Shown in pieces: positions 1 through 64,000 of a stretch of 64,000 bases of DNA. A program made the translations under genes and the position numbers. Position 1 is the stretch's first letter; every line of letters starts with the position of its first letter. This stretch comes from a bacterium (GTDB taxonomy: Bacteria; 4484-113; JAGGVC01): assembly GCA_039961635.1 (NCBI GenBank), contig JABRWB010000005.1, positions 1 to 64,000 on the forward strand. Reading direction: 5' to 3'. Below the pieces are notes generated by a model. That model was given only the letters and a program-made list of their open reading frames with translations. It had not been told where the DNA came from and did no database searches.

Positions 1-2
1 CC

Positions 3-977
3 GTGCACTCGGTTCCTTATTACAGGCTGGAGGTCGCGCTGAAGACCGGAGGGCCGGTTTGCGTCAACGGATTCTGGGGCGCGCACCTGCGAAGCGCGCT
101 GGGCGTGGCCTTGAGGGAGTCGTGCTGCCCGTTTCCGGGCGCGCCGTGCGACGGCTGCCTTCTGCGGTTCGACTGCGCGTTTGCGACCGCGTGGCACACG
201 TTCGTGCATCCGGACGACGAGGAGAGCGGGCTGCCGCCGGGGGTCACGACGAACCGCTCGCATCCGTTCATACTCCGGGCGGCAAAGAAAACTCCGGACA
301 AAGTCGCGGCAGGAAGGATTATCAAATTCGGGATGACGATTCTGGGCGAGCACACGTACAAGACCGCGTTCTGGATAGTCGCGCTCAAACGGATGGCGGC
401 AAGAGGGCTCGGCAAGGGGACGGCGCCGCTTGAGCTTGTGCAGGTGAAAAGGCTGCTCGGCAAGCGGTCGCGGATTTTGTACGACAAGTCGAAGCGGGCG
501 GTGGGCAGGCCGGGCGAGCCGGACATGCTTCGGATCGGCGAGCTTCCCGCGCGGGCGGACTCGAACAGGCTGGTCGACCTGAAGCTGAAATTCGTCTCCC
601 CCCTGCGCTTGAGGCGCAAGGACGAAGAGCCCGCCGCGCCCACGCCCAGGCTGATTTGGGAGGCGGCCGTGAGGCGCATCCAGGGAATGGCGTCCGCAAA
701 CGGGGCGCGGCCGCCGGAAGGATGGGGGGGGGAGTATTATTCCGAGGAAGTTTCGGGATGCTGGAGCAGGATAAAACAGGACAGGTGGAGCTCGTCGCAG
801 AAACAGCGCATACCCGCGACTGGATTCGCGGGCGAAATCGAGATTGCGGACGCGCCGCTGGGCCACGTGCCCTGGTGGAACGCGGCGCAGCTTCTTGGAA
901 TCGGCAAGATGGCGGCGTTCGGGCTGGGCGCGTTCGAACTGGAAGTGAAGGGGGGGGAGGATTCGGGCGGGCGATAG
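3..977 (+). CDS. cas6: Cas6-like CRISPR RNA endonuclease (start may lie outside window)
   Basis: The protein fits the Cas6/RAMP family, which cuts CRISPR precursor RNA into guides. The N-terminal half has a cysteine-rich segment (CCPFPGAPCDGCLLRFDCAF, about residues 41-60) that is common in this family. The C-terminus carries the typical glycine-rich end: GFAGEIEI followed by LLGIGKMAAFGLGAFELE. The first usable codon is a GTG two bases from the window edge, so the true start may lie upstream. At 324 residues it is close to normal Cas6 length. No repeats or spacers follow it, so any array must lie to the left. The family call rests on motif recognition; the catalytic residue is not assignable by eye. 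Confidence 0.72.
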   Translation: MHSVPYYRLEVALKTGGPVCVNGFWGAHLRSALGVALRESCCPFPGAPCDGCLLRFDCAFATAWHTFVHPDDEESGLPPGVTTNRSHPFILRAAKKTPDKVAAGRIIKFGMTILGEHTYKTAFWIVALKRMAARGLGKGTAPLELVQVKRLLGKRSRILYDKSKRAVGRPGEPDMLRIGELPARADSNRLVDLKLKFVSPLRLRRKDEEPAAPTPRLIWEAAVRRIQGMASANGARPPEGWGGEYYSEEVSGCWSRIKQDRWSSSQKQRIPATGFAGEIEIADAPLGHVPWWNAAQLLGIGKMAAFGLGAFELEVKGGEDSGGR

Positions 978-1094
978 CCGCGCCCGTTTCAAGCGGGGAT
1001 TGTAAGCATGCGGGCATGCCGTCCGGCTTTGCGTTCTTCCACCATGGAGCGCTTCGTGCCGGCGGATGTCGCGGACGGTCCGCGGAAGCGGTGA

Positions 1095-1580
1095 TTATTT
1101 TTTGTTGGGTCTAAGCGCGGCGGGATTTCGCGCCAATTGCCCGTGTACCTTCTCCCATTCCTCCACCGGGCCGGGAACGGGAATGAACAACGGATGCGTG
1201 CGTATTTCACCGGTCGTTTTCAAGCCGGCATAAATATCCGGCGCCCTCGACGCGAGTTTTCTCAATAGATGGCCGAATTCATACTCAATCTGTCCGGTGG
1301 TCACCTTGATTTTTCTGCATCTCGCCTTGCCTTCCAGCTTCGATTGGTCGAATTCATATCCCCGCTTTCCCGCCTCCTCGCATACGTGCCATAAATAGCG
1401 GTTGATGGCGTTTGCCGGATTTTGGAAGGCACGGAACCGGATAAGCTGCGGATGATTGAGGTAACCTTTGGTTTTGCCCAGAATGACCGACCTGGCCAGC
1501 AGCGCCTCCCGCCAGAGAGCGACAAGCCCCCTGGCGTCGAGATAGCAAGGATGGATCGACCACAGCCTCACGCCGCGCAT
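1095..1580 (-). CDS. Pyrimidine dimer DNA glycosylase family protein
   Basis: This 161-residue protein resembles the pyrimidine-dimer excision (endonuclease V-like, Pyr_excise) family. Members remove UV-damaged bases and nick the DNA. The diagnostic start is present: RLWSIHPCYLDARGLVALWR, then LLARSVILGKTKGY and NHPQLIRF, and later a block around YEFDQSKL. Length matches short members of the family. It faces the cas6-like gene convergently, with about 120 bases between them, and lies outside the defence island. No promoter or partner is obvious. Activity is inferred from the family only. Confidence 0.75.
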   Translation of the reverse strand: MRGVRLWSIHPCYLDARGLVALWREALLARSVILGKTKGYLNHPQLIRFRAFQNPANAINRYLWHVCEEAGKRGYEFDQSKLEGKARCRKIKVTTGQIEYEFGHLLRKLASRAPDIYAGLKTTGEIRTHPLFIPVPGPVEEWEKVHGQLARNPAALRPNKK

Positions 1581-1801
1581 TATAAACCGCGTGAACGCCT
1601 GAAGTTACGGCGGCGGGCGGCTTGATTTTCGCAGGCGTGATTTTAATTCCGTGCTCCGGATTTATTGCGGATTTGACTGTTTCGTCACGGTGCTGTTAGG
1701 GGGGAAAGGCAAGGGTATCCAAAATGGTTTTATAATTATGAATCTCTCCAAAACCTGCATGTTCAATCGGATTCGAGAGACAAAAGGAAGTGAATAGATA
1801 A

Positions 1802-2299
1802 ATGGCAGGCAAGGAAGCGGTCCAACGCATTCAATCGATGCTTGCGCTGGGAATATGCGTTTCTCTTTGCCTGGGGGTGGGTATGGCGAGCGGGTATCTA
1901 ACAGCCGATTCGGTTGCGGAATGGTATCCCCGTATTACTAAACCGTCTTGGACGCCGCCGTCGTGGTTGTTCGGACCGGTTTGGACCATACTTTATGTGT
2001 TGATGGCGGTTTCGGCATGGCGGATATGGACGCGGCATCGGCACGAGCGGGCGCTATTGTGCTTGGGGATTTTTTCGGTTCAACTTGCATTCAATGCTTT
2101 GTGGACCGGGATATTTTTTGGCATGCGAAATCCCTTTCTTGCGTTTATCGAGATAATTGCACTTTGGCTGCTTATCCTTTTAACGATCATTCTGTTTTTC
2201 AACCGCGACCGTTTGGCTGGATACCTGCTGATTCCGTACCTTATGTGGGTGACCTTCGCGGCTGCTCTAAACGGCGCCATTGCGTTCTTAAATATGTGA
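1802..2299 (+). CDS. tspO: TspO/MBR family membrane protein
   Basis: This 165-residue, very hydrophobic protein has five predicted membrane helices, as in the TspO/translocator family, which binds porphyrins and related ligands in the outer or plasma membrane. The family hallmark WTPPSWLFGPVWTILYVLM is present at about residues 50-68, preceded by the short N-terminal helix. Further helices are rich in Trp and Asn (FNALWTGIFF, LLIPYLMWVTFAAALNGAI). The start ATG follows a purine-rich stretch (AAAGGAAG). It is a single-gene unit, and its end marks the left border of the minus-strand island. Confidence 0.92.
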   Translation: MAGKEAVQRIQSMLALGICVSLCLGVGMASGYLTADSVAEWYPRITKPSWTPPSWLFGPVWTILYVLMAVSAWRIWTRHRHERALLCLGIFSVQLAFNALWTGIFFGMRNPFLAFIEIIALWLLILLTIILFFNRDRLAGYLLIPYLMWVTFAAALNGAIAFLNM

Positions 2300-2347
2300 A
2301 AGCCTAGGGGTGTTTTAACGGCGCCTTGACCCGCCGGACTTGATCAT

Positions 2348-2360
2348 GCTCCCCCGGGCG
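2348..2360. repeat. Candidate distal attachment repeat (copy of tRNA-Asn 3' end)
   Basis: The 13 bases GCTCCCCCGGGCG are identical, in the same orientation, to 34043-34055. That second copy is the 3' end of the tRNA-Asn gene: part of CCA, discriminator, acceptor strand and start of the T arm. It lies between tspO and the first minus-strand island gene, exactly where the co-directional block begins. The copy is short and GC-rich, and no integrase was found, so the assignment is tentative. Confidence 0.45.
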
Positions 2361-2433
2361 CAACCCTCTTCATAACCGTTCTCTTTCTCCTGCTGTTAAC
2401 CGAAAACCTTCAATTTCAACGGGTTATCAAAAA

Positions 2434-3486
2434 TCATGCGTTTCCCGATGAGGCGGAAGCGGCGTTGAGTCGCATTTCCTCTGCATCCGAATCCTCCGAG
2501 CAATCGGTGCCGACCAAACGCTCCGCCAGCTCCAAAGCGTCCACCGGCCAGAAGCACTCCGGGCGGGGACGACGCACATGCGGTTGTCCGGCCGCAGGGC
2601 GGCAGTTCAGCACGCATTCGGTCCACTGGGCAGGGATCGCGTTCCGGCCCCACACAGCGCCAAGAAGCGCGCCACAGATGGCGGCGTTCGTGTCGGTGTC
2701 TCCGCCGCGCATTACGGTGTCCACGACGGCTTCCTCCAGATTCGGGGCATGCAGAAGCTGCCACAGGGCGTTACGGAATGCCGTCAAAACCCACCCCTGC
2801 TGGTGGACATAATCGGCGGGTGGTGATTCGGCTGCACCTCGGACCGTATCCAGGAGACTCCCATCCACATTCATGTCTTCCGCCCAAGTTACAATCTGCT
2901 CGTATAAATCTCGGCCATTGCACCCCTGGTGGACGGAATGGGCAATCGCCATCGTGAACAACGCGTTGGCTTGCTGGCAAACCGGATGGGGATGGGTGAT
3001 CGCGGCATCCTGTCGCGCCCACTCAGCCACATGCTCCAAATCATGATTGGCTCCGAAGATGCCCAGCGGGCTGATCCGCATCATCGCGCCGTTGGCCTGG
3101 CTGTCCGGATTGGGACGCCCACGCAGACCACCGGCGACGGTCATTCCGCAATCGAAGGGACCGGAGTCCAGCCAGAAAATGTAGGCATTCCTCGCCTCCT
3201 CGGGATCGTACCTTCCCTGGTCCACCAGCATGCGGGCCAGCAAAAGCGCCATCTCGGAATCGTCGGTCGGTTGGCCGGCAATCGTGTTCCAAGTGCCTCC
3301 GTCGGCAAGTTCACGGACGCCTTTCGGGTATTCCCGGCGGATGTCATTCCGAGCCCGAAACTCGACCAGGCTGCCAAGGGAGTCTCCGGCAAGCTGGCCG
3401 AGCAGACACCCTTGGGCACGGGAAAGCATATCGATGTCGAGGAAGTCGCGGTGCATTGAGCCGTCGCCTTCGTTCAATATTCCCAT
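2434..3486 (-). CDS. ADP-ribosylglycohydrolase family protein
   Basis: This 350-residue protein belongs to the DraG/ARH-type family, which removes ADP-ribose from proteins, nucleic acids or small molecules using two Mg ions. Metal-binding motifs are visible: QPTDDSEMALLLA near the N-terminus (usual form TDDT) and RGGDTDTNAAICGALLGAVWG near the C-terminus. GCLLGQLAGDSLGSLVEFR matches the family start. The ATG at 3486 follows GAGG with good spacing and overlaps the stop of the HNH-like gene; an alternative ATG lies at 3456. It is the last gene of the long defence transcript and may reverse an ADP-ribosylation used in defence or counter-defence (inference). Confidence 0.88.
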   Translation of the reverse strand: MGILNEGDGSMHRDFLDIDMLSRAQGCLLGQLAGDSLGSLVEFRARNDIRREYPKGVRELADGGTWNTIAGQPTDDSEMALLLARMLVDQGRYDPEEARNAYIFWLDSGPFDCGMTVAGGLRGRPNPDSQANGAMMRISPLGIFGANHDLEHVAEWARQDAAITHPHPVCQQANALFTMAIAHSVHQGCNGRDLYEQIVTWAEDMNVDGSLLDTVRGAAESPPADYVHQQGWVLTAFRNALWQLLHAPNLEEAVVDTVMRGGDTDTNAAICGALLGAVWGRNAIPAQWTECVLNCRPAAGQPHVRRPRPECFWPVDALELAERLVGTDCSEDSDAEEMRLNAASASSGNA

Positions 3487-4184
3487 ACGACCTCACAGGC
3501 CAGGTATTCGCTCAGCACCATCCGAATAAGCACGCCACCCGTTTCGACCACCGCATATCGATAACGATCAGGTTGAACCACGATCCAACCACCTGAGAGC
3601 GGGAGTCGGTCCGGAGATTTCCCGAACGCTCTCAGGAACGCCCGGCTCCCGATTTCCGGCCACAAGTCGATCTTGTCATCGCCGACGACCTGCTCGAACG
3701 CCGATCTTTGGTCATCGCTCAATATCTGTAGGGGCGCAAAACCGACTATGCTCGGTTTTTCCAGTTTCGGGTACAACTCATATGCAGCGTGCCCTCTTGC
3801 GAGTTTCAGGATCACGTTTCGAACCCGATCGGCTTCCGGCTCCCAAAACAAGTTGTCCGCCGCATCTCCTTTTCGGGCACTTTCTATCCTATGTCTCAGT
3901 GGCGGATTTTCTTCCAGAATCCGCTTTATATTAGGACGATGCATCTCGGAAGTTTCTGTACCACCACAGATAACGCAGTCCAAAAAGCAAGCCAGATATT
4001 GCTCATCCAGCGAAAACGAGGCGTTGCACCCTTGGCAGGCACCGACGACCGGCAACTCCGGTGGATAGGGTTCATCCAACAGGACCTTCGAGGGAACGTG
4101 GTCGCGCGTATCAGGATAGGTGCCGCAATAAACGCACATGCCCGTGTGACGTTGATCGATAAACAGATTCCGTGGGTCCATCAT
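3474..4184 (-). CDS. HNH-like zinc-binding protein, unknown function
   Basis: The 236-residue protein starts with a zinc-ribbon/HNH-like region: CVYCG, then RDHVPSK, then CQGCN followed by FSLDEQYLAC and a further CVICG. This pattern occurs in uncharacterised HNH-like nuclease proteins. The rest is not recognisable. It overlaps the upstream DUF262-DUF1524 gene by ATGA and the downstream ADP-ribosylglycohydrolase by 13 bases, so it is probably co-translated. Nuclease activity is possible but unproven, since the last HNH histidine is not clear. Confidence 0.62.
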   Translation of the reverse strand: MMDPRNLFIDQRHTGMCVYCGTYPDTRDHVPSKVLLDEPYPPELPVVGACQGCNASFSLDEQYLACFLDCVICGGTETSEMHRPNIKRILEENPPLRHRIESARKGDAADNLFWEPEADRVRNVILKLARGHAAYELYPKLEKPSIVGFAPLQILSDDQRSAFEQVVGDDKIDLWPEIGSRAFLRAFGKSPDRLPLSGGWIVVQPDRYRYAVVETGGVLIRMVLSEYLACEVVWEY

Positions 4185-5887
4185 TGCGCCGCTTGTGCAA
4201 CCTGATTATCCTGAGTCTTCTGCGCGAGAAGATACGAGAATTTATCTCTAATCAACTTCTTGCGCTCTTCAATGAAGTCTTCGAAGCGGTCGATCTTCCA
4301 GAGGTCCTTATCCTTCGGTACCAAGTGCATGTCGAGGTAGCTTTCCGGCTTGTCGGCAAACCAGATTTCAGGGAGAGTGTCAGCCTTGCCGCCAGAGCCG
4401 TTCTCCGCCTGCGTCAACAACATACAGTTCGCCAACTGGTCGCGCGCATCCTGTTTGTATTTCACGATGCTGAGCCGACCGGTTTCCGGGCTGACGGTCT
4501 TGATCTTTCTCAAGGCACTCTGTGGAAAGATGTGATCGACCTGCGGGAGGTTGTTATCGTAAGCAGGCGTGTAGTTGAACTCCCGGTACCACAGATTGAA
4601 AAGCAGATGGATCGAATCGGAACCGTAACCCATCTGCCAGAAACGATCCTCGGTAAGCTCGAGACTTCGTCCTCTCGAACGAACGGCATCGAAAAGATGG
4701 TTCAAGTCGAAGCCGTTCCGTTCCTTGATTTTTCCGACGCAGTCGTCGATGAGTTGGTCCGGAGTCCCGCTGAAAGCACCGCTGATCAAGGCGCGCAGTA
4801 GGTAGTTGTCTATCCCCTGCGCAGCCTTCCAGTTATCCGGGAAATGATAGCGGGAATAGACCAACGGAATCAGGACAAGATAGGACGGCAAGGCCTTGTC
4901 ACATCGGATGAAGGTTTTCCCGCGGACGAAGTCCAGAACGTCTTTCAGCGCTTTCGTGATGTCCTGCCACCTGGTTTCGATTTCCTCACGCACACCCGGT
5001 TTGCGGAACTTCGAGACCTCATAGCGTGCGCCTTGATTCAACAGCGTAAGGCATGATTTCAAAACGAAATCACGTGTGAAAGCGAATCCGTGGCGGTTGA
5101 GGTCCGACAGGAGGCCCTCCATTTGTTCGTCGGCGCGGTCCCAGCTCGAGCTCAGCAAGGAAAAAAGCAGATCGGATTTACCCAACCGAGTGCCGCCGGA
5201 ATTCGCCCGTATAAAGACTTCCACAACGTCGTCTTCGGTGTAGAGTTCGGCGTTTTCTGTGCTGTCGAGCTCCTGGTATGAAATCCCGTCGTCGGAATGA
5301 AAAGTCTTGAATACGATGCCGACGTGGCGGCTGATTTTGCGGCGTTCATCAGGGGAGAGTTCGCGGCCCGCTTTAGCGATCAGGTCCTCCGCGGCGGTAA
5401 GCGGATCGGCGGTATTGAAGACCAAGTCTTTGAATCTGATCCACGGAAAGCCTGTTTTGCCTGCATCGAGAAACGCAAACCTGAACTTGACGTCGTCCGG
5501 GGCGGACACCTCTCCGCTCAAAATGTCGAGGAAAAGCTCCCGCCCTTCATAGCTCCCGCACAGACCGATGAACAGGCTTTGAAGTCTCTGCTGACCGTCC
5601 AGAACCAGACATTTCTTCTTGCCGTTTTCGGGGACGTAAAAATCGCTCAACCGAAGCTTGCTGCGGTAGTTGTCGATGAACTTTCTGTGGCGGGCCTCAG
5701 CCCTGGTCTTCCATATCAGCAGAGTGCTGATGGGGTATTCCCTCAGAATCGAGTCGAAGAGACGGCAGATCTGGTCCTCGCTCCAGACGAACGGCCGCTG
5801 GATATTGGGCAGCCAGAAACCGCCGTCCTCGTCATGATTGTTCAAAAAACTGACGATCTTCCGCAGAGAATGTTTCGGAGTCTTCAT
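4181..5887 (-). CDS. DUF262 and DUF1524 protein, GmrSD-like (type IV restriction relative)
   Basis: This 568-residue protein joins an N-terminal DUF262 (ParB/Srx-like NTPase) domain to a C-terminal DUF1524 His-Me finger nuclease domain, the architecture of GmrSD, which cuts modified DNA. Visible motifs are IQRPFVWS, CLVLDGQQRLQSLFIGL, and FIRANSGGTRLGKSDLLFSL for DUF262. For DUF1524 they are LPQVDHIFPQSAL and NCMLLTQAENGSGGKA. Both functional parts appear intact. The stop overlaps the HNH-like gene by four bases, and 33 bases separate its start from the DUF2188 gene. As a modification-dependent nuclease it could complement the two methylases of the same island, but specificity cannot be read from sequence. 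Confidence 0.87.
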   Translation of the reverse strand: MKTPKHSLRKIVSFLNNHDEDGGFWLPNIQRPFVWSEDQICRLFDSILREYPISTLLIWKTRAEARHRKFIDNYRSKLRLSDFYVPENGKKKCLVLDGQQRLQSLFIGLCGSYEGRELFLDILSGEVSAPDDVKFRFAFLDAGKTGFPWIRFKDLVFNTADPLTAAEDLIAKAGRELSPDERRKISRHVGIVFKTFHSDDGISYQELDSTENAELYTEDDVVEVFIRANSGGTRLGKSDLLFSLLSSSWDRADEQMEGLLSDLNRHGFAFTRDFVLKSCLTLLNQGARYEVSKFRKPGVREEIETRWQDITKALKDVLDFVRGKTFIRCDKALPSYLVLIPLVYSRYHFPDNWKAAQGIDNYLLRALISGAFSGTPDQLIDDCVGKIKERNGFDLNHLFDAVRSRGRSLELTEDRFWQMGYGSDSIHLLFNLWYREFNYTPAYDNNLPQVDHIFPQSALRKIKTVSPETGRLSIVKYKQDARDQLANCMLLTQAENGSGGKADTLPEIWFADKPESYLDMHLVPKDKDLWKIDRFEDFIEERKKLIRDKFSYLLAQKTQDNQVAQAAQ

Positions 5888-5920
5888 TATTCAGCGCCGC
5901 CTCCATCGCTTTGCTAATTC

Positions 5921-6160
5921 TTATCCCTTGGGTGGATATGGGTCCTTGCCGTAGGTGTGCTCCGTTTGAATCGTCATATCCTTCTTGTGGATGACGACCT
6001 GCCCGAGCTCCTGGTTCTTTGCAGCTTCCTTGGCGCGGTTGATTGCATCCGCTTTTGTGTCGTGTTTGCTCAGCGCCCTGGACGCATTCTCTTCTTTGAC
6101 CTTCCAGCCGCCGTCGGTATCGGGTGTCACATGGTAAGTTTTACGCTTCGACATCTTCAT
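5921..6160 (-). CDS. DUF2188 domain protein
   Basis: A 79-residue protein that fits the DUF2188 family across its full length. It starts with the HVTPDTDGGWKVK-type strand, has a helix with repeated Ala/Lys (AINRAKEAAKNQ), and ends with VVIHKKDMTIQTEHTYGKDP and PPKG. The family is small and of unknown function. The start ATG overlaps the stop of the Vsr-like fragment (ATGA) and follows a strong GGAGG, so this gene was probably once coupled to a complete vsr-like gene. Confidence 0.82.
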   Translation of the reverse strand: MKMSKRKTYHVTPDTDGGWKVKEENASRALSKHDTKADAINRAKEAAKNQELGQVVIHKKDMTIQTEHTYGKDPYPPKG

Positions 6161-6315
6161 ACCTCCTGATTTGAGTCGGGTTTCTCTTCGCGCCAGCGGA
6201 CCGCTGCGAGTATCCGATCAATGCATGCATCGAAATCCTCTTCGACTTCATGCTGCCACAGGCGGATCACCGTCCATTCCATCTGCCGCAGTTTCAGATG
6301 GTTCTGGATTACCAC
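6157..6315 (-). pseudogene. Remnant of a second Vsr-like endonuclease (C-terminal part only)
   Basis: Read from a possible GTG at 6315, this frame encodes 52 residues. The segment MEWTVIRLWQHEVEED and the following helix CIDRILAAVR look like the C-terminal strand and helix of Vsr/DUF559-type endonucleases. The catalytic N-terminal part is missing: upstream, the frame runs into the end of the GHKL ATPase gene. The stop overlaps the DUF2188 start by ATGA, suggesting that a full gene once sat here in the operon. It could instead be a real small protein; GTG spacing to the purine-rich AGGGACAGGA is poor. Confidence 0.5.
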
Positions 6316-6325
6316 TCCTGTCCCT

Positions 6326-8287
6326 CTAGTCGAACAACCCGTCGATTCGATCTGCCGCTCTCGCCCTTTCGAGATACGAGGCGTATGCGGCCCGAGCCCT
6401 GCCGATCAAAATCTCGTAAGTCAAGATTCTCGAACCGGGAGATACACTGTTCATCGCATCTTCGATCCGTTGAGAGGAATCGGGCGGGTTCGCGCCGACG
6501 ACGAACACGACTTCAATTTGAGCTCGATCCTTTTCCTCCGCAGGCAAGATTTCCTTCATGGCGTCCACGTATTTGGCCCCTTGGCCAGCGAGTTCGTAAA
6601 TACCAACGCGTACCGACGCTCTCTTCAACTCCACGATTACGTGTTTGCCAGCCAAGGTGCTGTAGCGAATGTCGACTCGACCATACTCCTCCTTAGTCCT
6701 GTCGTCATCGCGGAATGGATCGTGCGTACGCAATCTCCGCTCCATCTCCTCACTGCCCGTGGCGCGTTCCCACGCGGGGTCAAGCAGCCAAAGGTGATCG
6801 AACAGATACTTTTGCAGAACGCGCTCCCGGTGATTCTCGTCGACTAATCCCTGGAGTTCCTTGATTATGTCCAATCGATTGCGCACGATATCTCGATAAA
6901 ACGACGCCTCCAAAGAGTCCCGGTCGGCCAGCAGTCGTAGAAGGGCATCCACGCCTTTCGACAACGCTCGTTCAAGCTCCTCGGCGTCCCCACGGAGTCG
7001 AAGCCGCTCGAATCCGAAAACTGCATGACGAAGAAGTGTCCTCTGGCTTTCCTCTTGGTCTGTATCGTCCTTTCCGACCTCCATGGTAGCGATACGTTCG
7101 AGAAGCTTTTCCGCTTTCGTTTTCCAACCCTCCGGCAAACCGTCGAGCCATTCTCCGATACGCGGATATCGTCCGCGCAATTCACTCGTCTTGTCCGTCG
7201 CTCTGAGTTCGCTCCACGTCTCGGCTATCCTGCGAAGTGCCTTCTGGAGGAAAACGGTCAGAGCTCCGACCCGAGCATCATCCTCGATGACCCTCTGCCG
7301 GTTGCTGGTCACGATGTCGGCAGATTCGGATGCATCGAGAAAATCCGCTTCTACCTGGCCGGTCAGATACTTTGTATAGACCTCTGCGCCTACTATCCTC
7401 GCCAACACATCCTCGTCCACCAACCGTCCCCGAGCGAGGACTATGATCGAATTTAGATTTCCTTCCGGCGTGGCAAGGCGTTTAGGACGATCCACAGTGC
7501 CAATCCACCCTTGTATTTGCCATTCTGGATTCCATGTTTCGTCACGGCCGTCCAGACTTTCCGTTTTCTTAAGATTCACGCACGATGTGGTGGCTACTGT
7601 CGTGTCGCCAAACGTCCAAAGATATTCGATGAATTTGAGATCTTCTCGATCGGTTGCGGTTACCTCCACCTCATTCACGAATACGCGGAAACCATCACTT
7701 CCAATGATGGAAAAGCGGCGGGCCAACCGGCGTCTAAGCGACTCCGGTGCCATCTCGCGAAGACGATTTCGTTTCAAGGAAGATGCAAGAATGTGAGTGC
7801 CATGTTCGTTAACGAACGTTCCCTGGGAAACCGCTACCGGTTCGGGATTGTATACACTAAGTCCTGTCTCCATCGCCCTTCTCAAATCACTGGATATGAT
7901 TTTCAGACCGGCTGGCTCTGCACCGTTTGCTTGAGTCTTTATTTCGATCAGGTCAGCGATTGAAAAGAGCGAGAGCTTTCCGATGCCCTTCCGGCCCATT
8001 ACCGATCGTCCACCAGGAGTCGTGTCGCCATCTCTCCGGCGTCGATAGCCGACTCTAAGATAGCGTTCGTTAACGGCATATAGGTCCATCCCGATTCCGT
8101 TATCTACGATTTCTATGCGGTCTCCGGAGATATCGAGGTCAATCCTCACTTCGGTCGCATCAGCATCCCAGGCATTCGCAACGGTCTCCGTAATCACGGC
8201 GGCGACACTACTGTATAGTCCGTCGGCCAAATGGTCGAGCACGTTGAGGTCAATAGTCATCCGATATGGATGTTTGTTATCGCTCAT
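6326..8287 (-). CDS. GHKL ATPase (MORC/MutL-like) with C-terminal nuclease-like domain
   Basis: This 653-residue protein begins with a GHKL ATPase fold. Visible motifs are the N box ETVANAWDADA (about residues 34-44), DNGIGM (about 61-66), and MGRKGIGKLSLFSIAD, the ATP-lid glycine motif. Mid-protein is mostly helical. Near the C-terminus, YGRVDIRY followed by HVIVELKRASV fits the D-(E)xK core of a PD-(D/E)XK nuclease. MORC/MutL-type ATPases next to Vsr and C5-methylase genes are a known arrangement in restriction-modification loci. The start lies inside the end of the vsr gene. A DNA-clamp nuclease role is inferred. Confidence 0.8.
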   Translation of the reverse strand: MSDNKHPYRMTIDLNVLDHLADGLYSSVAAVITETVANAWDADATEVRIDLDISGDRIEIVDNGIGMDLYAVNERYLRVGYRRRRDGDTTPGGRSVMGRKGIGKLSLFSIADLIEIKTQANGAEPAGLKIISSDLRRAMETGLSVYNPEPVAVSQGTFVNEHGTHILASSLKRNRLREMAPESLRRRLARRFSIIGSDGFRVFVNEVEVTATDREDLKFIEYLWTFGDTTVATTSCVNLKKTESLDGRDETWNPEWQIQGWIGTVDRPKRLATPEGNLNSIIVLARGRLVDEDVLARIVGAEVYTKYLTGQVEADFLDASESADIVTSNRQRVIEDDARVGALTVFLQKALRRIAETWSELRATDKTSELRGRYPRIGEWLDGLPEGWKTKAEKLLERIATMEVGKDDTDQEESQRTLLRHAVFGFERLRLRGDAEELERALSKGVDALLRLLADRDSLEASFYRDIVRNRLDIIKELQGLVDENHRERVLQKYLFDHLWLLDPAWERATGSEEMERRLRTHDPFRDDDRTKEEYGRVDIRYSTLAGKHVIVELKRASVRVGIYELAGQGAKYVDAMKEILPAEEKDRAQIEVVFVVGANPPDSSQRIEDAMNSVSPGSRILTYEILIGRARAAYASYLERARAADRIDGLFD

Positions 8288-8810
8288 CGCGTTTTTCCTT
8301 TACAGGTTTGCCGCCTTCGACGTCGCCGCTCATCTCCAGGTCACGAACCGACACCATATCCGAATAACTAAGCTCTCCGAATCTCTCTTTGGACAATAGC
8401 CATGACCGCACGTGTGCACCCAATTTCTCGAGTTCCCCATCTTTCTTGCCTTTGAACGCACATTCCCAAACGACCAAAACTCTCCATTCGCTGGCCAGGA
8501 GGGAATCGTAGTTCTTTCTGTCACGCTTCTGATTCGCCTCGAATTTCTCGCGCCAGAAGTCCTTTCTCGATGCTGGCTCGGTAGCGAATTTGCACCCCTC
8601 GTGGACATGCCAGAAACACCCGTGCACAAACACAACTGACCTGAACCGAGGAAAGACGAGGTCTGGCGATCCGGGCAACTTTCGGTCATGTAGTCGATAT
8701 CGTAGCCCCAGTCGATGGAGAGCTCGGCGAAGACGCATCTCGGGACCCGTGTCGCGCTGCCCGACACTGGCCATGATTCGTGATCTCGTTCGCCTGTCCA
8801 CCGTATCCAT
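8277..8810 (-). CDS. vsr: Very short patch repair (Vsr) endonuclease
   Basis: A full Vsr protein (177 residues). Recognisable blocks are RSRIMASVGQRDTGPEMRLR at the N-terminus, then PGSPDLVFPRF, VVFVHGCFWHVHEGC (metal and zinc residues), FWREKFEANQKRDRKN, and WRVLVVWECAF. Vsr nicks T:G mismatches that arise when 5-methylcytosine deaminates. That fits the C5-cytosine methylase at the head of the same operon. The ATG directly abuts the drmC stop (TGAATG), and the end overlaps the ATPase start. The last ~50 residues are an extra charged tail beyond the usual family end. Confidence 0.93.
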   Translation of the reverse strand: MDTVDRRTRSRIMASVGQRDTGPEMRLRRALHRLGLRYRLHDRKLPGSPDLVFPRFRSVVFVHGCFWHVHEGCKFATEPASRKDFWREKFEANQKRDRKNYDSLLASEWRVLVVWECAFKGKKDGELEKLGAHVRSWLLSKERFGELSYSDMVSVRDLEMSGDVEGGKPVKEKRDER

Positions 8811-9587
8811 TCAAATCCGTTCCACAGTTTCAGTCGCCACGAGGGCTTCGAGGTGCCTATGGAGTTCGTCCGGCAGGTGTCCACCCCGCACGAGCACTCC
8901 CAGTTCCATGTTTCTTTCCATGGCCGCCGTACTCAGGTTCGCGCTGGTGATGAAGGCCAGCTTTCCGTCCGAAACCGCGCACTTCGCATGTACGGACCCC
9001 GTGGGGTCGGCGACGCCTTTTTTCCCGTTTCCGACATACCAAACGTAAAGATTCACGGAGGGAACGGCGGTCTTCATCGTCCTGAAGGAATCGACCGTTA
9101 CCTTTCCGCCACGGTCGGTCGAGGATTCCATAAGGATGTCCACCTGGACCTGACGGCCTGCCGCATCCTGCAATGCCTTGATTATCGATGACACCTCGTA
9201 TGCGACGAAGCTCACGACAAACAGCCGGTTGCGTGCGGACTCGATAACCTCGCAGAGCACCTGTTCCGTGTGTCGGACGGGTACCATTCCCGTCGAAGGC
9301 CCTGTCCACACCATTTCCACGGAACCATGCCGCTCATGGAGCGCCGCGGTGGCCGATGCCCCGCGCAAGGCCGCGGCCAACTCGCCTGGACGCACCTGCT
9401 TGGCTTCACGCCAGGCGGCGTCCAACCGGCCGATTATGGACTTGTCCGCATTGGGACCGAAGACCGGCTTGACCAGTGCGAACTGTTCAACCGATCCCAA
9501 CGACTCGATTTTCGAAGCGATTGCCGCCACACGATCGGGGTGCAGTTCCAAGCCGAGCTCCGCGACGATCTGCCATAGTTCATTCAT
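8811..9587 (-). CDS. drmC: DISARM protein DrmC, phospholipase D-like
   Basis: A 258-residue protein with one HKD-type active site: SVHAKCAVSDGKLAFITSAN, followed by LSTAAMERNMELGVLVRG. This is the HxKxxxxD pattern of phospholipase D-family nucleases. The N-terminal part (LHPDRVAAIASKIESLG) resembles other DrmC proteins. I chose the ATG at 9587 because it overlaps the drmB stop by only eight bases and follows GAGGCGG; an ATG at 9620 is also possible. In published DISARM systems DrmC is a core gene but is least needed for protection. With a single HKD motif it would act as a dimer (family knowledge). Confidence 0.88.
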   Translation of the reverse strand: MNELWQIVAELGLELHPDRVAAIASKIESLGSVEQFALVKPVFGPNADKSIIGRLDAAWREAKQVRPGELAAALRGASATAALHERHGSVEMVWTGPSTGMVPVRHTEQVLCEVIESARNRLFVVSFVAYEVSSIIKALQDAAGRQVQVDILMESSTDRGGKVTVDSFRTMKTAVPSVNLYVWYVGNGKKGVADPTGSVHAKCAVSDGKLAFITSANLSTAAMERNMELGVLVRGGHLPDELHRHLEALVATETVERI

Positions 9588-11430
9588 TGCCACCGCCTCG
9601 CCCTTGAAAGAAAGCGGCATCGCGGCACTCGAACGTGTTCACGAGCAATGCCCTGTCCAGATAACGATTGCCCCGTTCACACGAGGTCTCTGCAACGAAC
9701 GTGCAGGCGTGACAGGAAGCCACGTGCAAGGAACGATCGACGCTGGGATCGTGCTCGGAACAAAGCGGATCGGAAGAACAGATGGTCGCGCGTTCGAGAG
9801 CCTGGCCGATGAGGCGCCCCAGGTTCTCCGACTTTCCCAGTTCCACCAACCCACCGAGGGTTCCATCGGAATCGGCGGCAGCCGTGTAGATGATGACTCC
9901 GGCCATGGGTGAATCGGGGTCCGAACTCGCATAGATGCGCTCTCTGATGCTGGCCGCGTTGTATCCACACTCCAGTGCCAACTCCCGAATCAGGAGATGG
10001 GCGAACGTGTGGATCATGGCGTAGCGGATACCGGGGTAGCCCTCTTCGGGGTCCTGTCCACGAGCGTTTCTCCACCCTCTGTGTCCCGCTTCCAGTCTTT
10101 CGTTGCGACGCTTGACCGAAGTAATGTCTTCCCAGCTTCGAACGGCCTCCTCGTCGAATCGAATGAAGATTCCCTCACCATGCACCTCGCAAGCGGGAAT
10201 CCAATCGGGACGTGCACGCGACAACGCCGCCATCGGAGGCCGCTCGTCCGGATCGGTGGTCTCTTCCGGAGCCTCGACTCGGGTGTAACCGATCAATGCG
10301 TTCACTTCTCTCAATCTTTCCAAGAGCAGAACGCCTGCGATTCTCCCCGTGTACGCGGCGGGGGGGGGCTCCGGTCGACTCATGAATTGCGGCCAATCGG
10401 TCGGAGGAGTGGGTGCCGTCAGCACTTCCCATTCGGGAATCTTGAGATCCCCCTCCGTGACGAAGGTATCGTCGCACTTGCCTTCCCGCCGCTCCTGAAC
10501 GCAGCGCCAGACGTCTCCGATGTCGAAGCGTTCGATTCCCGGCAGGCTCCCGCTCTTCACCAGAGTCTTGATCACCACTTTCAATTCGTCTGCGGACTCC
10601 ACGTCCGCAAAATATTCCCAACCGTCGAGGACGAGCTGGCTCAATTGATTCCGTTCAAGGGGGATAGCCAATACCGAAAGAGAGACGGGAAACCAACTGT
10701 TTGTGGCCCCAAGCAATACCGCCCGTGGAGATTCCTGGCACGATGCATCGAAAGTGTCGAGATGCGGGTGCCTTCCCCTGCAGGCCGGAAGATTCTGTTG
10801 GGCTTCCCGGCCGAACGCGTGAACGAGGGATCGGGCAGCGTCGCACGCATCGCATTTCACCCAGAGGTTCTCCGTCTGGATTGACGCCCCTCGCTCGAAG
10901 AAACGCAGCGTGCCTCTACACTCGGAGGGTCCGGCGTGAACGAACCAGTGCCATGGAAAATCGTCGAGATGTCCGTTCCTGCATGCCAGCAGAAAGCGGG
11001 CCGGCACCGCATCCGCGTTTTTCCCCTTTTCGCAGTTCGAATGCACGAAATGAGTCTGTTCCGGCCTGTAAGGATACGGCTTGATGTCGAAAAGGCCGGA
11101 GTCGTATTCCGCCAGCAACCCGCATTTCACGCAGCGCAACCATCGCGGAAACGGCCTGACCGGCACCCCGATCTTACCCTCCGCCGACATGGGGCTTGCC
11201 CCTTCCTCACGGACGAAAGGGGGAACACGCAGACGCTCGACCTGTGGGCCGAGCACCCGGCGAACGGCCGCGAGCAACCTGGCCTCCTCCACCGGCGGAC
11301 ATCGATCGACGTCCCAGCGATCGAGGCCCATGGTCACGACGGACAGGTTCGGAAGATCGACCAGCGCTCCGGGACCGTATGTCCAGAGCAACTGACTCGG
11401 GCGGACTTGCCCCACGAGATAGGTACTCAT
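9580..11430 (-). CDS. drmB: DISARM protein DrmB (DUF1998)
   Basis: This 616-residue protein has the DrmB features. Its start, YLVGQVRPSQLLWTYGPGAL, and CVKCGLLAEYDSG form the N-terminal part. The C-terminal DUF1998 domain covers roughly residues 475-600: YAMIHTFAHLLIRELALECG, GVIIYTAAADSDGTLGGLVE, and a zinc-type cluster SSDPLCSEHDP plus ASCHACTFVAETSCERGN. DrmB forms the DNA-loading complex with DrmA in characterised DISARM. The start overlaps the drmA stop by ATGA, so the two are translationally coupled, as expected for complex partners. Confidence 0.93.
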   Translation of the reverse strand: MSTYLVGQVRPSQLLWTYGPGALVDLPNLSVVTMGLDRWDVDRCPPVEEARLLAAVRRVLGPQVERLRVPPFVREEGASPMSAEGKIGVPVRPFPRWLRCVKCGLLAEYDSGLFDIKPYPYRPEQTHFVHSNCEKGKNADAVPARFLLACRNGHLDDFPWHWFVHAGPSECRGTLRFFERGASIQTENLWVKCDACDAARSLVHAFGREAQQNLPACRGRHPHLDTFDASCQESPRAVLLGATNSWFPVSLSVLAIPLERNQLSQLVLDGWEYFADVESADELKVVIKTLVKSGSLPGIERFDIGDVWRCVQERREGKCDDTFVTEGDLKIPEWEVLTAPTPPTDWPQFMSRPEPPPAAYTGRIAGVLLLERLREVNALIGYTRVEAPEETTDPDERPPMAALSRARPDWIPACEVHGEGIFIRFDEEAVRSWEDITSVKRRNERLEAGHRGWRNARGQDPEEGYPGIRYAMIHTFAHLLIRELALECGYNAASIRERIYASSDPDSPMAGVIIYTAAADSDGTLGGLVELGKSENLGRLIGQALERATICSSDPLCSEHDPSVDRSLHVASCHACTFVAETSCERGNRYLDRALLVNTFECRDAAFFQGRGGGNE

Positions 11431-14400
11431 GCCTCACCTCCGTCGCTTTCCGCGTCTCTCGCCCTGGCGCGCCACTGTAGAGGGTCGGAGAGTCTGGCCA
11501 CGTCCATGACGAGCCGGACACCGGGTTCGACCTCCCTCATCGAAAACGGCACGGTGAATTCGTCCCAGGCCGTCGCACCGGGTTTTTTCAGGAGTGCGGC
11601 GACGTCCCCCTGACCGCGCTCGGTCTCGTAGCCCAGTCTTCGTCCCGCCTTGATCGCTTCTTTCACCCATCGATCGATGCGATCCGCCACCATCGTGTCG
11701 GCACGCAACCGTGCCGCCTTGTCCTTCACTTTCCAGGCACGATCGGAAACCACGGTTCTCACGGTGGAGGCCTCCGGTCTCCCCGAGTTGTCCAGCGTCT
11801 GGGCACCGAGATTCGGATTCAAGTGGTCGTTCACGAGACGCATGACGCTCACCATCGTGCCCGTCAAACCCCTGTCCAACGCCCGGGGTGCGAAAGGCGT
11901 GACGGATTGCGCCTCCACGTGTTTGTAGAAAGTCGCGTGGTAGTGTTCGAAGGTCTCGTAGTGCGACAGGTCACGCGGACGTGACCAAGTCAGTACCGTG
12001 CAGACCAGACCCGGAAAGACACGGCCGACACGGCTGGTGGCCTGGATGTATTCCGCCGTGTTTTTGGGTTGCCCGTTGACGACCATCAGCCCGAGTCGGT
12101 TTACGTCCACCCCGACGGATAGCATGTTCGTGGCGAGGACGATGTCGATGGCGCGAGTTTCGCCTTTGGCCCAGACCGCCTTGAACTTGACCTCCAGTTG
12201 GTCGAGCTTTCTCGGTATCTCCTTGTTCGAAACGCGAGAGGTGAGTTCGTCGACGTTTCGAATGGAGCGCTGGCTGAGTCCCGGTCGCGAGACGTCGCTC
12301 ATCTGGACACGATAGGAACGGGTCTGGACGTCGTCCTCCGCGAGCCGACGCATTCCGCCCAGTTCGCGTAGCGAATTGAAATAGCCCACCAAGGTCATGT
12401 ACGGATCGGCCGCCTGCCCGAATCGCTCGAACAGGGATTGAGCGGCCGTGAGCAAAGCCACGTATACCCGGATGAGGACGGCGGGACGCGAGCTACCGGG
12501 CGAACAGATGCCCATATACCGGCGTCCGGGGTTCCTGTCTATCGATCGCTGGACGGAAAAGAAATTGTCCTCCACGTCGATACCATGAGGAGGAAAGACC
12601 GCCACGCGGCGGAGGAAGACGTTGTTGACCTGTTCGTCGGCCTTCCGGACGGTCGCGGTCGAAGCGACGATTTTCGGCCGGACCTTCTTGCCGTCGAACG
12701 TCCACGAGCAGAGTTCGTCCACGGCCGTTTCGTAAAGACCGACCATGGTGCCCAACGGACCGCTGATGAGGTGGAACTCGTCCTGGATGATCAAATCCGG
12801 CGGACGGATCGGCATCGTCGGTCGTGGTGTGGTCGCCGGGAGAGCCCCCTTTTTCCGATGAGTGCCGCTGCAATCGGCTCCGGGCCAAAGAAGCCCGTGA
12901 CGCGGACATTCCGTCTCGGCTCTACCGAACAGCGTTCGCACCTGCCCTCGCCAAGCCATCATGGCGAACTTGTCGACCGTGGCGATCAGCATGGAAGGTG
13001 GGTGGCGGTATAGCTCGTCGTCCACCACGAGTACCGGTAGTCCGAGGCTCGGTGACTTGACCCTCCCGAATTCGCAGGTTCCGTATTTGTCGCCGCAGAA
13101 GATGAAGGTCCGGCCGATGTCACGGACCACTTTGACGTCTCGTCCAGGTACGATCTCGGAGCCGCACCAAGGACAGAAGGTGAGTTGCGCTGGTGTGGAA
13201 CCGGTTCCGTACTTTCCGTCCCTTTCCCGCTCGATGGCTTCGTGGCTTTCCTGGGTAGTGTTGGGTGTCACGCGCTGTCCCACCCATAGCCCGATCGTGA
13301 AAGGCGTGGCACCCCACTTGGCGGTGTCCGCACGTCGCAGCACCTCCATGGCGCACATCAAAGTGGTGGCCCTTTGGAACTGCTGGATGGTGAGCAATCG
13401 CAGAGTGTAGCGCATGATCACCGCCAATCCCCGGCCTCCGTCGAGTCCGCCGAGGTTTCCCTGCAATCTGCGTATGGCCATGGTGAAAGCGGCCACGCCG
13501 AGGTAGGCCTCCGTCTTCCCGCCGCCGGTCGGGAACCACAAAAGATCGGCAAAGGCTTCCACCGGTTCCGTCCGGTCGCGGTGCGCGGGATTCGCCAGAG
13601 CGGGAACGGACAGCAGGATGAAAGCCAACTGAAACGGTCTCCACGAGCGGTTCTCGGGAACGTCGACGCTCGCGAGATCGACGGTTTCCCCCCGCCGCAC
13701 CCTGAGCGAATGGACGCTGTGGACACGTTGCGACGCCATCGCTCTGTTTGCGAAGCGGAACGCTTCGAGCGCCGCGTCGTCGGATTTCAGAACCTCGATC
13801 CCCTCTCGAAGTCTTTCGAGAATGGATTCGCATCTGTCGAGGGCGGCCGTCGCCGGAGATTCGTAACCCCTCGCGTCGATACCTATTCTCGCACGCCGCT
13901 CGACAATCCAAGCGGCGTAGTCGCCCGCCAACGCATCGAGGACGGCGACGAGATCGGCACGTTCCATTTCCGCGAGACGCAGCATGTCGAGAGAGCCGTC
14001 GGACACCAGTCGTTTCATGACGGGTCTGTCGTCCGGAGCGGTTCCGGGTGCCTCGGTGACCGAGACCTCGTACCGGGGCAAAACGCGGGTCCTGACCTCG
14101 ACTGCGCGTTCCGGATCGTCGGCCGACGGTGTGGCGTGGACGGAAACTCCGTGTCCGACGGCGAACTCGACCCGCCGCCGGTAGATCATCTCAAGCGATT
14201 CGCGTTCTTCGTCCGATCCGATGCCAGACAGCAAAGGTCTCTTTCTGAAGATGGATTGTCCTTCCGGGTCCCTGACGATCAGTTCGGGTTGAAAAACCCA
14301 CGCCCGATCTTGATTTTCGTCGGGCTTGGTCTGACCGTTCACCAAGAAGAGGGTCACCAGCCGGTCGCCGTTCGGCAGCGGATCGCCGATGGTTCCCTGG

Positions 14401-15284
14401 ACGACCACGTCGGGGCAGGCGCTGTCCATGACGATGGGGGCGACGACCCTGCGGTCGAACGAAACGGTCGCGGTACCGCCCGACGGTATCCGTTTCCAGC
14501 AGCGGAAAGGCTTTCCGTCTTCGGTCGTCCGCTCGCTTTCGGTGCGTTCGTACCTTCCCCAACTCGCTCGAACCTCGACGGCCTTCGTCGATCCGTCGAC
14601 GCAAAACGTGAAACCGAAAGACGAGGGCACCAACGAGTTGCTGGTCGATGCGTCGGCCTCTCGGTCGTCGCCTTCCGGGTCGGCGGTCGCCGCGTCCGGC
14701 AGATCTTCCACCTGGTCGTCCGGCACTCGGGTGTCCGGCGGAGCGAGCTTTCCGACCAGGTACCGGTCCCGCACGCTCATCCCCACGATCTCCTCGACAG
14801 GTCCGTCGGCGGGCCCGAGCAAGTCGTCTTCGACCGCCCATTGCAGGAGATCCCTGATATAATTCCGTTCCTCCGCCGTTTTCCCTTCGAAAACGGGAAG
14901 CGCCGGGAAGTCGATACCACAGGCCGTCTTCAGGGCCGACTCGAAGGATGGCCATTCCAGGCGGGAAACCGCCACGGTCGGCGGCTGGATACCGAAATCG
15001 CTCAGAGGTCGGGGAGGTTCGACCGGAAGCAGCCCGTCGAGAAGCAGCGTGGTTTCATCTAGGCCGCACCGCACGCGGTAGACGCGTGCGAAGGATGCGA
15101 CCCTGAACGATCCGAATTCCTCTTCGACTATCAGAAGAGCGTCGCCTTCCCGGACGCTGCGCAGGTCGGAGGAAACATGATCCACCGTGATCTTGAATCC
15201 ATCCGAACGAGCATCCGGACCCATGCGGACGATCCACGCGCCTATCTCCACCCGTCCTTTCATATCGTTCATTTCCTTCCCCAT
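11427..15284 (-). CDS. drmA: DISARM protein DrmA, large superfamily 2 helicase
   Basis: This 1285-residue protein carries helicase motifs in order: Walker A in LLWFPTGGGKTEAYLGVAAF (near residue 585), DEFHLISGPLGTMVG as the DExH box (near 835), and ATNMLSVGVDVNRLGLMVVN with TSRVGRVFPGLV as motifs V-VI (near 1080). The roughly 580-residue N-terminal region has no recognisable domain and could carry specificity. A small cysteine cluster follows motif Ia (FCPWCGSEIV and FCGDKYGTC). It overlaps drmB by four bases and drmMI by 16. DrmA with DrmB is the conserved DISARM core that binds incoming DNA. Confidence 0.93.
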   Translation of the reverse strand: MGKEMNDMKGRVEIGAWIVRMGPDARSDGFKITVDHVSSDLRSVREGDALLIVEEEFGSFRVASFARVYRVRCGLDETTLLLDGLLPVEPPRPLSDFGIQPPTVAVSRLEWPSFESALKTACGIDFPALPVFEGKTAEERNYIRDLLQWAVEDDLLGPADGPVEEIVGMSVRDRYLVGKLAPPDTRVPDDQVEDLPDAATADPEGDDREADASTSNSLVPSSFGFTFCVDGSTKAVEVRASWGRYERTESERTTEDGKPFRCWKRIPSGGTATVSFDRRVVAPIVMDSACPDVVVQGTIGDPLPNGDRLVTLFLVNGQTKPDENQDRAWVFQPELIVRDPEGQSIFRKRPLLSGIGSDEERESLEMIYRRRVEFAVGHGVSVHATPSADDPERAVEVRTRVLPRYEVSVTEAPGTAPDDRPVMKRLVSDGSLDMLRLAEMERADLVAVLDALAGDYAAWIVERRARIGIDARGYESPATAALDRCESILERLREGIEVLKSDDAALEAFRFANRAMASQRVHSVHSLRVRRGETVDLASVDVPENRSWRPFQLAFILLSVPALANPAHRDRTEPVEAFADLLWFPTGGGKTEAYLGVAAFTMAIRRLQGNLGGLDGGRGLAVIMRYTLRLLTIQQFQRATTLMCAMEVLRRADTAKWGATPFTIGLWVGQRVTPNTTQESHEAIERERDGKYGTGSTPAQLTFCPWCGSEIVPGRDVKVVRDIGRTFIFCGDKYGTCEFGRVKSPSLGLPVLVVDDELYRHPPSMLIATVDKFAMMAWRGQVRTLFGRAETECPRHGLLWPGADCSGTHRKKGALPATTPRPTMPIRPPDLIIQDEFHLISGPLGTMVGLYETAVDELCSWTFDGKKVRPKIVASTATVRKADEQVNNVFLRRVAVFPPHGIDVEDNFFSVQRSIDRNPGRRYMGICSPGSSRPAVLIRVYVALLTAAQSLFERFGQAADPYMTLVGYFNSLRELGGMRRLAEDDVQTRSYRVQMSDVSRPGLSQRSIRNVDELTSRVSNKEIPRKLDQLEVKFKAVWAKGETRAIDIVLATNMLSVGVDVNRLGLMVVNGQPKNTAEYIQATSRVGRVFPGLVCTVLTWSRPRDLSHYETFEHYHATFYKHVEAQSVTPFAPRALDRGLTGTMVSVMRLVNDHLNPNLGAQTLDNSGRPEASTVRTVVSDRAWKVKDKAARLRADTMVADRIDRWVKEAIKAGRRLGYETERGQGDVAALLKKPGATAWDEFTVPFSMREVEPGVRLVMDVARLSDPLQWRARARDAESDGGEA

Positions 15285-18200
15285 CTCCGTCCTCTTACAC
15301 CTTTTGCCATCGGCGATCTTTCACGGTTGAGTGTGACGAGCCTGTCCAGCAACACGGAAATCACATCCGTGGACAACGCCCACCGCCAGCGGTCGCTCGA
15401 CGAGCCGCCCTCGAACTCGCGGAAGTCGTAGGCGACTTGCAAGTCGTCCCAACCGTAGGCGCGTGCCACTTCGGCATCGATGACGGCGAGCAGGCGGCGC
15501 AGTTCCGAGATCGTCGAGTCGTGATCGTCGGGCGAATGGATCGCGTTCATCACGTCGGTCAAGCCACAGCCATGCTGCCGACTGAACTCGATCGCGAGAT
15601 GGTTGAAACGGTTGGCGGCTTCGATGCCCGATTGTGCCACGGCCCGGTCGGGGACTGGATACTTGGCGACCGATTCACAGATCGAAAGCGAGAGCGTCTC
15701 GCCGAGGTTCCCGCCGCTGAACTTTTCCAACCATGCGCGGAACCCCGTGCTCAGTGAAATGGCATACAGGTCATCCCGCTCAATTCCGATCAGCAGAACT
15801 TTGTTCGTGTAAATCCAGCCTGATGGAGCGAGCATCCCCACCGGATACTTCGTGTTCTTGGAGTAGCCGATGAAATGCTCGCGTTGCCGAATGCGCCGCA
15901 TCAAATCGGCCCGGTGGTTCCAGAACTGCCACCAGCGGTCGATCAACCCCTTGTAGCTCTTGAGCGTCGCGGCCGTGCGCGTCGGTTTCACTTCCTCGAC
16001 GAGGAAGCGATGCGCGATGGGCCACCGGCGGCGTATCTCATCCAGATCCATGTCCCCGATGTCGAGCGCCCAGCGTTCGATTCGGTTGAGTGCCGAACTC
16101 GTGATGTCGTCGCCGGTGACGTAGGGCCTCAACAGGCTGTCCGGTTCGCTATTCAGCCGCTCGAACCACGGGCTACTCGTCGTGATGACGAAGGCCAGTC
16201 CCTTGCTGTTGTCCACTCCAGCGAACGCAAAAGGTGCATCGGGTAGTGGCTGCGGCACCCAGACGTCCGCCGCCTCGGGTTCGAGCCGCGGCCCGATGCG
16301 CGGACAACGCCGACCATCGGCATCACAGTCGGCGCGCCACTCGCCCTTGAAAAAGCCGACGATGGCGACGACGACCGCTGCCGAACCCGGCCACGGCATT
16401 CCCTTCCGGGCGAAAAAGATGCTCCCGTTCCGGGCGATGACGCCGAGACCGACTTCGATCGCGCTGCCTTCGGCGATATTGCTCGTCGCGAGCATCCCGT
16501 AGCAACCCTCGGGGCGGAGTAAATCGACCGCCCGCCGATGGAACACGACGCAGAGGTCGATCTTGCCCGGTGACGCGCCGAGCACCATTTGGCACTGCCA
16601 CTGCATCCTTTCGCCCAATGCGCCTTTCCACAGGCGATTGCCGAGAAACGGTGGATTACCGACGATTGCATCGAATCCGCCTTTTCCATTGACGAACACC
16701 TCCGGAAACTCCAACGGCCAATGGAGAGGCTTCCTCGGCGGCTTGCCCGGCGGCAAGTCGACGGAGAGGGCTTCGCGAGCCAGTCGGCTCACTTCTTTCC
16801 CAGACTTTTCGTCGCCGATAAGATATTGTCCCGCCAGCATCGCCAATGAATCCAAAGCGGATTCGATAGCCCGTGCGTTTCCGTTCGCTCGTAGGACTTC
16901 GCCGATCATGGCGTCCGCAACCAATTCGATGGATTGGAGTTTCTTCCTCGCTTCGGCGTCCAAGCGGGCCATGGTTTCGACATCGCGAATGTCCCGGATC
17001 GGAACTGTACGCAGTCGCTTCCTGATTTCCACCGCCTCGGCGACCGCGCCGGCCACGTTCTGGCCGAAGATGCGCTGCTGGTAGGGACCGGCGTCCGGGT
17101 TCAGTTTGAGTTTCGTGAGCTGGTCCAGCCGGTGTATGCCCAGGAGACTGTCGCCATGGCGTAAGTTGTGGTCGAGGAATCCGAAGGGACGCCCTTTCGC
17201 GAGAGTGATCAGCCAGATGGAGAGCTTGGCCAATTCGACGGCGAGGGGATTGACGTCCACGCCGTAGAGACACCGTTCGGCGATCAGACGTCTCGCGGTC
17301 AGCAGTCTTTCGTCAAGACCGCCGGGAAGGGGATCGGCTCCCCCGGCCGATGGCCTGACTTCTCCATCGGCGGTGATGAATCTACCTGCAGCCTCTTCGA
17401 CCGCCCAGGCCTCGACCAGTCGCTCGGCGAGCCATCGGCACGCCTGCACGAGGAACGCTCCGGACCCCATGGCGGGATCGCAGATCTTGAGATCCAGCAA
17501 TTCCGCCGGGGTTTTCAGTTTCCACTCCTCTCGCGGTACTCCCTCGGCTGGCCCGATGTAGGCGACCGGTTCCAACGTCGTCTCGACGATGCTTTCGGTG
17601 AGCGACTTCGGGGTGTAGTGCGTGCCCGTCTCGCGTCGGTCGGCACCCAGGGTGACCATGAAGGCTCCCTCGCGATAGACGATGGGGTCACCCCATGCGT
17701 CGGTTCGGACCAGATTGGCGAAGGGGCGAATGCGCTCGGCGAGCGTCGTGTCTCCGCCGCATACGGCGAGCAGCCGTCCGAAGACGGTGTCGTCGACGGG
17801 ACGAGCCAATGCGTTTCGTATGGCGGACTCGCTGCGTTCGGTGGTTTCCTTCACCAGGGCGACGAGGGTGTCTTCACCGTCCATGCGCGCCGATTCCAAT
17901 TCTGAGAGGGGGAGATTCGGGTTCTTCGCCTTTTTGGAACCTGTCAGCCCTATGGTCACGGACGGCGTCCGGGCGACGGTGTGTTCGAGAAGGCCTTCGT
18001 AGACATGGCCGATCTGCTCGACGTCGAGCGCCCTGTAGGAGAGCAGAAGGGCACCGCCGTGTTGTTCGAGCGATTGCAGCGAGCCCAGAAGCAGCAGGAC
18101 CGTTCGGTTGTCTATGGGCAGCGGGTCGGCATCCGAGTCGCGCCAACTCGTCCCCTTGGATCGCCCTTCCAGGAACGGGAAACGATCCGGATCGAACAGC

Positions 18201-19282
18201 GAACCGCCCAGGGCGGGCATGCGAAGGGACTCGTGGTCGATCCCGCCGTGGACGGCCCTGAAGACCGAAAGAAGGCGTGCCCACGCGTCGTGCCGCCGAT
18301 CGAGCACCTCGGGACCGTGACGATCCGCTTCTTCGGCGAGCTGCGCTCGCAGCGTGGATACGGCATAACACTCGTCGTAGACGGGATCGCCGGATAGCAG
18401 GAGTCCACGTTCTTCGGCGCACAGAACGAACACCAGTCGCATCATGACGGTCAAGCCGGCTTCGTAGAGCTCGGCGGGCGAGACGTCCCGGAGCAACTCT
18501 CCGTTGCGATCCGCGTCGGCTTTGTCCAGACACTGGACGAGAACTTCCACCGCACGGCGGACCTGCTCTCCGAGAGTGTCCGTGATCTCCTCCTGGTGCT
18601 CAAGCGAGCTGTCGAGCAACGCTTCCAAGGTCTCGTCCGACGGACCGAAACAGCGCCTGACGCTCCACAGGGACTGGAAAGCCTTGAGGGTGACCGGCTC
18701 CTGGAACCAAAGACGAGCGTACCAGGAGGCGGCGCTCGACGTCCCTCCCACCGGGGCGTTTACCAACATCCACCGTTCGCCTTCGGTGATCACTCCAAGT
18801 CGAACGGCGTGAGAGCGACAGAGTGCCGCCATTCGCTCGAGGAGCGACGCGGGCCATCTGTCGTCCTTTTGTACCTTTTCGAGGTCGGTCCCCGGTCGTT
18901 GGATGGAAACGAAAAGGCGAGGCTTGCCATCGGATGGCGACACTACCAGCCAGTCGGGAGCGAACGTCTCGGTTCTCTCCGGAGAAGCCACCGAGTACGC
19001 TTTGGCCATATCGGCATCCGTCGTCAGTGTCGAACCGTCGTATTCCAGAATTTCCGTGAACACGAGTCGAATCCACTCGCGATGAAGATCGGCGAGCAGA
19101 GAGTCGTCGTTCTCGACTGCATCACACCATTCTTCGTATGCCGCACGGAGGCGTTGCCGTTTTGGAGTCTCGACGACGTCCAAGCCCTGGGGGAACGCCT
19201 TCTCCAGGACAGGCACGGCGAGAAACGGCCCGGACACCTCGACGAGGGAAAGCCACTCCGTATGTCTCGAAGGGTTCGTCAT
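15269..19282 (-). CDS. drmMI: DISARM adenine-N6 methyltransferase DrmMI
   Basis: A 1337-residue Eco57I/PglX-like methylase. The SAM-binding motif is CDPAMGSGAFLVQACRWLAE, and the catalytic motif is FDAIVGNPPFLGNRLWKG (NPPF type, N6-adenine). YGVDVNPLAVELAKLSIWL is the linker typical of this group. The N-terminal ~550 residues and the C-terminal ~350 likely hold accessory and target-recognition parts. The open frame runs upstream to 19945, but that part is only a shadow of drmD. The ATG at 19282 (MTNPSRHTEW) overlaps the drmD stop as ATGA and is the likely start. It marks self DNA in class 1 DISARM (family knowledge). Confidence 0.92.
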   Translation of the reverse strand: MTNPSRHTEWLSLVEVSGPFLAVPVLEKAFPQGLDVVETPKRQRLRAAYEEWCDAVENDDSLLADLHREWIRLVFTEILEYDGSTLTTDADMAKAYSVASPERTETFAPDWLVVSPSDGKPRLFVSIQRPGTDLEKVQKDDRWPASLLERMAALCRSHAVRLGVITEGERWMLVNAPVGGTSSAASWYARLWFQEPVTLKAFQSLWSVRRCFGPSDETLEALLDSSLEHQEEITDTLGEQVRRAVEVLVQCLDKADADRNGELLRDVSPAELYEAGLTVMMRLVFVLCAEERGLLLSGDPVYDECYAVSTLRAQLAEEADRHGPEVLDRRHDAWARLLSVFRAVHGGIDHESLRMPALGGSLFDPDRFPFLEGRSKGTSWRDSDADPLPIDNRTVLLLLGSLQSLEQHGGALLLSYRALDVEQIGHVYEGLLEHTVARTPSVTIGLTGSKKAKNPNLPLSELESARMDGEDTLVALVKETTERSESAIRNALARPVDDTVFGRLLAVCGGDTTLAERIRPFANLVRTDAWGDPIVYREGAFMVTLGADRRETGTHYTPKSLTESIVETTLEPVAYIGPAEGVPREEWKLKTPAELLDLKICDPAMGSGAFLVQACRWLAERLVEAWAVEEAAGRFITADGEVRPSAGGADPLPGGLDERLLTARRLIAERCLYGVDVNPLAVELAKLSIWLITLAKGRPFGFLDHNLRHGDSLLGIHRLDQLTKLKLNPDAGPYQQRIFGQNVAGAVAEAVEIRKRLRTVPIRDIRDVETMARLDAEARKKLQSIELVADAMIGEVLRANGNARAIESALDSLAMLAGQYLIGDEKSGKEVSRLAREALSVDLPPGKPPRKPLHWPLEFPEVFVNGKGGFDAIVGNPPFLGNRLWKGALGERMQWQCQMVLGASPGKIDLCVVFHRRAVDLLRPEGCYGMLATSNIAEGSAIEVGLGVIARNGSIFFARKGMPWPGSAAVVVAIVGFFKGEWRADCDADGRRCPRIGPRLEPEAADVWVPQPLPDAPFAFAGVDNSKGLAFVITTSSPWFERLNSEPDSLLRPYVTGDDITSSALNRIERWALDIGDMDLDEIRRRWPIAHRFLVEEVKPTRTAATLKSYKGLIDRWWQFWNHRADLMRRIRQREHFIGYSKNTKYPVGMLAPSGWIYTNKVLLIGIERDDLYAISLSTGFRAWLEKFSGGNLGETLSLSICESVAKYPVPDRAVAQSGIEAANRFNHLAIEFSRQHGCGLTDVMNAIHSPDDHDSTISELRRLLAVIDAEVARAYGWDDLQVAYDFREFEGGSSSDRWRWALSTDVISVLLDRLVTLNRERSPMAKGVRGRRWGRK

Positions 19283-22200
19283 GTCGGTCGTACCTTTCCG
19301 GTCGAGGAGCGAGGAACGAGGAAAACGACCGCCACGGGGAACGTTCTGGCAGTGGGGTCGGCATAGCGGCTTTCGACGGCGGCAGCCTCGCTTTTCTTCT
19401 CTTCGGGGATACGGGCGAGCCTGGCTTTCAACGCCTCGATATCCCTCTTCAACTGGTTGCGTTCTTCCTCGGGCCAGAGCGTCAATTGCACGAATTGCGG
19501 TCCCGAGTCGGTCAGTTCTTTCCGGATGCTTTTCGTCAGATCGTCGAGAACGGCCATGAGATCGGCGATCTCGCTTTCCTTTCTGCGATTCAACGTGTTT
19601 TCCAGATACTTCATGCGCTCCCGAGAGCGCGCTTCCACGGCCGCCCGGATCGCTTCCTCGTGTCTTTCGAATCGGTCCTTCAGGATCGCGAAAAGATCGT
19701 CGCCGGGAGCGACAGGCTCCGCCTTTTCGACGAGAGCTTCGAGTTTGCCCACCTGGGCGATCCTTCTGAAAGACTTGTGTTCCAGTTCGCCGCCGGAGAG
19801 AGTCAATTCCTCGTGGAGCCGATGATGCCCGCCGCCAGTGATGACCAGGCGCGACCAGATGGCCACTGTAGGCCGATCGAGTTCCTCGTCGGGAACCGCT
19901 CGAACGGTGACTCGATGTAGCGACTTGACGTCGTCCAGCTTCCAAATTTCCTCGCGCAGCAGGCGGAGGCTCATCTGGACCAGCTTGTGTTCGAGGTGGA
20001 CCAGAACCACGTCGTCACGTCCCTTCGCCACTTCGTGGTCGAAGGTAATGGGGCGTCGTACTCCCGTGTGTGGATGTTCGAGCCCGACGGTCGCCCGTCC
20101 CCACGAACCGGGCAACACCGGCACTTCGAACGCCTTGCCATCGGGAACGCCCGGCAACGAAACCGGTTTCAGAGGCGGCTTCTCGGCAAGTTCGAGGGCG
20201 ATTTCGACCGCACGGTGCAGGTTTTCCGGATCGAGATGAAAATCTCTCTTCGCCTCCACGAGTTTCTCGTGTAGACGTGCGATTCTCTCCTGCAGCTTGC
20301 GCTCGGCAGCGACGAACCGTCGCGCTTTCGCAGCCTTGGCCTCGGCGGCACCGGTGTCCAAACCCGTCCGTCTTCCGAGCATGGCCTCTTCTATCTGTTT
20401 GGCGATGACGGGGCCTACGCTGCCCAAATCCTCCCGGATCGTGTCCACCTTGAGGACCGCCCTCATGAGGTACTCGTGATCCCCTTCGATTTCGCCGACC
20501 TTCCGGTGTCTGGATATTTCACGAGGATCGAAGCCTTGGCTCACCGGGTGCCAGATGAAGACTTCCTTCTGCCTCTGGCCGTGACGGTCGATCCTGCCGT
20601 TACGCTGCTCCATGACGTTGGGATTCCAGGGAATCTCGATATGGATCAGGTAGTTGCAATGATTTTGAAGATCGATTCCTTCCGAAGCGGCGTCGGTCGC
20701 CAACAGAATCCGAACCGGGGCTACATCGGGATTCGCCTGGAAGGCCGCCTTGACGGCTTCGCGTTCGTCCGGGCGCATGCTTCCGTGCAGGATGGCGAGA
20801 CGATCCCCTCCGAACCCGTTGGCCGTGAGAATTTGATGGAGCCAGACATGGGTGGCGCGGTATTCGGTGAAGAGGATGACTCTCTTTTCGTTCCAGTGTC
20901 CGTCAGGTTTCAGATAGGTGTCGAGCCAGTGGAGGATGGCCTTGGCTTTCGCGTCCACCCGGTTCTTGTGTTTTTCGGCCCATTCGGTGAGGCGGTCGAG
21001 CATGGCACGTTCCGTTTCACCCAGCGCTACGGCCATCTCGCTCGCCACTTCGACCGCTTCGAGCTGAGCCTCTTCCGCCTTCGCTTCGTCCGAGTACTCC
21101 TCCTCGCTTCGAACGATCGCCTTGCGGAGTATTCGGTCGTCCAATGCCGTGGCGGTCCGGGGGCGACCTCGTAGTAGCGTCTCTCTGTGTTTAGCCAAGG
21201 TGATGGCGAAAGCCATCGGAGACGAAAACAGTCGTTTTTTCAACAGCATGTGCACGAAGTCGGTCCCGAACTCGTACCGTGTTCCTTTGACGCTGTGGGC
21301 TCTCGTGGTCGTGAATTCGCGCAGCAAGCGATGGATATCCCGTTCTTCATCCGAATAGGCGATTTCCAGGCACTGGAGCCGTCGGACCGGGAAGATCGGT
21401 TCACCGTCGGCGTCGACGATGTCGCTCTTCATTCGTCTTACCATGACCCGATGGAGTTGCCTTTCGTCCGGCATCACCGTCCGGGCGAAACGTTGGTCGT
21501 CGAGAAGCTCCAGAAGGGAGGTGAACGATTCCTGATATCCGTTGTGAGGTGTCGCGCTCAAGAACAGGCGATGGGAAAAATGGGGAGCCAACGTTCGGAT
21601 CAGTCGCGTGCGTTGGCTTTCCAGCGCGTATCTGGTCGCGGCCGCGGGCGCGACGTTGTGGGCCTCGTCCACTACGAGGATGTCGAACTTGCGTGGATAG
21701 GTCACGTGAGGAGGGAGAATGTCCTTGAGCAGCCGCAGCCCCTCTCCGGCTTTTATCCAGTCCATGGAGGAGATGAGTCGCGGAAAAGACGTCCACGGAT
21801 TGGCGTGGATTCCCCGTTCCCGACGAAGCGTCTTGACGTAATCGGAATCTACGATACGGAACTCGAGCCCGAACTTCTCCTGCATCTCCATCCGCCATTT
21901 GACCTGAAGAGTTGCGGGGCAGACGATCATGACGGATCTCGCTCTGTGGCGCACCAGAAGTTCCTGAATCACCAAGCCCGCTTCGATGGTCTTTCCCAAA
22001 CCGACGTCGTCGGCTATCAACAGATTGACGCGAGCCATATCGATCGCGCGGACGAGGGGATCGAGTTGATAGTCTTCGATGGTGATCCCGCTTCGAAACG
22101 GTGACTGCAGAAAAGACCTGTCCGCGTTGGTCGCGGCCCCCCAGCGAACGGCGTCGAGGAACGCTTCCAGTTTTTCCGTTTCGTCCCAACCGGTGATTTT

Positions 22201-22458
22201 CGGTAGTCCCGCTCTTTCCAGCACGCGAGCCCCCGGTTCCAATTCCCACAGGACTTGGAGGCTTTCACCGAGGGAGTCTTCGTCGAGGGCGGCCAGAGTG
22301 ACGAGGTGCTGCTTCCCGTTTCCCGTCGAAGAGAAAGCGGATGCCTCGACGTCGCCCACGACCCACTGACGACGTCTGATCTCGACGAGTTGGCCGGGGT
22401 CGGGTACTGAACGGCTCCATACATATTTGTTTGTATCGGATCGTGATATCTCAGGCAT
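19279..22458 (-). CDS. drmD: DISARM SNF2-type helicase DrmD
   Basis: About 1059 residues with Snf2-like helicase motifs: LLIADDVGLGKTIEAGLVIQ (Walker A), LVVDEAHNVAP (DEAH), LFLSATPHNG, LFTEYRATHVWLHQIL, LATDAASEGIDLQNHCNYLI and EQRNGRIDRHGQ. DrmD defines class 1 DISARM. The C-terminal ~350 residues have long coiled-coil-like helices rich in Arg and Glu. I prefer the ATG at 22458, which overlaps the methylase stop by eight bases after GGAGCGAGAG; an upstream ATG at 22512 would overlap 62 bases. Confidence 0.92.
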   Translation of the reverse strand: MPEISRSDTNKYVWSRSVPDPGQLVEIRRRQWVVGDVEASAFSSTGNGKQHLVTLAALDEDSLGESLQVLWELEPGARVLERAGLPKITGWDETEKLEAFLDAVRWGAATNADRSFLQSPFRSGITIEDYQLDPLVRAIDMARVNLLIADDVGLGKTIEAGLVIQELLVRHRARSVMIVCPATLQVKWRMEMQEKFGLEFRIVDSDYVKTLRRERGIHANPWTSFPRLISSMDWIKAGEGLRLLKDILPPHVTYPRKFDILVVDEAHNVAPAAATRYALESQRTRLIRTLAPHFSHRLFLSATPHNGYQESFTSLLELLDDQRFARTVMPDERQLHRVMVRRMKSDIVDADGEPIFPVRRLQCLEIAYSDEERDIHRLLREFTTTRAHSVKGTRYEFGTDFVHMLLKKRLFSSPMAFAITLAKHRETLLRGRPRTATALDDRILRKAIVRSEEEYSDEAKAEEAQLEAVEVASEMAVALGETERAMLDRLTEWAEKHKNRVDAKAKAILHWLDTYLKPDGHWNEKRVILFTEYRATHVWLHQILTANGFGGDRLAILHGSMRPDEREAVKAAFQANPDVAPVRILLATDAASEGIDLQNHCNYLIHIEIPWNPNVMEQRNGRIDRHGQRQKEVFIWHPVSQGFDPREISRHRKVGEIEGDHEYLMRAVLKVDTIREDLGSVGPVIAKQIEEAMLGRRTGLDTGAAEAKAAKARRFVAAERKLQERIARLHEKLVEAKRDFHLDPENLHRAVEIALELAEKPPLKPVSLPGVPDGKAFEVPVLPGSWGRATVGLEHPHTGVRRPITFDHEVAKGRDDVVLVHLEHKLVQMSLRLLREEIWKLDDVKSLHRVTVRAVPDEELDRPTVAIWSRLVITGGGHHRLHEELTLSGGELEHKSFRRIAQVGKLEALVEKAEPVAPGDDLFAILKDRFERHEEAIRAAVEARSRERMKYLENTLNRRKESEIADLMAVLDDLTKSIRKELTDSGPQFVQLTLWPEEERNQLKRDIEALKARLARIPEEKKSEAAAVESRYADPTARTFPVAVVFLVPRSSTGKVRPT

Positions 22459-23569
22459 TCGCTCTCGCTCCGGCGCTCGTTTTCCTTCGACTTTTTGTCC
22501 ACCGATCGACATGGCGGAGTATGCTCAGCCCGATCACTTCTCCGAGTTTCGGTGGCACGGCGTTGCCGATCAACCTTCCTACCGATTTCTTGTAAATAGG
22601 CTGTCCGGGAGGAACGAATTCGTAGTCTTTCGGGAAGCTCTGCAGAATCGCCCCTTCACGCAACGAGATGGCACGATTTTGATCTGGATGTCCGAAGCGA
22701 CCGTTACCGAATCCGAAGAACTGAGTGGTGATCGTGGGAGCCGGCTCTTCCCAGCACATGCGACCGTAGACGCTCGGATAGGTCTTGCCGGTTTTCTTCT
22801 TGTGACAGTCGGCTACCAGCGTCTTTTGCCAGTCTCGCCAAGTTCCTCCGGGTTTGGATGCCTCGATCCTCTTCTTGTTCAGGTCCGAAAGGATAGAGGC
22901 CTGATGCAATGGATCTGTCTCTTCCATCTCGCCCGCTCGCAAAGGCGGCAAATCGGCGATAGCATCCCTCACCGTTGTACGCTTTGACCCGAATTCCCCA
23001 GGAGACAGCAAACGAATGGGGCCGAGCTTAGAAGCCAGGAGAACGAGCCTCTGGCGGTGCTGTGGAATTCCATAGTCCTCACAGTTCACGATCCTGTGGT
23101 CGACGTGATATCCTGCGTCGTCAAGGCCGTAGAGGAATTCTTGGAAGACACCTAGGCGTTCGAGTCGCGGAACGTTCTCCATCGTTACCAGTTCGGGGGA
23201 AATCTCCTGAACGAGCCGGGAGAACTGACGGAGGAGCCACCACCGTTTGTCGTCCGGGGTCGCCTTCTGGTTGTAGGTGGAAAATGTTTGACAGGGAGCG
23301 CATCCGGCCAACAGACGGATGCCGTTTTTGCGAAATACCCGTTCGAGGTCTTTCGCCTCGAGGTTTTCGACGGATTTCAGAAGAAACTTAGCGGCGTTGT
23401 TCGCAGAGAAAGGATGCTCGCAGACAGGATCGATATCGACCCCAAGGCGGACGTCGATGCCCGCTCGCTCGAGTCCGCACGTCAGTCCGCCGGCACCGCA
23501 GAATAGGTCCACGGCGTAGACTTTGCGCTTCGCTCGGTTCCCTGTCTGTATCCGTTCGATCCGTTCCAT
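22451..23569 (-). CDS. drmMII: DNA (cytosine-5) methyltransferase, DrmMII-like
   Basis: A complete C5-cytosine methylase (372 residues from the preferred ATG at 23569; the frame continues to 23617). Motifs in order: DLFCGAGGLTCGLERAG (I), LLAGCAPCQTFSTYN with the catalytic Cys (IV), VTMENVPRLERLG (VI), QHRQRLVLLASKLG (VIII) and RLIGNAVPPKLGEVI (X). A C5 methylase is characteristic of class 2 DISARM, yet this locus otherwise has the class 1 set with drmD and drmMI. Position at the head of the operon and the vsr gene further down support a role in self-marking. It could alternatively belong to a separate R-M cassette fused to the operon. Confidence 0.9.
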   Translation of the reverse strand: MERIERIQTGNRAKRKVYAVDLFCGAGGLTCGLERAGIDVRLGVDIDPVCEHPFSANNAAKFLLKSVENLEAKDLERVFRKNGIRLLAGCAPCQTFSTYNQKATPDDKRWWLLRQFSRLVQEISPELVTMENVPRLERLGVFQEFLYGLDDAGYHVDHRIVNCEDYGIPQHRQRLVLLASKLGPIRLLSPGEFGSKRTTVRDAIADLPPLRAGEMEETDPLHQASILSDLNKKRIEASKPGGTWRDWQKTLVADCHKKKTGKTYPSVYGRMCWEEPAPTITTQFFGFGNGRFGHPDQNRAISLREGAILQSFPKDYEFVPPGQPIYKKSVGRLIGNAVPPKLGEVIGLSILRHVDRWTKSRRKTSAGARANA

Positions 23570-23585
23570 GTTCTTCGATACCTGC

Positions 23586-23789
23586 CTACTCGGTCCTCTG
23601 GTCGTGTGATGAGGCACCTCCGGCCTTTACCCATTCATCGATTTCGTCTTTTTTGAATTTCCATAGTTGACCCATCCGGTGAGCGGGCATCCGGTGTTTG
23701 TCGATCCATCGGTACACCGTGTCGTTGCTGACACCGAGGTATTTGGATATCTCTTCCACCGACAGCCATCGGTCTTCGATCTCGGTCAT
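23586..23789 (-). CDS. Excisionase-type helix-turn-helix DNA-binding protein
   Basis: A 67-residue protein of the MerR-like/excisionase HTH_17 type. WLSVEEISKYLGVSNDTVYRWIDKHRMPAHRMGQ is the winged helix-turn-helix (split here by reading: recognition part NDTVYRWIDK), followed by WKFKKDEIDEWVKAG. It is the first gene after a good promoter (23887-23915), with the C5-methylase starting about 17 bases after its stop. Such small proteins often head DISARM and other defence loci and may control their expression; that role is inferred. Confidence 0.85.
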   Translation of the reverse strand: MTEIEDRWLSVEEISKYLGVSNDTVYRWIDKHRMPAHRMGQLWKFKKDEIDEWVKAGGASSHDQRTE

Positions 23790-23886
23790 TTCTCCTGCTC
23801 CCGCGAAATTTTACGGTTCACGACTCACCGCTCGCTTCGGACGTTCAAAGAGAGAGGGACGCACCTCTCCCATATTCCAATGGATT

Positions 23887-23915
23887 ATGATACGCCGATC
23901 CTTTCCGATTGTCAA
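23887..23915 (-). promoter_or_regulatory. Sigma70-type promoter for the DISARM operon
   Basis: On the minus strand a -35 box TTGACA (23915-23910) and a -10 box TATCAT (23892-23887) are separated by exactly 17 bases. The predicted transcript starts near 23880, about 90 bases before the HTH gene. This is the best promoter match in the window. No other convincing promoter was seen inside the following 21 kb, which supports one long transcript. Confidence 0.75.
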
Positions 23916-24044
23916 CCGCAATTTGCCGCAGAAACCTGGATTTGTCTGTATCGATTGCTGCATCGATTTCTCGATTTTCCACCTCACCGGATACATACCG
24001 GAATAGATCCCTATGCGGGTCGCAAATCTGGCGTTCGAGAGAAG

Positions 24045-24629
24045 TTACCCGTTCCGGGGCCATCTTGAGGACCCTAACGGTTGCAGTCCCCGCTCTGTCG
24101 AAGGGAAACCGACGTAGAGCCAGACCGGAAGCACGGTTCCGTTGACCTGGACCGGTACCAGGACGCGGCGGTAGAGGCAGGGACCGCCGGGGTGAAACCC
24201 CTCCAGCCGGTCGATGGCCGGAAGGCGGGTTTCGGGATCGTCGAAGGTGAGAATCTCCCCGTACACGGGGCCCCAGGGCGCGCCTGTGCCCTTCTTCGGG
24301 AGCCGGTCGGGGGTTGGCTCGGAATTGGAAATGCGGGCCGTCACGTGCGCTTGTGTGGCCACGTCGGCGAGCGGGTTGGCGGTCCCGACGGCAAGGATGT
24401 CCTCCTCCGGAACCTCCAGGACCGGGATTCCGGAGGATGTCTCGAAGAGGCGGCCGCGGACCAAGGCGTCCCCCACCGCCAGGACTCCCCGGCAGAAGCG
24501 GTCGTGGTTCCAGAAACCGCGCTTCGGTGTGCCGTAGACGAAGAGCCTCAGCATTCCGTTTGTGTTCGGCTTCAAGGGTTCTTTCGGGTTCATTGCCTGG
24601 TTCATGGGGTTCATTGGAGTGTCTGTCAT
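24045..24629 (-). CDS. Gamma-glutamylcyclotransferase (AIG2-like) family protein
   Basis: The protein has the AIG2/GGCT fold markers: LRLFVYGTPKRGFWNHDRF at the start of the domain, GPVYGEILTFDD, then IDRLEGFHPGGPCLYRRVLV and VWLYVG near the end. The family makes 5-oxoproline from gamma-glutamyl amines. The open frame starts at 24629 with a Pro/Asn-rich stretch; translation could also begin at the Met before LRLFVYGT. It overlaps the amidotransferase gene by ATGA and closes a four-gene operon with amidoligase, where such cyclotransferases are predicted to act on amidoligase products. Confidence 0.86.
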   Translation of the reverse strand: MTDTPMNPMNQAMNPKEPLKPNTNGMLRLFVYGTPKRGFWNHDRFCRGVLAVGDALVRGRLFETSSGIPVLEVPEEDILAVGTANPLADVATQAHVTARISNSEPTPDRLPKKGTGAPWGPVYGEILTFDDPETRLPAIDRLEGFHPGGPCLYRRVLVPVQVNGTVLPVWLYVGFPSTERGLQPLGSSRWPRNG

Positions 24630-25405
24630 GGCTCCGCGCCTTTTCTCTCCCGGGCGACGAACTCGAAGGGCTCCACCGAATACGCGGCCAGGTCCTCGCG
24701 CCGGAACACCACCAGGCTCATGGGCGGGACCGCAATCTCACGCCAGCCTTTTTCCTCCGCCAGCACGGCGTCGAGGTATGCGGGGTCCGAAGCGTAGAGA
24801 ACCGTTTTGCGGCGGGGATGCCAGCGCAGTTCCAACGGCCGGTTCCCCTTGAGCACAAAGACGGTGCCCGGGTCGGTCCGGCAGGCGATGACGGCGGTGA
24901 TCTGCCCGCGGCAGCGGCGGAGCCGCGCCTTGAACCGCTCGATATCCATGGCACCGTCCCGTGCGGCGTTCGCGGCCAGGCGGAACAGAATTTCGCTGTC
25001 CACCTCGGCGAAGCGCCGCATCTTCCAGCGCCGGAACAGGTAGTCGGCGTTGTAAATGGTGCCGTTGTGGGTGCCGATCACCTCCCCGGCGCGGATCGGG
25101 TGGTTGTTGCTGTTGATCCGTTCGTCCCCGCGGGTGCGCCAACGGGTGTGTCCGATGAGGAGCGCGGCGCGGTTGTTTATGCTGGCCAGGAGTTCGGCGA
25201 AGGCCTTGTCCGTCACGAACCGCTCGGCCGTCACCGGGCGTTTGAAGAGCCGGTGCCCGCCGTCGGTGTCGAGCCATGCCGCGCCCGTGGCGTGGGGCTC
25301 GCGCTCCTCGCTCAGCAGCAGGCGGGTGAAGAGCCAGGCGAGATACTCCCGATCCTCGGCGCGTCGCCGCTTATTTCCGAAGATGACTCCCGCGAACCCG
25401 CACAT
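24626..25405 (-). CDS. Class II glutamine amidotransferase domain protein
   Basis: A 259-residue protein beginning Met-Cys-Gly-Phe-Ala-Gly. The N-terminal Cys is the nucleophile of class II (Ntn) glutamine amidotransferases. Other motifs are LLIGHTRWRTRGDERINSNN and VIGTHNGTIYNADYLF (glutamine site) with EVDSEILFRL. No synthetase domain is attached, so it would supply ammonia to a partner or act as a glutaminase/transferase on its own. The ATG overlaps the stop of the preceding gene (TGATG). The frame is open further upstream, but the Met-Cys start must be the true one. Confidence 0.9.
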   Translation of the reverse strand: MCGFAGVIFGNKRRRAEDREYLAWLFTRLLLSEEREPHATGAAWLDTDGGHRLFKRPVTAERFVTDKAFAELLASINNRAALLIGHTRWRTRGDERINSNNHPIRAGEVIGTHNGTIYNADYLFRRWKMRRFAEVDSEILFRLAANAARDGAMDIERFKARLRRCRGQITAVIACRTDPGTVFVLKGNRPLELRWHPRRKTVLYASDPAYLDAVLAEEKGWREIAVPPMSLVVFRREDLAAYSVEPFEFVARERKGAEP

Positions 25406-25905
25406 CAGGATTTCCCTCCCTGCGGATCGACGATGAACCCGCGGAAGACGCCTTCGGCGTATTCCTTCGGATGCTCCTCGATCCAGTGCGCGGCGTCCGG
25501 CCAGCCGAGCTCCCCGGCCAGCCGGGCGACGACCGGCCGGTCGAGCATGTTGGTCAACCCCGAGAGCCGGACCGCGTCGATGCCCTGCCAGACCAAGGCG
25601 GGAATCGGTATCCGCGTGGGTTTGTCGTCCTGCACCTCGGCAAGGCCGTGTTTGATCAGGGCATCGAGGAAGGATGCCGCTTTTTCCTCGGGCGTGTCGC
25701 CCCGGACCGTAAGCTCGACGCCGGACAGCATCTTGGCGTTCCGCAGGACCATGTCGATGTAGTCCTCGAGGTCCCGCTGGTCGGAAAATAACGTGGCCCC
25801 TTTCATGGCCAGGACCACGTCGGTCACCGTCGCCCCGCTGAAGACCTCGCCGTCGCCTTCCATCGGCCGCCCATTGAGGGCGGTGTTTCGGATCAGCACT
25901 CTCAT
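25405..25905 (-). CDS. Hypothetical protein in amidoligase operon
   Basis: A 166-residue protein with no recognised family. The first ~45 residues ([27 protein letters not shown]) look like a compact alpha/beta segment; the rest is helical. ATG at 25905 follows a strong AAGGAGG. Its start overlaps the amidoligase stop by ATGA, and its stop overlaps the amidotransferase start by TGATG. Constant coupling with these three enzymes suggests an accessory subunit or a substrate carrier, which is inference. Confidence 0.72.
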
Positions 25906-26972
25906 GACGCGCCTCCTTGCATCCCGCCGGTCTCGTCCCCCGAAAACACCGGAGGCCGGGGTTGACTCGGGCCATCCATGGCCCTCGCCCTTCGGGCGCG
26001 CCCTTGGCGCGTCCAATCCGGCTGTCCTGCCGGATTGTCGGGCCAGGCCTCCATGAGGGATTCCGCCTTTGGGGCGGGTTGTTCGTCTGGTTTCACCCTG
26101 CCGCGTTTGAAGGCCGAGTCCCCTGGCAGGGCGGCGATCAGATGCTTGCGCGCGGTCTTGAACTCGTCGCCGATGAGCCCCAGGTGGAGCAGGAAGACCC
26201 GGAAGTCGTACCGGGCGCTCTGCGGGTCGAAGGACCGCTTGCGGCTCGATGCCGCCCGGCCGTTCAGCGCCTTGGCCGCCACGGCCAGGACCAGTTGGAT
26301 GTAGGCTTTCACCTTGCCCGCGTGGAGCGTCCCCTCGAACCAGCGGAACTCGACGGTGCCTCGGTACCAGACGTTGTGCAGGTTCACCCCGTGGTAGCGG
26401 GTGCTGTCGTAGTGCTGGGGCTGCCGGTTGTGGTAGCCGTACCAAATGTGGTTGAGCTTGTCCCTGGTCCTGGGACGGCGGCGCTCGATCTGGGCGATGA
26501 GGTCGTCGCTCACCGGTTTGCTGTAGTTGCGACGGCGGGTCTCGTTCACACCCAGGGCGGTGAGGATGAGCGCTTCCTGCTTGTAGACGATCTTGGCGAG
26601 GTTCGCGAGGGTCCGGCCGTCAAAGGCTGTGGCGTCGACGTGGACGTGGATGCCGCAACGGTCGTCCACCTTGGCTCCGCAGGCCCGCAGCGCCCGGACG
26701 ACCTCCTGGAGGACGGGGATGTCCTCGTAAGACAGGACGGGGCTCACCACCTCGGCCCGCAAGTGTACCGGCACATTGATGAGCGAGCCGTCGGATACCA
26801 CTTTCCAAACCCGTCCATGGTCGTCGGTGACCTCCCAGGGGTCGAAGCTGCCCGGGCTGCCGATGTGGCGGACCTGGCCGCCCACCACCGATTGGATCGC
26901 CTGGGCGACCCGCTCGCGCGTCCGTTTGACTGTCTCGATCTCGATTCCGAAGTTGATCCGGCGTAAGTCCAT
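25902..26972 (-). CDS. Amidoligase (COOH-NH2 ligase of the glutamine-synthetase fold)
   Basis: This 356-residue protein matches the amidoligase family, ATP-dependent enzymes that join a carboxyl to an amine. Markers are [10 protein letters not shown] (metal/ATP-binding ExE), [19 protein letters not shown] and [19 protein letters not shown] (Arg site). The start ATG follows AAGGAGAG. It heads an operon with a class II amidotransferase and a GGCT-like cyclotransferase. That neighbourhood was described for amidoligases in phage-like and other mobile contexts. The C-terminal ~70 residues are Pro/Arg-rich and low-complexity. The substrate is unknown. Confidence 0.88.
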
Positions 26973-27221
26973 GGTCTCTCCTTACGTTCTGTAAGCCCGT
27001 TCCCGGCAAGGGATTGGCTCTTGTGTTCACACACATACAGGCTTCTTTCCGAACATAAAGCAAGGCGAAATCGACACATAACCCCTATGATTCCAATGAG
27101 TTATGTACATTGAGACGCAGCCAGCGGAAACACGCGGGATTACGGGGTTCCCCGGCGTCCGAAGAAAAGAGAGGTGTTCCGGGGATCAGCTCCGCTTCCA
27201 GTCGGTGCCGGTGTGTTTCTC

Positions 27222-28499
27222 TCACTTGCCGCCGCCCGCGAGGTCGGTGTTGAACCACTCGTCGCCCTTGGACGGGTTCGGGAGAGCGGCGTCGCGCTCG
27301 GCCTGTGTGCCGACGCCCCGATGGAAGGCCTCCCGCGCGGTTAGCCCCTGACCGAGCCGGTCCGGGCCGAGCAGGTCCCGCCATCCGAGGGCCGATGCCC
27401 GCAGCCGGGAAACGAAGGTCCGGTAGGCGGTCGCGTCCTTGGCCGCGCGGTAAAGGAGCAGCGAGCCGTCGGCGTCCCGGACCAGGCTCGGCGTGTAGCA
27501 GCGCTCGAGGAACGGCCCGCTGCCGTTCTTGAACACGGGGTTGATCTCCGCCTTGCGCCAGTGGACACGGTCCCAGGACCATGCATAGCCGATTCCTGCG
27601 TTTCCCGCGGAGCCCCCGGAGTAGAGCATCCACCATCTCCCGTCGGGAAGCCGTTCCACATGGGCGGCGGAGACGTAGCCGTTCACGCCTTCCCAAGGCT
27701 GCGGGTCGATCAAGCCGGAGAGGATCGGACCGTTCCCGAACAGCTTCAATACGACCGCATCGTGGGAGCAGGCCAGACCGAGGCTGTCGTTGCCGCCGGT
27801 CGAGGCGATGAAATACATGGCGTAGCGCCAGGTAAAAGGTCTTCCTTCGACCGAAGTGGGCCGCGAGTTGTACCAGAGGAACGACGGCCCGTAATGGCCG
27901 CGATTCCAGACCTGGACGCTTCCCTCGGTCACCAGGTCACCGAAACACGGGGTATCGCCCCTGAACGCGGCGGGGGCAACCGACGGATCACAGACTGCTG
28001 TGCGCAGTCCGGCCATGGCATAGGGCTGGTTGGGAACGTCCGGGTTCCAGTAGAGGATGCGCAGCCGGTTTACGGTCTCCAGCGTGCAGACCACGTGATA
28101 GCCTTCGGCCGCGATGCCGGTGACCTTTTTCTCCGTGTCCCAGGAGAGGCCGTCGTGGGAAAAGGCACAGCTCGTTCCCGCGCCGTCGCCATAATATGCG
28201 ATGAAGTCCCGAACCCGAGTCCCGTCGTGGAAACCGCCCGGGGTCCGGAGGACGCGGACATAGTAAGCACGAGCTGCCGTCAGAGGCAGGACGTGCGGGT
28301 AGCGGTGGTCGAACACGACCGGCGGCAGCCCCTCGGGCGGTTCCGCGCCGGAGGGGACCAGCAGCAGGCCGAGGTCAACGGCGCGCAGCAGGTCCGGGGT
28401 CATCGCCTGAACGACGGAGTTCTTCCCGGGGCCGAGCGTACCCGTAAGCCCGGGCAATTCCAGAATCGTATCGGTGTTGCTCTTGATGGTGATGCTCAT
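27222..28499 (-). CDS. Phage tail-associated beta-propeller-like protein
   Basis: A 425-residue protein. The first ~75 residues (TILELPGLTGTLGPGKNSV) look like a virion attachment segment. The rest has repeated aromatic-Asp blade motifs such as FSHDGLSWDTEKKV, WSWDRVHWRKAEINPVF and YTPSLVRDADGSLLLYRA, as in five-bladed glycosidase propellers (GH43/GH32-like). The end (KGDEWFNTDLAGGG) resembles short tail-fibre tips. ATG overlaps the previous gene's stop. Carbohydrate binding or cleavage at the host surface is inferred; catalytic acids cannot be placed. Confidence 0.6.
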   Translation of the reverse strand: MSITIKSNTDTILELPGLTGTLGPGKNSVVQAMTPDLLRAVDLGLLLVPSGAEPPEGLPPVVFDHRYPHVLPLTAARAYYVRVLRTPGGFHDGTRVRDFIAYYGDGAGTSCAFSHDGLSWDTEKKVTGIAAEGYHVVCTLETVNRLRILYWNPDVPNQPYAMAGLRTAVCDPSVAPAAFRGDTPCFGDLVTEGSVQVWNRGHYGPSFLWYNSRPTSVEGRPFTWRYAMYFIASTGGNDSLGLACSHDAVVLKLFGNGPILSGLIDPQPWEGVNGYVSAAHVERLPDGRWWMLYSGGSAGNAGIGYAWSWDRVHWRKAEINPVFKNGSGPFLERCYTPSLVRDADGSLLLYRAAKDATAYRTFVSRLRASALGWRDLLGPDRLGQGLTAREAFHRGVGTQAERDAALPNPSKGDEWFNTDLAGGGK

Positions 28500-28801
28500 G
28501 GTTGGTTCCTCCCGGCCTGCGCCGCAAGCGCGGCGGCGGACAGATCCTCATGCAGGTATCCGGCGTCCATCAGTTCCCGGTTGATCCGCCCGGCTTCGAT
28601 CTCCTCCCGCCGGATGCGGGCCATGAGTCCTGCGAACGCCTCCGCGGCCTCAGGCTCAATACCGTGCAGTTCCTCGATGCGCCGCATGCGGGCGTCGAGG
28701 TTGGCGAGCAGTTCGAGGGTGTGGTCCCGCAGGACACCGTCGCGCTTCTCTTGGGGTGATGGAATGAACTCCGTCAATCCGCCCTGTCTTCGAACGATCA
28801 T
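28496..28801 (-). CDS. Small hypothetical phage protein
   Basis: A 101-residue, mostly helical and charged protein (RRIEELHGIEPEAAEAFAGL). It lies between the tail protein piece and the propeller gene. The start follows GGAGGG at normal spacing, and the stop overlaps the next start (ATGA). No family recognised. Compact spacing fits a phage structural operon; it may be a chaperone or an assembly protein (inference). Confidence 0.65.
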   Translation of the reverse strand: MIVRRQGGLTEFIPSPQEKRDGVLRDHTLELLANLDARMRRIEELHGIEPEAAEAFAGLMARIRREEIEAGRINRELMDAGYLHEDLSAAALAAQAGRNQP

Positions 28802-28814
28802 AACATCCCTCCGA

Positions 28815-29492
28815 TCAGCTCAGCGTCGCGCCGAGGGTGTGAATCCTCGGATACACCAGGTTGTTGCCGGTCATCTCCGCCTTGTAGCGGACCTTGTTTC
28901 CGTTCGGATCGGAGAAGGTTCTCGTGAGCGTGTACTCGGTCCACTCCTGATCGATCTCCCGCGTCGTTTGGATCGACATCGGTTCCCAGGTCGCTCCGCC
29001 GTTGTTGGAAGCGAACCAGTTGATGGTCGTCCCGCTCGGGATGTTCATCTGGGTGTAGACCTTGGTGGAGGACACGCCTTGGGTGAGCTCGTTCCCGCGG
29101 TTCAGATACGCCCCCGCAGGGTCGTTGAGATAGCCGATGAGATTCACGTCCTTGTAGTTCAGCGCCGGGGAATCGTTGACAGCGTTGCTGGAGAAGATGG
29201 CCCTGAGGAGCACCTGTCCCGCAAGGTTGGGCAACCGTTCCTCTTCCGCGGGCACGATGGCGTCCCAGATGACACCGCCGTCGGTCGAATACTCCCAGAC
29301 GATGCCGCAGCCTTCCGGAATGGAGGAATACTCGTCCAGGTTCAGATCGCTGAACTGCACCCCGGTGATGGGCTGAAAGCGAACTTCGCCGGTGGACTGG
29401 AAGTCATAGCCATAGATTCTCATGGTGAGATCGGAGCCGTTGAGCGGCGTCCATGTCTCGGCGTTGGAGCTTTCCAGCAGCACACCGGCCAC
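28815..29492 (-). CDS. C-terminal piece of the interrupted phage tail protein
   Basis: This frame is the direct in-frame continuation of the 959-residue protein at 29529-32408 after a TAA. Reading across the stop gives a smooth join (SVRIATLG, stop, LGQNGVITRQTYVAGVLLES). The piece has Ser/Asn-rich beta segments (WFASNNGGATWEPM, TLTRTFSDPNGNKVRYK) typical of tail proteins. The nominal GTG start at 29492 has no Shine-Dalgarno site, so independent translation is doubtful. It is best regarded as the severed tail of one gene. Confidence 0.6.
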   Translation of the reverse strand: MAGVLLESSNAETWTPLNGSDLTMRIYGYDFQSTGEVRFQPITGVQFSDLNLDEYSSIPEGCGIVWEYSTDGGVIWDAIVPAEEERLPNLAGQVLLRAIFSSNAVNDSPALNYKDVNLIGYLNDPAGAYLNRGNELTQGVSSTKVYTQMNIPSGTTINWFASNNGGATWEPMSIQTTREIDQEWTEYTLTRTFSDPNGNKVRYKAEMTGNNLVYPRIHTLGATLS

Positions 29493-29528
29493 ATAGGTCT
29501 GCCGGGTGATGACGCCGTTCTGCCCCAG

Positions 29529-32408
29529 TTACCCCAGGGTGGCGATGCGCACGCTGTAGTTGGTGCTGTTGGTGAGCAGCACGACCGCGTAGCTGGTGTC
29601 CGCCTGGGCATAGAAGGGATCGGCGAAGACGATTTTGGTCTCGGCGTTCAGGTTGACCTCGCCCGTGGCTGCGACCTTTTCGGCCAGCACGACCTCGTTC
29701 GGCAGTCCGGTTGTGACTCCGCGGATTTGCACCGTCACGGGCACCGTCGCGTCTTTCTGAGTGAACCAGACGCCCACGGCGGAGATGATGCGGTTTTCGG
29801 TGAAGCTGAAGGTCTGTGCCAGGGGATCGCGCCTACGGTTGCGGAGCTGCCATCGCCAAACGATCCGCTCGACCGGGACGCGGATGATCCGCGGCGGCGA
29901 CGGCTGGACGATGATCTGCCGCTGGACGATGGTCCGCTCGACCGCGACCCGCTCGATGCGGGTGATGATCAGGGGATCGTTGATCTGCAGGTTGGCCTGC
30001 GCGGAGTAGACGCCGTCGGTTATCTCGACGATACGGTTGCCGTTGCGCGCGTTCTCGGGGATGACGAACGATGCGGTGACTCGGCCCGCGGTATCCGCGT
30101 GGACTCCCGACGCCACCACCTGGCCGTCGCAGCGGATTGTTACGTTGTTCGCGTTGGACAGGAAGTTGGCCCCGATCACGACGATCCCGGTCTGGCCGCG
30201 TCTGCCGATGTTCGGCGTGATCTCCACTGAGGCGTCGGGTTTTTCGAACACGGCGTAAGGGTTGATGTTCTTGACCTCGGACCAGTCGGTCTGCTCGATA
30301 AGTACGCGCCCCGTGGCCGGGAGGAGCGCGAGGCTTTCCTTGAACAAAGCGTTGCTTGCGGAGTGGTTCACCTCGAGCACGGTGGCCGAGGCGGCCCTGG
30401 CCGGTGCGGCGAAACTGCGGACCCGGTCGATGCGGGCGCTCCACTCGCTATGGTAGACATCGGATTGAGCGTCGTTCGAGAAGTCGTCGGAATAGACGCC
30501 CTTCTTGGTCTGGGCGTCCCGGTTCTGCAGCTCGTTGCTCATCTGAAACTGGGCGTCGTTGTATTTGAGGTCCTCGACGTCCTCGATGATCTCGTGGATC
30601 TGGTCCATGGTGATGCGTGTCAGCCCGAAATTGACGACCGTCAGGTCCACCGAGTTCGGCGGACAATCGACGCTGCACAGTCCGAGGGTGCCTTCCGGGA
30701 CGATGGTCAGCTTCGGCCAGTCGGCCGGAGAACCTGCCAACCGTTTGATCTCGCGGGTGGTGGCGCAAATGATGTCCTTGCGGCCGATGTAGTAATCGTA
30801 GTCGATACTGCAGTTGGAGCCGCCCACCGGCTCGTCGCCGATGTTCGTGCGGCCGAAGTTGATGATGGATAGATTGCCGGATTCAACCTGAACGGGAGAC
30901 ATGGTCAGGCCGCTCGTGTTGGAGGCGGGCGGGTTGCCGCCCGCGATCTCGTCGACGCCGTCGTCGATGTAGAACGTGACCCCGGAGGCCACGTCCTTGA
31001 GCCGCTGGAAGTCGGCGCGGACCGTGTTTTGCGTGCCGCGATAGATGCGGTATCCGGCTGCTCCGCTGACCGGCAGCCAGGAGAGGCGGTTCATCTCACC
31101 GGTCAAAGTATCGCGCGACACGACCTTGGCCGAGTCGTACTGAGTCTCTACGGTGGCGCTCTGCGCGGTGACCAGATAGAAATACTCATCCGCCGCCGGG
31201 TGTCCCGAGCGTCCGAACCAGCCGCCGTCCACATAGTCCGTCCCCTTGATCATCTGTTTGGTGTAGGTCCAACGGACGGTGTAAGTCGTGCCGATGGCAG
31301 GTTCGTTGCCGGAGCCCAGCCAGTTCACGTAGTTCCCTGACTGCTGCCAGTCCGCGCCTTCCTGAAAGACCATCGCACCCTGGCTTACCTCGAGGATGTC
31401 CACCACCGGGTTGGGGACGAGCAGATCTTCGCCGCCCCCGACGGAGCCGCGGGTGATGTTGGAGACGATCTCCACGATGGCTTCGACCTGAGTGGTTTCC
31501 TTGAGAGGTGTGCTGTTGAGCGCGTATCGCCGGGTGCCGACCACGTAAGTCTTCTGCTCGCCCCGGACCGACTTGACTGCCGTGGATTTGGGCACCAGAG
31601 TTGTCGTGGGCATGTCCTTCTGCAGGCGGAAGCCCTGAATGTAAGCGCGGCCCGCGTTGGTGATCACCTCGACGTTCTCGCCGTCGTTGTCGCCGATAAA
31701 GCTGTCGAGTCCTTTCACCAGGTAGCTGCCGGCCTGGTCATAGGTCCGCTCCGCCAGGTTCTGGAGCAGCGAATTCAGCCCTTCGTTCGCGGCGAAGGCG
31801 AGTTGGTCCTCGGTGATCGACGCCACGGTAATGCGGCTTCCGGGCAACGTCCCGAGCAGGCCCTGGAGATAGAGGTTCGATTTCTCGCGGACGGTCGCGG
31901 TCACGTCGCCGGTCTCACGGTCGAACTTGTGGAGGGCGACCACCTTCCGCTGGGTCACGTTGTTGGGAAAGGCTTCGCCGCTCGTGTCGTGATCTTTGAG
32001 AGAAAGAACCCATTTCTCCCGCTCGGCGGTGGGTTCGCCCGTGGCGGGGTTGATGAGCACGGCGTCCTGGTTGCAGCCGTAGTTGTACTTGAGCAGCTCG
32101 ACATAGACGTAATCCGCGCCGCTCGTCTTGGCCGGGTCATAAGTGAGCACCGCGCCGGGCACGCGCTCCAGGCAGCCGTCGATGTAGACCAGCCCCTCGG
32201 CCACGGTAAGCACATTGGCCGCGACCGTCACGCCGAAGCCGCTGACGATGGCCCCCTCCTTGAAGAGGATGTCCGCGAGCTTCCTGCGCTCGTGATTGAT
32301 GATGTCCTGCTGCTCGTTGAGCTCCGAGTCGAGTATGTCCCGGTCCTGGTGGTAGCGGACCCGCTTGTAGTTTTTCGCCGGGTCGAACCTATCGCGCGAG
32401 ATGGACAT
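29529..32408 (-). CDS. Phage tail/baseplate protein, DUF4815-like, truncated by TAA
   Basis: A 959-residue protein starting with MSISRDRFDPAKNYKRVRY-type residues and YHQDRDILDSELNEQQDI, characteristic of the DUF4815 phage family. The middle includes a fibronectin-like part (YYLVTAQSATVETQYDSAKV) and an IPT/TIG-like segment (NIGRRGQTGIVVIGANFLS). The gene ends at an in-frame TAA (29529-29531), after which the same frame stays open for 238 codons. Start ATG follows TTTAGGAGG. It is probably a structural tail gene now broken. Alternative: programmed readthrough. Confidence 0.68.
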   Translation of the reverse strand: MSISRDRFDPAKNYKRVRYHQDRDILDSELNEQQDIINHERRKLADILFKEGAIVSGFGVTVAANVLTVAEGLVYIDGCLERVPGAVLTYDPAKTSGADYVYVELLKYNYGCNQDAVLINPATGEPTAEREKWVLSLKDHDTSGEAFPNNVTQRKVVALHKFDRETGDVTATVREKSNLYLQGLLGTLPGSRITVASITEDQLAFAANEGLNSLLQNLAERTYDQAGSYLVKGLDSFIGDNDGENVEVITNAGRAYIQGFRLQKDMPTTTLVPKSTAVKSVRGEQKTYVVGTRRYALNSTPLKETTQVEAIVEIVSNITRGSVGGGEDLLVPNPVVDILEVSQGAMVFQEGADWQQSGNYVNWLGSGNEPAIGTTYTVRWTYTKQMIKGTDYVDGGWFGRSGHPAADEYFYLVTAQSATVETQYDSAKVVSRDTLTGEMNRLSWLPVSGAAGYRIYRGTQNTVRADFQRLKDVASGVTFYIDDGVDEIAGGNPPASNTSGLTMSPVQVESGNLSIINFGRTNIGDEPVGGSNCSIDYDYYIGRKDIICATTREIKRLAGSPADWPKLTIVPEGTLGLCSVDCPPNSVDLTVVNFGLTRITMDQIHEIIEDVEDLKYNDAQFQMSNELQNRDAQTKKGVYSDDFSNDAQSDVYHSEWSARIDRVRSFAAPARAASATVLEVNHSASNALFKESLALLPATGRVLIEQTDWSEVKNINPYAVFEKPDASVEITPNIGRRGQTGIVVIGANFLSNANNVTIRCDGQVVASGVHADTAGRVTASFVIPENARNGNRIVEITDGVYSAQANLQINDPLIITRIERVAVERTIVQRQIIVQPSPPRIIRVPVERIVWRWQLRNRRRDPLAQTFSFTENRIISAVGVWFTQKDATVPVTVQIRGVTTGLPNEVVLAEKVAATGEVNLNAETKIVFADPFYAQADTSYAVVLLTNSTNYSVRIATLG

Positions 32409-32458
32409 GGTTTTTCCTCCTAAATCTTGATGACCCCGACCAGCTCAACGCGCGTGTC

Positions 32459-32953
32459 CTAGGTCTTGTTGAAGTCGGGGATATTCTTCACTTCGTACAG
32501 GTAGCCGGGATCGAGCACCTCGCCGGTCGGGTTGGTGTCCGGGTGGTGAACGCCGTTCGCCGCATAGTCGGACTGAAGTCCGGCGATGTAGGCCACGTCG
32601 CCCCCGACGAAGCCGTATTCCCGGATGGTGATGCCGTTGGCCTCGTTTTCTTCGAAGCGGAAGAAGACGCCGATGGTCTGGGTCTCCTCGGCGGTTTCGA
32701 TGTAATGGATGCCGTTGACGATGAGCGTCCCTTCCGGGTCCTCCTTGAGAAAGGTGCGCTTGTACTGCTTTTTGCGGGCCCGCTCGTTCTTGAGAGCTGT
32801 CTGGTCGATGTCCGGCGCGGGCGGATTGACGGGATCGGTGAACGTGGCGTCGCCCTCGCCGATGGCGCAGTGGGTGATGCCCTCGATGGGATCGCCCATG
32901 AGCAGCCGCGCGGTGAGGATGCGGCCCATTTTGACGATGAGTCCAAGTGACAT
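32459..32953 (-). CDS. Phage structural protein, prematurely ended by TAG
   Basis: A 164-residue protein (GLIVKMGRILTARLLMGDPI start) with beta-rich repeats and the block IGVFFRFEENEANGITIREY. The frame stops at TAG 32459-32461 but continues with DTRVELVGVIKI and a second TAG at 32420-32422, which overlaps the Shine-Dalgarno of the next gene as is usual in phage operons. The first stop therefore looks like a loss of the last 12 codons. Start follows AGGAGG. Confidence 0.7.
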   Translation of the reverse strand: MSLGLIVKMGRILTARLLMGDPIEGITHCAIGEGDATFTDPVNPPAPDIDQTALKNERARKKQYKRTFLKEDPEGTLIVNGIHYIETAEETQTIGVFFRFEENEANGITIREYGFVGGDVAYIAGLQSDYAANGVHHPDTNPTGEVLDPGYLYEVKNIPDFNKT

Positions 32954-32966
32954 TGGTATTCCTCCT

Positions 32967-33428
32967 TCAGGTCTGGATCGTGTGGCCTTCGCGGATCAGC
33001 ACGGCGAAGACGGTCTGGCGCGCTTCCGCTTGACGGGATGTCTCGCGCACCACAAGCTGTTTCGAATCCGCCGTCCGCTCGATCCCGGCGAATACCGCGC
33101 AGCGGGTATCGCTCCGCCGTTCGACCGGCCGGTGAATACGGGCGGCTGCGTCGGAAAGGACCGTCGGGAAACGGACCACCCATCCCCGTAGGTCGAAGCT
33201 CCGCAGAACCGGCCGCACGATCACGGCCTGGATGTCGGCGGGGGCATCCACCTCCGCCGTGATCCTCAAGGCCGCGTCCGTGTCGCGCCGGATTGTCCGG
33301 GTCTCGGATACCGCGCCGACGGCCTCGAAAACGACCGCCGGGAAGGCCGGCATCCGGGCGCGGTTTATCGGAACCACGGGGCCCGCGAAAGGCGCTACGG
33401 CGAATCGATTTCCGCTACGGATTGCCAC
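32967..33428 (-). CDS. Hypothetical phage protein
   Basis: A 153-residue protein with a GTG start after GGGAGG, overlapping the end of the 43-residue upstream gene. It is Val/Thr/Arg-rich with predicted beta strands (AVIVRPVLRSFDL, GWVVRFPTVLSD). Its stop TGA is fused to the AGGAGG of the next gene. No family recognised. Position suggests a small virion or assembly protein. Confidence 0.65.
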   Translation of the reverse strand: MAIRSGNRFAVAPFAGPVVPINRARMPAFPAVVFEAVGAVSETRTIRRDTDAALRITAEVDAPADIQAVIVRPVLRSFDLRGWVVRFPTVLSDAAARIHRPVERRSDTRCAVFAGIERTADSKQLVVRETSRQAEARQTVFAVLIREGHTIQT

Positions 33429-33546
33429 GTCTCAGCCTCCCGGTGATTCTGTTCGCCTTGCCGACGTTCCGGACCACCCGGAACATCGGGGTCAGGCGTC
33501 CGGCGTTCGCCTCGATCTCCTTTTTGTTACCTTGCCTCACCGTCAT
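33415..33546 (-). CDS. 43-residue basic phage-type protein
   Basis: A short gene that starts ATG at 33546 and is rich in Arg, Lys and Asn (TVRQGNKKEIEANAGRL and FRVVRNVGKANRIT). Its stop overlaps the GTG start of the next gene by 14 bases. It sits directly after the 59-codon frame below in the same compact operon. Function unknown; the size is typical of small phage structural or assembly factors. Confidence 0.55.
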   Translation of the reverse strand: MTVRQGNKKEIEANAGRLTPMFRVVRNVGKANRITGRLRRGNP

Positions 33547-33550
33547 GGGA

Positions 33551-33730
33551 TCACTCCTTCACTGCGCACCAGCCCGGGCCGGACAGGTTGAAAATCTTGT
33601 AGGTGACTCCGCCGAGATCGAGGACATCTTCGGAGTCCGTAACACCTCCCCCGCGTGCGTAGACCTCGATCAGTTCGCCCCGCAGTTCCTTGTAGGCCAC
33701 CGTCGTATGGGCGGCGAGCCACGGAAACAA
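33551..33730 (-). CDS. Possible first, 5'-truncated gene of the phage fragment
   Basis: The frame is open from 33754 to the TGA at 33551, with no ATG. A TTG at 33730 follows AGGGG at about nine bases and would give 59 residues (FPWLAAHTTVAYKELRGEL, DVLDLGGVTYKIFNLSG), a sensible compact domain. Upstream the frame hits a TGA at 33755. No phage gene can be found further right, so this is where the phage-like block begins or was cut. Real start uncertain. Confidence 0.45.
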   Translation of the reverse strand: MFPWLAAHTTVAYKELRGELIEVYARGGGVTDSEDVLDLGGVTYKIFNLSGPGWCAVKE

Positions 33731-33971
33731 CGCGATGAGCCCCTGGCGCTGGGTTCAGGCATCGTGTAAAAGAGGGTGAAAGGATGCAACGGGGCTGTTA
33801 AACAAGGCGGGTCAAAAAACGGAGAACGGGAGAATTCGGAAAGGACATTTTCGGTGAGCGCCCGTAACCCCCAGGGTTGCACCCGGCCCCCGGGCCGCGG
33901 GCTTCGAAACGGAGAATCAGTGTAAATGTGCGGGCGGGCGTAAGTCGGCGTGGACACGCCGGAAACGACGA

Positions 33972-33999
33972 GACCCCGAGGGGATCACCCCACGGGGTC
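33972..33999 (-). terminator. Candidate terminator hairpin downstream of tRNA-Asn
   Basis: GACCCCG pairs with CGGGGTC around GTGGGGTGATCC on the minus strand, giving a strong GC stem about 40 bases beyond the tRNA 3' end. The T-run after it is weak (TCTCGTCGTTT). The adjacent 33755-34040 region holds no gene; it carries only this hairpin and GC-rich sequence. Confidence 0.5.
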
Positions 34000-34040
34000 T
34001 TGCGTTAACTAAGCACCGCCGAAATCAGCGGATTGAATTT

Positions 34041-34115
34041 TGGCTCCCCCGGGCGGATTCGAACCACCAACACACTGGTTAACAGCCAGCTGCTCTGCCG
34101 TTGAGCTACGGGGGA
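34041..34115 (-). tRNA. tRNA-Asn (anticodon GTT), CCA encoded
   Basis: The minus-strand 75 bases fold as a normal tRNA. The acceptor stem TCCCCCG pairs with CGGGGGA. The D stem is GCTC/GAGC and the anticodon stem is GCTGG/CCAGT around CTGTTAA (anticodon GTT). The T stem is GGTGG/CCGCC with loop TTCGAAT. A GCCA end is encoded. It lies at the right end of the minus-strand island, and its 3' end faces the island. Confidence 0.97.
34043..34055. repeat. Candidate proximal attachment repeat inside tRNA-Asn 3' end
   Basis: Same GCTCCCCCGGGCG as at 2348-2360, in direct orientation. tRNA 3' ends are the usual targets of site-specific integrases, and the orientation is right: the island would extend leftwards from the tRNA 3' end. 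The distance between the copies is 31.7 kb. Confidence 0.45.
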
Positions 34116-34299
34116 ACGGGGAGAGGAAGTGTACCCCCGCCCTTTCCCGCTGTCAAGAAAAACATCCCATAAGCACCGGAGGAGGGCGCCGCGCGTCGCG
34201 CGGCCCGAAAACCGCTCTTTCCGGTTATCTCGATTGCGCGATAAATCGTTTGCGAATAGGTCTTGCGACGCCGCGGCCCGCAATGCCCGCAGCCCTCTT

Positions 34300-34343
34300 T
34301 TATTCACAACTTATCCACTCACACTTCCTTCCGTTGTTGATAA
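34300..34343. other. Small cluster of DnaA-box-like sites
   Basis: TTATTCACA (34300-34308) fits the relaxed DnaA box. TTATCCACT (34311-34319) has one mismatch. The reverse complement at 34335-34343 reads TTATCAACA, also one mismatch. They lie in an AT-richer stretch of the 363-base gene-free region (34116-34478), upstream of a predicted membrane-protein promoter. No dnaA or dnaN gene is near, so this is not an established origin; a DnaA-regulated promoter is an alternative. Confidence 0.35.
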
Positions 34344-34344
34344 C

Positions 34345-34372
34345 TTGACTATTTCCCCTCGCAAGCTATATC
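34345..34372 (+). promoter_or_regulatory. Candidate promoter of the AMIN/SPOR-like operon
   Basis: TTGACT (34345-34350) and TATATC (34367-34372) are separated by 16 bases. The following gene starts about 105 bases downstream at a TTG. The three next genes are closely spaced and likely share it. Confidence 0.4.
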
Positions 34373-34478
34373 ATGCCGGCTGCAGGCGCGCTCCGGCCGG
34401 GCTTGTCCCGCGCCCAGCGCCTTCCGCCGCCATGTATCGCCGCCCAATCCATTCTGCCCGCGCGGGCGGGGTGCATCT

Positions 34479-35480
34479 TTGAGGTACAGACCGAGAAAAA
34501 GGCGCAAACCTTGGGCGCTTTTCGTGGTGATAATGCTTTCTGCGGCGGGCGTTGCGTTCAACCAGTTCTACCTCTCGCCGCAAACCCAGGACAGGGCAAC
34601 GCGCGTCGTCAACGGCGAGCTGACTTACGAGTTCGGCCCGTCCTATCCCGAGGCGCGGGAGATAACCGACCTGCCGCGCACAACCCCGGCCAAGCGGGAG
34701 GCAGCGCCCGTTTCCGAGGGCGACGGCGGCGGGATCGCGCCCCCTCCCAGCATCGTGCCGCGCGAGAACGAGGACGCGCCGCCGCAGGAGCCGCCCTCCC
34801 AGCCGGTAAAGGCTGAGCCCGCGCAGTTCAAGGACGCGGGATTCTTCGCGGGCGGCAAGGCGGATTCCGGCGTGGTGATATCGGGCATCCGGTTCGGCAG
34901 GGAGGCTTCCTACCGGCGCATCGTGATCGATTACGGCGTGCCGGACGCGTCGAATCCGAACAAACTGGTTCCGACCTCGGTTCATCCGAAATACAAGGTC
35001 GAGTACCGCTCCTGCCCGTTCCGTTTCACGGTCACGTTCGAGGGCGTGAAATATTCGGACAACGCGACCGTCCAGAAAAAGTACGCGCTGCCTTTCGGGC
35101 TTGTCACGGACGCGAAAGGGATGGTCAGACAGCTCGAATTCTTCGTCACGAAGCCGGCGATGTTCAAGGTGATAGAGTGCGACGACCCGGCTCGCCTTGC
35201 GATTGACGTGATGTACCGCGAGGACGCGGAGATTCCCACGGTTCAGGTCGTGCAGGTGATCGGAATCGACAGCGTCGCCGCGGCGTTCAACCTGATCGAG
35301 ACGGGCGCCTTCCCCGAATCTTTCCAGCCGCAGGTTATTGCCATCGGCGAGCAGTTCTTCGTCGAGGGCATTTACGACACGCTAGAGGCCGCGGCGAAGG
35401 TGTCGGGCGAGCTCGAGAACATGGGCTACTCGACGATAATAAGCGAGAGGAAAGGCAACGCCTTTCCAGCGGAGAGTTGA
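34479..35480 (+). CDS. Membrane-anchored protein with AMIN-like and SPOR-like parts
   Basis: A 333-residue protein. A basic start is followed by one transmembrane helix (WALFVVIMLSAAGVAFNQFY), then a Pro/Glu-rich linker to about residue 110. A beta-rich AMIN-like domain follows (YRRIVIDYGV, FRFTVTFEGVKYSD, CDDPARLAIDVMY). The last ~75 residues (FFVEGIYDTLEAAAKVSGEL and GYSTIISERKG) resemble a SPOR-type peptidoglycan-binding domain. The start is TTG. The architecture suggests a periplasmic cell-wall-associated role, which is inferred. Confidence 0.65.
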   Translation: MRYRPRKRRKPWALFVVIMLSAAGVAFNQFYLSPQTQDRATRVVNGELTYEFGPSYPEAREITDLPRTTPAKREAAPVSEGDGGGIAPPPSIVPRENEDAPPQEPPSQPVKAEPAQFKDAGFFAGGKADSGVVISGIRFGREASYRRIVIDYGVPDASNPNKLVPTSVHPKYKVEYRSCPFRFTVTFEGVKYSDNATVQKKYALPFGLVTDAKGMVRQLEFFVTKPAMFKVIECDDPARLAIDVMYREDAEIPTVQVVQVIGIDSVAAAFNLIETGAFPESFQPQVIAIGEQFFVEGIYDTLEAAAKVSGELENMGYSTIISERKGNAFPAES

Positions 35481-35770
35481 TGTTTCTCGAAGGCGTCAAC
35501 TGGGCGGGCGTGGGGCTGATGATGGTGTCGCTCGCGGCGATGTGGATGCTTTTTGCGGCGGCGGCGCGCCGCGCGAAGGCCGAATCCGCGAGGGAGCAAC
35601 CGCACCTGCGCGGCGTCCGGGAGCGCATCGAAGCGATAGAGGCGCGGGAGCGGATGAAGCACGGGCGCGCGATCCACGCGGACGGGCGCGCGCTGTCCCC
35701 GGACGAGATTTCGTTCCTCGATCGCGTTTCAGAGTGGCAGACCGAGCGGCTTTCACGCTCCAAGGGGTAG
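35480..35770 (+). CDS. Small single-pass membrane protein
   Basis: A 96-residue protein with one N-terminal transmembrane segment (GVGLMMVSLAAMWMLFAAAA) and a charged helical cytoplasmic tail (RERIEAIEARERMKHGRAI). The ATG overlaps the stop of the previous gene (TGATG), so it is coupled to it. Family not recognised. Confidence 0.65.
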   Translation: MFLEGVNWAGVGLMMVSLAAMWMLFAAAARRAKAESAREQPHLRGVRERIEAIEARERMKHGRAIHADGRALSPDEISFLDRVSEWQTERLSRSKG

Positions 35771-35779
35771 AATAGCCGG

Positions 35780-36241
35780 GTGTCGCAGGAAATCACAGCC
35801 GGCTCGGCGGGCGGTTCGAGCAAAGGAAAGAAGTGGGCCAAAAAAAAGGCCGGGCGCGGCGCGCTCGCGGTCATACTCGACCTGCTCGCGATCCTGTTCC
35901 TGGTAATCATCCTCGGCGCGGCGGTAGGCGCGATCGTCGCAACGGACTACGTTTACAACATCCTTGACGAGATGAGCAGCCTGCATTACGACGTGGTCGA
36001 GGAGCGCATCCAAAAGTACCGCGCGTACTTCGACAACCTTCAGCGCGAGGGCAACGACGTGCGGGAGAGCGCGCCGCTGATTGACAAGGGCGAGAAGTTC
36101 TATCTATGGCGCGTCACGCGGCGCGGCGAAAGCGAGGGGCGGCTGTACAAGTGGAAGGTTGACCTCCAGACGAACGAGGTCACCGCGGTCACATCCGCCG
36201 CGAAGGAGCTGGACGCGGCGCTTGGCTTCGGCGGCGGCTAG
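35780..36241 (+). CDS. Hypothetical membrane protein
   Basis: A 153-residue protein with a Lys-rich start, one long hydrophobic segment (LAVILDLLAILFLVIILGAA), a helical stalk (YVYNILDEMSSLHYDVV) and a C-terminal soluble part that could form a small beta domain (FYLWRVTRRGESEGRLYKWK). It begins with GTG. It follows closely on the two preceding genes. No family recognised. Confidence 0.65.
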   Translation: MSQEITAGSAGGSSKGKKWAKKKAGRGALAVILDLLAILFLVIILGAAVGAIVATDYVYNILDEMSSLHYDVVEERIQKYRAYFDNLQREGNDVRESAPLIDKGEKFYLWRVTRRGESEGRLYKWKVDLQTNEVTAVTSAAKELDAALGFGGG

Positions 36242-36352
36242 CGGGCGCGCAAATTCTCACATTCGCAAAACCGCATCCCGCGCGGGCGCGCGCGCGGTAG
36301 AATCGCGGCGCGGGCGCGAAGTCCGCGAATCCGTCTCCTTCGGAGGGAGGCA

Positions 36353-37117
36353 ATGGATATTTCGTTTCGCGATTCGTTTCTGGCGCGCTGGGAGAAGTAC
36401 TTCCCCGGCGCGGAGCCGCCCGTCGCGTTCTTTTACGCGGAATCGCCGGGCGATGCGGAAGTGCGCAAGCCGCAGACCCAGCACGCGTGCATCATCGGCG
36501 ACCTGGCGCGCGTGCGCGCGGGCCGCGCGATGGCGTTCGACGAGTGCGGCGCGATCTGCGGCGGTGCGAAGCGGTATCTCGGATTCGCGCCGGGGCTGCG
36601 CGAGGGATTCGAATATTTCCTTTCCTACGGAATCCCCGGAAAGATGGATGGCGAGCGCTACAAAAAAACGCCCGAAATCGTCAAAGAACTTCTTGCGAAA
36701 ATGCCGAAATTCGACGCGCCGAAACCGTACATCGTTTTCAAGCGGTTCGACATGCTTGACGCGGCCGACTCGCCCGACGTCGTCATTTTTTTCGCGACGC
36801 CCGACGTGATGTCCGGGCTGTTTACATTATCGGGATTCGACGAGGCGGAGGCCGAAGCGGTAATCGCGCCGTTCGCCGCGGGCTGCGGGAGCATCGTTCA
36901 ATATCCATACCGGGAACTCGCGAACGGGACGATGCGCGGCGTAATCGGGATGTTCGACGTGAGCGCGCGGCCGTGCGTGCCGGCGGACAGGCTCACGTTC
37001 GCCGTGCCGTGGCCCAAGTTCGTGCGGATGGCGGAGAACATGGACGAAAGCTTCCTGATAACGAACTCGTGGAAGCTCGTTCGCAACAGGATGGAAAACG
37101 CTGCGCGGCGGGCGTAG
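36353..37117 (+). CDS. DUF169 family protein
   Basis: A 254-residue protein that fits DUF169 over its full length. It has PPVAFFYAESP, HACIIGDLARVRAGRAMAFD, CGAICGGAKRYLGF, a central VIFFATPDVMSGLFTLSGF block and RGVIGMFDVSARPCVPAD. Cysteines are conserved in the family, whose function is unknown; a metal or heme-like site has been suggested for relatives. A good GGAGGGAGG lies just before the ATG. It appears to be a single gene. Confidence 0.85.
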   Translation: MDISFRDSFLARWEKYFPGAEPPVAFFYAESPGDAEVRKPQTQHACIIGDLARVRAGRAMAFDECGAICGGAKRYLGFAPGLREGFEYFLSYGIPGKMDGERYKKTPEIVKELLAKMPKFDAPKPYIVFKRFDMLDAADSPDVVIFFATPDVMSGLFTLSGFDEAEAEAVIAPFAAGCGSIVQYPYRELANGTMRGVIGMFDVSARPCVPADRLTFAVPWPKFVRMAENMDESFLITNSWKLVRNRMENAARRA

Positions 37118-37136
37118 GGGCGCACTGCGTGCGCCC
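37117..37136. repeat. Short palindromic hairpin after the DUF169 gene
   Basis: GGGCGCAC and GTGCGCCC are perfect inverse copies around a TGC loop. The hairpin overlaps the DUF169 stop region. It has no T-run after it and may be a repeat element rather than a terminator. Confidence 0.5.
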
Positions 37137-37162
37137 GCATTTCTGGGATCTAAATAATTGCG

Positions 37163-37354
37163 CTATGCAGGAACGGGCATGCCGTCCTCTTCGAGGACCT
37201 CGATGTAAAGCCTGATGGCCGTCTTGATGTTGGCGATAGCCTCAACGCGGCTTTCGCCTTGCGTGACGCATCCCGGCAGGCTTGGGCATTCCGCCACCCA
37301 CATGCCGGACTCGTCCTGGTAAACAAGAACCCTTCTCGAAGCAACCTCGGTCAC
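37163..37354 (-). CDS. HicB-like antitoxin-family protein (solitary)
   Basis: A 63-residue protein with the HicB partial RNase H fold pattern: VLVYQDESGMWVAECPSLPG and CVTQGESRVEAIANIKTAI, ending in a helix. It starts with GTG. No hicA-like gene is adjacent. It lacks a DNA-binding tail, as is usual for short HicB proteins. Role unknown: it could be an orphan antitoxin. Confidence 0.8.
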   Translation of the reverse strand: MTEVASRRVLVYQDESGMWVAECPSLPGCVTQGESRVEAIANIKTAIRLYIEVLEEDGMPVPA

Positions 37355-37379
37355 GAAAAGATTATACCCCGAAATAGAC

Positions 37380-38350
37380 CTAATCCTGATTTATCACGCC
37401 GCTGCCGCCCCACAACACCATCACAACGCCGTCCGGGATGCCGTCGGGGACAAGTTTGACCGGCATCATCAGATCGCCGGTCGGAGTCCACACGTCTTTG
37501 CCTTCGTTGTTGGGATACGCGAATCCTGCGAGAAAATATCCAGCGGGCTTCGCATCTTTCGGCGCGTCGTAGCGAATTGGCTGTCCGTTGTCGTCCAGTG
37601 GAATATAAACGAAATTGCCTGAACACACCATCCGCCTGCGCTTTTTTTCTATCGGCTCGTCCCAATTGAACGGATACGCGTCCCACCACGCGAAAAGATC
37701 CTTGCCTAGTTCGTATCCGAGGCAGAGGTTCGCCATTTCTTCCCCGTCCTCGCCAAAGCGCCCGCCTTCGCCCGATAGGGGTCGGGGATCAGATTTAAAA
37801 ACATGCTTTTGAATCCGCATAGCATCAGATGACTGCGTTTTTAGTGTCGACAAAATGTTAACTGGAAAACGCGTAAGGTAATATTCTGACAGAATGCTTG
37901 GATTACTCATTGGGTCAAAAGGGTAATTGCCAATGTCCTCATTGAAACACTCAAGCGCGATTTGAACGTCGTGCAAGCTGTGTTGGGTTTGGCTGTCGTA
38001 AGTTATTATGCACATCTTAGTGAACGGGCTTGTGTAGGGATTAAGAAACCACGCGGCAAACGCACCGATGAAAAATCCGACAAAGCAGTCAAAATGGACC
38101 TCCTCCCTAAATGGCCAATAAAAAGCGTGAGTGCAAGCGAAAGGACAATAAGGACGGCGGCGAATGCCGCCAGCGAATTGTTGTATCCGATGGCATCGAC
38201 GGGTCGCGTTTGATTCACAATATCCTGCCATGGAAAAGGATCAAGATTGAGATTCTCATTATTCCTCTGAAGATCCTTTATCCAACTTACTAGGGATACG
38301 GCACCTACGCCAAGGTACAAAGACAGGACGAATTTGCCAGTAATCTGCAT
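37380..38350 (-). pseudogene. Frameshifted membrane protein with pseudopilin-like segment
   Basis: Two overlapping frames complement each other. The first (start near 38350, or a TTG at 38440) encodes TM segments FVLSLYLGVGAVSLVSW and LAAFAAVLIVLSLALTLFI. The hydrophobic pattern then continues only in the second frame (DCFVGFFIGAFAAWFLNPY). The switch must occur near 38098-38112 in GGGAGGAGG. The rest contains VQIALECFNEDIGNYPFDP, like the T2SS pseudopilin motif in which Leu/Asn/Gly-Tyr-Pro occur, and a conserved C-terminal domain. It is probably a pseudogene, unless assembly is wrong. Confidence 0.6.
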
Positions 38351-38436
38351 TGCCCCGCGCCATCCGGGACGATCGACTTCCACCGAAATTTCCTGTTTAG
38401 CGGACTCAGTCAATATTGGCCACTTCCCAATTCCCG

Positions 38437-38619
38437 TCAAGAGCAGGAATAATAAATAGAATTGTTCCCGTCGTTTTCAAAAAACAGCCGCACGGCGTCC
38501 CTGGCCATCTCCTTCAACTCGGCCATCGTCTCGCCCTGCGTGAATATGGGATAGCCAAGCGCGCGGGCGCGGTATCCGCACTCCGGATCCTCGCGCACTT
38601 CAAAAATGATTTCGCTCAC
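38437..38619 (-). CDS. Truncated HicB/DUF1902-like protein
   Basis: A 60-residue protein whose start matches HicB-like proteins (SEIIFEVREDPECGYRARAL, then FTQGETMAELKEMARDAVRL). The usual C-terminal RPxVIRLHF-type end is replaced by NNSIYYSCS, so the gene seems cut. No toxin gene follows. It may be a decayed antitoxin. Confidence 0.65.
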   Translation of the reverse strand: MSEIIFEVREDPECGYRARALGYPIFTQGETMAELKEMARDAVRLFFENDGNNSIYYSCS

Positions 38620-38675
38620 GGAATCACCTCCGGGAATAATATACCCGCCATGCAGGTTACCAATACGCAGCCATG

Positions 38676-39299
38676 TTACCAGCCCGCGGGCTTATGAATG
38701 CTGCCCGTGCCGTCGGTCAATCTGTCGGGCAGTTGGCAAGCGGCAAGCGCGTTTGCGCGAATGGGCCGGTAGAAATCGCAGGCGTTTTGAAGTGCTGCGC
38801 TGGCGCGCTTCTGGGGATTTACGATCCCGACGCGCTTGCCAGCCAAATTTCTTGCGGTTCTAATGGCCTCAAGCAAATCCGAGTCGTTTGTTACAACCAG
38901 GGCCGAATCAAAGCGATCCAACAAGGCGTCCGCAACCAAGTGTGTCGCCAAATTTACATCGGAGCCCTTCTCCTGAGTCTTAAGCACTTTGACAAGCTTT
39001 GGAGCATTTGGTGCCGATCCTGCCAATGGCAGTGCGACAACGTTGGTTAAAAACCTCCCCAGGTGTATCTCCACAAGGGGATTACATCTAAGCGCTCTCA
39101 GATAAACCTGTTGCCTGAACCTTTTTCCAGACGAACCGCCCCGGTCTTTCACAAGGGCGGTAAAGTATTTGACGCGCTGAATATCTTGGCCCGGCGCAAG
39201 TTTGCGAGTAAGTGCCACAAGATCGAGCCAGCGAAACGGCGAATCCTTAAGGCATCCGTAATACAGGTTGAAGCCGTCGATATAGGCGATTACGCGCAT
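38676..39299 (-). CDS. NYN domain (PIN-like) nuclease family protein
   Basis: A 207-residue protein with the NYN/LabA-like pattern: IAYIDGFNLYYGCL at the start (first Asp), a middle block KTQEKGSDVNLATHLVADAL (Asp) and FDSALVVTNDSDLLEAIRTA (acidic triad), then GKRVGIVNP. These Asp residues form the metal site of PIN-like RNases. The start was chosen at the Met of RVIAYIDGFN (39299). It shares a divergent or intergenic region of about 100 bases with galK. RNA cleavage is inferred. Confidence 0.85.
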   Translation of the reverse strand: MRVIAYIDGFNLYYGCLKDSPFRWLDLVALTRKLAPGQDIQRVKYFTALVKDRGGSSGKRFRQQVYLRALRCNPLVEIHLGRFLTNVVALPLAGSAPNAPKLVKVLKTQEKGSDVNLATHLVADALLDRFDSALVVTNDSDLLEAIRTARNLAGKRVGIVNPQKRASAALQNACDFYRPIRANALAACQLPDRLTDGTGSIHKPAGW

Positions 39300-39396
39300 T
39301 GGAATGCAAAGGCCGCCGAAAAGGCGGCCTTGAGCCCGGCGCCGAGGCATCCGGGCGGGACGAACGTGCCGATTATACCCAAAAGGCACGGGATAG

Positions 39397-40647
39397 TCAA
39401 CTTTTGAGTGGCTGTAAATGGATTTGCAACATTCCCGCCCCGTCCCCCGGCTCCGCGACAAACCACGGCATCTTGCGGCCGAACCGCGCCCGGCCCTCGT
39501 CCCAAATTGCCGCGAGAAGCGATTCGCTGCCGCGGATCGCGGCCGCAGAGAGCAGCGCGATCACGCACCCCCCCCACCCCGCGCCGGTCACTCGCGCGCC
39601 CAGGCACCGCCTGTCCTGCGCCAGCCGCTCGACCAGCCAGTCCGTCTCCGGAGTCCCGCATCCAAGCGAGCAAAGCGAACCGTGCGAATCGAACATCAGA
39701 TTCCCCGCCTGCCATGGATTGCGGTGCTCAAGCGCGCTCCTGAACGTTTTCACCCGCTCGTTTTCGAGAAAGAAATGGTCGAGGTAAATCCGGTCGGTTT
39801 CGTCGAGCCGTTCGCGCGCCGCGGGATACGCGTCGAGGCCGAGCACCCGCGGATGCGAAACGCGCTCGTCTAGCTCTTTCAATTTCGCCGCGACGGACTC
39901 CATCCGCGCCCGAAGCGACGCGTACCGCCCGTCGGAAAGATCGCGGCGCACCCCGCTGAATATCACCGCGAATGCATATCCCATCTCCGCGAGAACGCCG
40001 AGCGGGATTTCCTCGAACTCGCGGTGGTAGCAGTCAAGCAAAAGCGCTTGGCCCGCGCGCGCGTGCGCGATCACCGCCGGATCCATCCATCCGCAAGGCG
40101 TCCCGGCGCGGCGCTCGGCAAGGGTAGCGATTTCGATTTTGTCGTCCGCCGAAAGTCCTAGCGAAAACATCGCGTCGAGCGCGCCCAGCGTCCCCATCGC
40201 GAGCGCCGCGGAGCTTGACAGCCCCGCGCCGACGGGCAAGTCGCCGGAGATGTGCAGGCTGCATCCGTTGATTTCGAATCCGCGCTCAGCGAGAATCGCG
40301 AGAACGGCCGCGATAATCGGATAACTTCCGGGCGATTCCGGCGAAACCGGCTCGATTCCGCGATTGGTAAATAACTCCGATGCAACGTTTATTTTTTGGG
40401 AGTGCGGCGGCTTGCCGCCGCCTGTTTTTTCCCCGCCTTGAGCACCGGCGAGCCGGTGCACTCCCATATTTCGGCCCGCGGCGGCGTACAGCGACGGGCC
40501 GATCGCCATCGGCAGGCAGAATCCGCCGAGGTAGTCGGTATGGTCGCCGATGATGTTGACCCGCCCCGGCGCGCGGAAAATCACTTCCGGCGGGGCGGCG
40601 AAAAGCTCCGTGAATCGCGTTCCGGCGGTTGCGGAAAGGTTTTCCAT
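39397..40647 (-). CDS. galK: Galactokinase with in-frame palindromic insertion
   Basis: Galactokinase (GHMP family) phosphorylates galactose. The markers are APGRVNIIGDHTDYLGGF, GDLPVGAGLSSSAALAMGTL (ATP loop), and GARVTGAGWGGCVIALLS. At 416 residues it is about 30 longer than E. coli GalK. The excess is residues ~61-83 (GAQGGEKTGGGKPP), encoded by palindromic copy 40398-40465. The insertion lies between conserved blocks at a likely surface loop. It may keep function; folding has to be tested. Between galK and miaA lies a second copy of the element. Confidence 0.93.
   Translation of the reverse strand: MENLSATAGTRFTELFAAPPEVIFRAPGRVNIIGDHTDYLGGFCLPMAIGPSLYAAAGRNMGVHRLAGAQGGEKTGGGKPPHSQKINVASELFTNRGIEPVSPESPGSYPIIAAVLAILAERGFEINGCSLHISGDLPVGAGLSSSAALAMGTLGALDAMFSLGLSADDKIEIATLAERRAGTPCGWMDPAVIAHARAGQALLLDCYHREFEEIPLGVLAEMGYAFAVIFSGVRRDLSDGRYASLRARMESVAAKLKELDERVSHPRVLGLDAYPAARERLDETDRIYLDHFFLENERVKTFRSALEHRNPWQAGNLMFDSHGSLCSLGCGTPETDWLVERLAQDRRCLGARVTGAGWGGCVIALLSAAAIRGSESLLAAIWDEGRARFGRKMPWFVAEPGDGAGMLQIHLQPLKS
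40398..40465. repeat. Palindromic element copy 1, inside galK
   Basis: 68 bases beginning GGGAGTGCGGCGGCTTGCCG and ending CACCGGCGAGCCGGTGCA then CTCCC. Terminal GGGAGTGC and GCACTCCC are inverted. Two internal hairpins (GGCGGC/GCCGCC and CACCGGC/GCCGGTG) frame a TTTTTT-rich middle. It lies in the galK frame, with no stop. Confidence 0.9.
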
Positions 40648-40669
40648 CGCCGCGAGTTTAGCATCGTAT

Positions 40670-40736
40670 GGGAGTGCGGCGGCTTGCCGCCGCCTGTTTT
40701 TTCCCCGCCTTGAGCACCGGCGAGCCGGTGCACTCC
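40670..40736. repeat. Palindromic element copy 2, galK-miaA intergenic
   Basis: Identical to copy 1 over 67 bases, lying just upstream of the galK start region and next to the miaA end. The two identical copies 272 bases apart show recent duplication or transposition. Confidence 0.9.
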
Positions 40737-40746
40737 AAAATCATTT

Positions 40747-41880
40747 TCAATGCTGCAAAAGCCACTCCCTTATTTGCCCCACCGCTTCCTCCGGCGGGCA
40801 ATCCGGGCCGACGGGGAGGAATGTCACGTCGTTTAATTGATGCCGCAGCCACGTGACCTGGCGCTTCGCGTACTGGCGGGTGATAACCGCGGTGCGCTCG
40901 ATCGCGGCCGCCGCGCTCGTTTTGCCGTCTATCACCGCAATCGCTTCGGGATAGCCATGCCCCAAAAGCGCGCGCGCGTCGCGCGGCACTCCCGCGGCAA
41001 GGAGCGCGCGCACCTCTTCAATGAAACCGGATTCGAACATCTGCTTCGCCCGCGTGTGAATCCGCTCGGCAAGCCATGCCCGGTCGGGAAGCAGCGCGAA
41101 GATTTTGTATTCAATGGTTCCAACCAAACGCGTACCGGGAAGCGCGCCCTTCAGGGCGCGTCCGGAATTCGATTCGTTTTCCGCGCTGCCGTTGTCATCC
41201 GCATTTACGCGGCCTGAAGGCCGCGCTTCCCGGTCAATTGTGTTTGCATATGAATTCCACTCCACGACCTGCCTTTCCGCGGCGGCGGCGACGTCCGGCG
41301 GCGCGATCCCCCCAAGCGGAGATGCGATTTCGCTCCGATGTAAATAACAATACCTTTCAATCGCGCGGGTGATCCGGTGCGGATTGAAAAACGATTCCGG
41401 CTTGATCAGCCCCTCAATCAGTTTGTACACAAGCGGCGCGACCGCGGCGGCCCCCGCGCCCTTCACCCACGCTTCAAGCGGCGGGCGCAACACCGGTGCC
41501 GCGGGCGCGTCGTACTCCATCCCGCCGGCAAGCGACTTGACGCACAGCCCGCTGCCGCCGACGATAATCGGAATTCTTCCTTCCGAAACAACTTCCGCGA
41601 TCGCGCCAAGCGCCATCTCCCGCCAGCCGTGAACCGTCAGGTCGCACTTCGGATCGCACGCGCCGAGCAGCTTGTGAGGCAACACCGAAAGCTCGTCCGC
41701 AGACGGCTGCGCGCTGCCGATCTCCATTCCGCGCATCACCTGGCGCAGGTCGGCGGGGATCGCGGTCAGCGGGAAATCGCGCGCCAGCGCGACCGCCGCG
41801 GCGGTCTTGCCGCTGCCGGTCGGCCCCATGAGAACGGGAATCGGCGCTCCGAATTGGCTGTTTCTTTCGTTCATTCGCAT
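40747..41880 (-). CDS. miaA: tRNA dimethylallyltransferase with in-frame insertion
   Basis: MiaA adds the dimethylallyl group to A37 of tRNAs. Motifs: PVLMGPTGSGKTAAAVALAR (P-loop), ADLRQVMRGMEIGSAQPS, IIVGGSGLCVKSLAGG, NPHRITRAIERYCYL, RALLGHGYPEAIAVIDG and ITRQYAKRQVTWLRHQ. About 377 residues, longer than the usual ~310. The excess includes residues ~216-249 from a palindromic element (41134-41234). ATG at 41880 or 41874. The frame extends upstream without motif support. Confidence 0.93.
   Translation of the reverse strand: MRMNERNSQFGAPIPVLMGPTGSGKTAAAVALARDFPLTAIPADLRQVMRGMEIGSAQPSADELSVLPHKLLGACDPKCDLTVHGWREMALGAIAEVVSEGRIPIIVGGSGLCVKSLAGGMEYDAPAAPVLRPPLEAWVKGAGAAAVAPLVYKLIEGLIKPESFFNPHRITRAIERYCYLHRSEIASPLGGIAPPDVAAAAERQVVEWNSYANTIDREARPSGRVNADDNGSAENESNSGRALKGALPGTRLVGTIEYKIFALLPDRAWLAERIHTRAKQMFESGFIEEVRALLAAGVPRDARALLGHGYPEAIAVIDGKTSAAAAIERTAVITRQYAKRQVTWLRHQLNDVTFLPVGPDCPPEEAVGQIREWLLQH
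41134..41234. repeat. Second palindromic element type, inside miaA
   Basis: About 101 bases with inverted ends ACCGGGAAGCGC and GCGCTTCCCGGT and internal hairpins GCGCCCTTCAGGGCGC and GCGGCCTGAAGGCCGC. The miaA frame reads through it without stop (EARPSGRVNADDN, SNSGRALKGALPG). Only one copy is seen in the window. Confidence 0.8.
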
Positions 41881-41936
41881 TTGCCAAGTGAAAATCATAG
41901 CGCGTGCGCAAAAACTTTCCGGACATACCTGGCGCG

Positions 41937-41964
41937 TTGATTTTCCGAAAGCCGATGTTACAAT
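41937..41964 (+). promoter_or_regulatory. Candidate promoter of the first PKD lipoprotein gene
   Basis: TTGATT (41937-41942) and TACAAT (41959-41964) with a 16-base spacer. The gene starts about 105 bases downstream, after an AGGAGG site. The same region is upstream of miaA in the other direction. Confidence 0.45.
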
Positions 41965-42068
41965 AAATTTGACCGGCCGGTCAGTCAGCATCGGCATCCA
42001 GTGATGTGAGGGAATGCTGACGCCGATTCCACCGGAACCGCAATCGCGGAATCAAGGAGGTTTACAAG

Positions 42069-44120
42069 ATGGGGAGTTTCAGATTCGCCGCAGCCGCAGC
42101 CGCGGCAATTGCCGTTTCCTTTTTGGCGTTTTGCGCATGCTCGGCGGGCGGGAACAGGAGCGCTTCGCCCGAAGCCTCGTATATTTCGGAAATAGACACT
42201 ATGCTGGCCCCCTTGGGAACGGACCCGGCGGTTTTCGAAAGCCTGCGCCAGGAATTGAAGCGGCAATTGGAAATTGCCGCCACGGATCCCGGGAGATTCA
42301 CTGCGAAGGCACCGACCGGCCCAGCTGGATACGTCGGCGACCTCGTCTACAGTCCTGGACCAAATCAGCTTTCTTGGACCTATGTCAACGCAGGCGATTA
42401 CGACTGCAATGGCGAGGTTGGGGTTGCGGACATAACTCCGATAGCGCTTCACTTCCTGCATGCAATTGTTGTGCCTACAGGATGGCCCGATGCCCAAGAT
42501 TACTTTATTGACGGCGATCAATCTGCCGAAATAGGCGTTTCGGATTTGACTCCAATCGCCCTGAATTTCCTCAATACCGTGGCTTCCTACGACATAATCA
42601 CATCGGATTCCGAAAACGGAAACTACACAATGATCGGCAGCATCAGCCTGCCGTCCCCTCCCACTTTTCCATTCACGATAAACGCGGATATGCCGGCCGG
42701 ATCCCTCGGTTGGATAAGGGTGCAGCCAATCGACGGAAACGGCAACGCCGGCGAACAAAGCAATGCCATTCAAGTAGCCGGAGTAAACCAGCCGCCGGTC
42801 GCGGATTTCAGTTATTCGCAAACCGGTGGATTCAATGTTGAATTCAACGGGACGTCCTCATACGACCCGGACGGCGCAATCGCACAGTACGAATGGGATT
42901 TTGAAAGTGACGGGACGTACGACTGGCAGCACATTTCCGGTATCGGGAATCACAATTACGGCGGGGCGGGCCAATGGGAATGCACGCTGCGCGTAACTGA
43001 CGACGACGGCGATACTGGCACGATTACAAAAACCGTGTACGTCGTGCAGCTTGCGACGAATTGGACGCTGGTCGATCCGTTCCCTGTATCCGAGCATTAC
43101 AGCCTTCCTTCCTGCACTTACATCGGCGACCAGCTTACCGGACAGCCCGCAATTGCTTTTTACACCGGTAATTTCGACACCGGCTTTGCTGCCGCGACCG
43201 ACGGGTATGGCGCCGCTTGGGGTACGGTCACAACCATCGATACATATTTGATTAAAAGTCTTGCGCTTGCCGAAATCGGCGGGAATCCCGCTATTGCGTA
43301 CAACGATTACACGAACCAGCAGCTCAATTACTGCAGGGCACAGGACTCCGCGGGTACAACATGGGGCAGTATCGTAGTGGCTGACGCAACGCAGTTGGCG
43401 GGTGAGCAGTATCTCGACATGATCGAAGTTGCAGGCAGGCCTGCCATAGCCTATTACATGGACGGCGCAATCGATTTCGTTCGTGCGGCGGACGCAACCG
43501 GAGATACTTGGCTTTCGCCTATTCAGCTGCACGCCTGGCCTCCGTCGGGCTCCTACCTTTCGATGGCGATGGTGGGAGGCAATCCCGCTGTGGCGTTCCA
43601 AAACAACTCGCCGGTGAATCCCAGGTACACAAGCGCGCTGGACCCGCAGGCTACAAGCTGGTCCCCGGAAGCCGACATTAATTCGGATGGCGATTCGAGC
43701 GCATGGATTTCGCTCGTGCAACTGGAAACCATACCCGCAAGGCCCGGAGTTTTCGGCAGCTGGAACGGCGCGACTCAGCTGGTCTTCTACCGAGCGATGG
43801 ACACAGCCGGAACCACTTGGGAAGCACCCCTCGTTCTCACAGGCGGAACAGACTACGGCATCACCGAGGTCAGCGCCGCAATCGTCGGCGGTTACCCCTG
43901 CATTGCCTACGCGGAGCGCAATTACGTTAGCGGCCACACCAATCTCGCGTTCAAGCAGGCGGTCTCGCCGGATGGCTCGGTTTGGGCACCCACAGTCTAC
44001 ATCGGGCTCGACCTGACACCGGAGGACGTGACTTTGATCGATGTGCGGGGCAGGCCGGCGATCTGCTATTACCTACAGAGCGACGACACCACGCATTATG
44101 CGTTCAGTCCGGCTCCGTAG
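42069..44120 (+). CDS. Lipoprotein with dockerin-like, PKD and propeller-like repeats
   Basis: A 683-residue secreted protein. The signal peptide ends with a lipobox-like AFCACSAGG. A helix (VFESLRQELKRQLEIA) follows. Residues ~107-161 hold two EF-hand-type loops (DYDCNGEVGVAD and DGDQSAEIGVSD) spaced as in type I dockerins. A fibronectin-like segment comes next, then one PKD domain (near 243-325, SSYDPDGAIAQYEWDFESDG). The last ~350 residues are six to seven propeller-like repeats of the form GxPAIAYYD...RAxDxxGTTW. Strong AGGAGG at the start. Likely cell-surface attached; ligand unknown. Confidence 0.82.
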   Translation: MGSFRFAAAAAAAIAVSFLAFCACSAGGNRSASPEASYISEIDTMLAPLGTDPAVFESLRQELKRQLEIAATDPGRFTAKAPTGPAGYVGDLVYSPGPNQLSWTYVNAGDYDCNGEVGVADITPIALHFLHAIVVPTGWPDAQDYFIDGDQSAEIGVSDLTPIALNFLNTVASYDIITSDSENGNYTMIGSISLPSPPTFPFTINADMPAGSLGWIRVQPIDGNGNAGEQSNAIQVAGVNQPPVADFSYSQTGGFNVEFNGTSSYDPDGAIAQYEWDFESDGTYDWQHISGIGNHNYGGAGQWECTLRVTDDDGDTGTITKTVYVVQLATNWTLVDPFPVSEHYSLPSCTYIGDQLTGQPAIAFYTGNFDTGFAAATDGYGAAWGTVTTIDTYLIKSLALAEIGGNPAIAYNDYTNQQLNYCRAQDSAGTTWGSIVVADATQLAGEQYLDMIEVAGRPAIAYYMDGAIDFVRAADATGDTWLSPIQLHAWPPSGSYLSMAMVGGNPAVAFQNNSPVNPRYTSALDPQATSWSPEADINSDGDSSAWISLVQLETIPARPGVFGSWNGATQLVFYRAMDTAGTTWEAPLVLTGGTDYGITEVSAAIVGGYPCIAYAERNYVSGHTNLAFKQAVSPDGSVWAPTVYIGLDLTPEDVTLIDVRGRPAICYYLQSDDTTHYAFSPAP

Positions 44121-44308
44121 ACTAACAACTTATAATCGGATTGCTTAGGCAAATCCGGGCAGCCGCCCTGCCAAGTCGCGCGCAATCGGCAATTACTGGT
44201 AAAATCATCGCGTCCGGCTTTTCGGGACGCTGACTCATAAAACTGCACGCGGGCTTCGGCCCGATTCGGGAACCCTTGTCGGGGCTCCAAAGCACTTGGA
44301 GGTGCGGA

Positions 44309-46930
44309 ATGAAAGGGGCATCACCGTACGCGCGCATATATTGCGCGATATTCGCGGCGATAGCGGCCGCGGTTCTGGTCGTTTCATGCACGAAGGGATT
44401 CGGAAGATTCCCGAATCCGGAAAACAATCCCGTCCTGTCCGATATCGCCGCGCTGACGGCGCCCGACGGCGCGGACGCCGCGGTTTTCGAGCGGCTCAAG
44501 GGAGAACTCGCGAAGCAAATCGAGCGCCGCCTTGCGGACGGAGAAAAAATAGTCGCGAGCGCTCCAAGTGGAAACTTCGGCCGCGTGACCGACCTCGCGT
44601 TCGATTCCGGCGAGAACAAGCTCACCTGGAGCTACGTGAACACGGGCGACTACGACTGCAACGGCGAGGCCAGCATCGCCGACATCACGCCCGTCGCGAT
44701 CAACTTCGGCGACCTCACCGACGACGGGATAGGCGACGACGCGCTCGAAACATGGATAGACGGAGACAAAAGCGGCGAAGTTGGCGTGGGCGACATCACG
44801 CCGCTCGCGCTCAACTTCCTTGCGACCGTCGCGTCCTACGACATTCTCACGTCGGACGAACTCGAACAGAATTACACCGTCATCGGCAACGTGGCTTTCC
44901 CAAACACTCCGTTCCCCGTGACATTCAACGTTGACCTTCCCGCCGGTGCGCTGACCTACATCCGCGTTCAGCCGATCGATCCGGAAAACAACGCAGGCGA
45001 ATGGAGCAATCCGCTTGCGCTCTCCGGAAACGATCCGCCGACGGCCGACCTTCAGGCCAATCCGTCAACCGGCGCGCCTCCGCTTACCGTTGATTTCGAC
45101 GCGTCCGGCTCGACGGATTCGGACGGCTCGATTACCGCTTACGACTGGGACTGGGACGGCGACGGGGCTTACGAGCAGACCGGCGGCTCCTCGCCGCTCA
45201 ACGAGCATGTTTACACCCAAAACGGTTCCTACAACGCCACGGTCCGCGTGTGGGACGACCTGGGGGCAAGCGACACCGCAAGCGTTCTCATCGCCGTGTC
45301 CGATTCCGGCAACCAGTTCCCGATCGCGGATATCCAGGCGGCGCCGGAGTCCGGAAAGACCCCGCTCACGGTCGATTTCGATGCGGGCGGCTCGTTCGAT
45401 CCCGACGGCTCGATAGTCGGCTACCGATGGGATTTCGACGGCGATTCCAACTGGGACGAGGACACGGGCGGCGCGCCGGCGGCATCGCACGAATACACGG
45501 TCGCGGGAGTGTACGAAGCCGCGGTCGAAGTAACCGACGACATGGGCGCGACGGACACCGACACGGTCACCGTGACCGTGTCCGACAATTCCGCCCCCGA
45601 TGCATCGTTCACCTGGTCGGAAGGCTCGAATATGTTCGAAATCGATTTCGACCCGTCCGGTTCGAGCGATCCTGACGGGGGTATCGAGACTTACGAATGG
45701 GACTGGACGTCCGACGGAACATACGACCTGACCGAAACTACGCCCGACGTCGTCACATTCAACTACGGCCTGCCGGGAACGTACGACTGCACGCTCCGCG
45801 TGACGGACGGCGACGGCGCGACCGACACAGATACCCAGCAGGTTGTCGTTTCCGAGCCGGAGATGATCTGGAATTTGATCAAGCCGGCGGGAGACGGCGA
45901 CTTCAAGTGGCCGGCGCCCGCGTTGATCGGCGGACTCCCGTCCGGCCATCCAGCGATAAGCTACTACGACGCCGACGCGGGCGAGATCCGGTACATTGCG
46001 GCGACCGACGATTACGGCGCAACCTGGGGAGCGCCGCAGACGGCGAGCATTGATCCCGTCGCGAACAACACGTTCCTGATTGAGGCGAACGGCAATCCCG
46101 CAATCGCATATCTTCACGAAACAGACTTCTTCCTGCGCTGCCAGAGGGCGGATGACCCGGACGGAACAACTTGGGGATCGAATCTTTGGATTGACGACAC
46201 CTACGCATCAGGCTCGTACATTTCGATGACTGACGTTGCGGGATTTCCAGGCGTCGCCTATACGGACAACGGCTCGTGGGCAAGGTTCAGCCGCGCGCTC
46301 GACGCGGACGGCGACAACTGGTCCGCTCCGGTGGAGTTCGATTTGGGGAGCGTTAACGGCTACGTAAGCCTGTGCATGGCCGGCGGGATGCCCGCGATCG
46401 CGTACTACGACGATGTGCTGGGCGCGCTTAAGTTCGTCCGCGCGCAGGCCGAGGACGGAACCGCGTGGGGCCTGCCCGTGATAGTTGACAACGTCGGCGA
46501 AATCGGCTCCTTCGGTTACATTTCCATGGCGATGCTCGGCACTTCTCCAAACGTTCCGGCGATCGCCATGTCCGATTACACCACCGGCCGCGTTCTTCTT
46601 TACCGGGCGACCGATACAGAAGGGACGACGTGGGAAGAGCCGGTTGTTGTGGACGATGTGTTCGCTCATTTTGCGATATCGTTCGCGAATGTGGACGGTG
46701 TGCCGTGCATTGCGTATCAATCGTACGATACTGACGTTTTTCAGTACCATATTTATTTCAGGTACGCTTGGGATCCTTCCGGCAGCTCCTGGAGCAGCCC
46801 GATTGAAATTTTCAGCTCCCCGGTCTTTTGCCTGCGTTTGATCGACGTCAAGGGCAGGCCCGCCATTTCGTTTTACTCCTGGAGCATGCCCGACTACGGT
46901 CTGTATTACGCGTACAGCCCGCCGGGGTAA
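44309..46930 (+). CDS. Second dockerin-like/PKD lipoprotein paralogue
   Basis: An 873-residue paralogue of the gene before. The lipobox is VVSC after a short signal segment (ATG at 44309 follows GGAGGTG). Dockerin-like loops are DYDCNGEASIAD and DGDKSGEVGVGD at about 112-165. Three PKD domains are clear (247-515, SGSTDSDGSITAYDWDWDGD and related). The C-terminal third repeats GxPAIAYYDDVLGALKFVRA-type units. 188 bases separate it from the first paralogue; the region has GC hairpins but no certain promoter. Confidence 0.84.
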   Translation: MKGASPYARIYCAIFAAIAAAVLVVSCTKGFGRFPNPENNPVLSDIAALTAPDGADAAVFERLKGELAKQIERRLADGEKIVASAPSGNFGRVTDLAFDSGENKLTWSYVNTGDYDCNGEASIADITPVAINFGDLTDDGIGDDALETWIDGDKSGEVGVGDITPLALNFLATVASYDILTSDELEQNYTVIGNVAFPNTPFPVTFNVDLPAGALTYIRVQPIDPENNAGEWSNPLALSGNDPPTADLQANPSTGAPPLTVDFDASGSTDSDGSITAYDWDWDGDGAYEQTGGSSPLNEHVYTQNGSYNATVRVWDDLGASDTASVLIAVSDSGNQFPIADIQAAPESGKTPLTVDFDAGGSFDPDGSIVGYRWDFDGDSNWDEDTGGAPAASHEYTVAGVYEAAVEVTDDMGATDTDTVTVTVSDNSAPDASFTWSEGSNMFEIDFDPSGSSDPDGGIETYEWDWTSDGTYDLTETTPDVVTFNYGLPGTYDCTLRVTDGDGATDTDTQQVVVSEPEMIWNLIKPAGDGDFKWPAPALIGGLPSGHPAISYYDADAGEIRYIAATDDYGATWGAPQTASIDPVANNTFLIEANGNPAIAYLHETDFFLRCQRADDPDGTTWGSNLWIDDTYASGSYISMTDVAGFPGVAYTDNGSWARFSRALDADGDNWSAPVEFDLGSVNGYVSLCMAGGMPAIAYYDDVLGALKFVRAQAEDGTAWGLPVIVDNVGEIGSFGYISMAMLGTSPNVPAIAMSDYTTGRVLLYRATDTEGTTWEEPVVVDDVFAHFAISFANVDGVPCIAYQSYDTDVFQYHIYFRYAWDPSGSSWSSPIEIFSSPVFCLRLIDVKGRPAISFYSWSMPDYGLYYAYSPPG

Positions 46931-47144
46931 GCGACGGAGAATCGCCAGCCTCAATAGCATGAAAACCGTTTGACCGGCGCTTCGCGGCCGTGAAAAATCG
47001 CGCGCGCAAAACATCGAAAATCCCGGTTTATTTGGGTATTAATTCCTGCCGCCCAGGCCAAGCCGATGGCGGTGCGGAGGTTAGCCGGGCTTTGTTGCCG
47101 CTTCCTCCCCTAATAAAACCAAAACCAGGCAAACGAGGCAAAAG

Positions 47145-49793
47145 GTGATAAACAAAGGATTTCTCAGGCGGGCATTTCTTGCTTCGATCATGGCGGCCGT
47201 AATTTTGCTCGCGGCAATATCGTGCGGAAAAAACAGCCGGTTGGTTTCGCCGTCCAATCGCGAATCCGCTATTCGGGAAGTCGAGCGGCTCGAAGCCCCC
47301 GAGGGCGTCAATCCCGAAATACTCAACTTGCTCAAATCCGAACTCGTGCGTCAGCTCGAGGCGCGAAGCGACGGCAGAATTGCGTCGGCGCTGCCCGCAG
47401 GTGACTCTGCGACCGTGACGGACTTGATTTTCAACTCCCAGTCCAATCAAATGGAATGGACTTACACCAATCCCGGCGATTACGACGCGAACGGGGAAGT
47501 CGGCGTGGCGGATATAACTCCGATTGCGTTGAATTTCGGTGCGGTCACAAACGACGGAGCAGGCGACGACGCCTACGAATCTTGGATAGACGGCGACGGA
47601 AACGGCGAGGTCGGGGTGTCCGACATAACGCCGATAGCACTTAATTTTCTTGGGCAGATTTCGGGCTATTACCTTCTCAACGGTCCGTCGCAGACAGGGC
47701 CATGGACGACTGTGCAGACGATAACGCTCGACCAGCGGCTGCAGGGCTACCCGGTCCGTTTCCAGGGGTTCGGCACGACTTTTCCGGAAGCGTACTTCGC
47801 GGTCGTGGCCTTCGACGCGGACGACAACCGCGGCGAAATAAGCAACGTTGTCGCCTATTCCGGAAATGCCCTTCCCTCCGCGGTTTTAAACGCCGATTCG
47901 TTGTCCGGGCCTGCTCCCCTCACTGTAAATTTCGACTCATCCGGCTCCACCGATTCCGACGGGGTAATAGAGCGTTTCGAGTGGGACTTCGAGGGCGACG
48001 GTATCTTCGATCTGGACACCGGCGCCGATCCTTCCGCGATGCATGTTTACACAGCGCAGGGAAGCTTCTTCGCGACCGTCCGGGTCGTGGACAACTTCGG
48101 CGGAAGCGACACGGATTCGATTTGGATAAATGTCTCCGCCGAAGGCAACGAACCGCCCGTCGCCGCTTTGACGGCCGATTACTATCAGGGCAAAACTCCG
48201 CTTCTGGTCACCTTCGACGCGTCGTCCAGCACCGATTCGGACGGCACGATTGCATCTTTCCAATGGGATTTCGACGGAGACGGAACTTTTGATGAAGACA
48301 CCGGCACGACTCCGGCCGCGTCGAACAATTACACCTTGGCAGGTACGTATTTTCCCGCGGTGAAGGTGACCGACGACGGAGGCGCATCGGACACGTTTTC
48401 AATCGAGATAACGGTATCCGAAAACCAGTATCCGTCGGGGGCGTTCGTTGTCAATCCGGTGGCCGGAAATCCGTGGGCATTCGAATTCGACGCATCGGCG
48501 TCGAGCGACCCGGACGGAAACATCGTGAGTTTCCAGTGGGATTGGGAAAGCGACGGTAATTTCGATTACGACGGCGGCGGCGACAGCATGGCGTCGCATA
48601 TCTTTTCCGGGAACGGCCATTATAACGTTACGCTCCGCGTCACCGACGACAACGGCGCATCGGCCGACACGACGCATGAGGTGACGGTTGATGTCCCGCC
48701 TCTCATCTGGAACAAAACCGAGCCTTACATTTTGCCTTTCGGACAGGGCGTATTGTCCAGCCCGTCGCTTGCGATAATTGAAGGGACGTACGGCCCTGTT
48801 CCGGCAATCGCGTACAACGAATACAACCAATTCGTCGGAGACGCCATTTATTACGTTTCCGCCTCGGACTCGACCGGAGTTTCCTGGAATCCCCCCGCGT
48901 TCGTGCTGCTTGAGAAGGGCGCCTCGATCGATTTGCTTGAGGTTAACGGCCGTCCGGCGATTGCGTGGGAATCCATTTCCAATCACCTGACATTTTTGAG
49001 GGCGGACGACCTTGACGGCTTGACCTGGAGCGGCACGCCTTGGGTCAGCGATGTTTTCGGAAGCGGCCGATTCGCCTCCATGGCGATTTCAGGCGCGGGA
49101 AATCCGGTGATCGCTTCGTACAGCTGGTTCGACAAGCTGCCGTATTTTTCAAGGGCGACCGATCCTGACGGCACGACCTGGGCGTCCGACATCGAACTCG
49201 AAAGCGTCGCCGATAACGGCAAGCACATTTCGCTGGCGATTTTGGAAGGGTGGCCTTCGGTTGCGTATTACGATTATGCGAACGGCGACCTCAAGTACGC
49301 CTCGGCGGTGGAAACTGACGGCAGCGCATGGAACGAGCCGCTTACCGCATATTCGGACGGGGACGTCGGCTCGTACTGCACGATGACGACTATATATCCC
49401 GAATCGGGGCCGCCGATGCCCGCGATTGCCTGCTTGGACTACGCGAATCTGCGGATTATGTTCATAACGGCCGCGGACAGAAGCGGCTCGACCTGGAATC
49501 CGCCGGTGACTATCGAATCCGAATTTCCAAGCGGCCCCATGGCGCTTGGGCTGGTTGGCGGAAAACCCGCGATCGCGTACACCGCGAACATCGGCGCTTC
49601 CACGCCGCAATTGTGCTACAAGTACGCCTTGGACTTCGAGGGAACGGCATGGAGCGCGCGGCAGCAGGTGCATCTCGGGTATTGCGAATCGATAAACCTG
49701 GTGGACATCGATGGGCATCCGGCCGTGTCGTTCATAGACAACACCGCGGATCCGACAAAGCTGTACTACGCGTACAGTCCTGGGACGGAGTAA
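47145..49793 (+). CDS. Third dockerin-like/PKD lipoprotein paralogue
   Basis: An 882-residue paralogue. GTG start after GAGGCAAAAG. Lipobox AISC. Loops DYDANGEVGVAD and DGDGNGEVGVSD at about residues 110-162. Three PKD domains with SSGSTDSDGVIERFEWDFEG and similar motifs follow, then propeller-like repeats (GNPVIASYSWFDKLPYFSRA and others). The tandem array with the two preceding genes points to gene duplication in this strain; regulation and partners unknown. The 214 bases before it hold only a short leader. Confidence 0.84.
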   Translation: MINKGFLRRAFLASIMAAVILLAAISCGKNSRLVSPSNRESAIREVERLEAPEGVNPEILNLLKSELVRQLEARSDGRIASALPAGDSATVTDLIFNSQSNQMEWTYTNPGDYDANGEVGVADITPIALNFGAVTNDGAGDDAYESWIDGDGNGEVGVSDITPIALNFLGQISGYYLLNGPSQTGPWTTVQTITLDQRLQGYPVRFQGFGTTFPEAYFAVVAFDADDNRGEISNVVAYSGNALPSAVLNADSLSGPAPLTVNFDSSGSTDSDGVIERFEWDFEGDGIFDLDTGADPSAMHVYTAQGSFFATVRVVDNFGGSDTDSIWINVSAEGNEPPVAALTADYYQGKTPLLVTFDASSSTDSDGTIASFQWDFDGDGTFDEDTGTTPAASNNYTLAGTYFPAVKVTDDGGASDTFSIEITVSENQYPSGAFVVNPVAGNPWAFEFDASASSDPDGNIVSFQWDWESDGNFDYDGGGDSMASHIFSGNGHYNVTLRVTDDNGASADTTHEVTVDVPPLIWNKTEPYILPFGQGVLSSPSLAIIEGTYGPVPAIAYNEYNQFVGDAIYYVSASDSTGVSWNPPAFVLLEKGASIDLLEVNGRPAIAWESISNHLTFLRADDLDGLTWSGTPWVSDVFGSGRFASMAISGAGNPVIASYSWFDKLPYFSRATDPDGTTWASDIELESVADNGKHISLAILEGWPSVAYYDYANGDLKYASAVETDGSAWNEPLTAYSDGDVGSYCTMTTIYPESGPPMPAIACLDYANLRIMFITAADRSGSTWNPPVTIESEFPSGPMALGLVGGKPAIAYTANIGASTPQLCYKYALDFEGTAWSARQQVHLGYCESINLVDIDGHPAVSFIDNTADPTKLYYAYSPGTE

Positions 49794-49880
49794 CGCGGTT
49801 GCGGAATCGCGATGCGGACGCGGAATCTCCCGCGCTTGGTCCAAGCCCTCGCAGGCAGGTTTGGATGTACGTTCGAGCTG

Positions 49881-50900
49881 TCAATGCTCGACCGCGAATC
49901 CCGCAAGCAGGCTGTTCGCGAACACGACGCGCTTTTCGCCGGTTTCGGGATCGTAACGCATCACGCACAACGTGGCCTGCTGTCCGGGCTTTAGAACGCG
50001 GGAGCTGAAATACCAGAGCGCCCCGTCCGAGGCGATGTCCAGTCCGGTGGGCAAATTGAAACAATCGTCGATATATTTCGCCGATAAATCGGCGTTTAGC
50101 TCTGCAATGCAGCATTTGTTGCCGATCCGGTTATGGAACAACAGGTAGCTCGCCTTTGAATCCGGATTATGCACGATATTCGCAAGGGATGAACCGGTTA
50201 ATTTCGCGGCAAGCGCACCGTCTATTTTGACAAATGCTTCTTTCGCTTCATATGTTTCCGGATTCAATTCGAAAAACCCGATTTTCTGCTCCCATTTGGA
50301 ATACGGCATCGATCCGATTCCCGCTTCGTAATTAACTGCAAACAAATCGCCTCGCCCGTCGCTTCTTGGAAATACGACATACGCGTTGCCGACCTTGGTT
50401 TTCGGATTTGCATTCAATAAAGGCTTGTCATAAAGGCATGGCATGGGAGCCGTCATTCCAGCCGGAATGGAATCAGGAAAAACAAGATGGCTGGTGATTT
50501 CATCTTTCGCTAAGTCAATCCAAAGGATGTTCGATTCGTACGATTTTGCCTGATTCAATGCAGTTGGATGCGCTTCAATTGAAATTGCCACTGATTTTTG
50601 CATGAAGCTGTAAGCAGTCCGCTTTGGACCATATATTCCGAGTTGATTTGGCAAGGCAAACTCGTGCTTAACTGCATCGACTTTATCGTCCCGCCATTCC
50701 CATATAACTGTTTTGGCGGCGGCGGCGCCTTGGGTAAATCGAGTACTACGATTGTCCAATGCAAAGTGGGTAATCCCGGTGAACGTCGATTTCTTGGGCA
50801 TTGGTTCAAGGCTGCGGTTGCTGGGATTGAGCATGTAACTTTCAAATCCCAAATCGTTTTTGGCTGGTTCAAAAGTAACGGGCATCTTTCCGCCCAGCAA
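49881..50900 (-). CDS. Propeller-like periplasmic protein, likely second half of a split gene
   Basis: A 339-residue frame, starting nominally TTG at 50900, with beta-propeller-like repeats (NVFPRSDGRGDLFAVNYEAG-type blades, LDIASDGALWYFSSRVL). The reading frame is open upstream of the TTG to near 50951. It joins the 107-residue anchor piece by a one-base frame change near the TTTT at 50938-50944. Together they form a membrane-anchored protein. Function unknown. Confidence 0.6.
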   Translation of the reverse strand: MLGGKMPVTFEPAKNDLGFESYMLNPSNRSLEPMPKKSTFTGITHFALDNRSTRFTQGAAAAKTVIWEWRDDKVDAVKHEFALPNQLGIYGPKRTAYSFMQKSVAISIEAHPTALNQAKSYESNILWIDLAKDEITSHLVFPDSIPAGMTAPMPCLYDKPLLNANPKTKVGNAYVVFPRSDGRGDLFAVNYEAGIGSMPYSKWEQKIGFFELNPETYEAKEAFVKIDGALAAKLTGSSLANIVHNPDSKASYLLFHNRIGNKCCIAELNADLSAKYIDDCFNLPTGLDIASDGALWYFSSRVLKPGQQATLCVMRYDPETGEKRVVFANSLLAGFAVEH

Positions 50901-50902
50901 GT

Positions 50903-51226
50903 CTATGCTCGGATAGTATGCGGGCTTCTGGGGATCGAAAATTGCTTAAATGTTCTCGCTTTCCACACCTTCTTGCCCTCGATGTCCGACGCCCGTAAAA
51001 CCAGAAACTCGCTTTTAAACGGCGACTTTTCGCGAATAAACGTGTACATTCTCCGCATAACTGACGGCGATTGAGCGTACGTGCCGGGTAGAAAGGCTGA
51101 GCTGCCGATAAAAATCGCCCCCGTCGGCGGCTTCGGGGAGTAGTAATCCCAGAGGTTATAGCCCGCCGCGCCCGCCGCGGCAATCAGCACCGCAATAAAT
51201 GCAACAAGCCGGATACGCCGACGCAT
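50903..51226 (-). CDS. N-terminal membrane anchor, likely first half of a split gene
   Basis: A 107-residue piece that starts MRRRIRLVAFIAVLIAAAGA (one transmembrane segment) and continues with a short soluble part. The end (SIPRSPHTIRA) is out of frame with the sequence that follows and looks non-native. Shifting by one base near 50940 connects to the propeller-like protein. ATG chosen at 51226. Confidence 0.55.
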   Translation of the reverse strand: MRRRIRLVAFIAVLIAAAGAAGYNLWDYYSPKPPTGAIFIGSSAFLPGTYAQSPSVMRRMYTFIREKSPFKSEFLVLRASDIEGKKVWKARTFKQFSIPRSPHTIRA

Positions 51227-51301
51227 GCGAATCACACGGGGATATTGTACTCCAGATGGCTTATTCTTCAGCGACTCGGAATTTAGGGTATAATCTGCTT
51301 G

Positions 51302-51511
51302 ATGGACGAGATTGTATTCATCGTCGAGGAAGACGAATCGGGCGGTTACTGCGCCCGTTCCGTGGGGCACGGAATCTTCACGGAGGCGGACGATCTGGAC
51401 GAACTGAAAGCGATGATAGAGGACGCCATCGAAGCCTATTTCTTCGACTCGCCCGCAAAGCCCTCGTCGTACTCCATCACCTACAGCAACATTCCCGTTC
51501 CCGCAAGATGA
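51302..51511 (+). CDS. hicB: HicB antitoxin
   Basis: A 69-residue HicB-like protein (DEIVFIVEEDESGGYCARSV, FTEADDLDELKAMIEDAIEA) that neutralises HicA in type II toxin-antitoxin pairs. The stop overlaps the hicA start by ATGA. Start ATG follows a preceding TTG; the purine spacing is moderate. The order hicB-hicA is the less common arrangement. Confidence 0.88.
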   Translation: MDEIVFIVEEDESGGYCARSVGHGIFTEADDLDELKAMIEDAIEAYFFDSPAKPSSYSITYSNIPVPAR

Positions 51512-51753
51512 GGATTCCGAGGGATTTAAGCGGTCGCGAGTTTCTAAAGAAGCTCTCAGTTCTCGGCTACGAATTCCGCTATCAAACAGGAAGCCACCTG
51601 ATTTGCGAAACGCTGCAAAACGGTAAGCACCGCGTCAGCATACCGAATCATAATCCGGTGAAGGTCGGTACGCTATCTTGGATACTTGGCGACATAGCGG
51701 ATCATCACGGCAAGAGCCAAAAGGAATTGATGCTTTTGCTTTTCGGCAAATAA
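51508..51753 (+). CDS. hicA: HicA toxin
   Basis: An 81-residue HicA-like mRNA interferase. It has the double-stranded RNA-binding-like fold markers: RDLSGREFLKKLSVLGYEF, GSHLICETLQNGKHRVSIPN with the catalytic His (GSH), and HNPVKVGTLSWILGDIADHH. It cleaves mRNA (family knowledge). It is coupled to hicB by overlap, and both seem intact. Confidence 0.9.
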   Translation: MRIPRDLSGREFLKKLSVLGYEFRYQTGSHLICETLQNGKHRVSIPNHNPVKVGTLSWILGDIADHHGKSQKELMLLLFGK

Positions 51754-51765
51754 TATCCCTTGCAC

Positions 51766-52929
51766 CTACATCTTCCTCAGCACCTCGTGCGCGATGACCA
51801 TCCGCTGTATTTCGTTCGTGCCCTCGTATATGCGCTTGATGCGGGCGTCCCGGTAGTAGCGCTCGAGCGGGAAGTCCTTCGTGTACCCGTACCCGCCGTG
51901 AATCTGCAGCGCCAGGTCGGTCACCTTCCCGCACACCTCGCTTGCGTAAAGCTTCGCCTGCGCGGCCTCCAGCGTGCACTTGCCGTGGTGCGCGTCCTTC
52001 GCCCACGCGGCGTAGTAAACCATCAGCCGCGCGGCCTGAAGCTCGGTCGCCATGTCCGCGATCATCCACTGGATCGCCTGGAAGTCCTTGAGCTTGCTCC
52101 CGAACTGCTCGCGCTCCTTCGAATACTTGACCGCGGCCTCCAGCGCCGCCTGCGCGATGCCGACGCTCGCCGCTCCCACGCCGATGCGGCCAGAATCCAG
52201 CGTCTTCATCGCCATCAGGAATCCGCGCCCGACGCTTTTCGGCCCGCCGAGTATGTCCGTCTCCGGAATCCGCACGTTCTCGAAGTGAAGCTCGGTCTGC
52301 ACCGTGCCGCGGATTCCCATGGTTTCCTCTATTTTGCCCGTTGTGAATCCGGGCGCTCCCCGCTCCAATAAAAAGGGCGTTATCCCGCGCAGCCCCGCTT
52401 CCGGATTCGTCGTCGCCATGATGATGAAAACATCGGCGTAGTGGCCGTTGGTGATCCACTGCTTGTGGCCGTTAAGCACGTAATCGCTCCCGTCCTTCAC
52501 CGCCCGCGTCCTTATCCCCGCGGCGTCGCTTCCCGCGGATGGCTCGGTCAAGCCGAACGCGCCTATTTTTTCCGCGCTGCAAAGCTGCGGAAGGTAATGC
52601 TTCTTCTGCTCCTCGGTACCGAACATGAGTATCGGCATGGAGCAAAGCGAGCAATGCGCGCCCATTATCGTCGCGGTCGAACCGCAGGCGCGGGCCACTT
52701 CCTCGCCGATTATCGCATACGAAATCGTGTCCAGGCCGGGTCCGCCGTACTCCTCCGGAATGGGCGGAGTGAGAAGCCCGAGCTCGGCCATCTTTTTCAA
52801 ATTTTCCTTCGGAAACTCGCGCGTCTGCTCGAGCTGCGCGGCGGCGGGGGCCAAAACTTCCTCGGCGAATTCCCGCGCCATCTGGCGGATCATTTCGTGC
52901 TCTTCGGAAAGGGCGAAATCCATATGCAA
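51766..52929 (-). CDS. Acyl-CoA dehydrogenase
   Basis: A 387-residue flavoprotein of the short/medium-chain acyl-CoA dehydrogenase type. Motifs: LTEPSAGSDAAGIRTRAV (FAD/substrate), KQWITNGHYADVFIIMATTN, RLMVYYAAWA, and the end IYEGTNEIQRMVIAHEVLRK with the catalytic Glu in YEGT. It feeds electrons to ETF in fatty or amino acid breakdown. Single-gene unit; divergent from the aconitase gene. Confidence 0.94.
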   Translation of the reverse strand: MHMDFALSEEHEMIRQMAREFAEEVLAPAAAQLEQTREFPKENLKKMAELGLLTPPIPEEYGGPGLDTISYAIIGEEVARACGSTATIMGAHCSLCSMPILMFGTEEQKKHYLPQLCSAEKIGAFGLTEPSAGSDAAGIRTRAVKDGSDYVLNGHKQWITNGHYADVFIIMATTNPEAGLRGITPFLLERGAPGFTTGKIEETMGIRGTVQTELHFENVRIPETDILGGPKSVGRGFLMAMKTLDSGRIGVGAASVGIAQAALEAAVKYSKEREQFGSKLKDFQAIQWMIADMATELQAARLMVYYAAWAKDAHHGKCTLEAAQAKLYASEVCGKVTDLALQIHGGYGYTKDFPLERYYRDARIKRIYEGTNEIQRMVIAHEVLRKM

Positions 52930-53117
52930 CTCCCAAAAACGTACTTCCGGCGCGGCCCGCCCGCTGGCTGAATCCGGACGCCGGATGCCGGATTATCGCG
53001 CCGCGGCGCGTCCGGGTTGCTCTCGGCCGCCGAATCCCGGAATTTCACATGCCCCGCAAAATGCCGGATTCGGCCGGTAGTAATACTCGTCCCGGCGCGC
53101 TGCCGGGGGAGGCTCGA

Positions 53118-55073
53118 ATGGGTAAATCCGTTGCTGCGAAGATACTTGAAAGCCACCTGCGGGAGGGCGAACTCGTCGCAGGCGAGGAAATCGGCATTGC
53201 GATTGACGAGGTGCTGGTGCAGGACATAACCGGCACCGTCGTGATGCAGAATTTCGAAGGGATGGGGCTGGCGCGAGCGCGAGCGCGCGTCGCGGTCGCG
53301 TACGGCGACCACAACGTGCTTCAGTTCGACACGCGCAACTCGCAGGACCACCGCTACCTTGCGAGCGCATGTCGCAAATACGGGATGCACTGGGCAAAGC
53401 CGGGCGCGGGAATCGGCCACCAGATCCACCAGGAGCAATTCGCGCGGCCCGGCGAAACCGCGCTCGGAGCGGACAGCCACACCCCGCACTGCGGCGGATT
53501 GGGGATGATCGCCATCGGCGCGGGCGGGATGGATGTCGCGGTCGCGCTCGCGGGCGGCACTTATTACCTGAAGATGCCCGAAATCGTGAACGTCCGTTTG
53601 ACCGGCGCGCTTTCGCCGTGGGTGACCGCGAAGGACGTGATCCTCGAAATGCTGCGGCGGCTCACGTGCCGCGGCGGGCTTGGCAGGATTTTCGAATACA
53701 CCGGGCCGGGAATCGCGGGCTTGAACGCGCAGCAGCGCTGCACGATCACGAACATGGGCGCGGAGCTGGGCGCGACGACTTCGATATTTCCGAGCGACGA
53801 AACGACGAAAGCTTATCTCGCGACCGTGGGCCGTGAAAATGAATGGGCCGAAATCCTGCCCGACGCGGACGCGGAATATTCAAGCGTGATCGAAATAGAC
53901 CTTTCGCAAATCGTCCCGCTGGTCGCAAAGCCGTCGCTTCCGGACAACGTCGTTCCGATAGATGAAATCGAGGGCACGCCGATTCACCAGATTATCGTCG
54001 GCTCGTGCACTAACGGCTCGTACATGGATATGGTCTCTCTTGCGGAAATCGTGCGCGGAAAACGGATCGCCGACGGCCTTGAGTTTATCCTGCACCCGTC
54101 GTCGCGCGCGGATCTTGAATTGCTAGCGCGCGAAGGGTACGCGGCCGAGCTTATTGCCGCGGGGATAACTATCGGTGAGCCGACTTGCGGGCCGTGCATC
54201 GGCAGCGGCCACGTCCCGGCGGAAGGCACGAACAGCCTGCGCGTCATAAACCGCAATTTCAGCGGGCGCAGCGGGCTGAAAAACGACAGCGTCTACCTTT
54301 CGTCAACCGAGGTCGCGGCCGCGACCGCGCTTACCGGCGTCCTTTCAGACCCGCGCAAGCTGGGAATCGCGTATCCCGGCCAGCGCATCCCGGAGAAGCT
54401 GGGCGGCAATCCCAACCTCGTTGCGCCCGCGCCGGAAAATGAAGCCGCGAATCTCGCGGTCGAGCGCGGCGACAACATCGTGCCGGTTCCGGTCAAATCG
54501 CCGCTCGCGGAAACCGTTTCCGGCAAGGTGCTTCTGAAAGTGGGCGACGACATCACGACCGACCACATAATCCCGGCGCAGGCGAACATTCTGATTTTCC
54601 GCAGCAACATCCCGAAGCTCTCCGATTTCGTTTTCCACCGCGTCGACCCGGAGTTTTCAGCACGCGCCAAGGAATGGGGCGGCGGCTGGATTATCGGCGG
54701 GACGAACTACGGCCAGGGGTCCAGCCGGGAGCACGCGGCGATCTGCCCGATGTTCCTCGGCGTGCCCGGAGTGATCGCCAAGACGTTCGCGCGCATCCAC
54801 AAGAGCAACCTGATGAACTGGGGGCTTTTGCCGCTCACGTTTGCGGACGGCGCGGACTACGACAAAATCGATTCCGGCGACGAAATCGAGCTGCGCGATC
54901 CGCGCACGCTTGTCGATCCGGCGAAGATTTCCGGCGACGATACGATTACGAACGGAGTCGCGATAAACAAAACGAAAGGTTTCCAGTTCGCAGTCACGCT
55001 GGATGCCACAAAGAGGGAGCGAAAGCTGATACTCGCGGGCGGCAGGCTGGCGGAGGTGAAGGGAGGGAGCTAG
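53118..55073 (+). CDS. Aconitate hydratase (aconitase family)
   Basis: A 651-residue aconitase-type [4Fe-4S] enzyme that interconverts citrate and isocitrate. Cluster cysteines are in GSCTNGSY (IIVGSCTNGSYMD) and PTCGPCIGSGHVP. Swivel-domain motifs are TDHIIPAQANIL and GGTNYGQGSSREHAAICP. The ATG at 53118 follows GGGGGAGG; the frame extends to 53049 without support. Length and order fit the compact mitochondrial-like/AcnA subgroup; a related dehydratase activity cannot be excluded. Confidence 0.9.
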   Translation: MGKSVAAKILESHLREGELVAGEEIGIAIDEVLVQDITGTVVMQNFEGMGLARARARVAVAYGDHNVLQFDTRNSQDHRYLASACRKYGMHWAKPGAGIGHQIHQEQFARPGETALGADSHTPHCGGLGMIAIGAGGMDVAVALAGGTYYLKMPEIVNVRLTGALSPWVTAKDVILEMLRRLTCRGGLGRIFEYTGPGIAGLNAQQRCTITNMGAELGATTSIFPSDETTKAYLATVGRENEWAEILPDADAEYSSVIEIDLSQIVPLVAKPSLPDNVVPIDEIEGTPIHQIIVGSCTNGSYMDMVSLAEIVRGKRIADGLEFILHPSSRADLELLAREGYAAELIAAGITIGEPTCGPCIGSGHVPAEGTNSLRVINRNFSGRSGLKNDSVYLSSTEVAAATALTGVLSDPRKLGIAYPGQRIPEKLGGNPNLVAPAPENEAANLAVERGDNIVPVPVKSPLAETVSGKVLLKVGDDITTDHIIPAQANILIFRSNIPKLSDFVFHRVDPEFSARAKEWGGGWIIGGTNYGQGSSREHAAICPMFLGVPGVIAKTFARIHKSNLMNWGLLPLTFADGADYDKIDSGDEIELRDPRTLVDPAKISGDDTITNGVAINKTKGFQFAVTLDATKRERKLILAGGRLAEVKGGS

Positions 55074-55126
55074 CTCCGGAGAAAATGTCAAAACAACCGT
55101 AAGCCGCCGGCCTAAATCGCTTCGTC

Positions 55127-56344
55127 CTATTTCCCTATCGCCTTCCAGATGAAGCGGTCGCGGCTCTCCGCCAGATTGACGGGCTGCGGATCGCCAATCC
55201 GCACGTGGTTTCGGTCGTACATAAGATGCACGACGGGCTGTTTGAAGAACATCGGATTTATCTTGGTCACGATTCCAAGCTCGCCGGTGTTGAGCAAAAC
55301 CACGGTTCCGACGGGGTACAGCCCGACTTTGCGCAGCAGCCTGTGCAGCACCTTGCTGCCGAAGTGGCGAACATCGTCCTGTATGAGCAGGTTGATCGCG
55401 TTGGAAGGCTGAAGCGCTTTGCGGAAGGGGCGGTCGGTGATGAGCGCGTCGTAACAATCGCAAATCGAAAGAATAAGCGCCTGGAACGGGATGTCTTTGT
55501 CCGCAAGTCCGCGGTGGTAGCCTTGGCCGTCCAACCGCTCGTGGTGCGCCGCTATCATTTCCATCGCGGCTTGCGCCAGAGGAAGCGAAGAGGAAAGCAT
55601 CTCGACGCCGTCCGGGGGGTGCTTTTTAATGCGCCTGAACTCGTCCGGGGTGAGGCGGCCGGGCTTGAGTCTTATTTCCTCCGGTACGCGCAGCATCCCG
55701 ACGTTATGCATAAGAACGCCCTGCACCAATGCCTCCAACTCCGCCGACACCGCAATTTCGTCTTTGTTCAGCGTGATGAAAAGCGTGGCGGTTCTGATCG
55801 CGTGCGCGTACTCGTACTGGTCGTGCTGCGCCATTTCGTACAGCATCAGCGCGGTGCCGTTGGTTCCGAGCACTTTCGCGATAAGTTCGCGGGCCAATTC
55901 GGCCAGCGCCTTTTTGTCCGCCGATGAGCCGGTGATAACCTGGGTTATTACTTTCGAAACGTGCTCGAGCGATTGCCTGAAGAACGCCGGCTCGAGGATC
56001 GGCTTCAGGCCGATGTCGGAGATGAATTCCTTCAGTTCCTCCTGCTGCGGCATTTCGGGCTCTTCTGCGGGAGGCGCGGATTCGCCGGCTTGGCCCGCTT
56101 CCTCGGCGGCCCGTTTTTTGCCGAGCTCGATGATCATTTTCGAATCGGTGAGGATTTCGGTAATGCCGCGCGCGGAAAGCCTCCTCAAGATGTCGGCCGT
56201 TAATTCGGTGCCCTTGACCAGGAGGAGCTTCAAGTCCTCCGTGTAGATGTTCTGATCGATGACGTCGCCTGGCTTGAGAACCGAGACAGGAACTTTCTCC
56301 AACTCAAAACTCCATAGATGACCTGGCGGCAATCGAACGTGCAA
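55127..56344 (-). CDS. HD-GYP-like protein with altered metal ligands
   Basis: A 405-residue protein with an N-terminal PilZ-/linker-like region (PGDVIDQNIYTEDLKLLLVKG) and an HD-GYP-like domain at about 165-345: LEALVQGVLMHNVGMLRVPE, then HHERLDGQGYHRGLADKDIP. The signature LHDIGK reads MHNVGM, so the metal-binding Asp is Asn. The HD-GYP tripeptide is GYH in place of GYP. It may be an inactive sensor of cyclic-di-GMP rather than a phosphodiesterase. Confidence 0.78.
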   Translation of the reverse strand: MHVRLPPGHLWSFELEKVPVSVLKPGDVIDQNIYTEDLKLLLVKGTELTADILRRLSARGITEILTDSKMIIELGKKRAAEEAGQAGESAPPAEEPEMPQQEELKEFISDIGLKPILEPAFFRQSLEHVSKVITQVITGSSADKKALAELARELIAKVLGTNGTALMLYEMAQHDQYEYAHAIRTATLFITLNKDEIAVSAELEALVQGVLMHNVGMLRVPEEIRLKPGRLTPDEFRRIKKHPPDGVEMLSSSLPLAQAAMEMIAAHHERLDGQGYHRGLADKDIPFQALILSICDCYDALITDRPFRKALQPSNAINLLIQDDVRHFGSKVLHRLLRKVGLYPVGTVVLLNTGELGIVTKINPMFFKQPVVHLMYDRNHVRIGDPQPVNLAESRDRFIWKAIGK

Positions 56345-56508
56345 AAACGCGCCATCCCGCCAACATGGCGGAATCCGCGGCGCGCATACAGCATTGTACC
56401 AGCGTTTTAAAAATCTGACTACATCTCAACGGGCTGTTGGGAAAAATTTTTACATCGGCGCGCCGCGCTTGCACAATAGTTGCGAAACGCTTAGGCTATA
56501 CTTGCGGC

Positions 56509-57315
56509 GTGGACGACAGGAACAGACTGTTCGCATTGCGCAAACTGGCCGAAACGGAGCTGAAAATCGCCGCCGCGGCAGGTGAAATGCGGGATTTCGG
56601 CTGGTGCAGGCTTGCGGTTTCCCAGCGGTTTCCTTTTTACTCTCCCGGCTGGGCGGTCTTCCCGCAGTTTGCGCCGGGCGAAGGCGATGCCGCGAAGGAC
56701 TTGGAGTCCGTAATTGGTTCCATTGCGCCGGAGATGAAATCCTGCGGCGCGTCCGGCTTGCGCGTCGTCTTTTCACCTGAACTGACGGGAGACTACCTCG
56801 CGAAAAATCTTTCTGAAGACCTGTTTCTTCTTGATTTCAAGCAGGAAATCCGCGACGTATATGCATGGGTCAAGGCGAAAAAGCCCGCGTCCCAACCCGG
56901 AATTGAAATCCGCGCCGCAAGCTCGGACTGGGAGGCCGCCGCGCCCGCTTTCGAAGAGCCGGAAAGCCCGATGCCGGCCGCGGACAGGATGGCGATCCAC
57001 CGGATGAGGGACGGGAATTTGCCCGGATACAAAACGCTGATTGCTTTTCTGAACGGGGCGCCCGCCGGCAGGATGGCATATTTCAACGACGGGGTGGCCG
57101 GCAGGCTGCACGGCTTGTACGTGCTTCCGGGATTCAGGCGCAAGGGGGTCGCAACCGCTCTGATGGATGCGGGACTCGCCGCGGCGCGCGACGCGGGGAA
57201 TATAGTAATCGGCGTAATCGCGCGGCGCGAAAGCCCGGCGCGGTTCCTTTATGTCGACTTCGGATTCGCCAAGATCGGCGAGATTGCAATTTACGAAGGC
57301 AAAGCGCCGCTTTGA
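56509..57315 (+). CDS. GNAT family acetyltransferase
   Basis: A 268-residue protein with a C-terminal GNAT fold: GLYVLPGFRRKGVATALMDAGLA is the acetyl-CoA loop (RRKGVAT). The first ~140 residues form another domain of unclear type. Start at GTG 56509; the frame is open further upstream but the promoter region suggests this start. It partly overlaps the end of the alpha/beta hydrolase gene on the other strand. Substrate unknown. Confidence 0.82.
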   Translation: MDDRNRLFALRKLAETELKIAAAAGEMRDFGWCRLAVSQRFPFYSPGWAVFPQFAPGEGDAAKDLESVIGSIAPEMKSCGASGLRVVFSPELTGDYLAKNLSEDLFLLDFKQEIRDVYAWVKAKKPASQPGIEIRAASSDWEAAAPAFEEPESPMPAADRMAIHRMRDGNLPGYKTLIAFLNGAPAGRMAYFNDGVAGRLHGLYVLPGFRRKGVATALMDAGLAAARDAGNIVIGVIARRESPARFLYVDFGFAKIGEIAIYEGKAPL

Positions 57316-58217
57316 TCCGGCTCCGCGACGGAGAATGGGAGGCCCAAGGCCGAGAGGAATTTCATCTTGATATCCAGCACCGCGCCCTCGAACAGCTTGG
57401 GACTGCGCCCTTCGCCGTCCAGTATGTAAAAGTCCGTCGGGATTCCGGCGGCCACGAGAGCGTTCGCCATTTCCTGCGATTCGTTCCAGTTCGTCACATT
57501 GTCGTTGCGGCCGTGAAACAGGAGCACGCGCCCGGTGATCCTTTCCGCGAAGAACAGCGGCGAGCGCATCCGGTAGGCGTCGGAATCCCGTAACGGGCTT
57601 CCCAATTCCGCTTCGGTTAAATCCAAAATCCGGCGCCGGCTTTCCTTGCGTTCGTCCGCGAGTCCGGCGGCGTATTCGGCCGCGTCGTAAAATCCCGACG
57701 AGGCGATGACGCCCGCGACTTCCGTTTTAGTCGCGGCCAGCATCGCAAGATACGCGCCTTCCGCCCAGCCTTCGATCACGACGCGGTTTTCGTCCAGCCT
57801 GACATGCCGGCGGATGTATTCGAGAGCCGCCAGAACGTCCATCAGCGCCGGGCCGCCCAGCGCTCCCTCGCGAAAGTCCGGAGCGAATACGGCGTAGCCC
57901 AGCGGGGCGTATACCGCCCCGCCGTCGCGGAAAAAGGAAAGCGCGTCGGTTGATTCCCCCCCCCCGCCGTTGAGAAGCAGCACGACCGGATGCGGCCCCT
58001 CGCCCGCCGGGATGTAAACCAGCGACCTGCAAATCGTGCCGTCCTCGACGCGCACGCGCACCGCGGCGGGCTCCGGAAAATACCGGCCAGGCTCGTTCCC
58101 GCGTTCCGCGGCGGACAAGGCCGGCGGCGCCGCTATTAGCGCGGCGAAAATCGAAGCTGCAAGCAAACTTTTCACGCGTGACATTTGACTGCGCAAGGCG
58201 GCGGCGCGTTCGGTCAT
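57291..58217 (-). CDS. Alpha/beta hydrolase fold protein with replaced catalytic residues
   Basis: A 308-residue exported protein (signal-like SRVKSLLAASIFAALIAAPP) with the alpha/beta hydrolase fold (S9/dienelactone hydrolase type). The nucleophile elbow is GWAEG, so Ser is Ala. The Asp is present in HGRNDN, but the usual His near GEGH is Arg (GEGRS). It is likely not a classic hydrolase. ATG at 58217 overlaps the aldehyde dehydrogenase stop by ATGA; a second ATG lies at 58184. Confidence 0.82.
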   Translation of the reverse strand: MTERAAALRSQMSRVKSLLAASIFAALIAAPPALSAAERGNEPGRYFPEPAAVRVRVEDGTICRSLVYIPAGEGPHPVVLLLNGGGGESTDALSFFRDGGAVYAPLGYAVFAPDFREGALGGPALMDVLAALEYIRRHVRLDENRVVIEGWAEGAYLAMLAATKTEVAGVIASSGFYDAAEYAAGLADERKESRRRILDLTEAELGSPLRDSDAYRMRSPLFFAERITGRVLLFHGRNDNVTNWNESQEMANALVAAGIPTDFYILDGEGRSPKLFEGAVLDIKMKFLSALGLPFSVAEPDQSGALPS

Positions 58218-59650
58218 GCTCCCCAGTAGTTGTTGAACAACATATCGCGCGGCGCGGTCATTTCTTCCACCGCCCACCGCAGTCCCGCCAATCCGCTCCG
58301 AGCGGCCGAGGCCGAGCGGTACTGGACGCCTTCCTCTATTTCCAGCGGGTATTCGTTCATTATTATCGTGCCGGCGTTCAGATTTTCCAGAAGGTACAGC
58401 CCGTCCTCCTGGTCGCGGGAAAACAATGCCGCAATGAAGTCGCTGCCGGTGGCATGCATGAATTTCACCGCCGCATCCAGCGAATCTACGCTGTGCATCA
58501 CGGCAACGGGTCCCATCGGGCGGGGATTGGCGGCGATAAAATCCTGCGGGAGATCTTCTATCAGCGTCGGCTGGAACAACGCGCCCTCGCAATCGCCCCC
58601 GGCGACAACCCGCGCACCCGCGCTTTTGGCGCGCGATATCCAGTCGGCGAGCCTTTCGGCCTCGTTCTTGTACGTCATCGGGCCGACCAGCGTTCCGGGA
58701 TCGAGCGGATCGCCCGCTTTGACGTCCAACTCCACGGCGTCCACCATCCTCTGGCGGAACTGCGGATAGATTCTGTCGTGGACCAGCACGTTTTCGATCG
58801 CGAAGCACGACTGCCCCGCGCCGGCGAACGCGCCGCGAGCGATCGCGCCTGCCGCGTATTTAACGTCGCAGTCCGGCATCACAATCGCCGCAGCGTCGCC
58901 GAAAATGTTCATCGAAACGTGCTTGTTTCCGGCGCGCTCCGCGATTTTGGACGCCATCCGCTTCGAACCGAAGTACGAGAGCATCGCCACCCGCGGATCG
59001 TCAATCGCCGCGTAAAACAAATCGTAATCCATCGGCAAAACCGAGAACCAGCGGATTTCGCCCATTGCGTCGCCGACGATATCGGCGAACCGGAGCACCG
59101 AAAGCGCGGCGCCCGTCGGAGGGCGTTGCACGACGACCGTACCTGCGGCCGCCGCCGCTGCGAGCTGGTGCGCGCACAGCGAAACCGGATTGGTGAACGG
59201 AACCGCGGAAAGAACGACGCCGCGCGGGAACCGCCTTATCATATTCATCCGCTGCAAGCTGCCAACCGGAACAAACATCGGCTCGATGATGTTGCGCTGG
59301 CGCACGCACTCCTTTGCGCCGGCCTGGAGAAGTCCGGTGGCCGATTTGATTTCGCCCAAGGCCAGCGCTATCGGCTTGCCGGTCTCGCGGCAAAGAAGAT
59401 CGGCAAGGCCGTCGCTTTCCACGCGAAGCCGCGCCGCCGCCGCCGAAAGCAGCTTGGCGCGTTCCGCCGGATGAAGCGCGCGCGCGCGCAAAAACGCCGC
59501 CGCCGCGCAATCGAGGAACAAAGGAAGCGCCGCGCTGCCCGCGCGCGTGTAACCGCCGAGCTTCGACCCGTCGAGAATTGAAAAGGCCTCGACTTCGGCC
59601 TCGCCCGGTATTTCCTCTCCGGCTATCGTCAGGGGAAAGCGGTGGTTCAT
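58214..59650 (-). CDS. Aldehyde dehydrogenase family protein (Glu replaced by Asn)
   Basis: A 478-residue aldehyde dehydrogenase-like enzyme. Catalytic Cys is in GAFAGAGQSCFAIENVLV. Other blocks are ETGKPIALALGEI, AVPFTNPVSLCAHQ and DPLDPGTLVGPMT. The motif that carries the general base Glu (ELGG) is NIFGD, so Glu is Asn or absent. In CoA-acylating members such as methylmalonate-semialdehyde dehydrogenase, Asn takes this place. It may therefore be CoA-dependent. Start ATG at 59650. Coupled with the hydrolase by ATGA. Confidence 0.85.
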   Translation of the reverse strand: MNHRFPLTIAGEEIPGEAEVEAFSILDGSKLGGYTRAGSAALPLFLDCAAAAFLRARALHPAERAKLLSAAAARLRVESDGLADLLCRETGKPIALALGEIKSATGLLQAGAKECVRQRNIIEPMFVPVGSLQRMNMIRRFPRGVVLSAVPFTNPVSLCAHQLAAAAAAGTVVVQRPPTGAALSVLRFADIVGDAMGEIRWFSVLPMDYDLFYAAIDDPRVAMLSYFGSKRMASKIAERAGNKHVSMNIFGDAAAIVMPDCDVKYAAGAIARGAFAGAGQSCFAIENVLVHDRIYPQFRQRMVDAVELDVKAGDPLDPGTLVGPMTYKNEAERLADWISRAKSAGARVVAGGDCEGALFQPTLIEDLPQDFIAANPRPMGPVAVMHSVDSLDAAVKFMHATGSDFIAALFSRDQEDGLYLLENLNAGTIIMNEYPLEIEEGVQYRSASAARSGLAGLRWAVEEMTAPRDMLFNNYWGA

Positions 59651-59730
59651 ACATCCCCGCAAAAGCAAAATCGGCCCGAAAAACGGGATTGCCCATTATA
59701 CGCCATCCGCACGGCGCAGGGATATGGGTG

Positions 59731-59776
59731 CAAGGACATCCTTGTTAGGCGGGCGCAGCCAACCGCCCGAAGGCGG
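59731..59776. repeat. Two small palindromes in intergenic region
   Basis: CAAGGACATCCTTG (59731-59744) and CCGCCCGAAGGCGG (59763-59776) form hairpins in the 252-base region before the fourth lipoprotein gene. They resemble the palindromic repeats near galK in style but are not copies. The rest of the region shows nothing. Confidence 0.4.
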
Positions 59777-59902
59777 ATTGGTAACTTTACTGACGGTGCT
59801 GCGCTTGTCCGGCCGACGGCCCGCGCGGCAAGCGCGTAAAATATTGGTATCGCAATGCCGGTATTTACTTGAGTTCTGCAATCCATCCCAAGGGGGAAAC
59901 CA

Positions 59903-62900
59903 ATGACGAAATTTGCAACGAGCGGCGTTGCTCTTGCCCTCTCGATTCTTCTCGCATCGCTTATTTTCGCGTGCGGCAAGTCAGCGAATCCTCCGGCTGC
60001 CCCCGCGTCGGGTGACGGTGCCGGGATTCCGATTGATTCGGTTGAATCCGGCGGCAAAACCGCGCCCGTGGGCGGCGGCTGGCCTTCCGAGCTTCCCGAC
60101 GACCGCCCGCAACCATGGGAAAAGCTTGATGAAAACGGCTATGTGATTGCATCCGGCGGGGATAAGGACATAAGCTCCATCAACACCGACACCGAATTTG
60201 CGGCCGGCGTCGAGCGCTACATCGAATTTGGCGACGTAACGGACTTCGGCGAAGCGTCGCGGTTCGCGAGCGGTGCGGCGGGTGCGCGCAGCGTAAGCTG
60301 GGCGCTCTACCGGCTTTCGATGGGGGCTGGCCAGCCCGGCGTCGTCGCTGCGGACGTAAATCCGCTTCCCGCGGGCGGCGGCCTGATATCAAACTGGTAC
60401 GCCGGGATTTCGGACTACGGAAACGGAACCTGGAAGTGGTACGGGCCGTTTTCGGATTCTCATGTGCGGATTTCGATACCGCAGGGTGATTTCACCTCGC
60501 AGATAGGCAATACGTTCGTGGCGATAGTCGCGTTCGACGGCGCGGCGTTCGACGTCGTCGGCGTCGGCGCGAATCCGCGCGACGATTCGGACGCCTCCGC
60601 GCCGCCTGCTCCTGGAACGCCCACCGTCACCGCGGCCGCGGGGGGGGTCGTCGTCGAGTGGCCCGACGTGGTGGCAATCGATCTTGCGGGGTACCGGCTT
60701 TATTTCTCGAACGATCCGTTTTCGCAGCCCGACGACGCGGGAGTAGGGGCGGTCGGGTATTTGCTCGCGCAGCCGCGGTTCTTCCTTCCCGAAATCGGCG
60801 ACGAAGTCATTGTCGGACTTACCGCGGTGGACGTCTCCGGAAACGAAAGCGCGCTTTCGCCGACCGCGGGCGCGGTTCCTTTGCCGGGCGATCCCCCAAG
60901 CGCATCGCTTCAAACGGATGCGGCGGGAGGCAAGCGGGCTGGCACAATCACGCTCACCGCCACAGGCGGCGAGACTTACGATTTCGATATTGACGGCGAC
61001 GGCGTGTTCGACCTTACCAATACTACGGGCACGGCGCTCGCGGATACTTCTAACACGGGAATAATCCGCCCCGCGGTTCGCTGCACGAATTCGGGCGGCG
61101 GCGTTTCGTTCGCCGCGGTCTCGCTCATCATCACCTCAAACAGCAGGCCGCTGGCGGAAGCGCACGTTTCTCCCAGCACCGGAGTCGTGCCTTTCAGCGC
61201 TTTCTTCAACGGTTTCGGATGGGACGACGACGGAACGATTGCCGAATGGGCCTGGGACACGGACGGCGACGGAAACTACGAATACACGAGTTCGAACGAT
61301 CCCGAGGCTCCCCCTTACGAATACACGTATCCGGGGCTTTTTTCCGCGCGGTTCCGCGTGACCGACGACCAAGGAAGTTTCGACGTAGACACGGCGTGGG
61401 TTCTCGCCAACCCCGCTGGCGGCGCCGCCAACCAGCTGCCTTCCGCAAGCCTGGATTCGGGCGCGCAATTCCATCAGGCTGGCTCGGCTGTCATCTTCGA
61501 CGCGTCGGGCAGCGTCGATCCCGACGGAGTGATCGAGCGGTACGACTGGGATTTCGACGGCGATTTCCTGTGGGACAAGACGAGCGATTTACCGGTAGCG
61601 TCGCACATTTACACCGGATACTACGACGGCACAGCGTCGGTGCGCGTGACGGACGACGGCGGCGCATCCGAGACGGCGACCATTCCGGTAAGGATCAACG
61701 TCGCGCCTTACGCGATCGGGATCGCGAATCCTGACGAGGCCGAGAACGGCCAGACCATTCTGCTTGACGCGTCCGGCAGCTTCGACTCGGACGGCCAAGT
61801 GACGCTTTACGAATGGGACGTCGATAACAACGGCGAATATGAAGTCAACACGGGGACAAGCCCGTATTATCAAATCGCCGACTACCCGTCCGGCAGATTC
61901 ACAGTCGGATTCCGAGTGACGGACGACTTGCAGGGCCAGGGCGAAGGCACGATTTTCTTCATTGTCAAAGGATGGAGCGCGTTGTACAGCGTGGCGGGGA
62001 CCGAAGACTCGTTTCATTCGATGGCGCTGGTATACGGGCGGCCCGCGATAAGCTTTTACAACTGGAGCGACTCGGATCTGATGTACACCCGCAACCAGGA
62101 CGAGTTTGGATATTCTTGGACCCAGCCTGTGACGGTGGATTCTGGCGGCGTGGTCGGGCGCGACAGCTCGCTCGCGGTCGTCAACGGTTTTCCGGCGATC
62201 GCGTATCTCGACCAGGGCAACACGGCGCTGAAGTACTGCCGCGCCTTGGACGAAATCGGAAACTCATGGGGAATGCCCGTGACCGTGGACAACGCCGGAG
62301 ACGTTGGCGAGAAGCCCTGCCTGCTCGTCGTCGGAGGGCGTCCCGCGATCGCGTACATCGACATCGGCAACTCGAACCTGAAGTACGTCCGCGCGAACGA
62401 CGAAAACGGCGCGACCTGGGGCTCACCGGTCACGCCGGACAATTCCGGCACCGTCGGCGTCGGCAGCGTGTGCATGATGATGGTCTACGACCGTCCGGCG
62501 ATTTCGTACTACAACGACAGCACGAAAGACATTATGTACGTGCGCGCGGCCGGCCAGTACGGGACGTCGTGGGGCGCTCCGATCACCGTGGACTCGACCG
62601 AAGATTTGGGCAGGTTCAACTCGATGGCGATGGTGGACGGCAGGCCGGCGATCGCGTACTACAACGAGACCCAGAATTGGATCCAATACAGCCGTGCGGC
62701 CGATTTCAACGGCGTTACTTGGGGCGGCGAAGTGCCGATCACGCACGCGGACGACATCGGCCAGTACCTGTCGCTTGCGGTGATAAACGGTTATCCGATG
62801 ATCGCGTTTTACAACGCCACGGAAACGGACTGCTATCTTGTGGAAGCCTACTTCCGCGACGGCTCGGAGTGGCAGACGCCTTTTCAATTTCTTTCCAGCT

Positions 62901-63004
62901 CGGACTACGGCAAGTACACGAACCTGATCGAATATTACGGCCAGCCCGCGATTGCCACTTTCGACAACACGTTCGATCAAATCGTATTCATCCGCAAGTA
63001 TTAG
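59903..63004 (+). CDS. Fourth, larger PKD/propeller lipoprotein
   Basis: A 1033-residue lipoprotein (lipobox IFAC after LSILLASL) related to the three at 42-50 kb. It lacks the dockerin-like loops. A fibronectin type III domain spans about 235-325 (VVVEWPDVVAIDLAGYRLYF). At least three PKD domains cover about 410-690, e.g. DASGSVDPDGVIERYDWDFD. Some carry EF-like loops such as DIDGDGVFD. The last ~340 residues are seven repeats of the type GRPAIAYIDIGNSNLKYVRA. AAGGGGGA precedes the ATG. Surface binding function inferred. Confidence 0.84.
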   Translation: MTKFATSGVALALSILLASLIFACGKSANPPAAPASGDGAGIPIDSVESGGKTAPVGGGWPSELPDDRPQPWEKLDENGYVIASGGDKDISSINTDTEFAAGVERYIEFGDVTDFGEASRFASGAAGARSVSWALYRLSMGAGQPGVVAADVNPLPAGGGLISNWYAGISDYGNGTWKWYGPFSDSHVRISIPQGDFTSQIGNTFVAIVAFDGAAFDVVGVGANPRDDSDASAPPAPGTPTVTAAAGGVVVEWPDVVAIDLAGYRLYFSNDPFSQPDDAGVGAVGYLLAQPRFFLPEIGDEVIVGLTAVDVSGNESALSPTAGAVPLPGDPPSASLQTDAAGGKRAGTITLTATGGETYDFDIDGDGVFDLTNTTGTALADTSNTGIIRPAVRCTNSGGGVSFAAVSLIITSNSRPLAEAHVSPSTGVVPFSAFFNGFGWDDDGTIAEWAWDTDGDGNYEYTSSNDPEAPPYEYTYPGLFSARFRVTDDQGSFDVDTAWVLANPAGGAANQLPSASLDSGAQFHQAGSAVIFDASGSVDPDGVIERYDWDFDGDFLWDKTSDLPVASHIYTGYYDGTASVRVTDDGGASETATIPVRINVAPYAIGIANPDEAENGQTILLDASGSFDSDGQVTLYEWDVDNNGEYEVNTGTSPYYQIADYPSGRFTVGFRVTDDLQGQGEGTIFFIVKGWSALYSVAGTEDSFHSMALVYGRPAISFYNWSDSDLMYTRNQDEFGYSWTQPVTVDSGGVVGRDSSLAVVNGFPAIAYLDQGNTALKYCRALDEIGNSWGMPVTVDNAGDVGEKPCLLVVGGRPAIAYIDIGNSNLKYVRANDENGATWGSPVTPDNSGTVGVGSVCMMMVYDRPAISYYNDSTKDIMYVRAAGQYGTSWGAPITVDSTEDLGRFNSMAMVDGRPAIAYYNETQNWIQYSRAADFNGVTWGGEVPITHADDIGQYLSLAVINGYPMIAFYNATETDCYLVEAYFRDGSEWQTPFQFLSSSDYGKYTNLIEYYGQPAIATFDNTFDQIVFIRKY

Positions 63005-63092
63005 GCCGGCTGCAAGGGATGCGCCTCAAAGCGCGCCGGCTTTACGGCCCTCCCTTATAATCTCCCCGCCGGTTTGTTCCGGCGGAGGACTT

Positions 63093-64000
63093 ATGGAATC
63101 ACGCGGAACGGAATTGCGCGGCGCGGCCTCTCTCGGCCCTGATTACTGGCGCGCGCTCGACGCCGAGGCGCTGCGCGGGAAATTCAAGCGCAACTTGAAC
63201 GAGGGGCTGTTCTCGCTCATCGCGTTCATGGGACTGGACGAGGCCGAAATCGAGGCCGAAGGCTGGCTCGTGCGCGACGGGAAGGGCCGCGAGTTCATAG
63301 ACTGCCTGGGCGGGTACGGCGTCTTCAACTTCGGCCACCGGCATCCGGAAATAATCGCCGCGGTCGAGGCGCAGCTTCACCGCCAGCCGCTTTCGAGCAA
63401 GCTTCTCATGTCCCCGCCCGCGCTGGAGCTTGCCGCGACGCTTGCCGAAATCACGCCGGGGAAACTGCAGAAGTGCTTCTTCTGCAACAGCGGCACCGAG
63501 GCCGTCGAGGCGTCGCTTAAGCTCGCGCGGCTCACGACGGGGCGGAAGGGGATAATTTACGCTTCCCGCGCATTCCACGGAAAGACGCTCGGCTCGCTTT
63601 CAGCGACCGACCGCGAAAAGCACCGCGCGCCGTTCGATCCGCTTCTCGGAAAATTCACCGTCGTCCCGTTCGGCGAAGCGGACGCGCTCAAATCCGCGGT
63701 GACCGATGAAGTCGCGGCGGTGATACTCGAGCCGGTGCAGGGCGAGGGCGGTATATTCCCCGCGCCGCCGGGCTACCTTGCGGCCGCGCGCGCGGCGTGC
63801 GACCGCGCGGGTGCGCTGCTTATCTTCGACGAGGTGCAGACCGGGATGGGACGCACGGGGACGAACTTCGCCTGCGAGCACGACGGCGTCGCGCCCGACG
63901 TGATGGCGCTCGCCAAGGCGCTGGGCGGCGGCGTGATGCCCATCGGCGCGGTAATCGGCACGCCCGAAGCGTGGGCGGGATTCGAGGCGAATCCGCTTAT
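63093..64000 (+). CDS. Class III aminotransferase, cut by the window end
   Basis: The first 302 codons of a PLP-dependent class III (ornithine/putrescine/GABA-type) aminotransferase. Visible: FIDCLGGYGVFNFGHRHPEI, FFCNSGTEAVEASLKLARL (phosphate), RAFHGKTLGSLSATDR, AVILEPVQGEGGIFPAPPGY, LIFDEVQTGMGRTG and MALAKALGGGVMPIGAV with the PLP Lys. ATG at 63093 follows GGCGGAGGA. Putrescine aminotransferase-like N-terminal extension (GLFSLIAFMGLDEAEIEAEG) is present. Substrate not decidable. Confidence 0.92.
   Translation, partial: MESRGTELRGAASLGPDYWRALDAEALRGKFKRNLNEGLFSLIAFMGLDEAEIEAEGWLVRDGKGREFIDCLGGYGVFNFGHRHPEIIAAVEAQLHRQPLSSKLLMSPPALELAATLAEITPGKLQKCFFCNSGTEAVEASLKLARLTTGRKGIIYASRAFHGKTLGSLSATDREKHRAPFDPLLGKFTVVPFGEADALKSAVTDEVAAVILEPVQGEGGIFPAPPGYLAAARAACDRAGALLIFDEVQTGMGRTGTNFACEHDGVAPDVMALAKALGGGVMPIGAVIGTPEAWAGFEANPL

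Follow-up and report, generated by a model that had tools for sequence, protein, structure and literature searches.

A short palindromic element that lies in frame within galK, and again between galK and miaA, is best read as a REPIN for which the RAYT encoded on contig C91 of the same genome is the most likely mobiliser, with the in-frame copies being insertions that survived; we put the probability of this reading at roughly 0.86. The evidence comes from the anatomy of the element, its copies, the covariation of its stems, the pairing of RAYTs with REPs, the in-frame inserts in several genes, and the absence of those inserts from homologues. The stretch of DNA analyzed, here called the window, is 64,000 nucleotides long and carries the following features.

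36353-37117: a DUF169-type ORF, whose stop codon is the TAG of a single family-6 REP
37112..37136, plus strand: that single family-6 REP, GTAGGGGCGCACTGCGTGCGCCC
39397..40647, minus strand: galK (galactokinase), with the insert at residues about 61-84
40398..40465, plus strand: family-1 REPIN copy 1, within galK and in frame, with halves at 40395-40422 (plus) and 40441-40468 (minus)
40670..40737, plus strand: family-1 REPIN copy 2, in the short gap that separates the galK start (40647) from the miaA stop (40747)
40747..41997, minus strand: miaA (tRNA dimethylallyltransferase), with a family-2 REPIN in frame
41134..41234, plus strand: the family-2 REPIN in miaA, 101 nt

An earlier note on this DNA had described a near-perfect element in the galK frame and a second copy between galK and miaA, and the coordinates of both check out. 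The two copies, each 68 nt long, are identical at 67 of 68 positions, the sole mismatch being the last base. They share orientation and spacer, and their starts are 272 apart, with almost no common flanking sequence outside the element. Copy 1 consists of a half GGGAGT+GCGGCGGC-TT-GCCGCCGC, a spacer, and an inverted half GCACCGGC-GA-GCCGGTGC+ACTCCC, the latter reading GGGAGT + GCACCGGC-TC-GCCGGTGC on the opposite strand. In each family-1 REP, the GGGAGT head is unpaired and precedes a stem of 8 bp that is closed by a 2-nt loop. When up to 3 mismatches are allowed, the 24-nt half-site is confined within the window to the two copies, and it appears in 0 of 100 shuffles. A scan of 40200-41400 against Rfam returned nothing significant, just sub-threshold microRNA matches attributable to chance.

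The spacer of both window copies, CTGTTTTTTCCCCGCCTTGA, was found at no other site in a search of the genome, and because both share this unique sequence, one copy probably derived from the other locally. It is possible, if somewhat doubtful, that the second copy is an ordinary local duplication or gene conversion and that only a single mobile insertion took place here. The private spacer, the common orientation and the distance of 272 bp favor such an event, whereas flanks that share almost nothing fit an element whose ends are defined.

Absence of the element from the rest of the genome would, according to the earlier note, have told against its interpretation, and this is not what the search shows. 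The genome, a draft of 2.78 Mb in 100 contigs that is 96% complete, holds 32 clear family-1 REP halves (covariance model, E<1e-3, 2.78-Mb genome), with inverted doublets on contigs C2, C22, C12, C1, C47 and C5. Among 14 distinct genomic copies, the head is nearly constant, 4 of the 8 stem pairs are compensatory, and 99.1% of cells are paired; the covariation score is reached by none of 500 shuffles and stands far above slid controls. The reading frames of family 1 have few stops: 38 of 42 (seven REPINs, six frames) contain no stop, relative to 28.3 in shuffles (maximum 37). Overall, family 1 displays the 20-40 nt hairpin, unpaired 5' head, compensated stem, inverted pairs with variable spacer, and dispersed multiple copies of REPs and REPINs. 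Members of the GTAG superfamily carry GTAG or GTGG at the hairpin foot, as do families 3 and 6 of this genome. Because the family-1 head, GGGAGT, lacks GT[AG]G, we class the family outside that superfamily, as a variant-headed REPIN associated with a RAYT.

Under stricter filters, family 1 had no match in nine genomes of the same class, one of the same family, and 4-9 matches in each of three distant genomes. This distribution is consistent with patchy presence, and since none of the nine same-class genomes gave a family-1 match, comparison with them cannot serve as a check on recent movement. Numerous family-2 REPs are located no more than about 350 bases from a contig end (C6, C24, C38, C41, C44, C47, C62, C67), which suggests that these repeats break the assembly.

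A search of the genome with PF01797 recovered six Y1-type ORFs. An HYH motif is present in the C91 ORF, which scores 92.5 bits against NF047646 (REP-associated tyrosine transposase, NCBIfam; cut-off 80), and is flanked by family-1 REPs in opposite orientations, at C91:72-99 (plus) and 708-735 (minus). The NF047646 cut-off is reached by five ORFs, on C91, C38, C40, C84 and C31, with the C40 ORF at exactly 80.0 bits; all Y1 ORFs are far below the cut-off of the IS200 model NF033573. The hairpins that flank the remaining ORFs belong to other families, as follows.

C38: RAYT flanked by family-2 hairpins (GGGAAG head)
C31, about 2.4-2.9 kb: RAYT flanked by family-3 hairpins (GTAG/GTAC head)
C40: RAYT flanked by hairpins of a GGAGT-headed family
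C84: RAYT flanked by hairpins of a CCGATC family
L316 1539-2096 (G000 C31 about 88 kb): further Y1 ORF between inverted family-6 REPs (GTAGGGGCGCACTGCGTGCGCCC)

The last of these ORFs is above the Pfam cut-off and below the NCBIfam RAYT cut-off. A pairing of the C84 RAYT with a nearby GGAGT hairpin was dropped, as its inverted flanking hairpins are of a different family. The genome has at least five RAYT-REP pairs, and probably six. According to published work, each RAYT is as a rule paired with a single REP family (PMC6006769, PMC2817692).

The galK ORF extends for 416 codons with no stops. Its insert encodes about GVHRLAGAQGGEKTGGGKPPHS, with edges at M61 and Q84, introduces no stop and keeps the frame, and it occupies a site that is a short turn in homologues. 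From P46 to P138, two invariant anchors, the protein measures 93 aa, while homologues have a median of 76 (range 70-81, n=46). The resulting net excess of 12-23 aa (median 17) is slightly under the 22-23 codons that the element encodes, such that the host loop must have been among the shortest in the homologue range if the insertion was a clean one of 23 codons. These lengths could reflect a short host loop or the replacement of some host residues by encoded ones. The figure of about 23 added residues put forward earlier is thus accurate for the encoded segment, and the net gain over homologues is refined to the range given here. The galK of the same-family genome is truncated at the end of a contig and hence provides no DNA-level empty site.

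Invariant residues of the family are kept in galK, including R29, D38, S145-S146, D189 and G355-G360. The top PDB matches of its AlphaFold2 model (mean pLDDT 88.6) are galactokinases. Residues 71-87 score below 50 and are disordered, and the exact local path there means little because the alignment used for modeling is blurred around the insert. The model suggests that the insert adds a disordered surface loop to a galactokinase fold that is otherwise intact, and the enzyme is probably still active. Alternatively, galK could be a decaying pseudogene in which the insert is in frame by chance. The sequence is MAG-derived, similarity to characterized enzymes is low, and NCBIfam galactokinase models match well below their cut-offs; we nevertheless consider decay unlikely in view of the 416-aa stop-free frame, the conserved invariant residues, the complete and confident predicted fold, and the in-frame REPs both in miaA next door and in a dnaE-type gene.

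Beyond galK, at least three other genes contain in-frame REP inserts. One is miaA, which adjoins galK directly upstream. Its family-2 REPIN has the halves ACCGGGAAG+CGCGCCC..GGGCGCG and, inverted, CGCGGCC..GGCCGCG+CTTCCCGGT, and it encodes about REARPSGRVN...GRALKGALPGTR. Relative to a homologue from the same family that has no REPIN (L097, 50% identity), the window miaA is longer by a net 29 aa. The other two genes are located as follows.

L155 718-3027 (G000 C12 66851-69160), minus strand: dnaE-type polymerase gene, the second DnaE homologue (the other is on C13)
L327 762-2009 (G000 C12 about 7.9-9.2 kb): DNA methylase gene, whose catalytic domain contains a family-6 REP

In the dnaE-type gene, a family-1 REPIN sits right after GALD, with a net gain of 18 aa over six same-class homologues, and is followed in the same linker by a family-3 REPIN and a single family-6 REP; this REP-bearing linker comes after the helix-hairpin-helix domain. 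The dnaE insert reads GECTGSPVPWVGASSRTP and the galK insert GVHRLAG..GKPPHS, so that the two are translated in different frames. The extra segment of the DNA methylase, about 66 aa, combines a family-6 REP with other repeat-like sequence. Family 6, a GTAG-type REP, has about 24 copies in the genome.

Two DnaE homologues from relatives of the same class (L294 and L295, from G007 and G008) have long low-complexity inserts (for example STTEAQRTQ and HPSSRIP) at the same linkers, and these are possibly other repeats entering the coding frame. Other long frames across family-1 to family-3 copies have no Pfam match and were not counted; neither was a cinA-like ORF on C47, whose Pfam match lies wholly downstream of the element. 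Most REP copies appear to be intergenic. Gene calls near the other copies combine open frames with Pfam matches, which makes the intragenic count a lower bound.

We infer both mobilization by a RAYT and the direction of copying. A RAYT of the HUH/Y1 type, most likely that of C91, would recognize the folded single-stranded REP, cut beside the hairpin and join copies at other sites. Most intragenic insertions would then be lost, and those that are in frame in tolerant loops would persist. With few stops in any of its six frames, a family-1 REPIN would yield a greater share of survivable insertions, and the GGGAGT head would avoid the in-frame TAG that a GTAG head can bring. A stronger version of this proposal, in which REP insertion serves as an ongoing means of altering proteins and is not tolerated damage, several RAYT-REP systems repeatedly yield loops, and TAG-less heads are selected for read-through in all frames, strikes us as very unlikely.

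Reading the element as a REPIN adds an uncultured bacterial lineage, whose 2.8 Mb hold at least five and probably six RAYT-REP pairs, to those in which REPs are inserted in frame. It also names galK, miaA, the dnaE-type polymerase and the DNA methylase as genes in which loop neutrality can be tested. Finally, RAYT-REP pairs with a head other than GT[AG]G are useful for studying how RAYTs choose their cleavage sites.

In pseudomonads, REP copies number in the hundreds. Relative to REPINs and BIMEs, the repeats of this genome have a low copy number (32 halves for family 1) with some copies within conserved genes, and family 1 has a GGGAGT head rather than the canonical GT[AG]G. In other respects, the REPINs and BIMEs associated with RAYT (TnpA-REP) in Pseudomonas, Stenotrophomonas and E. 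coli are alike: they share the hairpin with an unpaired 5' head, inverted doublets, a variable spacer, compensatory stems, inverted cognate REPs around the RAYT, and one family per RAYT (PMC2817692, PMC6006769, PMC8266576). IS200/IS605 elements likewise share the HUH/Y1 fold and folded single-strand hairpins with a 5' guide, but the ORFs described here are far from NF033573, and five reach the REP_Tyr_transpos model.

The earlier note had likened the insertion in galK to Rickettsia palindromic elements (RPEs). The in-frame palindromic repeat is real, and RPEs are likewise inserted in frame in unrelated protein genes; kinship with them is not supported, and the likeness is one of analogy, the anatomy being that of a REP/REPIN. 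That the element is a member of the Rickettsia group, or a parallel to it that spreads by way of reading frames and has no known transposase, is hardly credible, for although unrelated genes (galK, miaA, dnaE-type, methylase) have in-frame inserts and almost all family-1 frames are open, the majority of copies lie outside recognizable genes, the galK and dnaE copies have no common encoded peptide frame, the genome has a RAYT with these hairpins on either side, and 60% GC does not suggest a Rickettsia host. RPEs are also longer (about 150 bp) and share a peptide in one preferred frame, which sets them further apart from these shorter, RAYT-associated repeats.

Nor is in-frame insertion unusual outside Rickettsia, as had been supposed, since Di Nocera and colleagues (2013) report in-frame REPs and REP dimers in many bacteria (PMC3733652). 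Their GTAG/CGTC REPs and REP dimers add 20-30 residues in frame, for example in Opitutus terrae; they occur in DnaE2, DnaE, UvrA and tRNA-modifying enzymes, replication and repair genes among them; and GTAG REPs supply TAG stop codons (PMC3733652). The present genome has the same in-frame dimers, a dnaE-type target and a REP-supplied TAG stop, and it differs in the genes affected (galK, miaA, dnaE-type, DNA methylase), in the involvement of four REP families from one genome, and in that family 1 has no GTAG tag. REP dimers placed in frame within protein genes, those for DNA polymerases among them, have therefore been in the literature since 2013 (PMC3733652), and the feature that sets the present element apart is its GGGAGT head.
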